DNA from: Hyunsoonleella ulvae | Lineage (GTDB): Bacteria > Bacteroidota > Bacteroidia > Flavobacteriales > Flavobacteriaceae | Direction: 5' to 3' | DNA length: 64,000 bases | Assembly (NCBI RefSeq): GCF_016827605.1 | Contig: NZ_JAEPJQ010000001.1 | Location: forward strand, 930,001 to 994,000 | In this document: positions 1 to 64,000 of the stretch, in pieces | Layout of the letters: every line of letters begins with the position of its first letter | Numbering within the stretch: position 1 is the first letter of the stretch | Translations under genes and position numbers: made by a program | The notes under the pieces: model-generated | What the model was told of the DNA's origin: nothing | The model's input: the letters and a program-made list of their open reading frames with translations, nothing else | Database searches by the model: none

Positions 1-3000
1 TGTAATAGCTGTAGTGTTAGGGTTTCCTGCATTAGGAGTTTGATATACTCTTACTGTTACCGCTGTTCTTACCGAAGACTCACATGTAGTACCTGCAATA
101 TCGGTTTGAGATGCGTAATATATTGTATTATCAACTAAGGTGTCTCCGTTAGAAAGTAAGTTTCCACCAGTTAAAGCGTCATACCATCTAATATCTGTCC
201 CAGTAGCTACTAAATCCCCTATTGTAGCACTATCACAAAATTCTTGAGTTGCTGAAGCCGTTGGAGCTGAAATATCATTTATAACGATACTCACGGTTAT
301 ATTAACATCATCACAACTTCCAATAGCATCTACATCGTAAGTAAAATTATATGTTCCTACTGTAAGACCATCAATAGTTACTATATTTCCTGTAAGCGCC
401 CCTGTAGTATCATCATCGTTCCAACTTCCTATTTGATCTTCATCCGCTAATAAATCGAATAGATCATAGGTTTGCCCTGTAGTAACTTCTGAGACACAAA
501 ACTCTACAGGTGTATTTGCAGTTCCTGATTCTGGAGCGTCTTCCACTGTAACTGTTACGGTTGAACTATTTGTACATGTATTTACATCTGTAATAGTATA
601 TGTAAAACTGTATGTCCCTATGACCAACTGTGTTAAATCTACATCACTTCCTGTTAAAGCACCTGTTGTATCATCATCTGTCCAAGTACCTCCTGCGTTT
701 TCTCCTGTTAACTGACCGAATAGATCTAAAGGCGAATTTGCAACCAATTCGTTTTCACAAAATGTGGCGGGAGATGGTGTACCTGTATTTGGTAATGGGT
801 TGATAATTACCTGAACCGTTACTAATGGGTCATCACAACTTCCTATAGCATCCACATCAAAAGTATAATTATACGTTCCTGACATCAGCCCAGATAAATC
901 CACTGTATTTGGGGTTGTGGCTCCTGTATTGTCTGTACCCACATACCAAGTTCCTGTTTGATCTTCATTCTCTAACAAATCGAATAAATCATAACTTGAT
1001 GGGGCTGATCCTTCACAAAACTCTGGGAAAGCAGCAACTGGTGTTCCTGATTCTGGAGCATCCTCAATTGTAATAACTACTGTTGTACTATTTGTACAAT
1101 TATTTACATCTGTAATGGTGTAAGTAAAGTTATAGCTCCCTATAGCTAATACTGTCAAATCTACATCGCTTCCTGTTAAAGCGCCTGTTGTATCATCATC
1201 TGTCCAAGTACCTCCTGCGTCTTCTCCTGTTAACTGACCGAATAAGTCTAAAGGCGAATTTGCTACTACATCATTTTCACAAAATGTAGCAGGCGATGGT
1301 GTACCTGTATTTGGTAATGGGTTGATAATTACCTGAACCGTTACCAATGGGTCATCACAACTCCCTATAGCGTCCACATCAAAAGTATAATTATACGTTC
1401 CTGACATCAGCCCAGATAAATCTACAGTATTTGGAGTTGTGGCTCCTGTATTGTCTGTACCCACATACCATGTTCCTGTTTGATCTTCACTCTCTAACAA
1501 ATCGAATAAATCATAACTTGACGGTGCTGATCCTTCACAAAACTCTGGGAAAGTAGCTACTGGTGTTCCTGATTCTGGAGCATCTTCAATTGTAATTGAT
1601 ATTTGCTCAGCGTCTGTACATGTACCGTTATCTATTGTATATGTAAACAAATAAGGGCTACCCGCTACTGTAAAACTTGTAATGTCTATAGGATTAGTTA
1701 CTGTGGTATCGGCAGCATCCGTCCATGTACCAGAATTATTATCTTGAGAACCATCTAAGGCATCAAATAAATTAAATGGCGAGTTTCCTGTTAAATCATT
1801 TTCACAAAATGTTTGATTTACTGCATTTCCAGCATCTGGATCTGCCAAAACAATAACCTGAACCGTAGTAGATACTTCCGGACAGGGATTTGGTAACAGA
1901 TTGTGCGTATAGGTAAAATTATAAGTACCAGGTGTAAAAGCTCCCGTAGTTAAATCTATTGGAGATGTTACCACTGGATCTGTACTTGATGTACCTTGTG
2001 TCCATTGCCCTCCTATATCTTCATTATCCAATAATGAAAATAAATCTAAATCAGTTGGTAAGCCAGATTCACAATATGAAGCAGGGTTAGCTGCTGATGG
2101 CGTTCCCGAACTAAATGTTTCAAAAATCTGTATTGTTACTGTTGCGACTGCATCTGGACAAGCTCCAGTACTTGGAACTGTGTATGTAAATATGTAAGTA
2201 CCAGCTGCTAATGCTGATATGTTTACTGTACCTCTAAAACCATTTGTAGTTGTTAAAGGTCCTGCCCATGTACCTGTGTTATCGGGTGTTCCTCCCAATT
2301 CATCAAATAAATCAAAAGCCCCTGGTAAGCTATCATCACAATACTCTAAACTTGATGAGCTTCCTGCTTCTGTTGGTGTATCAATATTTACCGTAACCGC
2401 TACTGGATTACTTACACAAAATATATCATCTACCTGAACATAATATGTATTACCATCTACTAACGGTGTTGTTGATGATAAGGCTGGTGGTATTGGGTCG
2501 CCAGAACCATCTAAACTGTCATACCATAGAAAATTTGTTGATGCTGTTCCTGGATCTAAATTTCCAACCTGTGGATTAGTATCAGCACAAAATTCTTGAG
2601 GTGTGGCTGGCGTAGGATCAGTTGGCGCTGTAAAGACACCTACTTGACCTATTTCAATTTGACTTCTACAGCCTCCATTATCCACAAAAACAATATAGTA
2701 GTTTGAGGCTCCAACGGGAATAGCATCTGTTGGATTGGCTTGATTCGTTAAATCGAAATCATTATACACTTCAACTGCGCCTCCTGAAGGAATACTCCCC
2801 AGAAGCACATCATCAATATAGGTTTGGATTGTGGCACTTTCGTTACTACAATAAATACGATCAAGATTTTCTCCAGAAGGATTTACTTGAAAGTCAATTG
2901 TAATAAACGGTCTAACGACACATGAACCAGAATTATCATCAGCATAATATGTGCCCTCTGTTACAAGTTGATTAATGTTAAAAGGTGTACCCCCTGTAGG

Positions 3001-3207
3001 CACATCGTACCATACTATACCATCGCCATTATCTGTGGCAAGCGTATTTAAATCACTAAATGTATAGCCAGAGGCATCACATATTGGAGGAGGGTTTGGA
3101 TCGCTTATTGTGGGACATTGCGCAGTCATGGAAAATGACACTAACAAAAACAATAAACTAAAGTATATACCTAAGTATATATTCTTTGAGGTAGGTTTGT
3201 TTTTCAT
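1..3207 (-). CDS. Large secreted repeat protein, adhesin-like (3' end outside window)
   Basis: The frame is open from an ATG at 3205-3207 to the left edge, 1,069 codons without a stop, so the gene is partial. It opens with a signal peptide (lysines, a Leu/Phe core, then SMTAQC at about residues 24-29). It continues as Cys-containing beta-sandwich-like units of about 85 residues, with recurring motifs such as SYDLFDLLE, GTW and YNFTYTI followed by C and VVITI. Near the left edge the motif CESSVRTAVTVRV appears, typical of Ig-like domains in Bacteroidota gliding and T9SS type B cargo proteins. I infer a cell-surface adhesin or matrix protein. The secretion signal would lie in the missing C-terminus, so the T9SS assignment is inference. 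Confidence 0.75.
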   Translation of the reverse strand, partial: MKNKPTSKNIYLGIYFSLLFLLVSFSMTAQCPTISDPNPPPICDASGYTFSDLNTLATDNGDGIVWYDVPTGGTPFNINQLVTEGTYYADDNSGSCVVRPFITIDFQVNPSGENLDRIYCSNESATIQTYIDDVLLGSIPSGGAVEVYNDFDLTNQANPTDAIPVGASNYYIVFVDNGGCRSQIEIGQVGVFTAPTDPTPATPQEFCADTNPQVGNLDPGTASTNFLWYDSLDGSGDPIPPALSSTTPLVDGNTYYVQVDDIFCVSNPVAVTVNIDTPTEAGSSSSLEYCDDSLPGAFDLFDELGGTPDNTGTWAGPLTTTNGFRGTVNISALAAGTYIFTYTVPSTGACPDAVATVTIQIFETFSSGTPSAANPASYCESGLPTDLDLFSLLDNEDIGGQWTQGTSSTDPVVTSPIDLTTGAFTPGTYNFTYTHNLLPNPCPEVSTTVQVIVLADPDAGNAVNQTFCENDLTGNSPFNLFDALDGSQDNNSGTWTDAADTTVTNPIDITSFTVAGSPYLFTYTIDNGTCTDAEQISITIEDAPESGTPVATFPEFCEGSAPSSYDLFDLLESEDQTGTWYVGTDNTGATTPNTVDLSGLMSGTYNYTFDVDAIGSCDDPLVTVQVIINPLPNTGTPSPATFCENDVVANSPLDLFGQLTGEDAGGTWTDDDTTGALTGSDVDLTVLAIGSYNFTYTITDVNNCTNSTTVVITIEDAPESGTPVAAFPEFCEGSAPSSYDLFDLLENEDQTGTWYVGTDNTGATTPNTVDLSGLMSGTYNYTFDVDAIGSCDDPLVTVQVIINPLPNTGTPSPATFCENELVANSPLDLFGQLTGENAGGTWTDDDTTGALTGSDVDLTQLVIGTYSFTYTITDVNTCTNSSTVTVTVEDAPESGTANTPVEFCVSEVTTGQTYDLFDLLADEDQIGSWNDDDTTGALTGNIVTIDGLTVGTYNFTYDVDAIGSCDDVNITVSIVINDISAPTASATQEFCDSATIGDLVATGTDIRWYDALTGGNLLSNGDTLVDNTIYYASQTDIAGTTCESSVRTAVTVRVYQTPNAGNPNTTAIT
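541..1062 (-). repeat. 522-bp tandem coding repeat, copy 1
   Basis: Matches the adjacent 1063-1584 at a constant offset of 522 bp (174 codons) with few differences. For example, the segment at 779-800 recurs at 1301-1322. Each unit encodes two beta-sandwich modules. The high nucleotide identity suggests recent duplication or gene conversion inside the adhesin-like gene. Confidence 0.8.
1063..1584 (-). repeat. 522-bp tandem coding repeat, copy 2
   Basis: Second copy of the 174-codon unit, in the same reading frame as copy 1. Partial and more diverged half units lie on both sides (about 240-540 and after 1584), so the array is longer than the two near-identical copies. Confidence 0.8.
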
Positions 3208-3379
3208 TTTAAATGGTTAAAAATCATATTTAATAGCAAGGAAACTTTAATGATGATATTTATAAGCAAATTTTCATCTTAATATTTTTCCGACTGCAAT
3301 TTAACTGATTTTTTTGTATTTCATCGATTTTTAATGATAAATTTTACTTTTTATCGAAAAAAATAACCACTTAAACTGA

Positions 3380-3405
3380 AAAACCCGCCTAAATAGGCGG
3401 GTTTT
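3380..3405 (-). terminator. Intrinsic terminator after coxA
   Basis: Perfect 11-bp stem (AAAACCCGCCT with its complement) and a 4-nt loop, 24 bp past the coxA stop codon. The A/T-rich flanks give a U-rich tail when read from the minus strand. It closes the respiratory operon. Confidence 0.85.
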
Positions 3406-3428
3406 AACGTAAGATATTTTTTATTTAT

Positions 3429-5219
3429 TTAATGCTGTAGCTCTTCTTCTCCGTCTTTTAGAGGTATATTTTGAGGTACGAAGTCTTCATCATGTCCTGG
3501 TTTACTATAATCGTATGCCCAACGGTGTACGTGTGGAATCTCTCCTGGCCAGTTACCATGTATGTGCTCTACTGGTGCTGTCCATTCTAAGGTTGTAGAC
3601 CTCCATGGGTTTTGAACAGCTTTCTTTCCAAAGAATATACTAGCGAAGAAATTGTATAAATAAACAATTTGTACAACACCTCCAACTAAGGCAAATATAG
3701 TGATGATAACATTTACATTGGCTACATCATCAAATAACGGGAAGTTACTGTTTGTGTAATATCGTCGTGGTAATCCTGCCATGCCAATGAAATGCATCGG
3801 AAAAAATACACCATAAGCACAAACTGCCGTTACCCAAAAGTGAATATAACCTAAGTTTTTGTTAAGCATTTTACCAAACATTCTGGGAAACCAATGATAA
3901 ATACCTGCGAACATCCCATATAAAGCCGATATACCCATTACTAAATGGAAGTGTGCCACAACGAAATAAGTATCATGAACATTAATATCAAGCGCACTAT
4001 CTCCTAAAATAATACCTGTTAGTCCTCCAGTAATAAATGTAGACACAAAGCCTATAGAGAATAACATTGCTGGATTCATCTGTAAATTACCTTTCCAAAT
4101 GGTGGTTATCCAGTTAAAGGCTTTTACTGCTGATGGTATGGCAATTAATAGCGTTGTAAATGTAAATACCGATCCTAAAAATGGATTCATTCCTGACACG
4201 AACATGTGGTGCCCCCATACTATTGTAGATAAGAACGCAATTGCCAAAATAGAGGCTATCATGGCACGATAACCAAAAATTGGTTTACGTGAATTGGATG
4301 CCATAATTTCAGAAACCAGTCCCATCGCAGGTAATATCACGATGTATACCTCTGGGTGTCCTAAAAACCAAAATAAGTGTTCGAACAAAACAGGTGATCC
4401 TCCTTGATAGTGTAATACTTCTCCTTGTATAAATATATCTGATAAGAAGAATGATGTTCCAAAACTTCTATCCATAATTAACAATAGTGCCGCAGATAAT
4501 AACACAGGGAATGAGATAATACCTATTACTGCTGTGATAAAAAAGGCCCATATTGTTAATGGAAGTCTGGTCATAGACATCCCTTTAGTACGTAAGTTTA
4601 TTACTGTAACAACATAATTTAATGATCCAAGTAAAGATGAAGCAATAAATATTGCCATTGAGACCAACCATAGCGTCATACCCATACCTGAACCTCCTTG
4701 TGCTAATGGTAAAGCACTTAATGGCGGATATATAGTCCATCCAGCTGCTGCAGGTCCTGCCTCAACAAACAGAGAAATTACCATGATAACACTAGATAAA
4801 AAGAATAACCAATAGGAAACCATATTTAAGAATCCTGAGGCCATATCTCGTGCTCCAATTTGTAACGGAATTAATAGGTTACTAAATGTACCACTTAACC
4901 CTGCAGTTAAAACGAAGAACACCATTATAGTACCATGTATCGTAACTAACGCTAAATATATATCGGCATCCATAACACCATCAGGTGCCCACTTGCCTAA
5001 TAATGCTTCAAAAAGCACATTAGGTTCTTCTGGCCATGCGATTTGCATACGGAACATTAAAGACATCATTACACCAATAACTCCCATAATTGTACCTGTA
5101 ATAAGGTACTGCTTAGCAATCATTTTATGGTCTTGACTAAATATATATTTAGTTATAAACGTTTCTTTATGATGATGTCCGTGGTCGTCGTGAGCGTGAG
5201 TATCTGCGTGTGCTGACAT
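3429..5219 (-). CDS. coxA: Cytochrome c oxidase subunit I (caa3/A-type)
   Basis: Heme-copper oxidase catalytic subunit of the inner membrane: it reduces O2 to water and pumps protons. The expected ligands are visible: His95 and His425 for low-spin heme a, His423 for heme a3, and His288, His337 and His338 for CuB. Tyr292 lies in HPEVY, the cross-linking tyrosine arrangement of A-type enzymes. The 596-residue length suits a subunit with about twelve helices plus extensions. Residues 4-17 form a histidine-rich N-terminus (HADTHAHDDHGHHH). It is the last gene of the operon, 27 bp after coxB, and is followed by a strong terminator. Confidence 0.97.
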   Translation of the reverse strand: MSAHADTHAHDDHGHHHKETFITKYIFSQDHKMIAKQYLITGTIMGVIGVMMSLMFRMQIAWPEEPNVLFEALLGKWAPDGVMDADIYLALVTIHGTIMVFFVLTAGLSGTFSNLLIPLQIGARDMASGFLNMVSYWLFFLSSVIMVISLFVEAGPAAAGWTIYPPLSALPLAQGGSGMGMTLWLVSMAIFIASSLLGSLNYVVTVINLRTKGMSMTRLPLTIWAFFITAVIGIISFPVLLSAALLLIMDRSFGTSFFLSDIFIQGEVLHYQGGSPVLFEHLFWFLGHPEVYIVILPAMGLVSEIMASNSRKPIFGYRAMIASILAIAFLSTIVWGHHMFVSGMNPFLGSVFTFTTLLIAIPSAVKAFNWITTIWKGNLQMNPAMLFSIGFVSTFITGGLTGIILGDSALDINVHDTYFVVAHFHLVMGISALYGMFAGIYHWFPRMFGKMLNKNLGYIHFWVTAVCAYGVFFPMHFIGMAGLPRRYYTNSNFPLFDDVANVNVIITIFALVGGVVQIVYLYNFFASIFFGKKAVQNPWRSTTLEWTAPVEHIHGNWPGEIPHVHRWAYDYSKPGHDEDFVPQNIPLKDGEEELQH

Positions 5220-5246
5220 AATCTTATATCGTTTTTCTTTTTTGTA

Positions 5247-6320
5247 TTAGTTAATTAAAGAGTTTTTGAATTCTTTTTGCTCTTTTATCCAAGCTTCATA
5301 TTCTTCTTGTGTTTCTACCACAATTTTCATCTGCATGTTGTAATGCGATTTTCCACAAATCTTATTACATATTAAAAGATAGTCAAACTCATAGGGTTCT
5401 AGAGCATCTTCGCCTTTAGCGGTTAATGCTTTACTTTTTTCTAATCGTATGTTATTGATGTTCTTAACCTTATCCTGCATTTCAGGGGTTTGTCTCATCT
5501 CTACAGTAGTAACTGTTGGCGTAAATCCAAACTGGGTAATCATACCTGGCACGCAGTTCATTTGTGCCCTAAAATGTGGCATGTAAGCTGAGTGCAGTAC
5601 ATCTTGAGATCGCATTTTAAACAATACTGGTCTTCCTACTGGTAAGTGTAATTCTGTAGTTATAATATCATCCTGTGCATTTGGATCTGCTTCATCTAAA
5701 CCTAAAATATTTGCACGGTCTATGTCAATTAATCTAACATTAGCTTTTCCTAAAGTATTGTCTGCACCAGCATATCTTGCTTTCCAGTTAAATTGCTGAG
5801 CATATAATTCTACAACTAATGGATCATCACTCTCATCTACACCCATAATATTAATCCAAGTGTTTAACCCGTATATAATTAAACCAGCCAATACGATAAC
5901 TGGAATAATGGTCCAAATGAACTCTAATTTATTGTTGTCTGCAAAGAATAAAGCTTTCTTTCCTTTCTCTCCTTTGTATTTAAACGCAAAATAGTGTAGT
6001 AAAAACTGTGTTACTGTTTGTACAAAGAAAATGATAACTAAAGAGATAACCATTAAATTATCTATAGTAGGGCCATGCGCTGAAGCCGAATTAGATAATA
6101 AAGGTAAATCTCCCCATTTAACACAACTTATAATGGTTATTACATAGATGAAAGCTAAAAAGCCCATCATTAAGTATCCATTTATGGTATTATCCTTATC
6201 TGTAGCAACACCAGCAATGGCGTTTTCGTTTTTAGCTTGGGCTAAGTCGAAAATTTTAACCATTTGCCAAATGGCAATTAAAATAAATACTAAAACTATA
6301 ATTGTTAATAAAGCAGTCAT
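5247..6320 (-). CDS. coxB: Cytochrome c oxidase subunit II (CuA)
   Basis: Carries the CuA centre that accepts electrons from cytochrome c and passes them to subunit I. The C-terminal periplasmic cupredoxin domain contains CNKICGKSHYNM, which supplies the two Cys, the His and the Met, together with an upstream HSAYMPHF histidine motif. The N-terminal half has three hydrophobic stretches, one more than the usual two, as is often seen in Bacteroidota. There is no fused cytochrome c domain, so the donor is probably one of the monoheme cytochromes encoded upstream. It sits 30 bp after actF. Confidence 0.95.
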   Translation of the reverse strand: MTALLTIIVLVFILIAIWQMVKIFDLAQAKNENAIAGVATDKDNTINGYLMMGFLAFIYVITIISCVKWGDLPLLSNSASAHGPTIDNLMVISLVIIFFVQTVTQFLLHYFAFKYKGEKGKKALFFADNNKLEFIWTIIPVIVLAGLIIYGLNTWINIMGVDESDDPLVVELYAQQFNWKARYAGADNTLGKANVRLIDIDRANILGLDEADPNAQDDIITTELHLPVGRPVLFKMRSQDVLHSAYMPHFRAQMNCVPGMITQFGFTPTVTTVEMRQTPEMQDKVKNINNIRLEKSKALTAKGEDALEPYEFDYLLICNKICGKSHYNMQMKIVVETQEEYEAWIKEQKEFKNSLIN

Positions 6321-6350
6321 TGTTATCAGTCGTCTTTATTTATATCTTAA

Positions 6351-7721
6351 TTAATAATGAAAATCTTCACTTTCTTTTCTAAATGGGTACCCTTTTACCA
6401 GTAGAGGTGCTTTTGTTAATGCAGTGAATACTACAAAAATAAATAGTCCTGCGAATAGTAATATTGACCCTATTTCTGGAATACCTATAAACCATCTATC
6501 TCCAACGGTTGCTGGCATAATCATATTGAATATGTCAATATAGTGTCCAAATAGAATCACTAAACCTGTCATTACAACAAACCAAGGAATACGTTTGTAA
6601 TCTGCATTCATCAACATCAATATTGGGAAAACAAAATTTAAAACTACCATACCTAAGAACGGTAATTTGTAATCATTGAAACGTGAGATGAAGTACGTTA
6701 CTTCTTCCGGAATATTAGAGTACCAAATCAACATGAATTGAGAGAACCATAGGTAGGTCCAGAAAATACTCATCGCAAACATAAACTTAGCTACATCATG
6801 TAAGTGATTTTCATTTACAAACTCTAAATATCCTCTAGATTTTAAGTAAATAGAAATTAATGCAATTACTGTAATTCCACTCACAAACATACTAGCGAAT
6901 ACGTACCAACCAAATAGTGTTGAGAACCAGTGAGGGTCTACACTCATAATCCAATCCCAAGACATCATAGATTCTGTGTAAATAAAGAATACTAAAAATG
7001 CTGCAGATATGCGAAATGACTTTTTGAAGTAACTTTTATCTTCTGCCGTATCTTGAGCTATAGAAAATTTACGAGAAAAATGTCTGTACGCTACCCAACC
7101 TGCTATGAATATTACGCCTCGAATGGCAAATCCTGTAAGGTTTAACCACCCTGATTTACCTTGTATTAATTTATCGTGAGCTACTACATCTGGATCCATC
7201 CAAATAAATAAATTGTAATGTCCTATAGTACCAGAAGCAATAGCTATTAAAAGTACTATTACAGCACCTGGTAATAAATAAGCTGTAATACCTTCCATTA
7301 CCCTAAACAGTACAGGAGACCATCCTGCTTGAGATGCAATTTGTATGGCGTAAAACGCTAAACACCCCAATGCAATCATCATAAAGAAAAATGCTGCAAC
7401 GTAAAGTGCTGCCCAGGGTCTATTCGCTATTTGATGCATGACATGCTCAACATGTTTTTTGTGAGCATCTTCTCCTCCATGGGCATCGTTATTACCGTGG
7501 TTGTTTCCATGAGTATCAGCTACTGCATGTGTGTCGTGACCAGAAGTTGCATGAGACGCTTCTTCTCCATGTCCCCCTCCATGATGCTCTTCATGTTCAA
7601 GTAAGGTTTCAACTTCTTCAAAAGATTTATGAGATGTCATAAAACCATATCCTACTCCTAATATTCCAAGTACTACTAGGATAATAGAAAATGTCTTTAA
7701 TTTATTTGAAAATGTATACAT
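6351..7721 (-). CDS. actF: Alternative complex III subunit ActF (quinol:cytochrome c oxidoreductase)
   Basis: Polytopic membrane subunit of the NrfD-related family that, with ActC, forms the membrane core of alternative complex III. About ten hydrophobic helices follow an N-terminal anchor at residues 10-28. Residues 43-96 are an unusually histidine-rich and acidic linker (14 His in 54 residues) between the first helix and the core. This could bind metal or simply be a flexible spacer; the sequence does not decide. Position between actE and coxB and the family order support the call. Confidence 0.9.
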   Translation of the reverse strand: MYTFSNKLKTFSIILVVLGILGVGYGFMTSHKSFEEVETLLEHEEHHGGGHGEEASHATSGHDTHAVADTHGNNHGNNDAHGGEDAHKKHVEHVMHQIANRPWAALYVAAFFFMMIALGCLAFYAIQIASQAGWSPVLFRVMEGITAYLLPGAVIVLLIAIASGTIGHYNLFIWMDPDVVAHDKLIQGKSGWLNLTGFAIRGVIFIAGWVAYRHFSRKFSIAQDTAEDKSYFKKSFRISAAFLVFFIYTESMMSWDWIMSVDPHWFSTLFGWYVFASMFVSGITVIALISIYLKSRGYLEFVNENHLHDVAKFMFAMSIFWTYLWFSQFMLIWYSNIPEEVTYFISRFNDYKLPFLGMVVLNFVFPILMLMNADYKRIPWFVVMTGLVILFGHYIDIFNMIMPATVGDRWFIGIPEIGSILLFAGLFIFVVFTALTKAPLLVKGYPFRKESEDFHY

Positions 7722-7741
7722 ATCTATATAATCTTATCTTC

Positions 7742-8296
7742 TTACTTTTCTAAATCTACTTTTAACTTTAAAACGTAAGCCACTACTTGCCAACGCTCTT
7801 CTTCGTTTAATTGATTTGCGTAGCTTCCCATAGAGTTTTTACCGTAATAAATTGTATGATAAATACTTCCTTCGTTTATGGCTCTACCTGCATCATCATA
7901 ACTAGGAATACCTAATATCTTTTCACGCTTTACCAATTTGCCTTGTCCGTTACCTTTATTGCCATGGCATATACCACAATAAATTTCATATAATTCTTTG
8001 CCTCTTTCCAAATCTACAGCTGTAGAATCTAAAGGACTTTTTAAGGTTGCCTTTGCTAAATCATAACCTTCGGTAGAATTTTCAATATCAAATGGAATAT
8101 ATCCTCTTGGAATACTCCCAGGAGCAGGCGTTCTGGCCTCCATTCCGTTTTCAAACATTTGGTTTTCTCCGTAAGTTTCATAACCAGCAGATTCATACAT
8201 ATTAGGCATAAATTGATAGTTTGGTGCAGAATCTTTTTTACAAGATACAGCCACAAACACTACTGCTATTACCAAAATTTTAATTAAGCTCTTCAT
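7742..8296 (-). CDS. actE: Alternative complex III subunit ActE, monoheme cytochrome c lipoprotein
   Basis: Small c-type cytochrome with one heme site, CGICH, at about residues 107-111, and a C-terminal helix with the usual cytochrome c pattern (EEERWQVVAYV). The N-terminus is a lipoprotein signal ending VAVSC, so the protein is probably anchored through Cys19 on the periplasmic side. In alternative complex III, ActE takes part in the heme wire to the oxidase. The gene is 9 bp from actD, as expected for a co-translated subunit. Confidence 0.92.
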   Translation of the reverse strand: MKSLIKILVIAVVFVAVSCKKDSAPNYQFMPNMYESAGYETYGENQMFENGMEARTPAPGSIPRGYIPFDIENSTEGYDLAKATLKSPLDSTAVDLERGKELYEIYCGICHGNKGNGQGKLVKREKILGIPSYDDAGRAINEGSIYHTIYYGKNSMGSYANQLNEEERWQVVAYVLKLKVDLEK

Positions 8297-8305
8297 AAAA
8301 CTATA

Positions 8306-8839
8306 TTAATGCGCTTCTTTGTCTACTATATTAATTTCTACTGCTCCAGTCTCAGCTAATAAGCTTTGCAGCTCATTTTCATTACCATGTACAGCAATTT
8401 CCATTAAGAAATGATCATCTGTTGTTCTAGGATCTGGATTTTCAGCTTTTTTAAATGGCCACATTCTACTTCTTAAATAAAATGTTATTACCATTAAATG
8501 TGCAGCAAAAAATACCGTTAGCTCAAACATAATTGGAACAAAAGCTGGCATGTTTTCTATATAACTAAAGCTTGGTTTTCCTCCAATATTTTGTGGCCAA
8601 TCTTTAATCATAATAAAATTCATCATTACAATTGCAACTGTTAACCCTACTAGACCATACATAAATGCTGTAATTGCAATTCGAGTTGGTTCTAGTCCCA
8701 TAGCTTTGTCTAAACCATGTACTGGAAATGGTGTATATATTTCTTCAATATGATGTTTTTCTGACTTTACCTTTTTAACGGCAGACATTAATACATCATC
8801 ATCAGTATAGATAGCGTGAATAACTTTTGAAGCTTCCAT
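8306..8839 (-). CDS. actD: Alternative complex III subunit ActD (DUF3341)
   Basis: 177-residue membrane protein with two hydrophobic helices (about residues 55-77 and 100-122) and soluble ends. The motif YTPFPVHGLDKAMGL before the first helix is characteristic of the DUF3341 family. It is a structural membrane subunit of alternative complex III that packs near ActC and ActF; no redox cofactor is expected. The gene lies 10 bp downstream of actC. Confidence 0.92.
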   Translation of the reverse strand: MEASKVIHAIYTDDDVLMSAVKKVKSEKHHIEEIYTPFPVHGLDKAMGLEPTRIAITAFMYGLVGLTVAIVMMNFIMIKDWPQNIGGKPSFSYIENMPAFVPIMFELTVFFAAHLMVITFYLRSRMWPFKKAENPDPRTTDDHFLMEIAVHGNENELQSLLAETGAVEINIVDKEAH

Positions 8840-8849
8840 TGACTCTATT

Positions 8850-10583
8850 CTAGTTTATTAATTTTTTAGCTTGTCCAGACCAATCATCACGTTCTGCTCT
8901 TCCTGGGAAAGACCCTGTGATGCTATCTAACAAATCATATTCTTTTTTGGTCATTTTACTTACCTGAAGGAACGTGTAAATACCAATACTGTTTAATACT
9001 TCTTCCATTTTTGGACCAACACCACTGATTTTCTTTAAATCATCTGCTGTTTGGGTTGAAGCATCAAATGTTCCAATACTTTCAAGTAGAGAATTTGTCA
9101 TTTCAGACTTGTCTGCATCAGATATATCAGCTTTTGGAGCTTCTGCTTGAAGCGCACTTCCAGAAGTTCTCTCATCTGCACCTGTTCCTACTAAACTTTT
9201 ACCTGACTCTCTTAAGTTCTTATATTTTTCTCCTGAGGATTTTAATATTGTTTTTACTTCTGCTTGAGCAATTACAGGGAAGGTTCTTGAGTATAACAAG
9301 AACAATACAAAGAAGAATCCTATGGTTCCTATAAAGATCCCAATATCTACAAACGTAGGCGAGAACATGGTCCATGATGATGGTAAGTAATCTCTATGCA
9401 ATGATGTTACGATAATTACAAAACGCTCAAACCACATCCCTATATTTACTACAATTGAAATAATAAAAGAGAACATGATACTTGTACGTAGCTTTTTAAA
9501 CCACATAAACTGTGGAGAAAATACGTTACACGTCATCATTGCCCAATATGCCCAAGCATAAGGTCCTGTTGCTCTGTTTAAGAATGCATACTGCTCGTAT
9601 TCTACCCCAGAATACCAAGCAATAAATAACTCCGTGATATATGCCACACCTACAATAGAACCCGTAATCATGATTACGATATTCATCAACTCGATGTGCT
9701 GTACTGTAATATAATCTTCTAGGTTACACACTTTTCTCATGATAATAAGAAGTGTGTTTACCATGGCAAATCCAGAGAATACGGCACCAGCAACGAAATA
9801 TGGTGGAAATATTGTAGTATGCCAACCAGGAATAACCGACGTTGCGAAATCAAACGATACAATAGTATGTACAGAAAGTACAAGTGGTGTTGCTAAACCT
9901 GCAAGTACTAAAGATACTTCTTCAAAACGTTGCCAATCTTTAGCTCTTCCAGACCATCCAAAACTTAATAATGCATATATTTTCTTTTGAAATGGTTTTA
10001 TGGCTCTATCACGCAACATGGCAAAATCGGGTAATAACCCAGTCCACCAGAATACGAGTGATACTGATAAATACGTTGAAATCGCAAATACGTCCCATAG
10101 TAGTGGCGAATTGAAGTTAACCCATAGTGATCCAAACTGGTTTGGAATTGGTAACACCCAATACCCTAACCAAGGACGCCCCATGTGGATAATTGGGAAT
10201 AAACCTGCTTGAACTACTGAGAAAATTGTCATTGCTTCAGCAGAACGGTTAATTGCCATTCTCCATTTTTGACGGAATAGTAATAATACCGCAGAAATAA
10301 GTGTTCCTGCATGACCAATACCTACCCACCAAACAAAGTTTGTAATATCCCAGGCCCAACCAACAGTTTTGTTAAGACCCCAAGTACCAATACCCGTTGA
10401 TATTGTGTATAATATACATCCAATTCCCCAAAGAAAAGCTGCAAGTGAGATACCAAAAACTATCCACCAGTGCTTATTGGCTTTTCCTTCTACAGGTTTT
10501 GCTACATCCACAGTAACATCGTGGTATGATTTTTCGCCTGTAACTAAAGGTCTTCTAATAGGTGCTTCGTAATGAGACGCCAT
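8850..10583 (-). CDS. actC: Alternative complex III subunit ActC (NrfD-like) with C-terminal helix-hairpin-helix domain
   Basis: Polytopic NrfD/PsrC-family subunit, proposed quinol-binding core of alternative complex III. The first about 455 residues are the expected membrane protein, with ten hydrophobic helices. The protein then continues for about 120 residues. After a low-complexity linker, residues 515-577 form a helix-hairpin-helix-like module (DLKKISGVGPKMEEVLNSIG, ending in a WSGQAKKL motif). This resembles the small domain seen fused to some ribosomal L21 and NuoE proteins. The extension is in frame and intact, and its role in a membrane complex is unknown. The gap to actB is 84 bp. 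Confidence 0.92.
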   Translation of the reverse strand: MASHYEAPIRRPLVTGEKSYHDVTVDVAKPVEGKANKHWWIVFGISLAAFLWGIGCILYTISTGIGTWGLNKTVGWAWDITNFVWWVGIGHAGTLISAVLLLFRQKWRMAINRSAEAMTIFSVVQAGLFPIIHMGRPWLGYWVLPIPNQFGSLWVNFNSPLLWDVFAISTYLSVSLVFWWTGLLPDFAMLRDRAIKPFQKKIYALLSFGWSGRAKDWQRFEEVSLVLAGLATPLVLSVHTIVSFDFATSVIPGWHTTIFPPYFVAGAVFSGFAMVNTLLIIMRKVCNLEDYITVQHIELMNIVIMITGSIVGVAYITELFIAWYSGVEYEQYAFLNRATGPYAWAYWAMMTCNVFSPQFMWFKKLRTSIMFSFIISIVVNIGMWFERFVIIVTSLHRDYLPSSWTMFSPTFVDIGIFIGTIGFFFVLFLLYSRTFPVIAQAEVKTILKSSGEKYKNLRESGKSLVGTGADERTSGSALQAEAPKADISDADKSEMTNSLLESIGTFDASTQTADDLKKISGVGPKMEEVLNSIGIYTFLQVSKMTKKEYDLLDSITGSFPGRAERDDWSGQAKKLIN

Positions 10584-10667
10584 ATTTAATTGTTTAATTG
10601 TTTATATGTTTAAAAGCTTAAAGCAATATTACTTTTAACTTTCTAACTTTTACTTTGTTACTTAAAA

Positions 10668-13600
10668 TTATGCTTCGGTTGTATTTCTCACTTTTGTTTG
10701 GTAAATCACATTTGGTTTTGTGCCAACATGTTCTAACAAGTGATACATACGGTTATCTTCTTTAAGTTTTGCAACTTTACTTTCCTTATCATTAATGTCT
10801 CCAAATACCATTGCACCAGAGCTACACGCTGCAGAACATGCTGTTTGGAATTCTCCATCTTTAATTTCACGCCCGTCACGCTTCGCATCAAGGATGGTTT
10901 TTTGTGTTTTTTGAATACACATAGAACATTTCTCCATAACTCCACGAGAACGTACCACAACGTCTGGGTTCAATACCATTCGTCCTAGATCGTCATTCAT
11001 ATGATAATCGAACTCATCGTTTCCGTTATATAAGAACCAGTTGAAACGACGTACTTTATAAGGACAGTTGTTCGCACAATATCTTGTACCTACACAACGG
11101 TTATATGCCATATGGTTTTGTCCTTGACGTCCGTGAGATGTTGCTGCCACTGGACAAACTGTTTCACACGGTGCGTGATTACAGTGTTGACACATTACTG
11201 GTTGGAAAGCCACTTGTGGATTTTCTGATGGATCTTCCATTCTATTGAATGTAGATAGAGAACCATCTCCTTGACCATCTCCAAATACATAGTTCCCTAA
11301 ACCAAGTCCATCAGCTGAATCTTTTTCTTGGTTATCTCCTTCAAAAGTTTCTTGATGAGAATAATATCTATCAATACGTAACCAATGCATATCACGGCTA
11401 CGACGTACTTCTGTTTTTCCAACAACTGGCACGTTATTTTCTGAGTGACATGCAATTACACAAGCTCCACATCCAGTACAAGCATTTAGGTCTATAGATA
11501 AGTTAAAATGATGCCCAATAGAACGATCAAACTCATCCCATAGGTCTACTTCTGGAGATGTTACTGGAGTCTCTTCGTGATTTAATGATACTACTGGTAC
11601 TGGATTCCAGTATTTCTTATCTTTTGTATTAAATACCTCTAACGTAGTTTCTTTAACAATATCTCCACGTCCCATTAAGGTATTGTGCAACTGTACGCAA
11701 GCAAATTCATGCTCTCCACCTGCTGCTTCTACAGTTACATTTTGAACCGTATTGAAGTTTTGATATAAAGGATAGGCGTTAACACCTGTTTGCATTTCTT
11801 CTTTTAACCCTAGTTTTTTTCCATACCCTAAAGCTAAACCAACAGAACCTTTTGCTTGACCTGGTTGAATAATCACAGGCGCAGTAACAGAAACTCCATT
11901 AACAGAAACTTTAGCGTAGCTACCATTTAATGCTCCATTAGCAACATTAGTATTAATTAAACCTAGTTTTTCTGCATCTGCTTTAGAAACTGTTAAATAG
12001 TTGTCCCAAGCTGTTCTTGTAATAGGGTCTGGAAATTCTTGTAACCATGGGTTATTGGCTTGTTGCCCATCACCCATACCTACTTTGGTATATAATGTTA
12101 ATTCTAAACCGTTAGATTTTGCAGAGGCTGCCAATGCTCTTGCTGCATTTCCAGATGGGGTCTCAACAGCATCTTCATTTTCTACTGCTTCTACTTCCTC
12201 AGCTAGTGTACCTACATAAACACCATCGTGTAAAGCCTTGTTAAATGAACCACCTCCTAAGATATCAGAACCCCAGATTGCTTTAATATAATCATGATAA
12301 GAAGTATCATTACCAGTCCATTTTAATAACGCCTCCTGAAATTGCCTTGTATCAAACAAAGGACGTATTGTAGGCTGCGTTAAGGCGTAATGACCCTTCT
12401 TTATTTCTACATCGCCCCAAGACTCTAGGTAATGTGGCGCTGCTGCTATATATTGACATTGTGAAGCTGTTTCATCTTCTTTCAATGAAAACGCTACAGA
12501 CAATTTTGTTTTCTTTAAACCTTCTAAAAAGTCTGCTGAGTTTGGTAACGTATAAGCTGGATTTACACCACTTATTATGATAGCGCCTACTTTACCTGCT
12601 TTCATGTCAGCAATTAATTGCGCTACTGTTTTATCGTTACCTTGTCTTATTTTTATAGGTGTTTTAGAATCGAATGCTTTACTGTTTAAAGCCTCGTTTA
12701 TTTCTAAAGCTACAGTTTGTGCATTTACATCTTGAATACCCGTAATTAGAACACCTTTACTTCCTGCCTTCTTTAATTCTGAAGCTGCTTTTGCAACCGC
12801 CTCATTGATGTTTTCTGGTAAATCAGTAGATACAGAACCTCCAACAACTAAACTGTATAATTTAGCTAATACTTGTTTTTGTTGACTTGGTGTTAATGGC
12901 ACGCGCTTATCAGCGTTTGCACCAGAAAGACTCATGTTAGATTCAAACTGGATATGACGTGACATCTTACCATGATCTGGAATTCTATTTTTAGCATATC
13001 CAGAATCAAATCCTCCTCCTTGCCAATCGCCTAAGAAATCTGCTCCAACAGATACAATTGTCATTGCTTTAGAGAAATCGTAATTTGCTAAACCTCTTTC
13101 TCCGTATTTTGTTTGAAATGCATCTAACGCTGCCGATTCTGAAACCGCATCATATTGCACATGGCTTACATTACCATATTTTTCAGAAAACTCAGCTACT
13201 AACTTATTTGTAGATGGGCTTGCATAGGTTTGCGTTAATAACACAATGTTTTTATTGGCTGCAGCCACATCCGTTAATGCCTTGGAAGTTTCAGCATCAA
13301 AATCACTCCAAGAAATAGCTTCGCCTCCTTTTTTTGGCCCTTGCACCCTTAAACTATCATATAAGCCCAAAACAGAAGCATGTACCCTAGCATTTGCACT
13401 ACCATTAGTAGCTGCCATTGCATTATTTTCTATTTTGATTGGACGACCTTCTCGAGTTTTTACTAAAACACTTGCAAAATCAAAACCATCTGCAATCGTA
13501 GTTGCATAATAGTTAGCAACACCAGGAATAATTTCCGTAGGCTGCACTACATAAGGAATTGATTTTTTTACTGGCCCCTCACATGCCGCTAATGAAGCCG

Positions 13601-13793
13601 CTGCTGTGGTAAAACCAACATACTTTAAGAAATCACGACGTGTTGTAGATGTAGACTCTAAAGTCTCCTTGTCTCCTAAGAATTCATCGGTAGGAATCTC
13701 CTCTACAAATTCGTTTTGTTTTAGCGTCTCAACAATAGAGCTGTTTTCGTTTAGCTCTTCAACACTTTTCCAGTATTTCTTGTTTGATGACAT
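10668..13793 (-). CDS. actB: Alternative complex III subunit ActB, TAT-variant molybdopterin-oxidoreductase-like iron-sulfur protein
   Basis: 1,041 residues combining a molybdopterin-oxidoreductase-like N-terminal part with a C-terminal ferredoxin-like part. Residues 51-71 contain TRRDFLKYVG followed by a lipobox (SLAAC), suggesting Tat-type export and lipidation at Cys71, the arrangement known for this family. Cys clusters for iron-sulfur centres are visible: CTGCGACVIAC, CQHCNHAPCETVC, CVGTRYCANNC and CSMCIQ. In characterised alternative complex III the molybdopterin-like domain holds no cofactor. The subunit passes electrons from quinol oxidation towards the ActA/ActE hemes. Confidence 0.95.
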   Translation of the reverse strand: MSSNKKYWKSVEELNENSSIVETLKQNEFVEEIPTDEFLGDKETLESTSTTRRDFLKYVGFTTAAASLAACEGPVKKSIPYVVQPTEIIPGVANYYATTIADGFDFASVLVKTREGRPIKIENNAMAATNGSANARVHASVLGLYDSLRVQGPKKGGEAISWSDFDAETSKALTDVAAANKNIVLLTQTYASPSTNKLVAEFSEKYGNVSHVQYDAVSESAALDAFQTKYGERGLANYDFSKAMTIVSVGADFLGDWQGGGFDSGYAKNRIPDHGKMSRHIQFESNMSLSGANADKRVPLTPSQQKQVLAKLYSLVVGGSVSTDLPENINEAVAKAASELKKAGSKGVLITGIQDVNAQTVALEINEALNSKAFDSKTPIKIRQGNDKTVAQLIADMKAGKVGAIIISGVNPAYTLPNSADFLEGLKKTKLSVAFSLKEDETASQCQYIAAAPHYLESWGDVEIKKGHYALTQPTIRPLFDTRQFQEALLKWTGNDTSYHDYIKAIWGSDILGGGSFNKALHDGVYVGTLAEEVEAVENEDAVETPSGNAARALAASAKSNGLELTLYTKVGMGDGQQANNPWLQEFPDPITRTAWDNYLTVSKADAEKLGLINTNVANGALNGSYAKVSVNGVSVTAPVIIQPGQAKGSVGLALGYGKKLGLKEEMQTGVNAYPLYQNFNTVQNVTVEAAGGEHEFACVQLHNTLMGRGDIVKETTLEVFNTKDKKYWNPVPVVSLNHEETPVTSPEVDLWDEFDRSIGHHFNLSIDLNACTGCGACVIACHSENNVPVVGKTEVRRSRDMHWLRIDRYYSHQETFEGDNQEKDSADGLGLGNYVFGDGQGDGSLSTFNRMEDPSENPQVAFQPVMCQHCNHAPCETVCPVAATSHGRQGQNHMAYNRCVGTRYCANNCPYKVRRFNWFLYNGNDEFDYHMNDDLGRMVLNPDVVVRSRGVMEKCSMCIQKTQKTILDAKRDGREIKDGEFQTACSAACSSGAMVFGDINDKESKVAKLKEDNRMYHLLEHVGTKPNVIYQTKVRNTTEA

Positions 13794-13865
13794 ATTTTTA
13801 CTAGTTATTAGTTGTTAGTCATTAGTTCTTAGAATTACTTCTAAACTAAAACTGTTTCTTTTTTA

Positions 13866-15170
13866 TTAATAATGGCATTTCCCACATTCCAGACCTCCCA
13901 TTTGGGCTGCTGTTAAATTCTCAACGCCATACTTCTTAGACAATTCTTCATGAATCTTCTCATAATACGCATTGTCTTTTACAGCAACATTGGTCTCTCT
14001 ATGACAATTTATACACCATCCCATAGTTAATGGCGCATGCTGATACATCACTTCCATTTCCTCTACTGGTCCGTGACACGTTTGACATTCAACACCAGCA
14101 ACCGTAACGTGTTGTGAGTGATTAAAATATGCGAAATCTGGTAAGTTGTGAATTCTAACCCACTTTACAGGTTTTGTTTCTCCTGTATATTTTTGATTTT
14201 CATCATCCCATCCTACTGCTTCGTAAAGTTTTTTAATCTCTGCATTATAATCGATACCATATTCGCTTAAACCTTCTTGTTGTGTTTCATCTGCAACTTG
14301 GTAGATTGATTTGTGACAGTTCATACAAACATTTAAAGAAGGAATTCCTGAATGCTTACTTACTCTTGCGGATGAGTGACAATATTTACAATCGATACCA
14401 TTATCTCCTGCATGGATTCTGTGAGAGTAATGAATGGGTTGCACAGGTTCGTAACCCTGATCTACACCAATTTGTGATAAATAACCGTAAACAAAATACG
14501 CACTAGATAGCAAGAAAAAAATCGCCACTACAATCATTAAAAACTGATTTTGCACAAATGCTTTCCATAGCGGTGTTCTCTTAGTTGCTTCTGGCAACTC
14601 TATACCTTGCGCTGAAGCAAAACGGCGTAGTGTTTTATTTACTAAATATAATCCCGCTGCTAATAATATGAATAGGATAGCTAGAGCCCCAAGAATTATC
14701 TCATTTGAAATACCGCCAGAATTACCTCCTGAACCTCCTTCTGGAGTCACTGCCACAGCAGCTGCAACAGGCGCTTTTTTCTCTTCAGCGGTATACGCAA
14801 GAATATTATCAATGTCGGCATCAGACAACTGAGGGAAGGCGGTCATAGCAGCCCCACCATACTCGTTGTAAATTTTGTTAGCATAGGCATCGCCAGATTT
14901 AATCATAGCCGAACTATTTCTAATCCAAGCATAAATCCAATCTCTATCTAGACCTTGCTCTTCTGACAATCTTGCCTCAACATTACGTAATGCAGGTCCT
15001 GTCATTTTTTTATCTAGTTGATGACAAGCAGCACAATTTGCGTTAAATAAAGATTTTCCTTTTGCCGGATCTCCTTCTTGAGCCGAAAGAGAGAATGTAA
15101 ATGCTAATAATACAATTAAGCTCGTGCGAAGAACATACTTGCTTAATTTACGGTGAATCACCTGTTTCAT
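13866..15170 (-). CDS. actA: Alternative complex III subunit ActA, multiheme cytochrome c with fused monoheme domain
   Basis: Six CxxCH heme sites are visible: CAACH (residues 46-50) in an N-terminal cytochrome c domain, then CKYCH, CMNCH, CQTCH, CINCH and CGKCH in a pentaheme domain, the two separated by a transmembrane helix. I place the start at 15168-15170, giving a normal signal peptide ending FSLSAQ. A longer frame up to 15281 exists, but it would include the operon promoter at 15253-15282, so the upstream Met codons are unlikely. First gene of the alternative complex III-oxidase operon. Confidence 0.93.
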   Translation of the reverse strand: MKQVIHRKLSKYVLRTSLIVLLAFTFSLSAQEGDPAKGKSLFNANCAACHQLDKKMTGPALRNVEARLSEEQGLDRDWIYAWIRNSSAMIKSGDAYANKIYNEYGGAAMTAFPQLSDADIDNILAYTAEEKKAPVAAAVAVTPEGGSGGNSGGISNEIILGALAILFILLAAGLYLVNKTLRRFASAQGIELPEATKRTPLWKAFVQNQFLMIVVAIFFLLSSAYFVYGYLSQIGVDQGYEPVQPIHYSHRIHAGDNGIDCKYCHSSARVSKHSGIPSLNVCMNCHKSIYQVADETQQEGLSEYGIDYNAEIKKLYEAVGWDDENQKYTGETKPVKWVRIHNLPDFAYFNHSQHVTVAGVECQTCHGPVEEMEVMYQHAPLTMGWCINCHRETNVAVKDNAYYEKIHEELSKKYGVENLTAAQMGGLECGKCHY

Positions 15171-15252
15171 ATTGTTAGTTATATTAACTTCTAAATTTTG
15201 GTATGATTTTTTCATTAAAAACACTGAAAAAACACAGTCATAAAACCTCAGG

Positions 15253-15282
15253 CAAAAGTAATACTTAAAGTCGATTCCCAAA
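15253..15282 (-). promoter_or_regulatory. Bacteroidota-type promoter of the actA-coxA operon
   Basis: On the minus strand, TTTG (15279-15282) is followed after 18 nt by TACTTTTG (15253-15260), matching the TTG / TAnnTTTG consensus of the Bacteroidota primary sigma factor. Transcription would start near 15247, leaving a leader of about 77 nt before the actA ATG. Confidence 0.65.
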
Positions 15283-15358
15283 ATGTTAGGGAACTGTTAA
15301 TTGCTAATTTAGAGGGATTCTAAATAAAAAAATGACCAATGTTTTCGTTTATGTCGTA

Positions 15359-15366
15359 TATATTTG
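15359..15366 (+). promoter_or_regulatory. Putative -7 element of the SPOR gene
   Basis: TATATTTG fits TAnnTTTG and lies 28 bp before the start codon. No clear TTG is present at the -33 position, so this is a weak call. Confidence 0.4.
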
Positions 15367-15393
15367 CGATATGACAATTAAAAACTAATTACA

Positions 15394-15777
15394 ATGAATT
15401 TAAAAAGCGTTTATTTATCAGCTCTTTACGTCGTTTTCTCTTTTTTTATTGGTAACGCCCAAGAAGGGCATGTAACGATAAATCAAGATAAGCGTATTAC
15501 AGATCTTCTTGAGTTAAAGAAGGAAATGAATAAGGATGAAACTAGTCCTAAACGTTATAAAATTCAAATTTATTCTGGGAATAGGAATGGTGCAAAAAAC
15601 GCGCAAAATGATTTTGCAGAAGCTTTTGGCGATTGGCGCCCTGTAATGCATTACGAACCACCAAATTTTAAAGTTTGGGTTGGTAATTTTACCACACGTA
15701 TGGAAGCCGATAGAGCCTTAAAACGTGTAAAACGGAAATTTCCTGCCGCCTTTATCTTTAAGCCCAAGAAAAAGTGA
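15394..15777 (+). CDS. SPOR-domain periplasmic protein
   Basis: 127 residues: a signal peptide (MNLKSVYLSALYVVFSFF, cleavage near GNAQ), a short linker, then a SPOR domain from about residue 52. This shows the usual pattern YKIQIYSG, a helix rich in A and E, VWVGNFTTRMEADRAL and a closing KFPAAFIF strand. SPOR domains bind denuded peptidoglycan, mostly at division sites, so a cell-wall-binding role is likely, but no partner is encoded nearby. It is transcribed divergently from actA. Confidence 0.88.
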   Translation: MNLKSVYLSALYVVFSFFIGNAQEGHVTINQDKRITDLLELKKEMNKDETSPKRYKIQIYSGNRNGAKNAQNDFAEAFGDWRPVMHYEPPNFKVWVGNFTTRMEADRALKRVKRKFPAAFIFKPKKK

Positions 15778-15786
15778 TCCTATAAA

Positions 15787-15813
15787 AAAAGCGAACCTAA
15801 AAAGTTCGCTTTT
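15787..15813. terminator. Bidirectional intrinsic terminator between the SPOR gene and infB
   Basis: Ten-bp perfect stem (AAAAGCGAAC with its complement) and a 7-nt loop, flanked by A-runs on one side and T-runs on the other. It can stop the plus-strand SPOR gene and the minus-strand infB, whose stop codons are 9 bp away on each side. Confidence 0.85.
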
Positions 15814-15821
15814 CTTTTGTT

Positions 15822-18527
15822 TTACTTAAGTTTCTTCTTTACTTCAACTTCATGGAAGGCTTCAATGATATCCCCTTCTTTTATATCGTTGTAATTCTTG
15901 ACTTGCATACCACAATCATATCCTTTTGAAACTTCCTTAACATCATCCTTAAAACGTTTTAATGATGCCAATTCTCCTGTGTGTACTACAACACCATCAC
16001 GTATTAAACGTATTCCTGAGTTTCTGAATATTTTTCCGTTAGTAACCATACAACCTGCAATACTTCCAATTTTAGACACCTTAAACACTTGTCTGATTTC
16101 GGCAGTACCTGTAACTTCTTCTTTAAGCTCTGGAGACAACATACCTTCCATAGCGTCTTTAAGATCGTTAATTGCATCATAAATAATAGAGTATGTTCTG
16201 ATATCGATTTCTTCTTTATCAGCAATATCTCTGGCATTTCCAACGGGCCTTACATTAAATCCAACAATAATGGCATCGGAAGCAGATGCTAGCAACACAT
16301 CACTTTCTGTAATGGCTCCAACGCCTTTGTGAAGAATGTTTACTTGAATTTCTTCAGTAGACAATTTCTGGAACGAATCTGTTAATGCTTCTACTGAACC
16401 ATCCACATCTCCTTTAAGTATGATATTTAATTCTTGGAAATCACCAAGTGCAATACGACGCCCAATTTCATCTAGTGTAATATGACGTTGTGTTCTAACA
16501 GATTGCTCTCGCTGTAATTGCGAACGCTTTGCAGCAATCTGCTTCGCTTCACGTTCATCTTCAAATACATTAAATTTATCTCCTGCCTGTGGTGCACCAT
16601 CCAAACCGAGTATGGATACTGGTGTGGAAGGTCCTGCTGCTTTAATATCTTTGCCACGCTCATCATGCATCGCCTTTACCTTACCACTATGCTGACCTGC
16701 TAATACATAATCGCCAACACGTAGCGTACCTGCCTGTACTAAAATAGTAGACACATAACCTCTTCCTTTATCTAGGAAAGCCTCCACAACTGTTCCCACA
16801 GCTGGTTTATCTGGATTTGCTTTTAACTCCAGAAGTTCTGCTTCTAACAACACTTTTTCTAATAACTCAGGCACTCCTGTTCCAAATTTGGCAGATATAT
16901 CGTGAGATTGGATTTTACCTCCCCAATCTTCTACCAATAAGTTCATGTTAGCTAAACCTTCCTTGATCCTGTCTGGATTGGCATCTGGTTTATCTATTTT
17001 ATTTATAGCAAACACAATAGGGACTCCTGCTGCCTGTGCATGGGAAATCGCCTCTTTTGTTTGCGGCATAATATCATCATCTGCTGCTGCAACAATAATT
17101 GCTATGTCTGTTACTTGGGCTCCACGTGCACGCATTGCTGTAAACGCTTCGTGACCTGGTGTATCTAAAAATGCTATTTTTTGTCCGCTTTCTAATGTTA
17201 CGCCATAAGCACCAATATGCTGCGTAATACCACCAGATTCTCCAGCAATCACGTTTTCTTCACGGATGTAATCCAATAACGAAGTTTTACCATGATCTAC
17301 ATGCCCCATTACTGTAACTATTGGCGCACGAGATTTTAAATCCTCTGGCCTGTCATCCTCTTCTACAATAGCCTCTTCAATATCAGCAGTTACAAATTCT
17401 ACTTGGTATCCAAACTCTTCAGCAACGATAGAGAGGGTTTCAGCATCTAAACGTTGGTTCATGGTTACCATCATCCCTAAAGACATACATGCAGAAATAA
17501 TTTCTGTAACCCCTACATTCATCATAGTTGCTACCTCACTTGCTGTAACAAACTCTGTTACCTTAAGAACTTTACTTTCTGCAGCTTCTGCTTGTAATTC
17601 TTTTTCTGTTTGATCTCTATGTTGATCTCTCTTCTCTCTACGATATTTTGCTCCTTTACCCTTTGAAGATTTACCTTGTAATTTCTCAAGTGTTTCGCGT
17701 ACTTGTTTTTTTACATCTTCTTCACTAGGTTCTTCTTTTACAACATTACGACGTCCTTTTCCTTTAAATCTATCATTATTACGGTTACCTCCTCTCTGGT
17801 TATTACCGCCTTGCCCTCCACTAGGACCCGCTTTACTAATACGACGTCTTTTCTTTTTGTTTGCATTGCCAGTTGAAGCTCCTCCTTCTTTTTTCTCCTC
17901 TTTTTTCTTCTTTGGCTTATTAAATTGGGATAAATCTATTTTATCCCCAGCAATTTTTGGCCCTGTAAGTTTTTGGTATTGCGTTTTTACCTTCTCTTCA
18001 GGTGTAACCAATTCGTCATCAACAATTACTTGTTTTGGCTTTTCCTTTTTCTCTGACTTTACCTCTTCTTTCTTAACTACAGGCTCTTTTTCCTCTACTT
18101 TTACTGGCTCTTCTTTTGCAGGTTCTTCTACAACTTCTTTGGCAACAGGTTCTTCTTTAACTTTTTGTTTCGGTTCTAAATCTATTTTACCAACAGTTTT
18201 AGGACCAGAAAGCGTTGAAGAAGCCTTAACAACCTCAGCTTTTTCTATAGCTTCTTGAGCTTTTTGCTTTTCCTCCAGCTCTTTTTCACGTTTAATACGT
18301 AAATCTTCCTTTTCTTTTAGCTTAGCTTCACTAACTTCTTGGGACCTCATCTTCTTATTAGCATCCGTCTCAAATTCATCTGAAAGCACATTATATGTTT
18401 CTTCAGAAATTTTTGTGGTGGGACGCTTCTCTATTTCTATGCCTTTGGAATCTAAAAATTCCACAGCACGGTCTAAAGAAATATTTAGTTCTCGTAAAAC
18501 TTTATTTAATCTTATTGTTTCAGCCAT
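15822..18527 (-). CDS. infB: Translation initiation factor IF-2
   Basis: GTPase that brings initiator tRNA to the 30S subunit. The 901 residues comprise an N-terminal IF2_N domain, a long Lys/Glu-rich disordered segment (about 65-310) with a basic Gly/Arg patch, a second IF2_N-like domain, and then the G domain. The G domain shows GHVDHGKTS near residue 405, DTPGHEAF and NKID. Domains II, III and the C-terminal initiator-binding domain follow. It is the last gene of rimP-nusA-infB, 72 bp after nusA. The size is normal for Flavobacteriaceae, which have a long linker. Confidence 0.97.
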
Positions 18528-18599
18528 AAATTGCCTTTAAAATCTCAAATATACTATAATACCGCTACTGATAAAACTTCTTTTAAATTTCAGTTGGTA

Positions 18600-19832
18600 T
18601 TAATCTTCGAATTCTTCTTTTAGAATTCTAATAACATCATTTATTGTTTCCTCCTCTAAATCTGTTCTTTTCACTAAATCGTCTACATCCTGCTCTAGAA
18701 CACTTTTAGCGGTATCTAATCCTGCTTTGCTAAACTCTTGGATGATCCATTCTTCTATTTCGTCTGAGAACTCTGATAATTCTACATCTTCTTCAGCACC
18801 TTCTCTAAATACGTCTATTTCGTAACCTGTTAATTGTCCTGCCAAACGAATGTTGTGTCCGCCTCTACCAATAGCCTTACTTACTTCTTCTGGTTTTAAA
18901 ATTACCTCTGCGCGCTTGCTTTCCTCATCAATTTTAATAGAAGTAACACGTGCTGGACTCAATGCTCTTGTAATGAATAATTGTAAGTTATTCGTATAAT
19001 TGATAACATCAATATTTTCGTTACCCAACTCACGAACAATACCATGAATTCTGGAACCTTTCATCCCTACACAAGCCCCTACAGGATCTATTCTATCATC
19101 ATAAGAATCCACGGCTACTTTGGCTTTTTCTCCTGGGATCCTTACTACTTTTTTAATGGTTATTAATCCATCAAACACCTCTGGAATTTCCTGCTCGAAT
19201 AATTTTTCTAAAAACACAGGTGAGCTCCTAGACATGATTATTGTTGGCTTAGCACCTTTGAGCTCTACACTATCTATAACACCTCGTACATTATCTCCTT
19301 TTCTAAAGAAATCTGATGGTATTTGTCTATCTTTTGGCAATACTATCTCATTTCCTTCATCATCTAACAATATCACTGCACGATGACGGATATGGTGTAC
19401 TTCTGCTGTGTAAATTTCGCCGACTAAATCTTTAAATTGCTTATAGATAATTGTATTGTCGTGCTCATGGATCTTAGAAATTAGGTTTTGGCGCAATGCC
19501 AATATAGCACGTCGTCCTAAATCTACTAATTTCACTTCTTCAGATACATCTTCCCCTACTTCAAAATCTGGCTCAATCTTTCTAGCTTCACTTAATGAAA
19601 TTTCTTGGTTTTCATCCCCTACCTCGCCATCGGCAACTACAATACGGTTCCTCCATATTTCTAAATCACCTTTATCTGGATTTACAATAATATCAAAATT
19701 ATCATCGTCTCCAAACTTTCGTTTTAGGGCGCTTCTAAATACATCTTCTAAAATCGCCATAAGGGTAACACGATCTATTAACTTATCGTCCTTGAACTCT
19801 GAAAAAGATTCAATTAACGCAACATTCTCCAT
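18600..19832 (-). CDS. nusA: Transcription termination/antitermination protein NusA
   Basis: 410 residues: an N-terminal RNA polymerase-binding domain, an S1 domain (about 130-200), then two KH domains with GMKGSRIHGIVREL and GRGGHNIRLAGQL motifs, and a short acidic C-terminus (EEFED). It lacks the repeated acidic domains of E. coli NusA, as is common outside Gammaproteobacteria. It modulates pausing, intrinsic termination and antitermination. The gene is 13 bp downstream of rimP in a conserved operon. Confidence 0.97.
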   Translation of the reverse strand: MENVALIESFSEFKDDKLIDRVTLMAILEDVFRSALKRKFGDDDNFDIIVNPDKGDLEIWRNRIVVADGEVGDENQEISLSEARKIEPDFEVGEDVSEEVKLVDLGRRAILALRQNLISKIHEHDNTIIYKQFKDLVGEIYTAEVHHIRHRAVILLDDEGNEIVLPKDRQIPSDFFRKGDNVRGVIDSVELKGAKPTIIMSRSSPVFLEKLFEQEIPEVFDGLITIKKVVRIPGEKAKVAVDSYDDRIDPVGACVGMKGSRIHGIVRELGNENIDVINYTNNLQLFITRALSPARVTSIKIDEESKRAEVILKPEEVSKAIGRGGHNIRLAGQLTGYEIDVFREGAEEDVELSEFSDEIEEWIIQEFSKAGLDTAKSVLEQDVDDLVKRTDLEEETINDVIRILKEEFED

Positions 19833-19845
19833 AACTCTAATTGAA

Positions 19846-20307
19846 TTAAAATTTAATCATAACTTTTGCTTCTACAATATCTTCGTAAGCCACATTGGCT
19901 TGTTTTTTTACAGTAACCTTTCCTTTACCAACGGGCTTAGGTTCTCTGACTTTCCACTCTAAAAGAATAGTGTCTTCTGAGGCTTGGGTTAAAACACCTT
20001 CCAATTTCTCTGAGGCGGTTTTAACTTTAAGTGTTCTGTTTATATGTCTTTTATACTGCCTCTTGTTTACCAAAGGCGATGAGGCGCCTGCAGACATCAC
20101 TTCCAGAGAAAAATCTTGTAATTCCCTATCTAAATTATGCTCAATAGCTCTGCTTAAAAACATGCAGTCTTCTACCAACACGCCATTATCGCCATCAACA
20201 ATTACTTTAATGTGGTTTGCTGCGTTAACATCAAAATCTATTAAAAATAAATCTGGACGTTCGCCTAATGCATCTTCTAATAAGCTAAAAACCGTATCCT
20301 TAAACAT
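19846..20307 (-). CDS. rimP: Ribosome maturation factor RimP
   Basis: Needed for 30S subunit maturation. It has the N-terminal alpha/beta domain (FLIDFDVNAANHIKVIVDGD, then EDCMFLSRAIEHNL and YSLEVMS-like FSLEVMSAGAS) and a C-terminal SH3-like barrel. I chose the start at 20305-20307 (MFKDTVF), giving 153 residues. The frame extends 12 codons further, but those codons would lie across the terminator-like hairpin at 20321-20341 and add a non-conserved basic peptide. First gene of the rimP-nusA-infB operon. Confidence 0.92.
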   Translation of the reverse strand: MFKDTVFSLLEDALGERPDLFLIDFDVNAANHIKVIVDGDNGVLVEDCMFLSRAIEHNLDRELQDFSLEVMSAGASSPLVNKRQYKRHINRTLKVKTASEKLEGVLTQASEDTILLEWKVREPKPVGKGKVTVKKQANVAYEDIVEAKVMIKF

Positions 20308-20320
20308 TTTAGTATAAAAA

Positions 20321-20341
20321 GAGGGGACTTTCCGTCCCCTC
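20321..20341 (-). promoter_or_regulatory. Terminator-like attenuator hairpin in the rimP-nusA-infB leader
   Basis: Read on the minus strand, this is an 8-bp perfect stem GAGGGGAC/GTCCCCTC with a 5-nt loop, followed directly by five T. The rimP start codon lies only 13 nt further. A terminator in front of the first gene suggests control by premature termination. There is no upstream gene on this strand for it to terminate except distant remnants. Confidence 0.6.
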
Positions 20342-20367
20342 ATAGTTAATTTCGCCTTTCAACGGCG

Positions 20368-20375
20368 CAAATATA
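20368..20375 (-). promoter_or_regulatory. Putative -7 element of the rimP operon
   Basis: TATATTTG on the minus strand fits TAnnTTTG and lies about 27 bp upstream of the leader hairpin. A clear -33 TTG is not seen. If used, the transcript would begin near 20362 and carry the hairpin 5' of rimP. Confidence 0.45.
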
Positions 20376-20463
20376 ATATATTAAATTGATTTTTAAAGCA
20401 TTTACGGCTGTTTTTATTAGAGTTTATGTGACTTTGCTTTATCTTTTAAAAAACGCTATCAAT

Positions 20464-20760
20464 TTATCGTTTTTGGTTATTCAGCAATGCCTCAATTTTC
20501 GCCACACGTTCTGATAGAATATTGAGTTCCTTATTTTCTTTTTCTAACTTGTCTATCTTACTATTTTGAGCTTCCAATTGTTTCTCTTGTTCTATTGTGT
20601 AAAGTGTTAACTCTTCTATTTTTTGTGGTAATTTGAGAATGTTTTTACGATTTTAGTTTATCTTCTAGTTTTTCAAATCTTTCTACTAAAACTTGAAAAT
20701 TCGGTTCATATTTCTTTGACCTTGTTTATCTATTATATATATGACATCCTAGAAATAGGA
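20464..20760 (-). pseudogene. Remnant of a coiled-coil protein gene
   Basis: On the minus strand an open stretch without a start codon (about 20656 to 20464) encodes a heptad-rich tail: KIEELTLYTIEQEKQLEAQN, then KIDKLEKENKELN and a final ERVAKIEALL. This pattern is common at the C-terminus of Bacteroidota tail-fibre-like or chaperoned-endosialidase proteins. Immediately upstream, a different frame encodes FQVLVERFEKLEDKL before a stop, and beyond that IIDKQGQ in yet another frame. The pieces look like one gene broken by frameshifts. The parent family is inferred. Confidence 0.45.
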
Positions 20761-21007
20761 TTCAATACATATTTATCAGCTTCTTATGGAAAGACCTTGC
20801 AATACAGTTACTAAGTTATCAGCTTACTTTTTTTAAATTATTGAATCTAGTGTTGTAACATTAAACTTTAAACTTTTCAAGAGATTTTTTTGTGAAAATC
20901 AGGAGGAGTATTATAATGTTGCCTACAATCATATATGTTATAACAAACGGATATACTTTTGATACATAAGTCTTAATGCCAATTATTACAGGATTCACTA
21001 AACAAAA
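20761..21007. other. Intergenic stretch with a decayed membrane-protein tail
   Basis: No intact gene seen. The minus strand from about 21004 to 20861 is open without a proper start. It encodes a hydrophobic tail (VITYMIVGNIIILLLIF followed by KKSLEKFKV and a stop), which may be another gene remnant. Confidence 0.3.
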
Positions 21008-21034
21008 AAGCTTCCAATAAAATTGGAAGCTTTC
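21008..21034 (-). terminator. Intrinsic terminator after tRNA-Gln
   Basis: Perfect 12-bp stem (AAAGCTTCCAAT with its complement) with a 3-nt loop, then a run of T on the minus strand. It starts 11 bp beyond the 3' end of the tRNA. Confidence 0.85.
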
Positions 21035-21045
21035 TTAATTAACGT

Positions 21046-21118
21046 TGGCCTACTAGGGCTCGAACCTAGACTCTTCTGGACCAAAACCAGACGTGTTGCC
21101 AGTTACACCATAGGCCAA
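21046..21118 (-). tRNA. tRNA-Gln (anticodon TTG)
   Basis: 73 nt folding as a cloverleaf: acceptor TGGCCTA paired with TAGGCCA, anticodon stem TCTGG/CCAGA around the loop TTTTGGT (anticodon TTG, reads CAA), and a T-arm with GGTTCGAGCC. CCA is not encoded. It is a single gene with its own terminator. Confidence 0.95.
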
Positions 21119-21352
21119 TGTGTTTTTGTGAGCCTGCCTGCTGGCAAAGCAGGTGCAAATTTAGCACAAAGTTTTGTTTGCACAAGATTTTTTTTAGAAA
21201 AATAAGCTTTCTATAAACTCAAGTGTTTAAAAAACATATATTACAATATAATCTTCATGAGTGAAAAACGTTAATGTTAAGGGTTATATAATATTTATCG
21301 CTGTTTGATATTTATTATTAAATTCGCCACAGCTAACAAACACAGATTTTAG

Positions 21353-24300
21353 ATGATGGATTTTAATTTTAAAAAATGGAACACTATTTTAGGATGGTTC
21401 TCTTTTTTAATTGCTTTAATTACCTATAGCTTAACCGTAGAGCCTACCGTAAGTTTTTGGGATGCGGGAGAATATATTTTAACATCATCTAAATTACAGG
21501 TAGGGCATCCCCCAGGAGCACCCTTATTCCAAATGCTTGGCGCGTTTTTCTCGACCTTTACTTTTGGAAATAATGAGCTAATTGGATGGATGATGAATAT
21601 GATGAGTGCCGTAGCTAGTGCTTTTACTATCCTGTTTATGTTTTGGACGATTACCCTACTACTAAAAAAACTGGTAGTACATCTCAATACAGAAAAAGAT
21701 GCTAAGGATAATACATTGTCAAAATCACAACTTCAAGCCATTTTAGGTAGTGGTTTGGTTGGAAGTTTAGCCTTTGCATTTACAGATTCATTCTGGTTTA
21801 ATGCGGTAGAAACTGAAGTATACGCCATGGCAACCTTAATCATGTCCTCACTATTCTGGTTGGCCCTACGCTGGGAACAGGATATGAACAAACCACGCGG
21901 TAACCGTTGGTTAATATTAATTGCATTTATTATTGGACTATCGTTTGGGGTTCATTTTATGGGGCTTCTTACTATTCCTGTAATTGGACTCATTTATTAC
22001 TTCAAGAATTACAAAACCATTACCATTCAAAATTTCATTATTGCCAATGTAGTTTCGGTTGCAATTCTGTTGTTCGTATTTAAATTATTGGCTCCAAACA
22101 TCCTCAAAATTTTCAGTGCTTTTGAGATTTTCTTTATAAACAGTGTTGGCTTACCATTTAATTCCGGATCTATTATAGCTGGTTTGGTATTGGTTGCAGT
22201 TATTTTTTATGCGTTGCGTTATTCTCAACAAAAGAACTATGTACATCTAAACACTGGAATACTTTGCGTAACATTCATCATTATTGGGTTTTCCACATGG
22301 CTAATGTTACCTATTCGTGCTAATGCCAATGTTGTGATTAATGAAAACAACCCTTCAAGTGCACGTGAACTTTTAGCATATTATAACTTGGAACAATACC
22401 CAGAAACACATCTGTTTTATGGGCCGCAGTTTACAGATATGTATGCGTATTTAGATAAAAACAACCCTTATATAGACGATAAACCTAAGTATGAAAAAGA
22501 TGAAGAAAAGGGCACATACGTTATAGTAAACGATTACAAGGATGCGAAGCAGAATTATAATTCTGATCATGCATCTATATTACCAAGAATGTGGAGTAGT
22601 GAGCATGCCGAAAATTATATGAGGTATACTGGGTTTTTAAATTTCTCTGTAAGCCCAGGTCTTTACAAATCTTATTATCGAGGTGCAATTTCGGCAGGAG
22701 CCAGTGAAGAACAAGCCAACACTTATGCGCTTAATGAAGTTACCCAATACAAAAGAAAAATAAACGAATTTAAAAATCAAGTTGCGCAGGGTAATGTTGA
22801 TTATGAAGATTACAATGCTTTTTTGAAAAGGGAACAAAGTAATTTAGATATAGAAAAACCAGACCTAGCCAGTAACATTAGATATTTATTTGAGTACCAA
22901 TTAGGGTACATGTACTGGCGCTATTTTATGTGGAATTTTGTTGGTAGACAAAATGATATACAGGGTAAATTGGATAATAATGGTAATTGGATTAGCGGTA
23001 TCAAACCTATTGATGAGTTGCATTTAGGCTTATCGCAAGATAATTTACCGAGCGATGCGTTAAACAATAAAGCCAGAAACACTTATTATTTTCTACCCCT
23101 TATCTTGGGTCTTATAGGTATGTTTTTTGTGTTAAACTCTGATAAAAAACTATTTTGGGTAATGTTAGTATTTTTCCTGTTTACAGGACTAGCCATTCAA
23201 GTATACACAAATGTTCGTCCTTTTGAACCTCGTGAGCGTGACTATTCAGTAGTTGGCTCTTTTTATGTATTTGCCTTATGGATTGGTATTGGGGTATATG
23301 GCATATACCATGCTTTAAAAGATAAGCTTCCAAAAACAGTAGCCGCCCCAATTATTACAATTGTATGCTTAGTGCTTGTTCCAGGATTATTAGCAGCAAA
23401 TAATTGGGATGATCACGATCGTTCTGGCAAGTACACAGCCCAGGCCATGGCTAGGAAATATCTAGATTCTTGTGCTGAAAATGCTATACTGTTTACCATT
23501 GGTGACAATGATACTTTTGCGCTCTGGTATGCACAGGAAATTGAAGGCTATCGTACCGATGTTAGAGTAGTAAATACCAGTTTATTTCAAACAGACTGGT
23601 ATATAGATCAAATGAAACGAAAGGCTTATGAAAGTGACCCTATTCCATCTCAGCTAGAGCATAAAGATTATCTCTATGGTGCTAACGATTACGTTAGGAT
23701 AGAACCTCTTACCCAAGATACCATAAGTTTAAAATATGCTTTAAATTTTATTCAGGATGATGCTCCCAAAACCAAGTATAAATATTTAATGGAAAAGCAA
23801 GGTTACGACATTAGCAATGTTAGAGCCCAAGATTTAAACTCTAATTATTTATTTACTCGTAACGTTCGTATTGATGTTAACAAAAATAATGCGCTAAAAA
23901 GCGGTATTGTTAAAGCTAAAGACGCCGATAAAATTGTACCTTTTATTGACATCTCCATAAAAGGCGGTGCTATATACAAAAACCGTTTATTGATGCTAGA
24001 TGTAGTTGCTAATAACGAGTGGAAACGTCCTATATATTTTACTGGAGGTAGCTTTGGGGATGATGATTATATTTGGATGAAAGACTACTTACAACTTGAT
24101 GGTATGTGTTATAAACTTGTACCCATTAAAACCCAAGTTGACAGGGCAAATCCTTTTGATATGGGACGAATTGATACAGACTTGATGTACGAAAAAGTGA
24201 AGACATGGAATTGGGGTAATAGCGGTAGTCCTGATATTTACCATGATCCTGAAACACGTAAAAACTCTATTACTTACCGAGGTAATTTAGCACGATTAGT

Positions 24301-24751
24301 TGAAGAGCTTATTAATGAAGAGGAACTAGAAAAAGCTGAAGAAGTAGCAGATATTGCCATGAATAATATGCCTGTGGAATATTTTGGATATTATACCTTG
24401 CTTGAACCTTACATAGGTGCTTATTACGAAGTAGACGCAAAAGAAAAAGCAAGAGACTTATATTTTAAAGTGAGTAATAAGTACCAAGAAAATTTAACGT
24501 ATTATAGCGGCTTATCGCAAGATAACCAAGAGCGTTTGTTTGAAGATATTTATATTGATATTCAACGTTATAAAGGTTTGATTGATGTATTGGCCAACTA
24601 TGATGAAGAATTAGCTGAAAAAGAAAAAGATATTTTTAACAACTATCTTAGGTTGTTCAACTTTTATGGAGAGGAGGATGAAGCTGATGTGAAAAGTATC
24701 GATGAAGATATCGCTAATGACAGTGCTACAACCATTGAAGCAGTAGATTAA
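21353..24751 (+). CDS. DUF2723 / GT117-type membrane glycosyltransferase
   Basis: 1,132 residues. The N-terminal half has about a dozen hydrophobic helices with the motif TVSFWDAGEYILTS followed by VGHPPGAPLFQ, the signature of DUF2723 and a GT-C fold. An acidic Asp in the first periplasmic loop is expected to be catalytic. A second membrane block (about 580-690) is followed by a large soluble C-terminal domain with an acidic tail. Relatives are protein O-mannosyltransferase-like enzymes, so a role in protein or lipid glycosylation at the envelope is likely; the sugar is not known. The deacetylase gene follows 14 bp downstream. Confidence 0.85.
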   Translation: MMDFNFKKWNTILGWFSFLIALITYSLTVEPTVSFWDAGEYILTSSKLQVGHPPGAPLFQMLGAFFSTFTFGNNELIGWMMNMMSAVASAFTILFMFWTITLLLKKLVVHLNTEKDAKDNTLSKSQLQAILGSGLVGSLAFAFTDSFWFNAVETEVYAMATLIMSSLFWLALRWEQDMNKPRGNRWLILIAFIIGLSFGVHFMGLLTIPVIGLIYYFKNYKTITIQNFIIANVVSVAILLFVFKLLAPNILKIFSAFEIFFINSVGLPFNSGSIIAGLVLVAVIFYALRYSQQKNYVHLNTGILCVTFIIIGFSTWLMLPIRANANVVINENNPSSARELLAYYNLEQYPETHLFYGPQFTDMYAYLDKNNPYIDDKPKYEKDEEKGTYVIVNDYKDAKQNYNSDHASILPRMWSSEHAENYMRYTGFLNFSVSPGLYKSYYRGAISAGASEEQANTYALNEVTQYKRKINEFKNQVAQGNVDYEDYNAFLKREQSNLDIEKPDLASNIRYLFEYQLGYMYWRYFMWNFVGRQNDIQGKLDNNGNWISGIKPIDELHLGLSQDNLPSDALNNKARNTYYFLPLILGLIGMFFVLNSDKKLFWVMLVFFLFTGLAIQVYTNVRPFEPRERDYSVVGSFYVFALWIGIGVYGIYHALKDKLPKTVAAPIITIVCLVLVPGLLAANNWDDHDRSGKYTAQAMARKYLDSCAENAILFTIGDNDTFALWYAQEIEGYRTDVRVVNTSLFQTDWYIDQMKRKAYESDPIPSQLEHKDYLYGANDYVRIEPLTQDTISLKYALNFIQDDAPKTKYKYLMEKQGYDISNVRAQDLNSNYLFTRNVRIDVNKNNALKSGIVKAKDADKIVPFIDISIKGGAIYKNRLLMLDVVANNEWKRPIYFTGGSFGDDDYIWMKDYLQLDGMCYKLVPIKTQVDRANPFDMGRIDTDLMYEKVKTWNWGNSGSPDIYHDPETRKNSITYRGNLARLVEELINEEELEKAEEVADIAMNNMPVEYFGYYTLLEPYIGAYYEVDAKEKARDLYFKVSNKYQENLTYYSGLSQDNQERLFEDIYIDIQRYKGLIDVLANYDEELAEKEKDIFNNYLRLFNFYGEEDEADVKSIDEDIANDSATTIEAVD

Positions 24752-24765
24752 ATACTGGCAAAATT

Positions 24766-25422
24766 ATGCCTTTTACGCCTGTAAAGACACCTAAAGTTGT
24801 AAAGTCCTTATTTCCAAATTATATCTGGAATATCGATACTTTACAAAAAGACATCTACCTTACTTTTGATGATGGTCCCACACCCGAAATTACTCAATGG
24901 ACACTAGATACGCTTGCCAAATATAATGCTAAAGCTACGTTTTTCTCTATTGGGACGAATATAGAAAGGTATCCCAATATTTTTCAGGATATCTTAAAAG
25001 AAGGACATAGTATTGGCAACCACACGCAGCATCACATAAAAGGTTGGAAAACAAAAACTAAAGCGTACTTAAAAGACATTGAAAAAGCCCAGACAATAAT
25101 TAAATCTAATATCCTAAATTCAGAATTCAGAATTCAGAATTTATTCCGTCCACCCTATGGCAAAATCACGCCCAAACAAGGTAAAGCACTCCTAGAAAAA
25201 GGTTACAATATTATCATGTGGGACGTATTATCTTATGATTGGGATAAAACAGTTACAAAAGAAGATTGCTTAAACAATGTAATTTCAAAAACACAAAATG
25301 GAAGTATCGTTGTGTTTCATGATAGTTTAAAAGCTTCAAAAAACATGCAATATGTGCTTCCTAAAGTTTTAAAACATTATACCGAAGCAGGATATCAGTT
25401 TAAGAGTTTAAATACTTTTTAA
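24766..25422 (+). CDS. Polysaccharide deacetylase (NodB/CE4 family)
   Basis: 218 residues covering a NodB domain with its metal site: TFDDGP (33-38), His86 and His90 in NHTQHH, RPPYG (128-132), and late motifs MWDVLSYDWD and IVVFHDSL. These enzymes remove N- or O-acetyl groups from glycans such as peptidoglycan or chitin oligomers. No signal peptide is evident, so location is uncertain. Just before RPPYG the gene contains three copies of the heptamer AATTCAG, which inserts residues NSEFRIQN; the frame is intact. It is probably co-transcribed with the upstream glycosyltransferase. Confidence 0.88.
   Translation: MPFTPVKTPKVVKSLFPNYIWNIDTLQKDIYLTFDDGPTPEITQWTLDTLAKYNAKATFFSIGTNIERYPNIFQDILKEGHSIGNHTQHHIKGWKTKTKAYLKDIEKAQTIIKSNILNSEFRIQNLFRPPYGKITPKQGKALLEKGYNIIMWDVLSYDWDKTVTKEDCLNNVISKTQNGSIVVFHDSLKASKNMQYVLPKVLKHYTEAGYQFKSLNTF
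25117..25141 (+). repeat. Heptanucleotide tandem repeat inside the deacetylase gene
   Basis: Three exact copies of AATTCAG plus a partial fourth. Seven is not a multiple of three, so gain or loss of one unit would shift the reading frame upstream of the catalytic RPPYG motif. Confidence 0.85.
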
Positions 25423-25686
25423 CGAAGAGTTTACTGATTAGTCTATAGTTAAGTTTATCAGAAAAAAATTATAAATTCGTTTAACGTCGTATAATAAGTC
25501 ATTAAAACAACACATATCCTCTAAAGTTAAACGAACCTCTCCAAAAAACACAACAACTTAGTCTAGAAAAGATTTTAGTACACATGGCTATATTAGGGAT
25601 TGAGTAGTGAGAACAGACCAACAAGACCTATGTGGGCAACCACCCCGAAAAGCATGACAGGTAACTAAAAAATATAAAATATAGGA

Positions 25687-25983
25687 CTACATATAATCCT
25701 GTACGATTTCAATTAAGGCATTGGCATCTTGCTCGCCACTTTGGCGCCATTTCATTTCGCCATCTTTGTAGATAATTAAAGTGGGTAACCCTTTTACACG
25801 GAGTGCCTCTGATAGTTCTTGATTCTTTTCAACATCAATTTTAATGACTTTAGCCTTATCTCCTAGGGCTGCTGCAACATCTCGAAGAACAGAATGCATG
25901 GCAATAGACTGTTCGTTCCATTCTGCATAAAAATCGAACAGAACGGGAACTTCGACATCTATTAGTTCTCCAAATTTTGACAT
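25687..25983 (-). CDS. Thioredoxin-fold protein lacking the CxxC motif
   Basis: 98 residues with the thioredoxin fold outline: strand VPVLFDFYAEW, the helix after the active site, KAVIKIDV-like KVIKIDVEKN, and the cis-proline loop GLPTLIIYKDG. At the active site, where WCGPC is expected, the sequence reads WNEQS, so both redox cysteines are gone and the protein contains no Cys. It cannot act as a disulfide oxidoreductase and may be a binding or scaffold version. No signal peptide, so probably cytoplasmic. It stands alone, with about 260 bp of featureless sequence (25423-25686) before it. Confidence 0.8.
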   Translation of the reverse strand: MSKFGELIDVEVPVLFDFYAEWNEQSIAMHSVLRDVAAALGDKAKVIKIDVEKNQELSEALRVKGLPTLIIYKDGEMKWRQSGEQDANALIEIVQDYM

Positions 25984-26122
25984 ATTTTTAATGTTTTAGT
26001 GAAACATCATATACAAATCTCATAGATTTTAATACCAAGAATCTACTTTTTTCGATAGGCTGAGTCTGACTTTATTGATAAAAATAACAAATTTTTACAG
26101 TAAATATAACATTTCCATGTAA

Positions 26123-27355
26123 TTACACACTATGTGTATCCTTTTTAAGTTCTATCACAGTTATTTCTGGCCAAATTCCAACACGTCCAGGAAAACCTAA
26201 ATACCCAAAACCTCTGTTTACATTTATATACTGACCTAGTTCTTGATAAATACCAGCCCAATATTTATAACGCCATTTTACAGGACTCCATTTAAACCAA
26301 CCAGGAATTTCAATACCAAACTGCATGCCGTGGGTATGCCCACTTAATGTTAAGTGATAGTGATAATCATCATTAATCACTTGTTTTTCCCAATGTGACG
26401 GGTCGTGACTCAACAGTATTTTAAAATCTTTTGCATCAATGTTTCGGGATGCTTTTTTTAGGTCTCCCGCTTTTTTAAAGCCTCCAGCTCCCCAGTTTTC
26501 AACACCTATTAAAGCTATTTTTTCTCCGTTTTTTTCTATATACCTACTTTCATTTAAGAGCACATCAAATCCTATTTTCTTTTGAATTTGCTTTAAGTTC
26601 TCCAAGTTTTTTTGCTTTGCTTCTGTGGACTCCCATCTTATATAATCACCATAATCGTGATTCCCTAGAACGGAATACAAGCCATCTTTAGCTTTGAGTT
26701 TTTTAAATATATCCAGGTAAGGTTCCATTTCTTTGGCTTCATTATTAACCATATCGCCAGTAAACAAAATGACATCGCTCTTTTGTTCGTTAATTAAATC
26801 TATAGCGTAAGACACCTTATCCATATTATCAAAACTACCAGAATGCACATCGCTAATTTGCGTAAGCTTATATCCATCAAAAGCATCAGGCAAATCCTTA
26901 AATGTTAATGTATAGTTTAACACTTTAAAGTTGTATTTGCCTTTATAAACACCATAAAGAATAGCACCAAAAGGGATGGCTGCAATACCTAAAGCTATTT
27001 TAGAAATAAAGGTTCTGCGAGAGGGCATATATTTTACACCTGTGTTTGATCCCTCTGTAAAATATCGAAATAAAGCTTGGGGTACTCTAAAAATATCCTC
27101 GGCAAACATAAGCCCCAATATTATCATTTTAGGCACCAAAAAAGCGATGAGAAAAGCAAACGCATAAGCCTGAGGATTCCCAAAATCGCCTCTATTTATA
27201 CCATAATACTGATATACAAAATTTCCAATTACCAACAGTGCTATACCCCAATACAACACACTAAGCCATACATTTTTGGATATGGTACGAAACGCCTGAA
27301 ATGCATATACATCTACAGCTATGAGAATGAGCAAGAAAATAATCCAGCGAAGCAT
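26123..27355 (-). CDS. Membrane-anchored metallophosphoesterase
   Basis: 410 residues. About four hydrophobic helices in the first 140 residues are followed by a calcineurin-like phosphoesterase domain with the metal-binding motif set DVHSGSF, GDMVNN, GNHDYGD, SHDP and GHTHGMQ. The arrangement resembles YkuE/YaeI-type proteins, some of which are linked to lipid or pyrophosphate hydrolysis at the membrane. The substrate cannot be told from sequence. The gene is separate from its neighbours by more than 90 bp on each side. Confidence 0.88.
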   Translation of the reverse strand: MLRWIIFLLILIAVDVYAFQAFRTISKNVWLSVLYWGIALLVIGNFVYQYYGINRGDFGNPQAYAFAFLIAFLVPKMIILGLMFAEDIFRVPQALFRYFTEGSNTGVKYMPSRRTFISKIALGIAAIPFGAILYGVYKGKYNFKVLNYTLTFKDLPDAFDGYKLTQISDVHSGSFDNMDKVSYAIDLINEQKSDVILFTGDMVNNEAKEMEPYLDIFKKLKAKDGLYSVLGNHDYGDYIRWESTEAKQKNLENLKQIQKKIGFDVLLNESRYIEKNGEKIALIGVENWGAGGFKKAGDLKKASRNIDAKDFKILLSHDPSHWEKQVINDDYHYHLTLSGHTHGMQFGIEIPGWFKWSPVKWRYKYWAGIYQELGQYINVNRGFGYLGFPGRVGIWPEITVIELKKDTHSV

Positions 27356-27447
27356 AGTTTTTTTGCTGTAAAGATACTGATTAAAACACCTTAAAATCTT
27401 ATGATAATGTTAATGGTTGTTGTTTTTACTACTTTTAAAAGTATAGA

Positions 27448-29754
27448 TTAATTAACAGATATTTCATCTATAAATGTCCATGCCTTGTTACCTGCGCCTT
27501 GCTTACCATTGGGTATTATACCATAACTTTCAACATACATTTTAATACGTTTTGCCTTTAACCCCTTCATATTGGTTACTGTTTTTAAAGTATGTTTAGA
27601 TGTAAGTTTCTTGTTTTGTAATGTAATTGGTTTTAAATCAGTAATAGCATTTCCGTTTGCATCAAATAATCTATAATGAATACTTTTGGGGATGTAAATC
27701 CATTGACCGTTACCCTCATAAAACCTTGTTTGAATAGAGTTGATTTCTTTTTCCTTTGTTAAATCTATTGTAATTTCAAAATCCTCCCCTTCAAACCCTA
27801 GCCACTCTTTATCCCCATATCTTGAACTGCTCCCATCTATACCATTAATTAAACCTTCTGCACCACTTCCTGAATATGCCTTGTGGGGACTTTTATCTAT
27901 TTTTATTTTAGCTCCCACTGCCTTATGGTAATTTATATATTGCTCAAAAGGCTTACCTATTTGTTCTTGATTATCGTAAACCACAGCTCGTAATGTTGTA
28001 CTTTTTTCAATTGGTATTTTTCCTTTATAATTTTCTGACTTTAAACTAGGATTACTTCCATCCAAAGTGTATTTAATCGTCTTATCCGCCATTAAAGTTT
28101 CCAGTACATAATACGCTTTATCATTCATGATTACCATATTACCTTCAATATCGTAAAGATGATTTGCATAATTAATATCTAGCGCTGTTAAGCGTTTATT
28201 AAACTGTTCTAAACGCTTCGTGAAATCTTTATAATTCTTATGTTCTTGCTTGGTCCAAACTACCTCGCTCATTGCTATTATCCTAGGAAACACCATATAT
28301 TCTACTTTATCTTCAGAAGGCATATATTCGGTCCAAACATTACCTTGTGCCCCAAGTACAAATTTTAATTCTTCTTTATTTAACGCTTCTGGAATGGGGT
28401 TATAATTATATACTTTTTCTAATGGCAAAAAACCGCCAATGGCCAATGGCTCATTTTCGTTATCTGATTGATAATAATCAAAATAGCAATGGGATGTTGG
28501 TGTTAAAATTACATTGTGTCCAGATTTTGCGGCCTCTACAGCTCCACTTGTACCCCTCCAAGACATTACTGTAGCATTAGGAGCTAACCCTCCTTCTAGT
28601 ATTTCGTCCCAGCCAATAATTTGACGTCCTTTGCTATTAAGATATTTTTCTATTCTAGAGATAAAATAGTTTTGTAATTCGTGAACATCCTTGAGATTGT
28701 TATCTGCCATAAACTGCTTGCAGAATACACTATTTTCCCATCTTACTTTGGGGGTTTCATCGCCTCCAATATGAATATATGTACTTGGAAACAACTCTAA
28801 CACTTCATCTAAAACATCTTCTAAAAAATTAAACACATTTTCTGTTGGGCAATACACCTCTTCAAAAACACCCCATTTTTTTGGCACCTCAACCCGTTTT
28901 CCTGTACATCCTAATTCAGGATAGGCTGCAATTACAGCTTGACTGTGCCCTGGCATTTCTATCTCGGGGATAATGGTAACAAACCTACTTTTAGCATAAG
29001 CTACTATCGTTTTTATATCTTCTTTACTGTAAAAACCTCCATATCGTTTTTCATCAAATTTATGGGGCGTATCGTTGTAATGTCCTATTAATGTACCATC
29101 CCTAAACGAGGATATTGTATTAAGTTTTGGATACTTTTCTATTTCGATACGCCAACCTTGGTCGTCTGTTAAATGCCAATGAAATGTATTCATTTTTAGC
29201 ATAGCTATTGCATCAATATATTGTTTTATAAAATCTACAGAATACATATGACGAGACACATCTAGGTGCATACCGCGATATTTAAAGCTTGGACTATCGC
29301 TTATGTCCAAACACGGAATATTGATACGCTTTTTACTATTGCTTTTCTTTTCAAACGATACAGGAAGCAGCTGCCTTAAGGATTGTACTGCATAAAAAGC
29401 CCCTTGATCGGATGACGCCTTTATTAGAATTTGGTTTGGAGTTATACGTAATGTGTAACCTTCCACAGGTATGGAAGCATCATCTTGAAATATGATGCCA
29501 TTACCCTGTTTTAAGTTAATGCCATTACCGTTAACAATATATGTTTTTAAAAATTTTGCGCTCTGCGAAAACTTGGTGTCGAAAGACAGCCCGGTTTTCT
29601 CATCTAAAATAAATACAGATTCCTTAGTTTTAACAAGTGATGGTTGTGGAATAATGCCACTAAACGTATTAGGTGTATGTCCCTCTTCATATTTACAATT
29701 AAAAGAAGTAACCATTAAAAAAAATAATACCAACCTTAAATACATATAAACCAT
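27448..29754 (-). CDS. Beta-N-acetylhexosaminidase, GH20 lipoprotein
   Basis: Exo-enzyme releasing terminal GlcNAc or GalNAc from chitin oligosaccharides and glycans by substrate-assisted catalysis. A lipoprotein signal ends TSFNC (Cys20 from this start; an ATG three codons later is equally possible). Next come a GH20b-like domain and the GH20 barrel with HWHLTDDQGWRIEI and the catalytic Asp-Glu in GGDETPKVRW near residue 332. The C-terminus has a chitobiase-like beta segment and a region resembling a discoidin-type carbohydrate-binding domain. It is divergent to a sugar transporter and a hybrid regulator, consistent with a GlcNAc-use locus. Confidence 0.93.
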   Translation of the reverse strand: MVYMYLRLVLFFLMVTSFNCKYEEGHTPNTFSGIIPQPSLVKTKESVFILDEKTGLSFDTKFSQSAKFLKTYIVNGNGINLKQGNGIIFQDDASIPVEGYTLRITPNQILIKASSDQGAFYAVQSLRQLLPVSFEKKSNSKKRINIPCLDISDSPSFKYRGMHLDVSRHMYSVDFIKQYIDAIAMLKMNTFHWHLTDDQGWRIEIEKYPKLNTISSFRDGTLIGHYNDTPHKFDEKRYGGFYSKEDIKTIVAYAKSRFVTIIPEIEMPGHSQAVIAAYPELGCTGKRVEVPKKWGVFEEVYCPTENVFNFLEDVLDEVLELFPSTYIHIGGDETPKVRWENSVFCKQFMADNNLKDVHELQNYFISRIEKYLNSKGRQIIGWDEILEGGLAPNATVMSWRGTSGAVEAAKSGHNVILTPTSHCYFDYYQSDNENEPLAIGGFLPLEKVYNYNPIPEALNKEELKFVLGAQGNVWTEYMPSEDKVEYMVFPRIIAMSEVVWTKQEHKNYKDFTKRLEQFNKRLTALDINYANHLYDIEGNMVIMNDKAYYVLETLMADKTIKYTLDGSNPSLKSENYKGKIPIEKSTTLRAVVYDNQEQIGKPFEQYINYHKAVGAKIKIDKSPHKAYSGSGAEGLINGIDGSSSRYGDKEWLGFEGEDFEITIDLTKEKEINSIQTRFYEGNGQWIYIPKSIHYRLFDANGNAITDLKPITLQNKKLTSKHTLKTVTNMKGLKAKRIKMYVESYGIIPNGKQGAGNKAWTFIDEISVN

Positions 29755-29944
29755 TTAGTTGCGTTTACACCAAAAATACAAATCTTTTTATCCCATTTCG
29801 AGGGCAAATAGCTTTTTACGAATACTTAGATGACGAATACCATAGTAAAACCATACTTCCGTCTAAAAAAACAATACGGTTTAGGGAAAAAAGACGATAT
29901 TGACCATTATTTATTCTAAATAAACCTAACTAACACTTTAAAAA
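29755..29944. other. Divergent regulatory region of the GH20 and transporter genes
   Basis: 190 bp between two divergent starts. TATTTTTG on the minus strand (29771-29778) fits the -7 consensus 17 bp upstream of GH20. A matching element for the transporter is not clear. This is the natural place for binding by the AraC-type regulator encoded nearby. Confidence 0.35.
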
Positions 29945-31615
29945 ATGACAAATCAAAATAACAAATCAGCTTTAGCTACATTAGTTACAGTATTCTTCTT
30001 CTGGGGCTTTATTGCTGCTTCTAACGGTGTATTCATTCCTTTTTGCAAAACCTATTTTAATATCGACCAGTTTCAATCACAGTTAGTTGATTTTGCATTT
30101 TACGGTGCCTATTACATAGGAGCATTATTGCTATTTGTACTTTCCAGTGCTGTAAAAAGAGATATTTTAAATAACTGGGGGTATAAAAACGGTATTGTGT
30201 ATGGTTTATTGTTATCAGCGATTGGTGCGTTTATAATGTTTCCTGCGACTTCTGGGGCAGAACAAGGGCAAACAGCTATTTTCTATTTTGTACTTATCGT
30301 GCTATTTATTGTTGGTTTGGGCTTTTCGTTACAGCAAACTGCCGCAAACCCTTTTGCTATTGCTTTGGGCGACCCAAAAACAGGTTCCCATCGCTTAAAT
30401 TTAGCCGGTGGCATTAATTCTTTTGGAACAACTATTGGTCCTGTGGTAGTAAGCTTAGTAATATTTGGGTCTGCCTCTTGGTCTACTAGTGAATTGGCTA
30501 GCATGATAAAGAATAACGAGATTACTTTAATTACGGTACAATGGCTTTATGTAGGTGTGGGATTATTGTTTTTACTCGCCGCAGCTTTATTCTATTTTTC
30601 AAAAAAATTACCTGCTTTAAAATCTGATACCGCTTTTGAACCTGCTAATAAAGCTAGGAATTTATTAATTATACTAACGCTTATCATCATAGTCTGCTTT
30701 GGTTATATTTTTAGCACATATTCTGGGAATTCTATTGCAACAGAAGATTTAGAACAAAAGCGTTTAGTAGTGCTTTTTGTTACTCTTTTTACTGTAGTAG
30801 CCGCAATTTTTATTGCAAACTCTAGTGCTGCCAAAAAACCTGAGGGCTGGGGTGCCATGAAATATCCGCAACTGGTTTTAGGGATGTTAGCCATATTTAC
30901 TTATGTGGGTGCAGAGGTAACCATAGGAAGTAATTTAGGCGAACTGTTAAAGAAAGCAGTGGGAGATTCTGGATTAAATGGTATAGGACTACCCGTTTTA
31001 AATGATTCTGAATTGGGCAAATACATTTCACTCTACTGGGGTGGTTTAATGATTGGTCGTTGGGTTGGTGCCATTACAGTTTTCAACCCAAGCAAGGGGT
31101 TAAAAAAAGCATTACTCATCATTGTTCCATACATCGCACTTGGTGTTATTGTTTTGGTAAATTCTATAAAATATGTGTTTACTACTGATGAAATTCTATT
31201 CTTCTCAATATGTATCGCTGTACAAATTCTTGGATTTTTCTATGCTAAAGATAATCCTGTAACCACATTAAAAACTTTTAGTTTATTAGGAGGAATAGCC
31301 ATGTTAATTGGTTTATTTTCGTCTGGAAATATAGCTTTATTTGCATTTTTATCTGGTGGACTATTTTGCTCTATTATGTGGCCTTGTATTTTTACATTGA
31401 GTATTGCTGGTTTGGGAAAATACACATCCCAAGGATCGGCGTTTTTAGTAATGATGATTCTTGGTGGTGCTATTATACCGCCAGTACAAGGAAAATTAGC
31501 TGATGTTTTTAGTATTCAATCTTCCTACTGGATTGCAGTATTCTGCTTTGTTTATCTTATATTCTATGCGTTTAGAGCTAAAACTGTTTTAGACAAGCAA
31601 AATGTAACTTATTAA
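29945..31615 (+). CDS. Sugar MFS transporter, FucP/NagP-like
   Basis: 556-residue inner-membrane transporter with an opening typical of the fucose/glucose/GlcNAc:H+ symporter branch ([17 protein letters not shown], then [14 protein letters not shown]). It also has [16 protein letters not shown] and a conserved [15 protein letters not shown]. It is longer than FucP (about 440 residues), with additional hydrophobic helices in the middle, as in many Bacteroidota homologues. Next to a GH20 hexosaminidase it most likely imports GlcNAc, but the substrate is inferred from context. The regulator gene follows after 30 bp. Confidence 0.87.
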
Positions 31616-31645
31616 GATTATATTTTTGTGGTTGTAGATTAAGTA

Positions 31646-34600
31646 ATGTCTATGTTAAAACACACTTTAATTACCTTATTTGTAGCAATTGTTTTTTCAA
31701 ACCTATCTGGTCAAGAAATGAATTTTTACCATTATGGATTAGATGATGGTATATCACAAACAACGATTAGGTCTATTTTAAAAGATTCGAATGGATTTTT
31801 GTGGATTGGTACACAAGAAGGCTTAAATAGATTTGATGGTACTACTTTCAAAATCTACAAAAGCGAAAAAAATAATGCTTCAAGTATTTCTGGTAATTAT
31901 ATAAATGCACTTATTGAAGATGATGATGGTAATATTTGGATTGGTACTAACAATAATGGTATATGTATTTACAATCCTAATATAAATAGTTTTAAAACCA
32001 CTGCTATAAGTAAGGGTAAATGTAACAGTTTATCTAAAACTGCTAGTGGTATGATTATAGCCACTATCTTGAATAAGGGCATAGTTATTTTCGATAAAAA
32101 CGGCACAATACACAAATCAGAAAAAATTATTAGATCAAATAAAAAATCACAATATAGTGCCTCCTTCGCCAATGGTAATGATGTGTGTATAGGTACGTTA
32201 GATGGTCGCCTATTTACTGCTGAAATAACTTTAAACCATAAACCAACTTTTAAAGAGATAGATTTAGGCAAAGCTTTAGTAAGCATAAATACTTTATTTG
32301 TAAAAAACCATACTATTTTTATAGGTACTACAAATGGTTTGTTTGTTTTCAATACCATTGAGAACAAACTTTCTAAAATAGTATTAGAAAAAGAAATACA
32401 GCTGAATGAAAATCTAAATATCTCATCAATAGACGCATATAACAATACGTTTTACATAGGCACTTTTAATGGGCTTTTTATTGCTAAAGGGTTTAATGAA
32501 GAAACTGGCAAATTCAAAGATGTTGTAGTTTACAAAGCCAAACAAAAAAACACTAATTCTATTACTTCAGATCGTGTTCACGATACCTTTACAGATGGAA
32601 AAATGCTATGGGTTGGTACTCATAATCTAGATGTAACTACATCAACAGAACCTGTATTTAAAACTATTAATACAACATCAAATATTGCACTTAACAATGC
32701 ATTCATTTTATCTTTTGCTAAAAACAAAGATTATACTTTTGTAGGAACACGTAAAGGAATTAATTGTATCGATTCCAACCAAAATGCCATTTACATTACA
32801 AAAGAAAACACTAATAACGCATTAGCATTTAATGTAATTAGAGGGATGGCTATAGACCATAAAAACTATTTATGGGTTGCAACATTAAAAGGACTTTCTA
32901 TCATAGACCTTAATAACTTTAACCCTAGTCAACCCAAAATAATAAGTTTATTTAATACTATCGAGGATAATACATCCTTGAGCAATGATGCTACAAGAGG
33001 CGTATATGTTGACCACAAAGGCAGTATATGGATTATGACATATGGCGGTGGCGTTAATAGATTTACTGGAAACATACAAGCTAAAAGCTTCACTTTTGAT
33101 CATTATAAAGTTGATGCTAATTCAAACGCAATCAGTTCAAACTTCACTTATAATATGTCTCAAGATAGCAATTTAAACTATTGGATTACTTCTGAAAATG
33201 GACTTAATAAGCTACAATTTGAAGACATCAATTACAAAAAACCTAAGTTTACAAATTACTTTAACATAGATAATGATAACACAAGCCTTAGTAATAATAC
33301 AACATTACATACGTGGCATGATGCAGATAAAACCTTATGGATTGCTACCCAAGAAGGTCTTAACAAGTTTAACACTACAAGTAAAACCTTTAAACGCTAT
33401 GAAAAAGCACAAGGCTTAACCAATACAGTGGTCTATAGTATTACAGAAGATGTAGATCGTAATTTATGGCTCACTACCAATGGTGGTCTTTTTAAGTTTA
33501 ATAAATTAACTGAAGAGTTTACAAACTATAACCAACGCGATGGTATTCAAGGCAGAGAGTTTAACCTTGGTGCACATTTATACGATAAAGAGACCAGCAA
33601 TATTTATATTGGAGGTGTTAAGGGATTTAATATTTTTAATCCGAAAAGAGTTTCAGAGCTAGACGTCCCCGGAAACCTTACATTCACGTCTCTTCGAATT
33701 AAGGACGAAGAGATAAATTCCTTAAGTCACCCAGAAATTACAAAAAAGAGTATTACAAAAACTAAAGAGATTGTATTAAATCATGATGATTTCCCATGTT
33801 ATATTAATTTTTCAGATTTAGACCTTAGACCCAATAAAAACAATCAATTTATATATGCATTAAATGATAACCAATGGAATGAACTAAGAAACTCCAAAGA
33901 ACTCCAGATATTAAGTTTACCTAAAGGACTAAATCAATTAAAAATACAAGGGAAGTCACGTAATAAGATTTGGAACAAGCCACCTTTAGAGTTAAGAATT
34001 AAAGTTATTCCACCATGGTATCAAAGTAATATTGCTTACGCTTTTTACATTCTAACATTTTTATTTTTGGCTTATATATTCTACAGGTTAAGCTTGCAAC
34101 GGCAAATTGCAAGACAAGAATCTAAACGTTTACAAGAATTAGACACCCTAAAATCTCGCTTTATTACAAATATTACTCATGAGTTTAGAACACCTCTAAC
34201 CATAATAAATGGTTATTTAGATAATTTAAAAGAGGAGGGGTCAAGTAAAGAGGATATTAAAACATCATTAGAAACCATAGAGCAAAACAGTAATAATTTA
34301 CTGGATTTAGTAAACCAAATGCTAAATTTAGCTAAGCTCGAAAAGAAACAGCTCAATACCAATCTTATTCAGAATGATATCGTAACTTATACGAATCATA
34401 TTGTGGATAGCTTTCTAAACATTGCTTCTGATAAACTCATAGCGTTAAAATTTAATTCAAAGCCAGATAAAATAATCATGGATTATGATGCCGAAAAATG
34501 GCGTCAAATACTCACTAACCTCATTTCTAATGCATTAAAATTTTCACGTCAGCAATCAGAATTAACAATCAATCTTGAAAAACTAAATAATAAAACTCTA

Positions 34601-35671
34601 CGATTGGAAGTGATAGATCAAGGTTATGGAATTTCAGAAGAAGAATTACCTTTTATTTTTGATCGTTTTTACCAAATAGAAAATGCTGATCAAAAAGTAT
34701 CACAAGGTACAGGAATTGGTTTAGCATTAACTAAAGAATTGGTAAAACTTTTTAAAGGTAAAATTGAAGTACATTCTAAGTTGGGGCAAGGTTCTACATT
34801 TACAATAACATTACCTATTACAAATAATGAGGAACTAAAAGATCCAAGTATTAATACCAAAAAAACAACTATTGGTCCGGTAGTACCTCAAATTGATGCT
34901 ATTATTGCAAACGAAGATGCTAATAGTGTGCTTATTGTAGAAGACAATACCGATATGGCACGTTATATAGCCTCTTGTTTAAAACCAGATTATAAAGTTA
35001 CAGTTGCAAAAGATGGCAAAAAAGGCTTAGAACTTGCTACAAAACAAATCCCAGATATTGTGATCACTGATGTTATGATGCCTATCATGGATGGTTTTGA
35101 ACTTACACAAAAACTGCAATCTAATAACAATACAAATCATATTCCTATAATAATGTTAACCTCAAAAGCCATGCAAGAGGATAAACTAGAAGGAATTACC
35201 AGTGGTGCAGATGCTTATTTAACTAAACCTTTTCAAAAACAAGAACTACGTTTGCGTATGCAAATGCTAATTGCAAAACGAAAGAAATTACAAGAACGTT
35301 ATACCGTTACTAAAATCGTTGAATCTTCATGTGAGCACAACCAACCCACAGATAAAAACCTCATCTTCTTAAATACTACTTTAGATGCTATTCATCAACA
35401 TATAGAAGACCCTAATTTTGGAGCTAAAGAATTAGCAAAACACATGGCCATGAGCGACTCGCAGCTCTACCGAAAATTAAAAGCCATCTCAAATACTAGT
35501 ACAGCAATTTTTATTAGGAAAGTCCGTTTGGAAAAGGCCAAAAAACTACTAAAAACCACTGAACTTTCTGTTTCAGAAATCGCATATTCTACAGGATTTA
35601 ATAATCCCAACTGGTTTAGTAAAGCTTTTAAGGAAGAGTTTGACGGTAGTCCTTCTAATTTTCGTAACTAA
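31646..35671 (+). CDS. Hybrid two-component system sensor-regulator (HTCS)
   Basis: One polypeptide of 1,341 residues containing a full phosphorelay. In order: a signal peptide; a periplasmic double-propeller sensor made of Reg_prop repeats (motifs such as LWIGTQEGLNRF); a Y_Y_Y domain; and one transmembrane helix near residues 805-825. These are followed by a HisKA domain with His845 in THEFRTPLT, a HATPase domain (GTGIGLALTKELV), a receiver with Asp1142 in ITDVMMP, and an AraC-type DNA-binding domain at the C-terminus. Such regulators bind oligosaccharide breakdown products in the periplasm and switch on local glycan-use genes. The likely targets are the transporter and GH20 gene. Confidence 0.95.
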   Translation: MSMLKHTLITLFVAIVFSNLSGQEMNFYHYGLDDGISQTTIRSILKDSNGFLWIGTQEGLNRFDGTTFKIYKSEKNNASSISGNYINALIEDDDGNIWIGTNNNGICIYNPNINSFKTTAISKGKCNSLSKTASGMIIATILNKGIVIFDKNGTIHKSEKIIRSNKKSQYSASFANGNDVCIGTLDGRLFTAEITLNHKPTFKEIDLGKALVSINTLFVKNHTIFIGTTNGLFVFNTIENKLSKIVLEKEIQLNENLNISSIDAYNNTFYIGTFNGLFIAKGFNEETGKFKDVVVYKAKQKNTNSITSDRVHDTFTDGKMLWVGTHNLDVTTSTEPVFKTINTTSNIALNNAFILSFAKNKDYTFVGTRKGINCIDSNQNAIYITKENTNNALAFNVIRGMAIDHKNYLWVATLKGLSIIDLNNFNPSQPKIISLFNTIEDNTSLSNDATRGVYVDHKGSIWIMTYGGGVNRFTGNIQAKSFTFDHYKVDANSNAISSNFTYNMSQDSNLNYWITSENGLNKLQFEDINYKKPKFTNYFNIDNDNTSLSNNTTLHTWHDADKTLWIATQEGLNKFNTTSKTFKRYEKAQGLTNTVVYSITEDVDRNLWLTTNGGLFKFNKLTEEFTNYNQRDGIQGREFNLGAHLYDKETSNIYIGGVKGFNIFNPKRVSELDVPGNLTFTSLRIKDEEINSLSHPEITKKSITKTKEIVLNHDDFPCYINFSDLDLRPNKNNQFIYALNDNQWNELRNSKELQILSLPKGLNQLKIQGKSRNKIWNKPPLELRIKVIPPWYQSNIAYAFYILTFLFLAYIFYRLSLQRQIARQESKRLQELDTLKSRFITNITHEFRTPLTIINGYLDNLKEEGSSKEDIKTSLETIEQNSNNLLDLVNQMLNLAKLEKKQLNTNLIQNDIVTYTNHIVDSFLNIASDKLIALKFNSKPDKIIMDYDAEKWRQILTNLISNALKFSRQQSELTINLEKLNNKTLRLEVIDQGYGISEEELPFIFDRFYQIENADQKVSQGTGIGLALTKELVKLFKGKIEVHSKLGQGSTFTITLPITNNEELKDPSINTKKTTIGPVVPQIDAIIANEDANSVLIVEDNTDMARYIASCLKPDYKVTVAKDGKKGLELATKQIPDIVITDVMMPIMDGFELTQKLQSNNNTNHIPIIMLTSKAMQEDKLEGITSGADAYLTKPFQKQELRLRMQMLIAKRKKLQERYTVTKIVESSCEHNQPTDKNLIFLNTTLDAIHQHIEDPNFGAKELAKHMAMSDSQLYRKLKAISNTSTAIFIRKVRLEKAKKLLKTTELSVSEIAYSTGFNNPNWFSKAFKEEFDGSPSNFRN

Positions 35672-35703
35672 TTGATTATCAAAATTAAAACTATTGTGTT
35701 TTA

Positions 35704-35720
35704 AAAAGGCATGGCCTTTT
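35704..35720 (+). terminator. Short terminator-like hairpin after the HTCS gene
   Basis: Seven-bp stem AAAAGGC/GCCTTTT with a 3-nt loop, 33 bp after the stop codon. The T-tail is short, so the call is moderate. Confidence 0.5.
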
Positions 35721-36105
35721 AATTTCTTCTATTTGACAAAATACTACCCGCTTTTGAAAAAATAGTCCACTTCAATTTTTCAATTCAAAGATAGATTTGC
35801 AAGGCTATTAATCACAAAATTCTATTCGTTATGGGAACCTCAAATATTAAAAAATTCTTTAATGATATTTAAACACCATTGTATCATGTATTCCACTGCA
35901 TGATACTTATGGTAACACAAAAATATCATGTTTTATTATCAAGTTATCCCGAGGCTTGTGGCTATCAATAAGCTACATACATTGAGAGATTATGGTAAAA
36001 ACAATCCAAACACTTTAAACCCAAATCAAATATCCACCGATATGCATTTTATGAATATATGTATGAAGAACTATATCATTAATTAAAATGTGAATAAAAA
36101 ATATC
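35721..36105. other. 385-bp intergenic region with inverted repeat and doubtful short frame
   Basis: TAGATTTG at 35792-35799 fits the -7 element but lies far from the next gene and has no -33 TTG. An exact inverted repeat GTATCATG / CATGATAC with a 10-nt spacer spans 35881-35906. A 52-codon ATG frame (35928-36086) encodes LHTLRDYGKNNPNTLNPNQI but matches nothing I recognise and may be a gene remnant. Confidence 0.4.
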
Positions 36106-38253
36106 ATGAAACACTTCTACCTCATTTTATGTTTAGCTTGTTTACAAATAACTTTTGGTCAACCTGCAAACGACGATTGTGCCAATGCAGAACTAATTAC
36201 TATAGACACTTCGCTCACATCCTTTACCTTTGAAATCATTGATGCTACAGTCAATAACGAATTAGGATGTACTACCACTGCTGATTATGTTGACGTATGG
36301 TACGAATTTACCATGCCGTTTAATGGTAATCTCTATATAAATGGTGTTACCAGTTGGAACAATTTTGCGCTATACGATGCCTGCAACGGTAATGTGATTC
36401 AATGCGGAAATAACAATCAATTTATTAGTGGATTAACTAGCGGAACCAATTACAAATTAAGGGTATTTAGAACCGTCGCTCTAGCCAGCAACGGATCTAC
36501 AAGTTTCGGCATACAAGCATTCGAGGAAGTTACTAATGACACTTGCGCAGCAGCAGAAACTATTACAGTTACAACCGAAGCGTTGACATATGATTTTAAC
36601 ATTGGTGGGGCTGAGGTGCTTAACGAAATTGGATGCGATAGTACAGCGGATTATGTAGATATTTGGTACGAATTTACTATGCCAGTAACTGGTACCCTCT
36701 ACATAAATGCTGTTACTAGTTGGAACAATTTTACGCTATACGATGCCTGCAATGGCAATAGGATTCAATGCGGAACTAACAATCAATTTATTAGTGGGCT
36801 AACTAGCGGAACCAATTACAAATTAAGAGTGTTTAGAACTGTCTCTCTGGCTGACAACGCATTTACAAGTTTCGACATACAAGCATTCGAAGAGGTCACT
36901 AATGATACGTGTGCTTCAGCAGAAACTATTACGGTTACAACCGAAGCGTTGACATATGATTTTAACATTGGTGGGGCTGAGGTGCTTAACGAAATTGGAT
37001 GCGATAGTACAGCGGATTATGTAGATATTTGGTACGAATTTACGATGCCAGTTAATGGTAACCTCTACATAAATGCTGTTACTAGTTGGAACAATTTTAC
37101 GCTATACGATGCCTGCAATGGTAATGTGATTCAATGCGGAACTAACAATCAATTTATTAGTGGGCTAACTAGCGGAACCAATTACAAATTAAGAGTGTTT
37201 AGAACTGTCTCTCTGGCCGACAACGGATTTACAAGTTTCGGCATACAAGCATTCGAAGAAGTTACTAATGATACCTGTGCTACAGCAGAAACTATTACAG
37301 TTACAACCGAAGCATTGACATATGATTTTAACATTGGCGGGGCTGAGGTGCTTAACGAAGTTGGATGCGATAGTACAGCCGATTATGTAAACATCTGGTA
37401 CGAATTTACCATGCCAGTTAATGGTAACCTCTATATAAATGGTGTTACCAGTTGGAACAATTTTGCGCTATACGATGCCTGCAATGGCAATATGATTCAA
37501 TGCGGAAATAACAATCAATTTATTAGTGGATTAACTAATGGAACCAATTACAAATTAAGAGTGTTTAGAACTGTCTCTCTGGCTGACAACGCATTTACAA
37601 GTTTCGGCATACAAGCATTCGAGGAAGTTACTAATGATACGTGTGCTTCAGCAGAAAACTTTACGGTAACCGAAGGCAGTATTACCACTATTAATTTTGA
37701 AATTGGTGGGGCAACAGTTAATAATGAAACAGGGTGTACAACTGGAACAAATGAAGACTATGTAGATATCTGGTACAGTTTTGAAATGCCTCTGAATGGC
37801 GATATTGAAATTGATGGCAATATTACCTGGAATAATTTTGCCTTTTTCGATGACTGTATGGCCAATAATAGCTTAGCGTGTTTTGAAGAATCTGGAACTG
37901 TTACCAATTTGTCAGCAAATAACACCTATTGGATTAGAGTATTTAGAACTATTGATTTGGCAGACAACACGGCAAATACGAGTTTCAATATTTCAATTGC
38001 AAATAGCTTAAGTACTACTACTTTTACTAATGCAGATGTTAGGGTTTACCCTAATCCTACGAATGATGTTATAAATATACACTCAAACAAGTCGTTCGAC
38101 ACATTAGAATTATACAATATACAGGGCAAAAAAATAATATCTGTTAAAAGCCAGAATAAGCTATCCATTGGTTCTTTAGAATCAGGAATTTATATATTAA
38201 AAATTAAATCCCAACAGAATAAGCAAGTCGTCAAAAGGATTGTTATTAATTAA
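36106..38253 (+). CDS. Secreted repeat protein with T9SS type A sorting domain
   Basis: 715 residues. A signal peptide (cleavage near FGQ, residue 19) leads into five tandem domains of 122 residues from residue 22. Each opens with NDxCxxAE and contains GCxxTADYVDIWYEF, WNNFxLYDACNG and FRTxxLA motifs. These are beta-sandwich domains with paired cysteines, of unknown ligand. The C-terminus (from about residue 645) is a T9SS type A domain: VYPNPTNDVINI, then LYNIQGKKI and GIYILKI, ending in KRIVIN. It is therefore exported by T9SS and cell-attached or released. The fifth domain is more diverged. It probably has a surface or matrix role. Confidence 0.85.
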   Translation: MKHFYLILCLACLQITFGQPANDDCANAELITIDTSLTSFTFEIIDATVNNELGCTTTADYVDVWYEFTMPFNGNLYINGVTSWNNFALYDACNGNVIQCGNNNQFISGLTSGTNYKLRVFRTVALASNGSTSFGIQAFEEVTNDTCAAAETITVTTEALTYDFNIGGAEVLNEIGCDSTADYVDIWYEFTMPVTGTLYINAVTSWNNFTLYDACNGNRIQCGTNNQFISGLTSGTNYKLRVFRTVSLADNAFTSFDIQAFEEVTNDTCASAETITVTTEALTYDFNIGGAEVLNEIGCDSTADYVDIWYEFTMPVNGNLYINAVTSWNNFTLYDACNGNVIQCGTNNQFISGLTSGTNYKLRVFRTVSLADNGFTSFGIQAFEEVTNDTCATAETITVTTEALTYDFNIGGAEVLNEVGCDSTADYVNIWYEFTMPVNGNLYINGVTSWNNFALYDACNGNMIQCGNNNQFISGLTNGTNYKLRVFRTVSLADNAFTSFGIQAFEEVTNDTCASAENFTVTEGSITTINFEIGGATVNNETGCTTGTNEDYVDIWYSFEMPLNGDIEIDGNITWNNFAFFDDCMANNSLACFEESGTVTNLSANNTYWIRVFRTIDLADNTANTSFNISIANSLSTTTFTNADVRVYPNPTNDVINIHSNKSFDTLELYNIQGKKIISVKSQNKLSIGSLESGIYILKIKSQQNKQVVKRIVIN
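36169..37998 (+). repeat. Five tandem 366-bp coding repeats
   Basis: Units begin at 36169, 36535, 36901, 37267 and 37633, exactly 366 bp (122 codons) apart, each starting at the Asn-Asp codon pair. Units 2-4 are almost identical at the nucleotide level, unit 1 is close, and unit 5 is diverged. The pattern implies recent amplification or gene conversion. Confidence 0.9.
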
Positions 38254-38295
38254 AAACAACGCTCTATATTTTTTAATAAAATACCCCATAATCTC

Positions 38296-39627
38296 ATGAA
38301 AATCAAATTGTTATTATCACTTTTTTGTATCTTATCCTCTCAATTCACAATAGCACAAGTTGGTATAAATACCACTACTCCAAATTCAGCTTTACATATA
38401 TCTTCAAGTAATCAAGCCACTCCAGCTAATACTGATGGTATTTTAATTCCTAAAATTGATGAGTTTCCAGCTACTAATCCAGGTGTGAATCAAAATGGTA
38501 TGCTTGTTTTTGTTACTGGTAGTGGTACTCCAGCAGAAGGATTTTACTATTGGGACAATGCTACAACATCATGGATTCCATTTGTTAAACAAATAAACGA
38601 CCTATCTGATGGAAAATCTGATATTGATGGATCAAATAATGGTTCATCTATATTTTTAGGTATCGGTGCAGGTAATGCTGATGATGCTTCACATAACAGA
38701 AATATTGGTATAGGATTAAATGCCTTAAATGATGTTATTGGTAATACAGCTAATCAAGGTGAACAGAATATTGCTATAGGGTTTCAGTCTTTACAATTAA
38801 ATACTTCTGGTAGTTACAATGTTGCTATTGGTTCATCTACTCTAGACGCAAACACTTCTGGAAGAAATAATACAGCTATAGGACATAATGCTCTAACTAA
38901 TAACGTTGATGGTTTAAGGAATACCGCTATTGGCTTTGCCACATTAGTTGCAAATACTTCTGGAAGAAATAATTCAGCCATTGGAGGAAATGCACTTAAC
39001 AGCAATACTTCTGGTTCATCAAATGTAGCTATAGGTGCGTTTTCTTTAGGAGAAAATATATTTGGAATAAACAATTCTTCTATTGGAAACCAATCGCTTA
39101 GATTTAACATTTATGGAGATAATAATACTGCTGTGGGAGATTATGCTGGAAGATCGTTAGATGATGACAATGCATCGGATTTAAATAATGATAGAAATGT
39201 GTTTATTGGAGCTAATTCAGGAAATTCAGATGTAAATTCATCAAATAATGTATACATAGGATTTGAATCTGGTGGAGGTAATTATGACCCCGAAACCAAT
39301 ACTGGAACTACTGAAAATAAATCGGGAAATGTGTTTATTGGTTATCAATCTGGAATGCAAGAATCTGGAAATAATAAATTATATATTGATAACTCTAGTA
39401 CTACTGCCCCATTAATCTATGGCGATTTTCAAACCAATAACATTGAAATCAATGGCGATTTAAAGGTGGCTGATCAAAATGTATTTAAATCTGGTAGGTT
39501 TACAGCTGCACAAGCAAGCGCATTAACGGCTGTTGATGGAGATTTTATTTATGTAACCTCCACTAATGCTACATTTACAACAATTGGTTTTTGGGGATTT
39601 GAAGCTGGCGCTTGGGTAAAACTTTAG
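38296..39627 (+). CDS. Secreted protein with head-repeat-like (Hep_Hag-type) motifs
   Basis: 443 residues with a signal peptide ending TIAQ, followed by VGINTTTPNSALHI, a common opening of Bacteroidota surface proteins. Residues about 110-330 hold repeats of roughly 14-22 residues built on NxAIGxxSLxxNTSGxNN, as in the left-handed head repeats of trimeric autotransporter adhesins and phage-tail-like proteins. A short beta-rich C-terminal part follows, but neither a YadA-type anchor nor a clear T9SS domain is visible. I infer a surface fibre or adhesin. It lies 42 bp after the T9SS cargo gene and may be co-transcribed. Confidence 0.7.
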   Translation: MKIKLLLSLFCILSSQFTIAQVGINTTTPNSALHISSSNQATPANTDGILIPKIDEFPATNPGVNQNGMLVFVTGSGTPAEGFYYWDNATTSWIPFVKQINDLSDGKSDIDGSNNGSSIFLGIGAGNADDASHNRNIGIGLNALNDVIGNTANQGEQNIAIGFQSLQLNTSGSYNVAIGSSTLDANTSGRNNTAIGHNALTNNVDGLRNTAIGFATLVANTSGRNNSAIGGNALNSNTSGSSNVAIGAFSLGENIFGINNSSIGNQSLRFNIYGDNNTAVGDYAGRSLDDDNASDLNNDRNVFIGANSGNSDVNSSNNVYIGFESGGGNYDPETNTGTTENKSGNVFIGYQSGMQESGNNKLYIDNSSTTAPLIYGDFQTNNIEINGDLKVADQNVFKSGRFTAAQASALTAVDGDFIYVTSTNATFTTIGFWGFEAGAWVKL

Positions 39628-39844
39628 TAAAATTTCGATTCAAAACTTGAAATCTATCCTAAAGATTATTTCTCGTTACTGAAATTGATCTACATTTATC
39701 TTAAAGAAATTATCATGTCTTTTATCTTTTCTATTTGAGATTTATCTAGTTTACTGTCTGTTTTTGAGTGATTTACGGGAAACCGTACAAATCTTAGCTA
39801 CCTGATTTATAAGTTTGTAGCTCAACTTAAAAACCCTCTCAAAA

Positions 39845-40132
39845 ATGGAAAAGTTATTGCTATCAAGTATATTATTATTTGCAACATTATTCCTAACAAG
39901 TTGTGGTAATTCAATCTCTAAAGATGCCCAAGAAGTAGCAGACCTACAATGCAAAGCAAAAAATCTTCAACTTAAAGCTATTTCAGGCGATACATCAAGC
40001 ATGGAAGATGCACAAGAATTTATGACTGAAGCTTCTCGTTTGATTCAAAAAATGGATGCTAAATATTCTTCATTAGAAGAAAAACAGAAATTTAAAAAAG
40101 CACTTTTAAAAGCATCTGCAAACTGTAACTAA
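39845..40132 (+). CDS. Small lipoprotein of unknown function
   Basis: 95 residues: a lipoprotein signal with lipobox FLTSC (Cys20), then a mainly helical Lys/Glu/Ala-rich domain with two further cysteines (near residues 37 and 94) that may pair. I do not recognise the family. It starts a possible three-gene run with the next two small genes (gaps of 10 and 7 bp). The 217 bp before it show no clear promoter or other feature. Confidence 0.7.
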   Translation: MEKLLLSSILLFATLFLTSCGNSISKDAQEVADLQCKAKNLQLKAISGDTSSMEDAQEFMTEASRLIQKMDAKYSSLEEKQKFKKALLKASANCN

Positions 40133-40142
40133 ATTCACATTT

Positions 40143-40541
40143 ATGGAGCTTAAAGAAATAGATTACGGCAAAGTAGTTCTAAAAACTCTAGAACTCATTA
40201 TTGTAAAACCACTAACGTTGCCTTTTAAAATTTTTAAAAATGCATTAATAGCACTATCTAACAGTAAAGCTGACGATTCTGAAGAAAGTAATTTAGCACT
40301 GGACTTTCCACTATATATTTGGTTAATCAGCATATTTAATGCACTCATTTTTTTAACCTACCCTGTAGGTATAATAGTTTCAATTATTGCTGGAATGAAA
40401 TCCCCTTATGGTGGTTTTGGAATCTTTGTAAGTATGCTAGTTGGCACTTATTTCTCGCCCCTATATTTAGGATTAATAAGAGAACTAGCTCAAATATCTT
40501 TAAAAGTTTTATTGTACTTAAAAATAATATCTAAAAAATAA
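40143..40541 (+). CDS. Small membrane protein of unknown function
   Basis: 132 residues with an amphipathic N-terminal part and three hydrophobic stretches (about 55-75, 78-98 and 105-125); the end is Lys-rich. No recognisable domain. It is tightly spaced between two lipoprotein genes, which suggests a shared envelope function. Confidence 0.65.
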   Translation: MELKEIDYGKVVLKTLELIIVKPLTLPFKIFKNALIALSNSKADDSEESNLALDFPLYIWLISIFNALIFLTYPVGIIVSIIAGMKSPYGGFGIFVSMLVGTYFSPLYLGLIRELAQISLKVLLYLKIISKK

Positions 40542-40548
40542 ATTGATT

Positions 40549-41064
40549 ATGAAAACAAAATATAATCATATAAGTATATCCTTAATTATAATCTTTTTGT
40601 TTACATCTTGTATTTCTGATGGAGATGTTGGAAATGTTACGCCTGAAGATTTAGGTAAATCTGTACTTTACGCTTTGAAACAAAATGATAAAGATCTATT
40701 TACAGAATACATCTATACTAAATATGAAGTTGAATATTTTATCAAGAATTATGGTAAACCTATAAATGCTGAACGAGCCAGAAATAGGCACGAAGAATAT
40801 TATCCAAAACTTATTGAAGCTTTTGATGAAATTAAAGCAGACGCAATCTCTAAAGGATTGACCAATTGGGATAATGTAGAGTTTTCAAAAGTTAGTTATT
40901 CGCCTCGAAGTAATGGGATTGAAGCTCGTTCAACACGCTTAGAATTCACTAATGGTAAATTCATTGGAACAATTAAGCTCTCAACGATTAATAAATCTGA
41001 CAAAGGTTGGTTTATGGCTGGTGTTCCGAGCTTTAGCAATTATTCAAGAATGAGTGTCCCATAA
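40549..41064 (+). CDS. Lipoprotein of unknown function
   Basis: 171 residues from the ATG at 40549; a TTG two codons upstream is also in frame, but ATG is preferred. A lipoprotein signal ends FLFTSC. The mature part is alpha/beta with an early DLGKSVLYALKQNDKDLF segment reminiscent of small NTF2-like or DUF4878-like lipoproteins, which I cannot confirm. Third member of the small gene run before polA. Confidence 0.65.
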   Translation: MKTKYNHISISLIIIFLFTSCISDGDVGNVTPEDLGKSVLYALKQNDKDLFTEYIYTKYEVEYFIKNYGKPINAERARNRHEEYYPKLIEAFDEIKADAISKGLTNWDNVEFSKVSYSPRSNGIEARSTRLEFTNGKFIGTIKLSTINKSDKGWFMAGVPSFSNYSRMSVP

Positions 41065-41170
41065 AACCAGTTTAGAAATAATAAATATAGAAGACACTGC
41101 TTTTCTATTCTTTTAATTTCAATTAGGTTCTAACTTTTTGTAGCTTTGGTTCTCTATCAAAACACATAAA

Positions 41171-44023
41171 ATGTCAGACCAAAAACGCCTTTTTTTAGTA
41201 GATGCTTATGCTTTAATTTTTCGTGGGTATTATGCTTTTATAAAAAATCCAAGAATCAACTCTAAAGGAGAGGACACCTCAGCCATTATGGGGTTTATGA
41301 ATTCGTTATTGGATGTGATAAAACGCGAACGTCCAGATCACTTAGCCGTTTGTTTTGATAAAGGTGGTAGTGTAGATCGTGTTGAAATGTACGAAGCGTA
41401 TAAGGCCAACCGAGACGAAACCCCAGAAGGCATTCGAACTGCCATTCCGCATATTTGCAATATTTTAGAGGCGATGCACATTCCCATTATGGTAAAAGAA
41501 GGCTATGAAGCCGATGATGTGATTGGCACACTTTCGCGACAAGCTGAAAAAGAGGGTTACAAAACCTATATGGTAACACCAGATAAGGATTTTGCGCAAT
41601 TGGTTACCGAGAATATTTTTATGTATCGCCCAGTTTTTGGCGGCGGTTACGAAACTTGGGGCATCCCAGAAGTACAAAAAAAGTTTGAGGTTGAAGACCC
41701 TATGCAGGTTATTGACTTTTTAGGAATGATGGGCGATTCCAGTGATAATATCCCAGGACTTCCTGGGGTTGGCGAAAAAACTGCGAAAAAGTTTTTGGCA
41801 CAATTTGGCAGTATGGAAGGTTTATTAGCAAACACCGATCAGCTAAAAGGTAAGATGAAGGAGAAGGTAGAAGCTAATGGCGAGTTAGGCTTACTCTCGA
41901 AAAAACTGGCAACCATTATGCTAGATGTTCCTGTAGAGTTTAATGCTAAAGATTTTGAACTAGACCATCCCGATGTTGAAAAAGTAAAAGCTATTTTTCA
42001 AGAATTAGAATTTAGGAGACTCACTGAAAATTTTGTAAAAACCTTTACACAAGATGCTGATGCTACAACAGCATCAAACCAATCATCTAATACTCAAAAT
42101 ACAGCTAGCAAACCAACACCTAAAGAGACTAAATCTGCTGGTGCTGGTCAGTTTTCATTATTTGGAGCAGATCCATCAAACGATGCTGAAACTACACCAG
42201 AATACACAAGAAAAACTGCAGAAACGACATCTCATTTCTACCAAAGTGTGGCCTCTGGAATGGCGACTAAATTGTTTATTAAAAACTTAATGAATCAAAC
42301 TTCTGTATGTTTTGATACAGAAACTACAGGATTGAATCCCTTAACTGCTGAATTAGTAGGTATTGCTTTTTCTTGGGAAGTCAGCAAAGGCTTTTATGTA
42401 CCATTTCCTGAAGATAAAAACGAAGCCCAAGAACTAATAGAGCAACTGCGTCCGTTTTTTGAAAGTGAGAAGATTGAGAAGATTGGTCAGAATTTAAAAT
42501 ATGATATTAAAGTTTTAGCGAAATACAACGTTGATGTTAAAGGAAAACTCTTTGATACTATGTTAGCGCATTACCTTATCAATCCAGATATGCGTCATAA
42601 TATGGATGTGCTGGCTGAAACCTATTTAAATTACACACCCATTTCTATTGAAACTTTAATTGGTAAAAAAGGGAAGAATCAATTATCGATGCGCGAGGTA
42701 CCACTGGAAAAACAAACCGAATATGCGGTTGAAGATGCAGATATTACATTACAATTAAAAGAACATTTTCAAAATGAGTTGGGCGAAGCCAATACCCAAA
42801 AACTATTTAATGATATTGAAGTACCCTTACTTCGAGTTTTAGCGGATATGGAACTAGAAGGTATTAACTTAGATAAAGACTTTTTAAATACCTTATCTCT
42901 AGCACTTGATAAAGACATTAAAACTTTAGAAGCTAAAATTTATGAAGCCGCAGGAGAAGAATTTAATATCTCTTCTCCAAAACAATTAGGTATTATACTT
43001 TTTGAAAAAATGAAGTTGGTGGATAAACCTAAAAAGACAAAATCTGGACAGTATTCTACAGCTGAGGATGTACTAAGCTATTTGGCAAAAGACCATGAAA
43101 TTATTCAAAATATATTAGACTTTAGAGGGTTATCTAAATTGAAAAGCACCTATGTAGATGCCTTACCAAATCAGGTTGAAGATGCCACAGGGCGTGTACA
43201 TACTGATTATATGCAAACCGTTGCAGCTACAGGGCGATTGAGTAGCAACAATCCTAACCTTCAAAATATTCCGATTCGTACCGAACGTGGACGACAAGTA
43301 CGTAAAGCCTTTATTCCGCGAAGTGAAGATTACACGCTTTTAGCAGCAGATTACTCGCAGATAGAATTAAGGATTATTGCGGCTTTAAGTAAAGAAGAAA
43401 CGATGATTTCTGCATTCCAAAACGGAGAAGACATTCATGCATCAACCGCTTCAAAAGTATTTAACGTACCTATTGATAGCGTTACACGTGAGCAACGTAG
43501 CAATGCCAAAACCGTGAATTTTGGTATTATTTACGGTGTTTCCGCTTTTGGATTAAGTAACCAAACTAATTTGTCTAGAGCAGAATCTAAAGAATTGATT
43601 GACACCTATTATGCTACTTATCCTAAACTTAGAAACTACATTAGCGAACAGGTAGATTTTGCAAGAGACAATGGCTATGTACAGACTGTTCTAGGTCGCC
43701 GTCGGTATTTAAAAGACATTAATTCCAGAAACGCCGTTGTACGAGGTGCCGCAGAACGTAATGCCGTAAATGCACCTATACAAGGTAGTGCTGCTGATAT
43801 TATTAAAATTGCCATGATTAATATTCATAATAAGCTATCAGAAGGCAATTTTAAAACCAAAATGCTACTACAAGTGCATGATGAATTGGTGTTTGATGTG
43901 TACAAACCAGAATTAGAGACCATCAAAACTCTTGTAAAAACCGAAATGGAAAATGCTTATAAACTAGAAGTACCTTTAGATGTTGATTTAGATATTGGCG
44001 ATAATTGGTTGGAGGCGCATTAA
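41171..44023 (+). CDS. polA: DNA polymerase I
   Basis: 950 residues with all three domains. The N-terminal 5' nuclease (residues 1 to about 290) has YKANRDETPEGI and MVTPDKDFAQL, and its Asp-rich metal site. The 3'-5' exonuclease has an intact DTETTGLNPL. The polymerase has motif A DYSQIELRIIAAL, motif B REQRSNAKTVNFGIIYG and motif C QVHDELVFDV. A Gln/Thr-rich linker (about 297-345) joins the first two. It performs Okazaki-fragment processing and repair synthesis. The last 31 codons and stop are duplicated 2,280 bp downstream. The native gene is complete, and its stop codon lies 2 bp from the convergent KAP gene. Confidence 0.98.
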   Translation: MSDQKRLFLVDAYALIFRGYYAFIKNPRINSKGEDTSAIMGFMNSLLDVIKRERPDHLAVCFDKGGSVDRVEMYEAYKANRDETPEGIRTAIPHICNILEAMHIPIMVKEGYEADDVIGTLSRQAEKEGYKTYMVTPDKDFAQLVTENIFMYRPVFGGGYETWGIPEVQKKFEVEDPMQVIDFLGMMGDSSDNIPGLPGVGEKTAKKFLAQFGSMEGLLANTDQLKGKMKEKVEANGELGLLSKKLATIMLDVPVEFNAKDFELDHPDVEKVKAIFQELEFRRLTENFVKTFTQDADATTASNQSSNTQNTASKPTPKETKSAGAGQFSLFGADPSNDAETTPEYTRKTAETTSHFYQSVASGMATKLFIKNLMNQTSVCFDTETTGLNPLTAELVGIAFSWEVSKGFYVPFPEDKNEAQELIEQLRPFFESEKIEKIGQNLKYDIKVLAKYNVDVKGKLFDTMLAHYLINPDMRHNMDVLAETYLNYTPISIETLIGKKGKNQLSMREVPLEKQTEYAVEDADITLQLKEHFQNELGEANTQKLFNDIEVPLLRVLADMELEGINLDKDFLNTLSLALDKDIKTLEAKIYEAAGEEFNISSPKQLGIILFEKMKLVDKPKKTKSGQYSTAEDVLSYLAKDHEIIQNILDFRGLSKLKSTYVDALPNQVEDATGRVHTDYMQTVAATGRLSSNNPNLQNIPIRTERGRQVRKAFIPRSEDYTLLAADYSQIELRIIAALSKEETMISAFQNGEDIHASTASKVFNVPIDSVTREQRSNAKTVNFGIIYGVSAFGLSNQTNLSRAESKELIDTYYATYPKLRNYISEQVDFARDNGYVQTVLGRRRYLKDINSRNAVVRGAAERNAVNAPIQGSAADIIKIAMINIHNKLSEGNFKTKMLLQVHDELVFDVYKPELETIKTLVKTEMENAYKLEVPLDVDLDIGDNWLEAH

Positions 44024-44024
44024 A
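43932..44024 (+). repeat. Left copy of 93-bp direct repeat (polA 3' end)
   Basis: Identical to 46212-46304 except for one base (43954 T versus 46234 C, a synonymous AAT/AAC codon difference). It covers the last 30 codons, the stop codon and one following base of polA, and forms the left boundary of the island. Confidence 0.95.
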
Positions 44025-44025
44025 A

Positions 44026-45483
44026 CTATATTGTTCTTCTTATAATATGTTTTATTGAGTTTAATGAACAAGTTGAAAAACTATTAGCTGAATGAAACAT
44101 CTCAACGTTATCGACTAAATATTTAACAAATTTGTATTCTAAAGTGTCGTTTGCTACTCTTATTTTATTGAAATCTTTCATCTGTAAAGCCTGAGTACTA
44201 ATCACAATCGCATCAAGTGGTAAAAAAGTATAAATAACACTTCTATATTGATTCGTTGAATTAAATATTTTCAACTGTTCATTAATCATATTATCATCCA
44301 TTAACCATTCCAAGCTTTGTATATTATTATTAAGATTATTATGGTTTACATTATCTTTAAGGGTTTTACAAAAGTTTAAATGTTTCCTTTTTAGGTTAAA
44401 AACACATTCCAAGGCAGTTGGCTCAAATTCCATTGCCAAAATAAAATATAAGGTTAAAATTGTCTCAAAATAATTACCTTCATCTCCATCAATAAATGAT
44501 GGTATATATCCAATATATTCTGAGCCTTTTGGTAAATTTGACTTTACATTCTTGAGAACTAGAAACTTGTTTAAAACTTTTTTAACTCTTCTTGGATTTG
44601 TAAAGTCTAATTCTCTAAAAAAATTGGAAATACTCCAATCTAAATTATCACCTAGAATTTCAACTTCGTTATTATCAAAATACTGACTTACCAATTTTAA
44701 TAAATCGTCATGTTTAGGCATTGAAAAAGAAATATCAAAAATCTTTTCTAAGTATTCATTTGCAATAACCACCTCTCCATATTTTGTTTTTACAGCTTCA
44801 TCAACAGCTTTTTTATCCACACCGCAAAAGAATATAGTTTTCTGCCCATAGGTAAAAAACAATTTTAATGCTGATAGTAAATTCAACACATTTTCTGGTT
44901 CACATCTATCTAAATCATCTATAAAAACTACGTTATATTCATGCCTCTTATTTTCGTTTCTCAGTCCTTCCCATTTTTTAAAAGAACTTTTAAAATTGTC
45001 ACGTGATTTAAAAAATGAACTTTTATTCTCATTATTAAATTCATCTATAAACTTCGAAGGATCAACCCTAATGCTAGGTCCTTTAGGATATAAAGGCACA
45101 TTAAATTTTATTGAGTTACCAAAACCTCTTAATATCTTGCCTCCATATTTCAAAATATCTCCATAAAATTCTTCGCTTACAGTATTACTTTCATTAAGTA
45201 AAAAATCCAAAAGAGATATTGGTAAGTTATCATCTTTTTCGAATTCCCAAGCTTCAAAAAAGAATGTATTGAAAGTTTCTTTTAGTTGGTCTTGTAAATA
45301 TAACATCAAAGTACTCTTTCCACTTCCCCATTCGCCATAAAGTGAAAACATTTTGATGTCTTTAAATTCTTCTGTATTACTTTCTAAAAACGTTTTTATT
45401 ATTTGACCTTTGTCAATTATACCTAAATAGTCATTGTCTTCGTTTAAATCTTCAACGGGAAGGTTATTCAATATTTTAGACAT
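44026..45483 (-). CDS. KAP-family P-loop NTPase
   Basis: 485 residues with Walker A GEWGSGKST (50-58) and Walker B VVFIDDLDR (185-193), followed by RCEPENVLNLL and a downstream TNPRRVKKVLN sensor-like segment. This set is typical of the KAP NTPase family, several members of which are linked to plasmid or phage conflict and phage exclusion. The membrane helices usually inserted after Walker A are not obvious; the 110-140 segment is only weakly hydrophobic, so the protein may be soluble. It is convergent with polA, their stop codons 2 bp apart, and AT-rich relative to polA. A defence role is plausible but inferred. Confidence 0.85.
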   Translation of the reverse strand: MSKILNNLPVEDLNEDNDYLGIIDKGQIIKTFLESNTEEFKDIKMFSLYGEWGSGKSTLMLYLQDQLKETFNTFFFEAWEFEKDDNLPISLLDFLLNESNTVSEEFYGDILKYGGKILRGFGNSIKFNVPLYPKGPSIRVDPSKFIDEFNNENKSSFFKSRDNFKSSFKKWEGLRNENKRHEYNVVFIDDLDRCEPENVLNLLSALKLFFTYGQKTIFFCGVDKKAVDEAVKTKYGEVVIANEYLEKIFDISFSMPKHDDLLKLVSQYFDNNEVEILGDNLDWSISNFFRELDFTNPRRVKKVLNKFLVLKNVKSNLPKGSEYIGYIPSFIDGDEGNYFETILTLYFILAMEFEPTALECVFNLKRKHLNFCKTLKDNVNHNNLNNNIQSLEWLMDDNMINEQLKIFNSTNQYRSVIYTFLPLDAIVISTQALQMKDFNKIRVANDTLEYKFVKYLVDNVEMFHSANSFSTCSLNSIKHIIRRTI

Positions 45484-45534
45484 AAAATATATTTTTAATA
45501 AAAGTAAGAATAATCTATCTTATATCTGTAGAAA

Positions 45535-45679
45535 CACCCCTAAAGTCCCCTCAAGGGGACATCACTCAAACTTTTAATCACACCTTCTCCTTTTAGAAGA
45601 ACAACCAAACTATAAAATATATAACTTAGTTTAAAAATTAAACGGTAACCATTGTCCCCTTGTGGGGACCACAGGGGTG
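45535..45679. repeat. Inverted-arm hairpin module A upstream of the DUF559 gene
   Basis: 145 bp beginning CACCCCT and ending AGGGGTG. Each arm carries a self-complementary hairpin GTCCCC-N4-GGGGAC (45545-45560 and 45654-45669). The interior is AT-rich and not shared with module B. The right arm ends 12 bp before the DUF559 start codon. The shape resembles a MITE or REP doublet. Confidence 0.8.
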
Positions 45680-45691
45680 TCAGATCAAAAC

Positions 45692-46057
45692 ATGAGAAAC
45701 AAAATAATTCCATACAAACCAGAACTTAAACAACTAGCTAGACAGTTGAGAAAAAATAGTTCTCTACCAGAGGTATTATTGTGGCAAAACATTAAACAAC
45801 GGGCTCTAGGCGTACAATTCCATAGACAAGTGCCAATGTTGGAATACATCGTTGATTTTTATTGTCACGAAATTGGTTTAGCTATTGAAATTGATGGTAA
45901 AAGTCATGACCATAGTGTCTTGTATGATGCTAAACGACAGGGTAAAATTGAAGCTTATGGTGTTACTTTTTTAAGATTTTCTAACGATGAAGTGAAAAAG
46001 AATATGTTTAGTGTTTTACTTGTTATTGAAGAAAAAGTAAAGGAATTAAGTGAATGA
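45692..46057 (+). CDS. DUF559 endonuclease-like protein
   Basis: 121 residues from the ATG at 45692; an in-frame GTG at 45662 lies inside the hairpin arm and is less likely. The DUF559 pattern is clear: SLPEVLLWQNIKQR (Glu27), then QVPMLEYIVDFYC (Asp55) and LAIEIDGKSH (Glu66, Asp68, Lys70). This matches the PD-(D/E)xK/Vsr-like nuclease fold. Such short genes occur in many Bacteroidota among intergenic repeats, and their biological role is not established. Hairpin arms lie 12 bp upstream and 15 bp downstream. It is probably part of the mobile unit. Confidence 0.85.
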   Translation: MRNKIIPYKPELKQLARQLRKNSSLPEVLLWQNIKQRALGVQFHRQVPMLEYIVDFYCHEIGLAIEIDGKSHDHSVLYDAKRQGKIEAYGVTFLRFSNDEVKKNMFSVLLVIEEKVKELSE

Positions 46058-46072
46058 CTTACTCTTATGGAA

Positions 46073-46210
46073 CACCCCTAAAGTCCCCTCAAGGGGACAC
46101 CACTCATAACTTTAAAAAAGCAGATTAGAATTTTAGTTATTAATTCTATTAATGTTCTATGGTTGGATTAACAAAGGCGTAAACCGATGTCCCCTTGAGG
46201 GGACTACAGG
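46073..46210. repeat. Inverted-arm hairpin module B downstream of the DUF559 gene
   Basis: 138 bp, beginning CACCCCT as in module A, with hairpins GTCCCC-N4-GGGGAC at 46083-46098 and 46189-46204. The right arm matches module A's right arm up to ACAGG (46206-46210) and is then cut off by the polA duplicate. The interior sequence is different from module A. Confidence 0.8.
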
Positions 46211-46211
46211 A

Positions 46212-46303
46212 TTGTAAAAACCGAAATGGAAAACGCTTATAAACTAGAAGTACCTTTAGATGTTGATTTAGATATTGGCGATAATTGGTTGGAGGCGCAT
46301 TAA
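46212..46303 (+). pseudogene. Duplicated C-terminal fragment of polA
   Basis: Encodes the last 30 codons and stop of DNA polymerase I without a start. The only difference from polA is one synonymous base, so the copy is recent or was carried in from a close relative. It forms the right boundary of the island, and the lipocalin-like gene ends 6 bp further on. Confidence 0.92.
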
Positions 46304-46308
46304 ATTCA

Positions 46309-46824
46309 TTACCCATTGCCCAGCTTTTCAAAAACAAAATCTCCTTGTCCATCTACAGGTAAAATCGCTCCAAGAGGAACATCTTCTAAAATCATTATAC
46401 TAGATTGTAATCTAATGGAAAAAGAGCTAGACTCATCATCTTCTCCCGAAATAGTAAGTTGATTCTCCTGTAAATCCCATGTACCAATAAATGTGTCTAT
46501 ATTTTCACAATTTACAACATACTCTACTTCCTCTTCAGTAGGGTTGAAATCATTCACATCATATTGCTCTAATATAACTGATTTATCAGGTCTAAACTCG
46601 AAAACCATCATTTCGCAACCCTCATTGAGTATTAATTGAACAAAATCAACTATATCTCCAGAAACTTCAGCAGGAATAGAGGCATTTGAAAAATCAATAT
46701 CTCTTAATTGCCACACACCTTCAAAAGATACTTGTTTGTCTTGCATATCTTCATTCGATGATTCCGAACACGATACTGTAAATAGTAATATTAGTAATAC
46801 TGAAAAAAATTTGGTAGTTTTCAT
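46309..46824 (-). CDS. Lipocalin-like lipoprotein
   Basis: 171 residues: a lipoprotein signal ending FTVSC (Cys19), a short acidic linker, and a beta-rich domain with the order GVWQLRDIDF, MVFEFRPDKSVI, FIGTWDLQENQLTI and a final FVFEKL. This is the pattern of the lipocalin-like families common in Bacteroidota. Ligand unknown. It is convergent with the island and was probably the original downstream neighbour of polA. Confidence 0.75.
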   Translation of the reverse strand: MKTTKFFSVLLILLFTVSCSESSNEDMQDKQVSFEGVWQLRDIDFSNASIPAEVSGDIVDFVQLILNEGCEMMVFEFRPDKSVILEQYDVNDFNPTEEEVEYVVNCENIDTFIGTWDLQENQLTISGEDDESSSFSIRLQSSIMILEDVPLGAILPVDGQGDFVFEKLGNG

Positions 46825-46895
46825 ATGAATTAATTAATGTGTTTTTATTACACATCGACATATGAAGAGATTGTCATCACTAAAAATTAAAAAAC

Positions 46896-48845
46896 TTACC
46901 TGCGCTTATTTTTAGAACGAAACTTTGCCTTCTTCTTCCGCTTATTAAAAGGCACCGCGTCATCAAACGTATGTTTAGGTTTACCAGGTCTGTTTTTACG
47001 CCATTTTTCCTCCTTTTTAGGAAGTAAAACGTCCAATAAATCTTGTCGTCCTAGTTTATTTAATGTATTCTTTATCCACGCCTTATTTTCATCTTTATAC
47101 CAGAAGAAAAAACGATGCTGTTCATCCTTTTCTTTTTGGGTTTTTGGTGTTTTTACTTTTTTAAGCGTATAGGGATGATACCCACTGTAGTAAATCACAG
47201 TAGCCACCGTCATGGGAGTTGGTGTAAAGCCTTGTACTTGTTCTAACTGAAACCCCATATCTTTGGTTTCGGCAGCCAAATTAGCCATATCCTCAGCCTC
47301 ACAAGCAGGATGGTTCGAAATAAAATATGGAATCAATTGTAACTTCAAACCTTTTTTGATATTAATTTTATCAAAACGCTCTTTAAACTTATGGAAATAG
47401 CTAAACGAAGGTTTACGCATCAATTTTAAAACAGGATCACTGGTATGTTCAGGAGCCACTTTTAAGCGTCCAGAAACGTGCTTGGTCATTACCTCTTCAG
47501 TATAATCATCCAACTCTTTAGCATCAGCATTTTTATTGAATTCTGGCACTAACATATCATGGCGAATACCGCTACCAATAAACGACTTTTTAACCTTTGG
47601 ATGACTATCAACAGCTTGATATAAATCAGTTAAAGGTTTATGAGACGTATCTAGATTACTACAAATTACAGGCGAAATACACGACGGCGCCACACACTTA
47701 TCACAAATCTCCTGCACCTTCCCTTTCATTTTATACATGTTGGCGCTTGGACCGCCAATATCAGATAAATAGCCTTTAAAATCTGGCATATTTGCTACAG
47801 TATCAACCTCTCGCAATACCGACTCTTGGCTTCGGGAAGCTATAAATTTTCCTTGATGCGCAGAAATGGTACAAAAACTACAGCCCCCAAAACATCCACG
47901 ATGAATATTTATGGAAAATTTAATCATCTCATACGCAGGAATTGGTCCACGTTTATTGTATTTAGGATGGGGTAATCTTGTATAAGGCAACTCAAAAGAG
48001 GCATCAATTTCTTCCTCAGTCATGGTAGGATATGGCGGATTAATCATCAACGTTTTATCCTCAATCTTCTGAAAAATTCTACGTGCCGCAAGTTTATTAC
48101 TCTCCTGCTCTATTATCTTAAAATTAGAAGCATAAGCTTTCTTATCCTTCAAACACACCTCATGTGATTTAATCTCAACATCCTCCCAATTGCTATTTTT
48201 AGGGATTTTTGCATCTGCATTCAATAAAACTGCAGTTTGTTTTACGGTAGTAATACTACTAAAAGGCACCCCTTTTTGCAAAAGCCTTACCACCTCACGT
48301 AACGGCTGCTCTCCCATGCCATAAACTAGCATATCCGCCTTAGAACTCTCTAAAATAGTAGGCATTAATGTATTACTCCAATAATCGTAATGGGTAACAC
48401 GACGTAACGATGCCTCAATACCACCAATTAAAACCGGTACATCAGGCCATTTCTCTTTTAAAATATTAGTGTAAACTGTAGTAGCATAATCAGGACGAAA
48501 CCCAATATCACCATTAGGCGTATAAGCATCTTTTTTTCGGCGTTTCTTATTAGCGTTGTAGTTACTAATCATTGGGTCCATACACCCACCTGTAACCCCA
48601 AAAAACAATTTTGGTGCTCCCAATTTCACAAAATCCTGAAGATTATCATTCACATTAGGTTGTGGCACAATAGCCACCCGCAACCCAAAACTTTCCAATA
48701 AACGTCCTATAACAGCAGGTCCAAACGTTGGGTGGTCCACATACGCATCGCCACTAAAAAGGATCACATCGAGCGCATCCCACCCGCGAATTTTTACCTC
48801 TTTGTTTGTGGTAGGCAACCAACTAGAAAGTTTCAACTCCTGCAT
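46896..48845 (-). CDS. YgiQ family radical SAM protein
   Basis: 649 residues from MQELKLSSWLP; six further codons upstream are open but not conserved. The N-terminal YgiQ domain (WDALDVILFSGDAYVDHP) precedes a radical SAM core with CFGGCSFC near residue 320, which binds the 4Fe-4S cluster through CxxxCxxC. A C-terminal YgiQ-associated region ends in a very basic tail (KKKAKFRSKNKRR). The substrate of YgiQ enzymes is unknown. The gene is monocistronic. Confidence 0.93.
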   Translation of the reverse strand: MQELKLSSWLPTTNKEVKIRGWDALDVILFSGDAYVDHPTFGPAVIGRLLESFGLRVAIVPQPNVNDNLQDFVKLGAPKLFFGVTGGCMDPMISNYNANKKRRKKDAYTPNGDIGFRPDYATTVYTNILKEKWPDVPVLIGGIEASLRRVTHYDYWSNTLMPTILESSKADMLVYGMGEQPLREVVRLLQKGVPFSSITTVKQTAVLLNADAKIPKNSNWEDVEIKSHEVCLKDKKAYASNFKIIEQESNKLAARRIFQKIEDKTLMINPPYPTMTEEEIDASFELPYTRLPHPKYNKRGPIPAYEMIKFSINIHRGCFGGCSFCTISAHQGKFIASRSQESVLREVDTVANMPDFKGYLSDIGGPSANMYKMKGKVQEICDKCVAPSCISPVICSNLDTSHKPLTDLYQAVDSHPKVKKSFIGSGIRHDMLVPEFNKNADAKELDDYTEEVMTKHVSGRLKVAPEHTSDPVLKLMRKPSFSYFHKFKERFDKINIKKGLKLQLIPYFISNHPACEAEDMANLAAETKDMGFQLEQVQGFTPTPMTVATVIYYSGYHPYTLKKVKTPKTQKEKDEQHRFFFWYKDENKAWIKNTLNKLGRQDLLDVLLPKKEEKWRKNRPGKPKHTFDDAVPFNKRKKKAKFRSKNKRR

Positions 48846-48900
48846 AGCGTTGCAAAAATACACAAAAATTAACGCTTGTATACTGTGTATGTTTTATTTG

Positions 48901-49045
48901 GGAGTTACCCCGCTTAAGGCGGGGTCAGGCCTGCCTGCCGACAGGCAGGCTATCCGCTGCAAGTCCTCGCTTATGCGCTTAAGCGCAAAACCTGTGGGCT
49001 TTCCACTACTATCCTTAATGCAGGGCATACTTGCAAGCATAATGT
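48901..49045. repeat. Palindrome-rich intergenic repeat
   Basis: Contains three palindromes in a row: ACCCCGC/GCGGGGT with a 5-nt loop (48907-48925), GCCTGCCTG/CAGGCAGGC with a 4-nt loop (48929-48950), and the perfect 12-mer GCGCTTAAGCGC (48975-48986). Between and after them are the segments CTATCCGCTGCA and TTTCCACTACTATCCTTAA, which resemble a dispersed element I know from other Bacteroidota genomes. GC-richer than its surroundings. A shorter relative of the middle palindrome is seen at 21131-21153, next to tRNA-Gln. Confidence 0.65.
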
Positions 49046-49098
49046 TTCCCATAAAAGTTCTGCATTATTTTATTTAGTTTTGCAACCTATTTTGTGTA

Positions 49099-50061
49099 AT
49101 GAGTATCATTTCTAAAGACATAGCAAAGGCTGTTGCGCTTTTAAACAATAACGAGTTGGTAGCCATACCTACCGAAACCGTATATGGTTTAGCTGGTAAT
49201 ATTTATAGTGAAACCGCTATTAAAGCCATTTTCAACACAAAACAACGCCCTTTGTTTAATCCGCTTATCGTTCATATTCCTAATATAGAATACCTTGAAA
49301 ATGTGGTAAGCTACATCCCTGAAAAAGCCAGATTATTGGCAGAACAATTTTGGCCAGGACCTTTAACAATGGTACTACCAAAAAAAGATGTAATTCCTGA
49401 TATCATTACTGCAGGAAAAGATACTGTTGCAGTAAGAATACCTAATCATCCTGTAACTTTAGAACTTTTAAAAACACTAGATTTTCCATTAGCAGCACCC
49501 AGTGCCAACCCTTTTAATAGAATTAGCCCAACCACTGCCCAACATGTTGAAGCTTATTTTAAAAACAACATTAAAATGGTTTTAGATGGTGGCTCTTGTA
49601 GAAAAGGTATAGAATCCACTATTGTTGGTTTTGAAAATAATGAACCTATCATATATCGCTTAGGATCTCTAACACTCGAAGATATAGAAGCAATAGTAGG
49701 TAGCGTTTCTGTAAAAAACAAAAAAGAACAAAATCCTAATGCTCCAGGCATGTTGCTTAAACACTATGCCCCTAGGACAAAAACAATTTTATCAAATGAT
49801 ATTTCACAAGACATTAAAAACCATAAAGGGAAACGTATTGGGGTGTTATCATTTAAATCTAAAATTAAAAGTGATGCAATTTCTTCTCTAACTATATTGT
49901 CTAAAACTGGAGATGTGAATGAAGCAGCTTCAAACCTATATTATAGTTTACATCAACTAGACAGTTTGCATTTAGATATTATTATTGCCGAAATATTACC
50001 CGATATAGGTTTAGGAAAATCTGTAAACGACAGATTACAAAGAGCTACAAGCCTCAAGTAA
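49099..50061 (+). CDS. L-threonylcarbamoyladenylate synthase (Sua5/TsaC family)
   Basis: 320 residues: a YrdC domain (PTETVYGLAGNIY, TKQRPLFNPLIVHI, FWPGPLTMVLPK, APSANPFNRISPTT) and a C-terminal Sua5 domain starting at APGMLLKHYAPRTK. It makes threonylcarbamoyl-AMP from threonine, bicarbonate and ATP for the t6A modification at position 37 of ANN-decoding tRNAs. The two-domain length corresponds to Sua5 rather than the short TsaC. The gene stands alone. Confidence 0.93.
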   Translation: MSIISKDIAKAVALLNNNELVAIPTETVYGLAGNIYSETAIKAIFNTKQRPLFNPLIVHIPNIEYLENVVSYIPEKARLLAEQFWPGPLTMVLPKKDVIPDIITAGKDTVAVRIPNHPVTLELLKTLDFPLAAPSANPFNRISPTTAQHVEAYFKNNIKMVLDGGSCRKGIESTIVGFENNEPIIYRLGSLTLEDIEAIVGSVSVKNKKEQNPNAPGMLLKHYAPRTKTILSNDISQDIKNHKGKRIGVLSFKSKIKSDAISSLTILSKTGDVNEAASNLYYSLHQLDSLHLDIIIAEILPDIGLGKSVNDRLQRATSLK

Positions 50062-50159
50062 AAAATCTTGTCAAAATTTCCCTTTTTTCGCGTCTAAACT
50101 CAACAACAAGTAAGCATACCTGATTTGTAACGACCTTTTTTAGTATAGCTATAAAAAGT

Positions 50160-51131
50160 ATGCAACTTAAAAAATTGATTTTAGGTGTAATTTTGGTTTG
50201 TATCTACAACGTAAATGCGCAAACCTGTTGCTCTGGAGGCATTCCTTTGTCTAATAACATAGGAATGACTGTTGAAAACAAGGGGACATTTCAAATAAGC
50301 ATTAATTATGATTATAATAATCTAAACACATTAAACAATGGCTCTGAAACTTTAAATGATAATTCTAGATTAAGAATAACACATTCCATATTACTAAATA
50401 CAAGTTATGCCATTACAAATAGGATAGCTATTGAAGGTTTATTTACATGGGTAAACCAACGCCGCAACATATCCCAGTTTGGTAGCGAAAATCTAGATAC
50501 TACCTCTGGAGTAGGAGATGGACTATTACTGCTTAAATACAACTTTAATAATCTACTTGGCAAAAATAGTAGTACAGAAATTGGTTTGGGCACTAAAATC
50601 CCTTTTGGCTCATCTACAGAAGCCAACGAACAAAATATTGTATTAAATGCCGATTTACAACCCGGCAGTAACGCCTGGGATATTGTGTATTATATCGCTG
50701 GTAGTAAACAACCAGCATTTAGGCCTTCTATGACTATCTCCTCTAGAGTAATTTACAGAAATACAGGCACAAATAACACCTATCTAGGAAACTCTAGTTA
50801 TAAATTTGGAAATGAAATTCAGGCGTTCTTAGGTGTGTCTGATCAATTTCAAATGCTTAAAACCCTAGCAAATCCAAGTATTACTTTTAAATATCGCGAT
50901 GCAGATCTAGACCAAATTGATGGTTTTAATCTAGATAACACAGGAGGAAATTGGCTATTTATAATTCCAGATTTTTCAATACAACTTAAGCCTAATGTTG
51001 CGTTTTCAACCAGAATAGAATTACCCTTGTACAGCAACGTAGATGGCACACAACTTACCCCAACCTATAGAGTTACTAGTGGTATTCTATTAAAGCTTAA
51101 ACCAAAACAAAAATTGTTCAACATAAAATAA
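50160..51131 (+). CDS. Predicted outer-membrane beta-barrel protein
   Basis: 323 residues with a signal peptide (cleavage near NVNAQ) followed by CCSGG and alternating amphipathic strands to the C-terminus, typical of a barrel of about 12-14 strands. It resembles transporter-like barrels of the phenol-degradation MetA group, but the family is not certain. The DUF3179 lipoprotein gene follows after 7 bp and is probably co-transcribed, so the two may work together at the outer membrane. Confidence 0.65.
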   Translation: MQLKKLILGVILVCIYNVNAQTCCSGGIPLSNNIGMTVENKGTFQISINYDYNNLNTLNNGSETLNDNSRLRITHSILLNTSYAITNRIAIEGLFTWVNQRRNISQFGSENLDTTSGVGDGLLLLKYNFNNLLGKNSSTEIGLGTKIPFGSSTEANEQNIVLNADLQPGSNAWDIVYYIAGSKQPAFRPSMTISSRVIYRNTGTNNTYLGNSSYKFGNEIQAFLGVSDQFQMLKTLANPSITFKYRDADLDQIDGFNLDNTGGNWLFIIPDFSIQLKPNVAFSTRIELPLYSNVDGTQLTPTYRVTSGILLKLKPKQKLFNIK

Positions 51132-51138
51132 AACAGCT

Positions 51139-52203
51139 ATGAAAAACCTTATTTTACTTAGTACAATTACTATATTATTATTTGCTTGCAGCAGCACAAC
51201 TGATAATATTCAAGATGAAAGACCTTTAAATGAGTTTACGGAATGGGCCATTCCTGTAAACGAAATTAGAGATGGAGGCCCAGGGAAAGATGGTATCCCT
51301 TCAATTGATAATCCTCAATTTATAAACGCCTCTGAAGCTTCATTTTTAAATGATAATGATTTAGTAGTTGGCATTTTTCAAGACGGTGTTGCCAGAGCTT
51401 ATCCGCATATAGTTTTAGACTGGCATGAAGTTGTAAATGATGATATTAATACCTCCTTTTTTACTTTAAATTATTGCCCTTTAACCGGTACCGCTTTTGC
51501 TTGGGAAAGCAGAACAAATAACTCCAGAACCACATTTGGTGTATCTGGCTTGTTGTATAATGCAAATCTTATTATGTACGACAGAAACACAGACAGCAAT
51601 TGGTCTCAATTAAGACTAGAGTGCGTTAATGGCGCATTAATAAACGATAAACCCAAACTATACAACACCGTTGAAACCAATTGGCAAACCTGGAGAGCGC
51701 TTTATCCCAACACTCAAGTATTAAGCACCCAAACAGGCTTTTCAAGAAATTATGGTGTATCCCCTTATGGTGATTACGCTACTAACAATAGTAGATTTAT
51801 TTTCAGACCAGCTATTTTTAATGATGTCCTACCTAATAAAGAGCGTGTTTATACTATAATTGATGACAATATCTCGAAAGTATATAGGTTTTCTGATTTT
51901 GATGCCGGTAATGTAATTAAAGACAGTTTTAATGGTAACAATTACCTTATCTACGGGAACAACGATATAATTTATGGTTTTAAACTAGAAGAAGCACACG
52001 CCAATCTAAATTTTGAATACGAACAACATAATGCATCCCCTTCTTTATTCACAGATAACGAAGGCAATACATGGTCTATTTTTGGAGAAGCATTAAGTGG
52101 CCCTAGAACAGGAGAAAACTTAACACCAGTAAAATCTGTGATGAGCTATTGGTTTGCAATTGCAGCATTTTATCCAGATCCCGAGATATATACTGCACCC
52201 TAA
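51139..52203 (+). CDS. DUF3179-domain lipoprotein
   Basis: 354 residues: lipoprotein signal with LLFACSS, then a DUF3179 domain with the usual opening on a conserved Asp-Gly-Ile-Pro segment, VARAYPHIVLDWHEVVND, LNYCPLTGTAFAW and FGVSGLLYNANLIMYDRNTDSNW. The function of the family is unknown. The conserved His, Cys and Asp residues suggest a metal or heme-related role, but this is speculation. Probably in one operon with the preceding barrel gene. Confidence 0.85.
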   Translation: MKNLILLSTITILLFACSSTTDNIQDERPLNEFTEWAIPVNEIRDGGPGKDGIPSIDNPQFINASEASFLNDNDLVVGIFQDGVARAYPHIVLDWHEVVNDDINTSFFTLNYCPLTGTAFAWESRTNNSRTTFGVSGLLYNANLIMYDRNTDSNWSQLRLECVNGALINDKPKLYNTVETNWQTWRALYPNTQVLSTQTGFSRNYGVSPYGDYATNNSRFIFRPAIFNDVLPNKERVYTIIDDNISKVYRFSDFDAGNVIKDSFNGNNYLIYGNNDIIYGFKLEEAHANLNFEYEQHNASPSLFTDNEGNTWSIFGEALSGPRTGENLTPVKSVMSYWFAIAAFYPDPEIYTAP

Positions 52204-52307
52204 AATTTTTGGTAAAAAACAGATAAAACAAGTCGTTTGCCTATGAAAGTGTGATGACATTTTTTTATGATATCGATGTATTGACAACTAATCAAACATT
52301 ATATATC

Positions 52308-53519
52308 ATGAAATTGTTATTAAGAGCTACTTTATTTGCTATTCTATGTCAATCCGTTAGTTTTTCTCAATCACAACGGGATTATTATGTACCAACACAT
52401 TATCGGGGTATTTTTCACGGGCAACCTTCAAGTGCTAGAGCAACTGGAATGGGTTTAACAACCATTACTTTAGAAGGTATTGAAAATGCATTTTACAATC
52501 CTGCCACAATTGGGCTTACCGAAGAAACTATTAACGTGCATTTAAATTATGCGTCAGGAAGTCAAGTTCGTAAGGGCGGACAATATCCTTTCTTGGGCGT
52601 ATCTTATCGCATAAATAACAAACTAATTGTAGGTATTAGCACCTTAAATTGGGTGGATGAAAAAAATTCCCCTTGGTCTACTATAATTGGCGGTTATGAA
52701 GAATCGTATGAAGATCGACGTAGTCAATCAGCATATACAGCAGTAGCTGCTTACGAAGTAATTCCGGGATTAAATGTGGGGGTATCTGGTAATTATTTAG
52801 TAGATCGCGCAGTACCAAAAAATGTTACCAATACAGAATTTATACTGTCATTTGGAGCTATATATGATAAAGAAGTAGACTGGATTAAAAACGAAAAAAT
52901 CAGCAATCAAAACATAAGATTTGCAACAAGTTTAGTAAATGTGTTAATGAAAAATAGGATAGAGCAAACCTATCAAGATTTCTTAAACTTTAGAGATTTA
53001 CCAATTCATCTAACATTTGGAGCTGCTTATCAAGCAACGCTTGCAATCCAACCAAACTTCACAGAAGGAAAGGGATTTTTTAAAGGTGCTCCAAAAACAT
53101 TAGACTTGGCAGTACACTTACAATTTAGAGATGTACTTCCTGGCCCCAAGGAAACAATTAAAAATGCAAACCATGAAAATAATACTGCTTTTGGTATAGG
53201 CGCTGAAGCTTGGTTTATGAAAACCTTGGCCTTTAGATTAGGATACTACTTTGAGAAACGTCCTCCTTCAGGACCAAAAGAAGTTGGAGAAGGCGCTTGG
53301 GTTACAGACAACAAAAGAGGACTTACTTGGGGCTTTGGAGCCAATTTACCTTTAAACGCATGGACCAATGGTACACTTCCATTTAATAGTGAAGTTAATT
53401 TTGTTACCAGCAAAGTTTTAAACGAATACGGAAACAGTTTTACGGTGCCACAATATTTCACAGATAGAAGCTTTTTATTCTCGGTAGGTATCAACCTTAA
53501 ATTTGTAGATAAAAACTAA
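52308..53519 (+). CDS. Outer-membrane protein of the PorV/FadL-like barrel type
   Basis: 403 residues from MKLLLRATLF, the start that gives a normal signal peptide ending SFSQS; an in-frame GTG 19 codons upstream would bury the signal. Early motifs PSSARATGMGLTTITLEGIENAFYNPATIGL match the N-terminus of PorV/PorQ-like and FadL-type barrels, and the rest is strand-rich. PorV-family proteins shuttle T9SS cargo, but many paralogues have unknown roles. It is not next to other T9SS machinery here. Confidence 0.65.
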   Translation: MKLLLRATLFAILCQSVSFSQSQRDYYVPTHYRGIFHGQPSSARATGMGLTTITLEGIENAFYNPATIGLTEETINVHLNYASGSQVRKGGQYPFLGVSYRINNKLIVGISTLNWVDEKNSPWSTIIGGYEESYEDRRSQSAYTAVAAYEVIPGLNVGVSGNYLVDRAVPKNVTNTEFILSFGAIYDKEVDWIKNEKISNQNIRFATSLVNVLMKNRIEQTYQDFLNFRDLPIHLTFGAAYQATLAIQPNFTEGKGFFKGAPKTLDLAVHLQFRDVLPGPKETIKNANHENNTAFGIGAEAWFMKTLAFRLGYYFEKRPPSGPKEVGEGAWVTDNKRGLTWGFGANLPLNAWTNGTLPFNSEVNFVTSKVLNEYGNSFTVPQYFTDRSFLFSVGINLKFVDKN

Positions 53520-53551
53520 AACTAATTTATTATAATGTTTTTAGTTTGGTT

Positions 53552-53596
53552 AACCCAACCCTAACATAAAATTTCTTTATTAGGGGTTGGGTTTTT
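53552..53596 (+). terminator. Intrinsic terminator after the PorV-like gene
   Basis: Ten-bp stem AACCCAACCC (53552-53561) with GGGTTGGGTT (53584-53593), followed by TTT. The loop is long (22 nt). It separates this gene from the ribosomal protein operon. Confidence 0.75.
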
Positions 53597-53658
53597 ATAG
53601 CTCTATTTTAAATCCAAAAAGACCTCTATTTTTTCAGCTAAAATAATACCCTACACTA

Positions 53659-53689
53659 TTTGGTAATCAAATATATAATCGTAGATTTG
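53659..53689 (+). promoter_or_regulatory. Bacteroidota-type promoter of rplM-rpsI
   Basis: TTTG (53659-53662), a spacer of 19 nt, then TAGATTTG (53682-53689). This is the best match to the TTG / TAnnTTTG consensus in the window. The transcript would start near 53696 and have a leader of about 43 nt. Confidence 0.75.
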
Positions 53690-53738
53690 CAAACTCTTTT
53701 TTAGAAAGAGGAATGTTTAATCAGAAAAATAATTTAGT

Positions 53739-54194
53739 GTGGACACATTAAGCTACAAAACGATTTCTGCTAACAAAGCTACTGTTGATAAGCAGTGGGT
53801 TGTTGTTGATGCTGAAAATCAAACGCTTGGTCGTTTAGCTTCTAAAGTTGCAAAACTTTTAAGAGGTAAACACAAGCCAAACTTCACGCCACACGTTGAT
53901 TGCGGCGATAACGTAATTGTTATTAATGCTGAAAAAATCAACTTATCTGGAAACAAGTGGAACGATAAATCATACATTCGTCACACAGGTTACCCAGGTG
54001 GTCAGAGAAGTTTAACTGCTAACGAATTGTTTGGAAAAAACCCAACACGTTTAGTAGAAAAATCAGTAAAAGGAATGCTGCCTAAAAACAAATTAGGTTC
54101 AGCTTTATTCCGTAATCTAACGGTTGTAGTGGGTACTGAGCACAAACACGAAGCTCAAAAACCTAAAGCAATCAATTTAAATGAATTCAAGTAA
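53739..54194 (+). CDS. rplM: Ribosomal protein uL13
   Basis: 151 residues, full-length L13: the core [18 protein letters not shown] and [17 protein letters not shown], then [13 protein letters not shown] and VKGMLPKN. Flavobacterial L13 begins [15 protein letters not shown], as here, which places the start at a GTG codon (53739). The next in-frame ATG lies far inside the conserved region, so GTG is the real start. First gene of rplM-rpsI. It binds 23S rRNA early in 50S assembly. Confidence 0.97.
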
Positions 54195-54581
54195 ATGGAT
54201 GTAATTCACAAAATCGGCCGTAGAAAGACGGCTGTTGCACGTGTGTATGTTGCTGCTGGAAAGGGTAACATCACGGTAAACAAAAAAGACTTAGCAAGTT
54301 ACTTTACTACAGCTACTTTACAGTACAAAGTAAAGCAACCTTTAGCTTTGACTAACAATGATGGCAACTTTGATATTACAGTAAATGTATATGGCGGTGG
54401 TATCACTGGTCAAGCAGAAGCTGTACGTTTAGCTATCTCTCGCGCAATGTGCGAAGTAGATGCTGAAAACAGAGGTATCCTAAAGCCAGAAGGTTTGTTA
54501 ACAAGAGATCCAAGAATGGTAGAGCGTAAAAAATTCGGTCAGAAGAAAGCGCGTAAGAAATTCCAGTTCTCTAAACGTTAA
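54195..54581 (+). CDS. rpsI: Ribosomal protein uS9
   Basis: 128 residues with the S9 signature IGRRKTAVARVYV at the start, GGGITGQAEAVRLAISRAM in the middle, and the basic tail GQKKARKKFQFSKR that reaches the P-site tRNA. The ATG follows the rplM stop codon with no gap, which indicates translational coupling. Confidence 0.98.
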   Translation: MDVIHKIGRRKTAVARVYVAAGKGNITVNKKDLASYFTTATLQYKVKQPLALTNNDGNFDITVNVYGGGITGQAEAVRLAISRAMCEVDAENRGILKPEGLLTRDPRMVERKKFGQKKARKKFQFSKR

Positions 54582-54596
54582 TATTCCAAAACTCTT

Positions 54597-54628
54597 AATT
54601 CAGAATCTGAGTTTTCAGATTCTGAATT
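54597..54628 (+). terminator. Long hairpin after rpsI
   Basis: Perfect 14-bp stem AATTCAGAATCTGA with its complement and a 4-nt loop, starting 15 bp past the rpsI stop codon. The following sequence is T-rich but interrupted. It acts as a terminator or transcript-end stabiliser. Confidence 0.7.
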
Positions 54629-54796
54629 ACTTTATTTTATTGAAAAGATCCTGAAACGAGTTCAGGGCATGAAACCAGTTATTGTTGTCTATCACGCTAT
54701 GGCGTGAAGATTTAGTTTAGCATCTAAATGGTAAGGCGATTTGAAAAATGACCACTTAATCATTGCTAATTCAACAGAACGTAAACTATTACAAAA
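54629..54796 (+). promoter_or_regulatory. Possible structured leader of rpsB
   Basis: Two compact hairpins precede rpsB: CCTGAA/TTCAGG (54650-54666) and TCACGC/GCGTGA with loop TATG (54692-54707). Ribosomal protein genes are often autoregulated through such leaders, but I cannot match this one to a known class, and no clear promoter element is seen. Confidence 0.35.
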
Positions 54797-55570
54797 ATGG
54801 CAGTAGAAGTAAAAGAACTACTAGAAGCAGGTGTACACTTTGGACACCTTACACGTAAGTGGGACCCAAACATGGCTCCTTACGTTTATATGGAGCGTAA
54901 CGGTATCCATATTATCAACCTTTACAAAACAGCAGCTAAAATTGATGAAGCTGGAGCAGCATTGGCAAAAATTGCAGCATCAGGCCGTAAAATTTTATTT
55001 GTTGCTACCAAAAAACAAGCAAAAGATATTGTTGCTGAAAAAGCAAGTGCTATTAACATGCCTTACATCACAGAAAGATGGCCTGGTGGTATGTTAACTA
55101 ACTTTGTTACTATCAGAAAAGCAGTTAAGAAAATGGCTGCTATCGATAGAATGAAGAAAGATGGTACATTTAACACCTTATCTAAAAAAGAGCGTTTACA
55201 AGTAGACCGTTTAAGAGCTAAATTAGAAAAGAACTTAGGTTCTATTAGCGACATGACGCGTTTACCAGGAGCGTTGTTTGTGGTAGATATTAAGCGTGAG
55301 CACATCGCAATTAAAGAAGCGCAAAAGTTAAACATTCCAATCTTTGCAATGGTAGATACAAACTCAGATCCTCGTCAAGTGGATTATGTTATCCCTGCAA
55401 ACGATGATGCTTCTAAATCTATCAATAAGATTTTAACTCATGTTACTGATGCTATCGCTGGAGGTTTAGCTGAGCGTAAAGCTGAAAAAGAAGCGGCATC
55501 TGCTGAAAAAGATGCTCCAAAAGCTAAAGCTAAAAAAGCTGAAGCCGTTGTAGCTGAAGAAGAAGAATAA
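54797..55570 (+). CDS. rpsB: Ribosomal protein uS2
   Basis: 257 residues. Typical S2 sequence: LLEAGVHFGHLTRKWDPNM, IHIINLYKT, RKILFVATKKQAKDIV, then ERWPGGMLTNF, LPGALFVVDI and IPIFAMVDTNSDP. A Glu/Ala/Lys-rich tail after residue 235 is common in Bacteroidota. S2 joins late in 30S assembly and holds S1 (or its functional replacement) to the subunit. It pairs with tsf as in most bacteria. Confidence 0.98.
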   Translation: MAVEVKELLEAGVHFGHLTRKWDPNMAPYVYMERNGIHIINLYKTAAKIDEAGAALAKIAASGRKILFVATKKQAKDIVAEKASAINMPYITERWPGGMLTNFVTIRKAVKKMAAIDRMKKDGTFNTLSKKERLQVDRLRAKLEKNLGSISDMTRLPGALFVVDIKREHIAIKEAQKLNIPIFAMVDTNSDPRQVDYVIPANDDASKSINKILTHVTDAIAGGLAERKAEKEAASAEKDAPKAKAKKAEAVVAEEEE

Positions 55571-55602
55571 ATAACATTAATACAACATAATTAAGTCGTT
55601 TA

Positions 55603-55700
55603 GGCGCAAAAGTTTTTCCTGATGTTTTTCACATCAGGATTTCCTTTTAAATGTCATTCCCGTGAAAACGGGAATCTAAACCTTAAAAATTAAACGACTT
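55603..55700 (+). repeat. 98-bp structured element between rpsB and tsf
   Basis: Bounded by a perfect 10-bp inverted repeat AAGTCGTTTA / TAAACGACTT (55603-55612 and 55691-55700). Inside are a terminator-like 9-bp hairpin TCCTGATGT/ACATCAGGA (55617-55639) followed by a T-rich stretch, and the palindrome ATTCCCGT-GAAA-ACGGGAAT (55656-55675). The latter resembles a dispersed repeat that I know from other Bacteroidota. It ends 18 bp before the tsf start. Confidence 0.6.
55617..55639 (+). terminator. Terminator-like hairpin between rpsB and tsf
   Basis: Nine-bp perfect stem with a 5-nt loop, followed by TTTCCTTTT. It probably reduces read-through from rpsB into tsf or acts as an attenuator. Confidence 0.55.
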
Positions 55701-55718
55701 TTTTTAAATTATAATACT

Positions 55719-56693
55719 ATGAGTACTACAGTAAAAATAACAGCTCAAGAAGTTAATAAACTTAGACAAGCTACTGGTGCAGGAATGATGGACTGCAAAA
55801 AAGCTTTAGTTGAGGCTGAAGGGGATTTTGATAAAGCTATCGAAATCTTACGTAAAAAAGGACAAAAAGTTGCTGCAAAAAGAGCGGATAGAGAATCTAG
55901 TGAAGGGGCTGCTGTGGCAAAAGTAAATGCAGACAATACTGTTGGCGTTGCTATCGTTTTAGGTTGTGAAACTGACTTTGTTGGAAAAAACGAAAACTTT
56001 TTAGCATTAGCAAGTCAATTAGGAGACATTGCTTTAAATACTGCGTCAAAAGAAGAGTTCCTAGCTACAGATTTTGACGGTATGACAGTTGCTGATAAAT
56101 TAGTAGAACAAACAGGTGTGATTGGTGAGAAACTAGACATCAAAGCTTTTGAAAAAGTTGAAGCTGCTTATGTTGGTTCTTATGTACACATTAATAAAAT
56201 TGCTGCAATTGTCGGGTTTTCAAGTGTTGTAGACAATGTAGAAACTTTAGCTAAAGATGTAGCTATGCAAATCGCATCTATGGGAGCGACTACATTATCT
56301 TATAAAGATTTCGATCCTGCATACGTAGCATCTGAAACTGAAGCTAGAATTGCAGCTATTGAGAAAGATAATGAAGAATTAGAACGTTTAGGTAAAACAT
56401 TGAAAAATGTACCAAAATACATTTCTCAATTACAATTAACTCCTGAAGTGATTGCTGAAGCTGAGGAAGCTGCAAAAGCTGAGTTAAAAGCTGAAGGTAA
56501 ACCAGAGCAAATTTGGGATAGAATTTTACCAGGTAAGATGCAACGTTTTATTTCAGATAACACAACGCTAGATCAAGAGCAGTGTTTATTAAACCAGAAT
56601 TTTATCAAAGACGAGAAGAAAACGGTTGAAGCATATGTGTCTTCTTATGGTAAAATTGAAATTACAGGATTTAAAAGAGTTACTTTAGGGTAA
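55719..56693 (+). CDS. tsf: Elongation factor Ts
   Basis: 324 residues. The N-terminal UBA-like domain (VNKLRQATGAGMMDCKKALVEAEGD shortened to its core, residues 9-33) is followed by KVAAKRADRESSEG, CETDFVGKN, the core domain with YVHINKIAAIVGF, and the late motif GKMQRFISDNTTLDQEQCLL. It is the guanine-nucleotide exchange factor for EF-Tu. Downstream of rpsB as expected, but separated by a structured element. Confidence 0.98.
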   Translation: MSTTVKITAQEVNKLRQATGAGMMDCKKALVEAEGDFDKAIEILRKKGQKVAAKRADRESSEGAAVAKVNADNTVGVAIVLGCETDFVGKNENFLALASQLGDIALNTASKEEFLATDFDGMTVADKLVEQTGVIGEKLDIKAFEKVEAAYVGSYVHINKIAAIVGFSSVVDNVETLAKDVAMQIASMGATTLSYKDFDPAYVASETEARIAAIEKDNEELERLGKTLKNVPKYISQLQLTPEVIAEAEEAAKAELKAEGKPEQIWDRILPGKMQRFISDNTTLDQEQCLLNQNFIKDEKKTVEAYVSSYGKIEITGFKRVTLG

Positions 56694-56718
56694 TACTTTT
56701 TAAAAATCATATATAACG

Positions 56719-56750
56719 ACTACTATTCTGAAAAGGGTAGTGGTTTTTTT
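56719..56750 (+). terminator. Intrinsic terminator after tsf
   Basis: Stem of about 10 pairs including G-T wobbles (56719-56728 with 56735-56744), a 6-nt loop, then six T. It begins 25 bp after the stop codon. Confidence 0.85.
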
Positions 56751-56826
56751 ATGCCTTAAATCTAAATAACATTACATTCAAGAAATAAAAAAAATATGTA
56801 GTTTTGCTAAACTTCAGAAAAGACTA

Positions 56827-57534
56827 ATGAAATACAAAAGAATACTACTAAAATTATCAGGTGAGGCCTTAATGGGCAGTCGTCAATATGGTATAGATCC
56901 AGAACGTTTAGCCGAATATGCACAAGATATAAAAACCATAACCGACAAAGGCGTACAGGTTGCCATAGTAATTGGTGGAGGTAATATTTTTAGAGGTGTC
57001 GCAGGTGCAAGTCAAGGTATGGATCGAGTTCAAGGAGATCATATGGGGATGCTAGCCACAGTAATAAACGGTTTGGCTTTACAAAGCGCTCTCGAAGATG
57101 CTGATATCCCCACGCGTTTACAAACTGCCATAAAAATTAATGAAGTAGCCGAGCCTTTTATTCGACGAAAAGCAATGCGCCATTTAGAAAAAGGACGCGT
57201 AGTGATTTTTGGTGGTGGTACTGGAAATCCTTATTTTACAACAGATTCCGCTGCTGTTTTACGAGCTATTGAGATTGAAGCAAATGTGATTTTAAAAGGT
57301 ACTAGAGTAGATGGTATATATAATGCCGATCCTGAAAAAGACAGTAACGCTACCAAGTTTAGCAATATTACATTTGACGATGTGTTAAAACGCGGCTTAA
57401 AAGTGATGGATACCACAGCATTTACATTAAGCCAAGAAAATAAATTACCAATTATTGTTTTTGATATGAACAAAAAAGGGAATTTATTAAAAGTGGTTTC
57501 TGGAGAATCCATAGGAACAGAAGTTAATATCTAA
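56827..57534 (+). CDS. pyrH: UMP kinase
   Basis: 235 residues of the amino-acid kinase fold: [12 protein letters not shown] at the start, [46 protein letters not shown], and [13 protein letters not shown]. It phosphorylates UMP to UDP in pyrimidine nucleotide synthesis; bacterial enzymes are hexamers controlled by GTP and UTP. TAGTTTTG at 56799-56806 may be its -7 promoter element. The frr gene follows after 48 bp. Confidence 0.97.
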
Positions 57535-57582
57535 AAATGGCGTAATTTTTGAATCTTTACAGATAATTTAAAATTTAAAAAG

Positions 57583-58140
57583 ATGAACGAGGACTTACAA
57601 TTTATACTAGATACAGCCAAGGAAGCCATGGACGCTGCACTTAAGCATCTTGAAAAACAATTGGTTAACATAAGAGCTGGTAAAGCATCTCCAGCAATGC
57701 TAGGAAGTGTAATGGTTGACTATTATGGTTCACAGACACCTTTAAATCAAGTAGCTAACGTAAACACACCTGATGGTAGAACTATAACCGTACAACCATG
57801 GGAGAAAAGTATGTTGCAAGAAATAGAACGTGGTATCATGATTGCTAACTTAGGTTTTAATCCTATGAATAATGGAGAGAGTATCATTATAAATGTACCG
57901 CCTTTAACAGAAGAACGTCGTAAAACCTTGGCAAAACAAGCTAAATCAGAAGCTGAAGATGCTAAGGTTGGTGTGAGAAATGCGCGTAAGGAAGCCAATA
58001 ACGATATTAAAAAGCTTGATGATGTTTCTGAGGATCAGCAAAAAAATGCTGAAATTGATGTACAAGAAATGACGGATAGTTACGTTAAGAAAATAGATGA
58101 TATCTTTGATAACAAGGAAAAAGAAATCATGACAGTTTAA
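57583..58140 (+). CDS. frr: Ribosome recycling factor
   Basis: 185 residues, normal length. It is the two-domain RRF, with the long helices of domain I (LEKQLVNIRAGKASPAML, then RRKTLAKQAKSEAEDAKVGV) and the small domain II (YYGSQTPLNQVANVNTPDG). With EF-G it splits the post-termination ribosome. Downstream of pyrH as in most bacteria. Confidence 0.98.
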   Translation: MNEDLQFILDTAKEAMDAALKHLEKQLVNIRAGKASPAMLGSVMVDYYGSQTPLNQVANVNTPDGRTITVQPWEKSMLQEIERGIMIANLGFNPMNNGESIIINVPPLTEERRKTLAKQAKSEAEDAKVGVRNARKEANNDIKKLDDVSEDQQKNAEIDVQEMTDSYVKKIDDIFDNKEKEIMTV

Positions 58141-58142
58141 GG

Positions 58143-58169
58143 AAAAGCGACAATAATGTCGCTTTTTTT
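58143..58169 (+). terminator. Intrinsic terminator after frr
   Basis: Nine-bp stem AAAAGCGAC/GTCGCTTTT with a 6-nt loop, followed by further T, directly after the frr stop codon. This ends the pyrH-frr transcript. Confidence 0.9.
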
Positions 58170-58198
58170 CTCATTTAAAATAAGCTCTCACTAATATA

Positions 58199-59467
58199 AT
58201 GTCAAAATATTGTGCCTTTATCTTATGTATCTCTTTTTATACGGCACAAGCGCAAAGTTCTACAACACGTTTTTTTGAAATTAAACAAGATACCGTCAAA
58301 AAAAACTTTTTTCTAAAACAGCTAGGCAACGGCTATTTCCCTACTAAATATTTTAATTTTGACTTGAGATACCTCGTAAAATACAATCAGTATGAAGGGT
58401 TAAGAACTGGTCTTGGTGGTGTTACAAGTAAAAATTTTTCAGAAAAATTTAAGGTTAATGGCTATACCGTGTATGGGTTTAGAGATGATGCATACAAATA
58501 CAGTATAGGTGGGAGCGTAAGGCTAAACAAACAAACGAATACATGGCTAAGTATTTCGTATACCGATGATTTACAAGAAACAGGAAGCTCTAAATTTTTA
58601 ACCGATACTCGATTTTTTCAATTCTTTGAACCCCGTTTATTGAATATTGACTTGTTTCACAGGCATATTACACAAGCCGTTTCAATAAAACACAAGTTTC
58701 ATCCTAAATTGTCTACCGAAGCACAGTTTGCTACCAGCAATGTAGAACCTACTTACAATTATGTTTTTAATCTAAATGGAACATCTTTCAATAAATTTCA
58801 GTTTAGTACAACTACAGTGTCTATGCAGTGGAGCCCATTCAGCAAATTTAAAATTGAAGACAACTTAACCAAAAACATAAAAGATGCTTATCCTAAATTT
58901 ACGCTACAATTTACCAAAAGTGTAAAAGGTATTTTTAAAAGTGATTTCAATTTTTCAAAAGTAGATTTTAAAACGATACATCGACATTTACACAAAAACA
59001 AAAATGTATCAGAGCTAACCTTAGTGTCTGGAATAGCTAGTGGAGACGTTCCCCTAACCCATTTATATCATGCGTACCCAAACAACATAAATAAAGAAAC
59101 CATACTACAACGTTTCTCGGTAGCTGGTATTACTAGTTTTGAAACCATGTTTTTTAACGAGTTTTTCTCAGACAAGTTTACTACAGTTCAATTTAAACAT
59201 TTTTTAAAACCTTTTGAAGTATCGCAACGTTTCAAACCCCAATTGGTGTTAATTTCAAGGTTTGCTATTGGTGATATTGAAAATCCAAGCCAGCATGAAA
59301 ACATCGTTTTTGGTTCCTTAAACAAAGGATATACAGAGTCTGGTTTTGAGCTTAACAAACTACTCTTTGGTTTTGGTTTAAGTTTTACCTATCGTTATGG
59401 CGCTTATCATTTACCTTCTATTGCAGATAATGTAGCTTTTAAATTTACATTTAACCTAACATTGTAG
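58199..59467 (+). CDS. DUF5686-like outer-membrane barrel protein, short form
   Basis: 422 residues with a signal peptide (cleavage near AQAQS) and a strand-rich body. Features such as YFNFDLRYLVKYNQYEGLRTGLG and a late FFSDKFTTVQFKHFL followed by GYTESGFELNKLLFGFG resemble the C-terminal barrel of DUF5686/BamA-like proteins. Family members are usually about 800 residues, with an N-terminal carboxypeptidase-like regulatory domain. Here only the barrel is present, though the gene has its own signal peptide and looks intact. Function unknown. It is followed by an RND permease after 60 bp. Confidence 0.65.
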   Translation: MSKYCAFILCISFYTAQAQSSTTRFFEIKQDTVKKNFFLKQLGNGYFPTKYFNFDLRYLVKYNQYEGLRTGLGGVTSKNFSEKFKVNGYTVYGFRDDAYKYSIGGSVRLNKQTNTWLSISYTDDLQETGSSKFLTDTRFFQFFEPRLLNIDLFHRHITQAVSIKHKFHPKLSTEAQFATSNVEPTYNYVFNLNGTSFNKFQFSTTTVSMQWSPFSKFKIEDNLTKNIKDAYPKFTLQFTKSVKGIFKSDFNFSKVDFKTIHRHLHKNKNVSELTLVSGIASGDVPLTHLYHAYPNNINKETILQRFSVAGITSFETMFFNEFFSDKFTTVQFKHFLKPFEVSQRFKPQLVLISRFAIGDIENPSQHENIVFGSLNKGYTESGFELNKLLFGFGLSFTYRYGAYHLPSIADNVAFKFTFNLTL

Positions 59468-59527
59468 TTGATTTACAACGGTTAATACATTGTTTTTTCT
59501 ACCTTTGCGCTGCTTTTATAACAGCGT

Positions 59528-61936
59528 ATGTTTAAATTGTTTACAAAAGATTTTTGGGATGTAACTGCAAGACTTATTCTAAGGAATAAAATTGCAATTC
59601 TTATAGCTATTATTATAGCCACATATCTCTTTAGTACGCAATGGGATTATATGCGTTTTAGTAATACCGAAGCGAATTTATTACCCGACGACCACGAAGC
59701 AAATATCGCTTACAACAATTTTCTGGATACTTTTGGAGAAGAGGGCAATTTAATTGTTATTGGAGTAAAAGATAGTACGCTTTTTACTGTTGATAAACTT
59801 AATGCTTGGAATACATTTTCTTCAGAATTTAATAATTATGATGCCGTAGAAGCTGTAATTTCCATAAAGGACTTACAGAAACTCGTAAAAAATACTAATG
59901 AAGCACGTTTTACGCTAGAACCCTTTATAAAAGACTCTATTTCAACTCCTCAAGAAGTTGAAACACTGCAAAACGAACTGTTTGAAAAATATCCATTTTA
60001 CGATAATTTTTTATTCAATAGCGACACTAAAACGGTACGTACAGCCCTTTACTTAAAAAAGTCTTTAGTAAACACCTCTGCCAGAAAAGAGTTTGTGCTT
60101 AATGACTTAGAACCTAAAATTGAAGCTTTTGAGCAAGAATACAATCTAGATATCCGTATTTCTGGGATGCCATACATACGTACTAAAAACTCAGAAAATA
60201 TTATTGATGAAATTGGAAAGTTTGTAATAGCAGCGCTATTGGTTACCTCCATTATTTTCTTTTTCTTTTTTAGATCGTTTAGAGCCACATTTATTTCATT
60301 GATTGTGGTTTGCATTGGAGTAATGTGGACGCTTGGTATAATTGGTTTACTGAAGTATGAAATTACTGTTTTAACAGCCTTAATACCACCATTAATTATT
60401 GTTATTGGTATTCCCAACTGTATCTTCCTAATTAACAAATACCAACACGAGGTTAAGCTTCATGGTAACAAAGTAAAATCTTTACAGCGTGTTATTACAA
60501 AAATTGGTAATGCTACGCTAATGACCAACGTTACCACAGCCTCTGGTTTTGCCACATTTATTTTAACAGAAAGTAAACTTTTAAAAGAATTTGGTATTGT
60601 AGCGTCGCTAAGTATCCTAGCCATTTTCATTCTGTGCTTACTTATTATTCCTATCATATATACCTTTTTACCATTTCCTAAAGATCGCCACCTAGAACAT
60701 TTAAATAAGCGATGGATTGGTGGGTTTGTAAATTGGATGGAATATATGGTAAAAAACAAACGTATTGCCATTTATGCCATTTCGGTTTTACTTTTAACCA
60801 TTAGTATGATAGGGATAAACCAAATTAAGGTTTCTGGAAGTTTAATTGAAGATATGCCTCAAGAATCTAAATTTGTAAACGATATACGTTTTTTTGAGGA
60901 AGAATTTGATGGCATCTTACCTGTTGAAATTATGGTAGATACCAAACGCAAAAAAGGGGTTATGAAATTATCTACCCTTAAACGTATGGATAAGCTTGAA
61001 GAGTTTATAGTAGAAACACCAGAACTCTCTAAACCTGTTTCAGTAGTTGGTTTAGTAAAATACTCCAAACAGGCCTATTACAACGGTAACCCAAAGCACT
61101 ATCAATTGCCTACATCCCAAGAAAACAGTTTTATCCTTTCCTATGCAAAAAATTCATCATCCAATGTAGATTTGCTTAAGAATTTTGTAGATAGTACAGG
61201 ACAATATGCACGTATTACCACATTTATGAAGGATATAGGAACTGATAAAATGGAACGTATCCAAGAAAACCTTCAAGATAAAATTGACAAAGTATTTCCG
61301 GAGGAACGTTACAATGTTACTATGACGGGTAAGGCATTGGTATTTCAAAAAGGTACAAAGTATTTGGTAAAAAACCTTGCAATTTCCTTATCACTGGCCA
61401 TTTTACTGATATCACTTTTTATGGCCTACATGTTTAGGTCAGGAAGAATGATTATCGTATCGCTTATCCCAAATATTTTACCTCTTTTGGTAACAGCTGG
61501 TGTTATGGGATACATTGGTGTACCTATAAAGCCCTCAACCATACTCGTGTTTAGTATTGCATTTGGTATTTCAGTAGATGATACCATTCACTTCTTGGCA
61601 AAATACCGTCAAGAATTACAAGCCAATAAATGGAAAATAAAACCATCCGTTTATGGTGCTTTAAAAGAAACAGGTGTAAGTATGTTTTATACATCAATAG
61701 TACTGTTCTTTGGTTTTTCGGTATTTACGATTTCAGATTTTGGAGGCACGGTAGCCTTAGGTGCTTTAGTTTCTGCCACTTTACTATTCGCCATGCTCTC
61801 TAATTTACTATTGTTACCCTCATTGTTATTATCATTAGAAAGAAGTATAGCTAACAAACAAGTACTTAAAAAACCACCTATTAATATCATACCAGAGGAA
61901 GATGATGATGAGAAAGATACTAGTGATAAATACTAA
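59528..61936 (+). CDS. RND/MMPL family inner-membrane transporter
   Basis: 802 residues with the RND layout: one N-terminal helix, a large periplasmic loop, five helices (about 225-380), a second helix and loop (about 415-610), and a final block of five helices. The motifs GIPNCIFLINKYQHEV and FGISVDDTIHFLAKYRQEL match the proton-relay helices of MMPL/HpnN-like permeases. The ten-plus-two helix count fits a single-chain permease. The substrate is probably a lipid or other hydrophobic molecule. No adaptor or TolC-like gene is adjacent. Confidence 0.88.
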   Translation: MFKLFTKDFWDVTARLILRNKIAILIAIIIATYLFSTQWDYMRFSNTEANLLPDDHEANIAYNNFLDTFGEEGNLIVIGVKDSTLFTVDKLNAWNTFSSEFNNYDAVEAVISIKDLQKLVKNTNEARFTLEPFIKDSISTPQEVETLQNELFEKYPFYDNFLFNSDTKTVRTALYLKKSLVNTSARKEFVLNDLEPKIEAFEQEYNLDIRISGMPYIRTKNSENIIDEIGKFVIAALLVTSIIFFFFFRSFRATFISLIVVCIGVMWTLGIIGLLKYEITVLTALIPPLIIVIGIPNCIFLINKYQHEVKLHGNKVKSLQRVITKIGNATLMTNVTTASGFATFILTESKLLKEFGIVASLSILAIFILCLLIIPIIYTFLPFPKDRHLEHLNKRWIGGFVNWMEYMVKNKRIAIYAISVLLLTISMIGINQIKVSGSLIEDMPQESKFVNDIRFFEEEFDGILPVEIMVDTKRKKGVMKLSTLKRMDKLEEFIVETPELSKPVSVVGLVKYSKQAYYNGNPKHYQLPTSQENSFILSYAKNSSSNVDLLKNFVDSTGQYARITTFMKDIGTDKMERIQENLQDKIDKVFPEERYNVTMTGKALVFQKGTKYLVKNLAISLSLAILLISLFMAYMFRSGRMIIVSLIPNILPLLVTAGVMGYIGVPIKPSTILVFSIAFGISVDDTIHFLAKYRQELQANKWKIKPSVYGALKETGVSMFYTSIVLFFGFSVFTISDFGGTVALGALVSATLLFAMLSNLLLLPSLLLSLERSIANKQVLKKPPINIIPEEDDDEKDTSDKY

Positions 61937-62045
61937 TTACAATTTAGAATCTCTTTTGTTAAAATAATTCGGATTTTGTTAAATTTTTACTGTTTTTTAT
62001 TTTAATTTTAAACATCGAAACCCTTATATTTACTGTCCAAAATCC

Positions 62046-63485
62046 ATGAATATGCAGTTATATTCCGTCTCTCAATTATTAAAACAGGAAAATGCACTAC
62101 CTGAAGTAGAAGTAAAAGGCTGGGTTAGAACATTTAGGGCAAACCGGTTTATTGCATTAAACGACGGATCTTCTTTAAATAGTATTCAGTGTGTTGTTGA
62201 TTTTGAAAATACTGATGAAGTAATTTTAAAGCGCATAACCACTGGTGCTGCGATACATATTAAAGGCGAATTGGTTGAAAGTCAAGGTAAGGGACAAACT
62301 GTAGAAATCTTGGTAAACCATTTAGAGATTTTAGGCGATTCCGATCCTGAACATTACCCTATTCAACCCAAAAAACACTCTTTTGAATTTTTACGTGAAA
62401 ATGCGCATTTGCGAACACGGACCAATACATTTAGTGCGGTAATGCGTTTACGTTCTAAATTATCGTATGCCATACACAAGTATTTTAATGAAAATGGGTT
62501 TTATTACATGCACACACCCATTATTACTGGTAGTGATGCTGAGGGTGCAGGAGAAATGTTTAACGTTACTAAATTAGATCCTAAAACTCCACCTTTAAAC
62601 GATAATGGCAAAGTAGATTACTCTAAAGATTTTTTTGGCAAGGAAACAAACCTAACCGTTTCTGGACAACTGGAAGCTGAAACCTACGCCATGTCCTTAG
62701 GTAAAGTGTACACTTTTGGACCAACCTTTAGAGCTGAAAACTCCAATACATCCCGACACTTATCTGAATTTTGGATGATTGAACCTGAGGTTGCCTTTAT
62801 GGATTTACCTGGGAATATGGACTTGGCTGAAGACTTCTTAAAATATGTGCTTAATTATGTTTTGGAAAATAATAAAGACGATTTAGATTTTCTAGAGCAA
62901 CGTTTAATAAATGAGGAGAAAACAAAACCTCAAGCCGAACGTAACGATATGACCTTAATTGAAAAATTAAAGTTCGTTATAGACAATAATTTTAAACGTG
63001 TAAGCTATACAGAAGCTATAGATATTCTTCGCAACAGCAAACCGAATAAAAAGAAAAAATTTAAGTTCCCTATTAACGAGTGGGGTGCCGATTTACAAAG
63101 TGAACATGAGCGTTTTCTTGTAGAAAAACATTTTAAATGTCCAGTTATTTTATTTGATTACCCTGCCAATATAAAAGCATTCTACATGCGCTTGAACGAA
63201 GATGGTAAAACTGTGCGAGCCATGGATATTTTATTTCCTGGCATTGGCGAAATGGTTGGGGGTTCACAACGTGAAGAACGTCTGGATATACTAAAAGAAA
63301 AAATGGCAGTTCTAGATATTCCTGAAGAAGAATTGTGGTGGTATTTAGACTTACGTAAATATGGTACTGCAGTACACTCTGGTTTTGGACTTGGTTTTGA
63401 ACGTTTGGTCATGTTTGTAACTGGGATGAATAACATTAGAGATGTGATTCCATATCCTAGAACGCCACAAAATGCAGAATTCTAA
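62046..63485 (+). CDS. asnS: Asparaginyl-tRNA synthetase
   Basis: 479 residues of class IIb: an OB-fold anticodon-binding domain (EVEVKGWVRTFRANRFIALN), then the catalytic core with motif 2 FRAENSNTSRHLSEFWMIEP and motif 3 GFGLGFERLVMFVTGM followed by NIRDVIPYPRTP. The ending PYPRTP distinguishes AsnS from AspS. It charges tRNA-Asn directly. An insertion between motifs 2 and 3 (about 255-320) is typical of this bacterial type. rpoN starts 79 bp downstream. Confidence 0.97.
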   Translation: MNMQLYSVSQLLKQENALPEVEVKGWVRTFRANRFIALNDGSSLNSIQCVVDFENTDEVILKRITTGAAIHIKGELVESQGKGQTVEILVNHLEILGDSDPEHYPIQPKKHSFEFLRENAHLRTRTNTFSAVMRLRSKLSYAIHKYFNENGFYYMHTPIITGSDAEGAGEMFNVTKLDPKTPPLNDNGKVDYSKDFFGKETNLTVSGQLEAETYAMSLGKVYTFGPTFRAENSNTSRHLSEFWMIEPEVAFMDLPGNMDLAEDFLKYVLNYVLENNKDDLDFLEQRLINEEKTKPQAERNDMTLIEKLKFVIDNNFKRVSYTEAIDILRNSKPNKKKKFKFPINEWGADLQSEHERFLVEKHFKCPVILFDYPANIKAFYMRLNEDGKTVRAMDILFPGIGEMVGGSQREERLDILKEKMAVLDIPEEELWWYLDLRKYGTAVHSGFGLGFERLVMFVTGMNNIRDVIPYPRTPQNAEF

Positions 63486-63564
63486 ATCGACTTTGGCATA
63501 ACTTTTTCATATTAGCGTTTAACTAGAAGAATTTTTATACTTTTATCTTAAACCAAATCAGAAT

Positions 63565-64000
63565 ATGCTCAAGCAACATTTACAATTTAAATTATCTCAA
63601 AAACTATCGCCGCAGCAAATTCAATTAATGAAATTGATACAGTTGCCTACACAGGCTTTTGAGCAGCGCATAAAACAGGAACTAGAAGAAAATCCTGCAC
63701 TTGAGGGTGGAAAAGAGGAGAAGGATACTGATTTTGATGCTGAATTTGAAAATAGTAATGATGATTTTAATGATAATGAAAGCATTAACGCAGAAGATAT
63801 TAATGTTGATGAATATTTAAGTGACGATGAGATTCCTGATTATCGTACCCAAGCCAACAACTACAGTAGTGATGATGACGAGAAATCTATACCTTACGCT
63901 GCTGGCACATCATTCACGCAACATTTAATAAACCAGTTAAACACATACAGATTAACTGAGGAAGAGCGAGATATCGCTGAGTTTTTGGTAGGTAGCGTTG
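63565..64000 (+). CDS. rpoN: RNA polymerase sigma-54 factor, 5' part
   Basis: An ATG at 63565 opens a frame that continues to the right edge (145 codons), so the gene is partial. Region I is clear: LKQHLQFKLSQKLSPQQIQL, followed by MKLIQLPTQAFEQRIKQELEENPALE. An acidic region II (Asp/Glu-rich, about residues 50-95) comes next, then the start of the core-binding domain (FTQHLINQLNTYRLTEEE). The DNA-binding RpoN box lies outside the window. Confidence 0.95.
   Translation, partial: MLKQHLQFKLSQKLSPQQIQLMKLIQLPTQAFEQRIKQELEENPALEGGKEEKDTDFDAEFENSNDDFNDNESINAEDINVDEYLSDDEIPDYRTQANNYSSDDDEKSIPYAAGTSFTQHLINQLNTYRLTEEERDIAEFLVGSV

What the first reader, a model, noticed from the sequence alone, without database searches (positions are those of the whole stretch)
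43932..46304. A 2,280-bp island bounded by a 93-bp duplication of the polA 3' end
The last 93 bp of polA (43932-44024) recur at 46212-46304 with a single synonymous difference. The intervening DNA carries a KAP NTPase, a DUF559 nuclease-like gene and four hairpin repeats, but no recombinase. The duplication is too long for a usual transposon target duplication. It resembles integration of a circular element that carries its own copy of the gene end, so that polA stays intact after insertion. A housekeeping polymerase gene as an attachment site for such a tiny cassette would be unusual. Two readings remain: an exogenous cassette entered the site, or a local tandem duplication was followed by insertion of the repeats.
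Basis: partly seen in the sequence, partly recalled or inferred. Interest (0 to 1): 0.88.

Follow-up and report, generated by a model that had tools for sequence, protein, structure and literature searches.

The report
Island inserted behind polA tail
Two genes, one a candidate anti-phage ATPase, were most likely spliced in right behind the DNA polymerase I gene by recombination guided by homology on one side only, leaving the old gene end behind as a scar; similar scars behind the same gene in a few related bacteria suggest that this place takes in new genes repeatedly.

Summary
In detail: the last 93 bp of polA (43932-44024) recur at 46212-46304 with one difference, and 44025-46211 carries a KAP NTPase and a DUF559 gene between paired hairpin units. 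The nearest relative (G006) has the empty site, polA-lipocalin-ygiQ. The order polA-KAP(broken)-DUF559-ygiQ exists in another genus (G151). The window looks like two alternative arrangements of one locus joined in tandem, the 93 bp being the recipient's displaced polA end. No recombinase, no phage carrier and no plasmid with a close KAP relative was found. Relic polA ends behind other inserts occur in G007, Tenacibaculum discolor (KAP; sister species empty), G281 and G182 (three in one locus); G239 has one on another contig. Relics reach from about 20 to at least 222 bp back from the stop, which argues against a fixed attachment site and for one-sided homologous import (homology-facilitated illegitimate recombination). 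KAP lies behind polA in 26 of 33 loci although it is rare (10 of 397 genomes). Whether polA is special among core genes is open: 4 of 397 genomes with a displaced end against 0 of 329 for infB, not significant. Stacking is known from T6SS and Rhs loci; polA as anchor seems new.

The parts
41171..44023 (+). polA, DNA polymerase I, intact; the anchor of homology
   Evidence: NCBIfam TIGR00593 and NF004397; 93.3 percent nucleotide identity to G006 over the gene
43932..44024 (+). functional polA 3' end (copy 1)
44026..45483 (-). KAP P-loop NTPase, convergent with polA, its stop codon 2 bp behind that of polA; candidate phage-defence gene
   Evidence: Pfam KAP_NTPase 1.8e-26; PADLOC PDC-S20 8.4e-25, QatA 3.7e-15; conserved G-W-GSGKST and FIDDLDRC blocks
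45533..45680 (.). left hairpin unit: ACACCCC ... GGGGTGT ends, two hairpins in inverted order
   Evidence: I3; like units beside DUF559 in G151 and G398
45692..46057 (+). DUF559 nuclease-like gene (frame open from 45662)
   Evidence: Pfam DUF559 6.4e-30; 88 and 91 percent identical homologues in the polA-ygiQ region of G151 and G398
46071..46211 (.). right hairpin unit, its last bases changed or replaced at the junction
   Evidence: compare G151
46212..46304 (+). second copy of the polA 3' end, read as the relic of the recipient's polA, joined natively to the lipocalin side
   Evidence: downstream junction as in G006
46309..46824 (-). lipocalin-like lipoprotein gene; next to polA in G006 and G002, behind a KAP remnant in G004, behind an insert and a relic in G007
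   Evidence: Pfam Lipocalin_4
46896..48863 (-). ygiQ, far side of the variable polA-ygiQ region
   Evidence: NCBIfam TIGR03904

Best explanation
The island is the result of a one-sided homologous import at polA. Incoming chromosomal DNA of the arrangement polA-KAP-unit-DUF559-unit, probably from a strain of the same species because the two polA ends differ at only 1 of 93 bases, paired with the recipient's polA. Homologous recombination within polA gave the left end. On the right, the incoming end at the hairpin unit was joined without real homology to the recipient's polA 93 bp before its end. The incoming polA end completes the gene; the recipient's own last 93 bp remains as a relic in front of its native neighbour, the lipocalin gene. 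Such events recur behind polA in Flavobacteriaceae, with the newest insert next to polA. Shown: the duplication, empty sites in sister genomes, recurrence, variable relic length, no recombinase gene. Inferred: the recombination route, the donor, the order of layers, and that copy 2 in the window is the resident one.
For: Empty site: the window with 44025-46304 left out aligns to G006 over 1031 bp at 89.6 percent (14 gap positions), and T. discolor without its insert and relic aligns to G474 and G446 over 1100 bp at 92.5 and 90.2 percent without gaps. Donor-like order in another genus: G151 polA-KAP(broken)-unit-DUF559-unit-ygiQ; Algicola MAG L091 ygiQ-DUF559-KAP-polA, there with DUF559 turned round. 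Recurrence: relics in G007, T. discolor, G281 and G182; an anchored scan of the last 24 bases found seven relics, the window's included, in 99 loci, against 0 and 1 in two controls. Resident relic: in G007 the relic match to G002 runs on past the stop codon; in T. discolor it matches sister G474 through into the native downstream sequence (182 bits, against 97 for its own polA). Variable relic length: 93 in the window, 90 or more in T. discolor, 131 in G281, 139, 191 and 20 in G182, back to at least 222 with a deletion inside in G007. About 3 shared bases at the right junction, if the donor unit ended like the left one (inspection). Natural competence is reported for Riemerella anatipestifer, a relative in the class (PMC8459023, start of abstract seen in the listing; its placing is recalled).
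Against: The incoming polA end cannot be told from the resident one in the window (90 against 89 of 93 to G006), and polA shows no drop in identity to G006 at its 3' end, so no foreign tract is visible and a donor of the same species has to be assumed. The right boundary falls at the end of a hairpin unit, so the DUF559/unit element may have taken part. 25 of 26 polA-KAP loci in named genomes carry no clear relic (three had matches of 16-29 nt that I took for chance), so most KAP genes may be inherited in place or the relics lost. In G003, of the window's own genus, KAP lies beside ygiQ and not polA. Competence of this organism was not tested.
Confidence: 0.72

Rival explanations
1. Site-specific integration of a small non-autonomous element that carries a polA end as attachment site and uses an integrase supplied in trans.
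For: The insert begins directly behind the polA stop and polA stays whole, as with islands that integrate at gene ends; KAP lies behind polA in 26 of 33 loci.
Against: Relic lengths vary from about 20 to at least 222 bp; contents are unrelated; no integrase in the island; 25 of 26 named polA-KAP loci show no clear second copy; no phage hit and plasmid hits only at 34.4 percent or less for KAP.
Confidence: 0.1
2. Local event: tandem duplication of the polA end within one chromosome, followed by insertion of KAP and DUF559 between the copies.
For: The copies are nearly identical to each other and both differ from G006 at shared sites, as a local copy would.
Against: The same two genes in the same order lie behind polA in G151 without duplication, so the block came as a whole; recurrence with unrelated contents would need the same two-step accident each time.
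Confidence: 0.08
3. KAP is an old vertical neighbour of polA that was lost in most lineages but not in that of the window, and the 93 bp came later by template switching.
For: The KAP tree groups mostly by genus; a KAP remnant lies behind polA in G004 (tblastn E 8e-6 over 48 aa; not found at 1e-6) and KAP beside ygiQ in G003.
Against: Copy 2 is followed by the polA-lipocalin junction as in G006, which a copied fragment would not restore so exactly; the KAP and polA trees disagree for the window and Kordia.
Confidence: 0.1

Closest known systems
Homology-facilitated illegitimate recombination (discussed in PMC2884548, passages seen, which names Streptococcus pneumoniae, Acinetobacter and Pseudomonas stutzeri; E. 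coli conjugation PMC3240628, listing and start of abstract seen)
   Same: one homologous anchor, one non-homologous join, gain of new DNA next to a conserved gene
   Different: here inferred from sequence only; the join falls back inside the anchor gene and so duplicates its end
Sequential displacement arrays of T6SS effector-immunity modules, and Rhs orphan ends as discussed there (PMC5361080, passages seen)
   Same: a new module enters at a conserved 5' anchor and the displaced old end is kept downstream; several layers can stack, as in G182
   Different: the anchor is the housekeeping gene polA, which stays functional and constant; contents are unrelated genes, not toxin-immunity pairs
Islands that integrate at gene 3' ends and restore the gene end (recalled, no call)
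   Same: the target gene remains intact and a partial copy lies at the far end
   Different: no recombinase, no constant repeat length, contents of a few ordinary genes
KAP NTPases: PADLOC PDC-S20, QatA, PifA
   Same: KAP P-loop domain; match to PDC-S20 over residues 17-398
   Different: single gene without further defence genes in the island; far below the curated NCBIfam QatA cut-off (66.5 against 600 bits)

Membership tests
Homology-facilitated illegitimate recombination event | one end of the insert joined through a stretch homologous to the recipient | tested here: met
   polA continuous into the insert; donor-like order polA-KAP-DUF559 in G151 and, with DUF559 turned, L091
Homology-facilitated illegitimate recombination event | other end joined with no or very short homology | tested here: inconclusive
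   about 3 shared bases at 46211/46212 if the donor unit ended like the left one; the donor itself is not known
Homology-facilitated illegitimate recombination event | recipient state without the insert exists | tested here: met
   G006; for T. discolor G474 and G446
Homology-facilitated illegitimate recombination event | uptake of linear DNA and RecA dependence | not testable with these tools
   needs experiment
Site-specific integrative element at a gene end | integrase or other recombinase in the element | tested here: not met
   only KAP and DUF559 among the reading frames above 70 aa
Site-specific integrative element at a gene end | constant attachment repeat | tested here: not met
   relic lengths about 20 to at least 222 bp
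Site-specific integrative element at a gene end | excised circle | not testable with these tools
   no reads
Stacked displacement array | several displaced ends of the anchor gene in one locus | tested here: not met
   the window has one relic; three in G182
PDC-S20 candidate defence KAP NTPase | profile match over most of the protein | tested here: met
   8.4e-25, residues 17-398 of 485
PDC-S20 candidate defence KAP NTPase | protection against phage | not testable with these tools
   needs experiment
Qat system | QatA together with QatB, QatC and QatD | tested here: not met
   no other genes than KAP and DUF559 in the island; QatA match partial and below cut-off

The most novel reading that the evidence does not exclude
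The polA 3' end of Flavobacteriaceae is a homology-addressed docking site that needs no recombinase: genes travel as polA-end-plus-cargo, the end serves as their address in any relative, each arrival pushes the previous polA end and its cargo outward, and the KAP defence NTPase has specialised on this address.
Probability: 0.3. Interest if true: 0.75.

Novelty: new variant of a known kind. Interest (0 to 1): 0.58.

Why it matters
It would give a concrete way in which small defence and other genes are gained at a fixed chromosomal place without integrases, and a readable scar (orphan gene ends) by which such events can be counted and ordered in time. Scanning for displaced 3' ends of core genes would test how common integrase-free gene gain is.

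Tried and rejected
Transposon target duplication: rejected, 93 bp here and other lengths elsewhere. Plasmid or phage carrier: no phage match by protein, three plasmid matches at 34.4 percent or less; the island DNA hit one plasmid record over 15 percent of its length; phages were not searched by DNA; 12 viral contigs hold KAP relatives at 36 percent or less, flanks not examined. Foreign polA tract in the window: not seen (one search was a faulty version in which minus-strand loci had not been turned). A polA tail search at E up to 1 was too loose and was repeated at 5e-4: 6 of 397 genomes had more than one match. G088 was dropped (the two pieces share 127 exact bases at two contig ends, a contig split) and G179 (a separate polA-like frame of 438 aa); G000, G182, G281 and G239 were kept, G239 with its relic on another contig. 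Control with infB: 0 of 329 genomes with more than one match; four against none is not significant (about 0.09, my own arithmetic). It is one control gene only, at the end of another operon. G007's relic was missed by the search and found by blastn, so such searches undercount. The 99 loci are not independent: several genomes appear twice, 30 loci have only about 1.5 kb downstream, and L193, L194 and L112 were included after their relics were known. Tree: 2 of 28 rows were dropped (no polA in the flank; broken KAP), and the KAP genes closest by identity (G151 fragment, G003) were not in it. Paper searches for a polA hotspot and for PDC-S20 gave nothing to the point, judged from listings; the nine papers (DUF559 and repeat) were judged from titles and abstract starts only.

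Full report
Observation. The 93-bp repeat is real: 92 of 93 bases agree between 43932-44024 and 46212-46304. Between them lie a KAP NTPase gene, convergent with polA and ending 2 bp behind its stop codon, and a DUF559 gene between two hairpin units. No recombinase gene is present.

The empty site. In G006, the nearest of 40 genomes by polA (98 percent aa), polA is followed directly by the lipocalin gene and ygiQ; the window without 44025-46304 aligns to it over 1031 bp. Copy 2 in the window is followed by this native junction, copy 1 by KAP. So the block was inserted into a polA-lipocalin chromosome. Of 12 genomes of the genus only G000 and G003 have KAP at E 1e-6 or better; G004 has what looks like a decayed KAP end behind polA (48 aa, E 8e-6).

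Where the block comes from. KAP is rare: 10 of 397 family genomes at E 1e-30. In the nine others it lies behind polA in the same convergent orientation, from directly adjacent to about 11 kb away (in G410 for one of two fragments). A scan of genome contigs gave 33 loci; polA is in the flank of 26, convergent in each, and in 17 of these the KAP start codon is 1430-1569 bp from the polA end, about one KAP gene length (in Lacinutrix algicola the KAP frame is broken). The seven others: L119, whose contig has the length of that of G099, with polA about 11 kb away; L089, whose contig has the length of that of G003, where KAP and a decayed DUF559 lie beside ygiQ and not polA; L097; L099 on a short contig; L118; the fragment L120; and the weak L121. 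G151, of another genus, has polA-KAP-unit-DUF559-unit-ygiQ, its KAP partly deleted and interrupted by a DDE transposase gene. So the window shows the G151-type and the G006-type arrangement of the same locus in tandem.

Recurrence. G007 has polA, an S9 peptidase and an Fe-ADH gene, then a decayed polA end that reaches back at least 222 bp with a deletion inside, then lipocalin. Tenacibaculum discolor has polA, KAP, a polA end relic (90 bp at 84 percent, weaker similarity further up), then a WYL-type gene (label recalled), while its relatives G474 and G446 have polA and this gene side by side. Among 58 Tenacibaculum genomes only this one and G451, whose polA match is split in two pieces, had two matches. 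G281 has polA, SusC/D-type genes and a relic of 131 bp. G182 has polA, a CHAT gene and others, a relic of 139 bp, an SBF-like transporter, the last 20 bp of polA, a transglycosylase-domain gene, a relic of 191 bp, then further genes and a ygiQ-like gene. The SBF-like gene lies directly behind polA in G307, which fits an older layer; G362, a genus mate of G182, has none of these genes in the stretch fetched. G239 has a relic of 119 bp on a different contig. An anchored scan of the last 24 bases found seven relics in 99 loci (675 kb) against none with the reversed tail and one on the opposite strand.

Mechanism. Relic lengths differ, contents differ and no recombinase is seen, so a fixed attachment site is unlikely. 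The right junction in the window has about 3 shared bases if the donor unit ended like the left one. One-sided homologous import explains why polA stays intact, why the insert begins right behind the stop codon, and why an old end is left. In T. discolor and G007 the relic continues into the native downstream sequence, so there the relic is probably the resident end. In the window the two ends are too alike to decide, and no foreign stretch is visible in polA, which points to a donor of the same species.

Inheritance. The KAP tree (26 rows) follows genera in the main, but the window KAP groups with Kordia and Flavobacterium (100/98) while its polA groups with Algicola, Mesoflavibacter and Seonamhaeicola (100/98). 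The disagreement is not strong in distance: by identity the closest KAP in the tree is that of Seonamhaeicola (52 percent), and the G151 fragment, not in the tree, is closer still (75 percent over 109 aa). Old residence at polA and transfer may both play a part.

Limits. The test whether polA is special is weak: four of 397 genomes with a displaced polA end (G000, G182, G281, and G239 on another contig) against 0 of 329 for infB. The defence role of KAP rests on profile matches only. The stacking idea itself is known from T6SS loci of Vibrio (PMC5361080, passages), and one-sided homology as a source of variable segments is discussed in PMC2884548 (passages).

Noticed in passing
window 45533-46211; L053 1335-1984; L145; L146; L069 9403-10041: Stand-alone DUF559 genes are often flanked on both sides by hairpin units with ACACCCC ... 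GGGGTGT-like ends, somewhat like RAYT genes between REPINs (comparison recalled). In 15 small DUF559 loci, the window's included, the end motif lies within 500 bp in 10, on both sides in 7; 2.3 per kb near against 0.37 per kb farther out (the motif was chosen after seeing the window and L053).
   Followed up: partly
L194 2036-15957 (G182): Three displaced polA ends in one locus, with unrelated genes between them.
   Followed up: partly
window 44026-45483 against L211 7635-9053: KAP of the window and of G003 agree at 58 of 60 columns at the N-terminus and 52 of 60 around the Walker B block, but at 12-24 of 60 in the last three full blocks: a conserved engine with a fast-changing C-terminal part.
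   Followed up: partly
L033 2456-8448 (G004): CHAT, lipoprotein and LRR genes related to the top layer of G182 lie behind the lipocalin gene near polA in G004.
   Followed up: no
L195 120-759 (G239): A HepT-like / nucleotidyltransferase pair lies behind polA at a contig end.
   Followed up: no
window 36106-38253: A gene with four direct repeats of about 300 nt spaced 366 bp.
   Followed up: no
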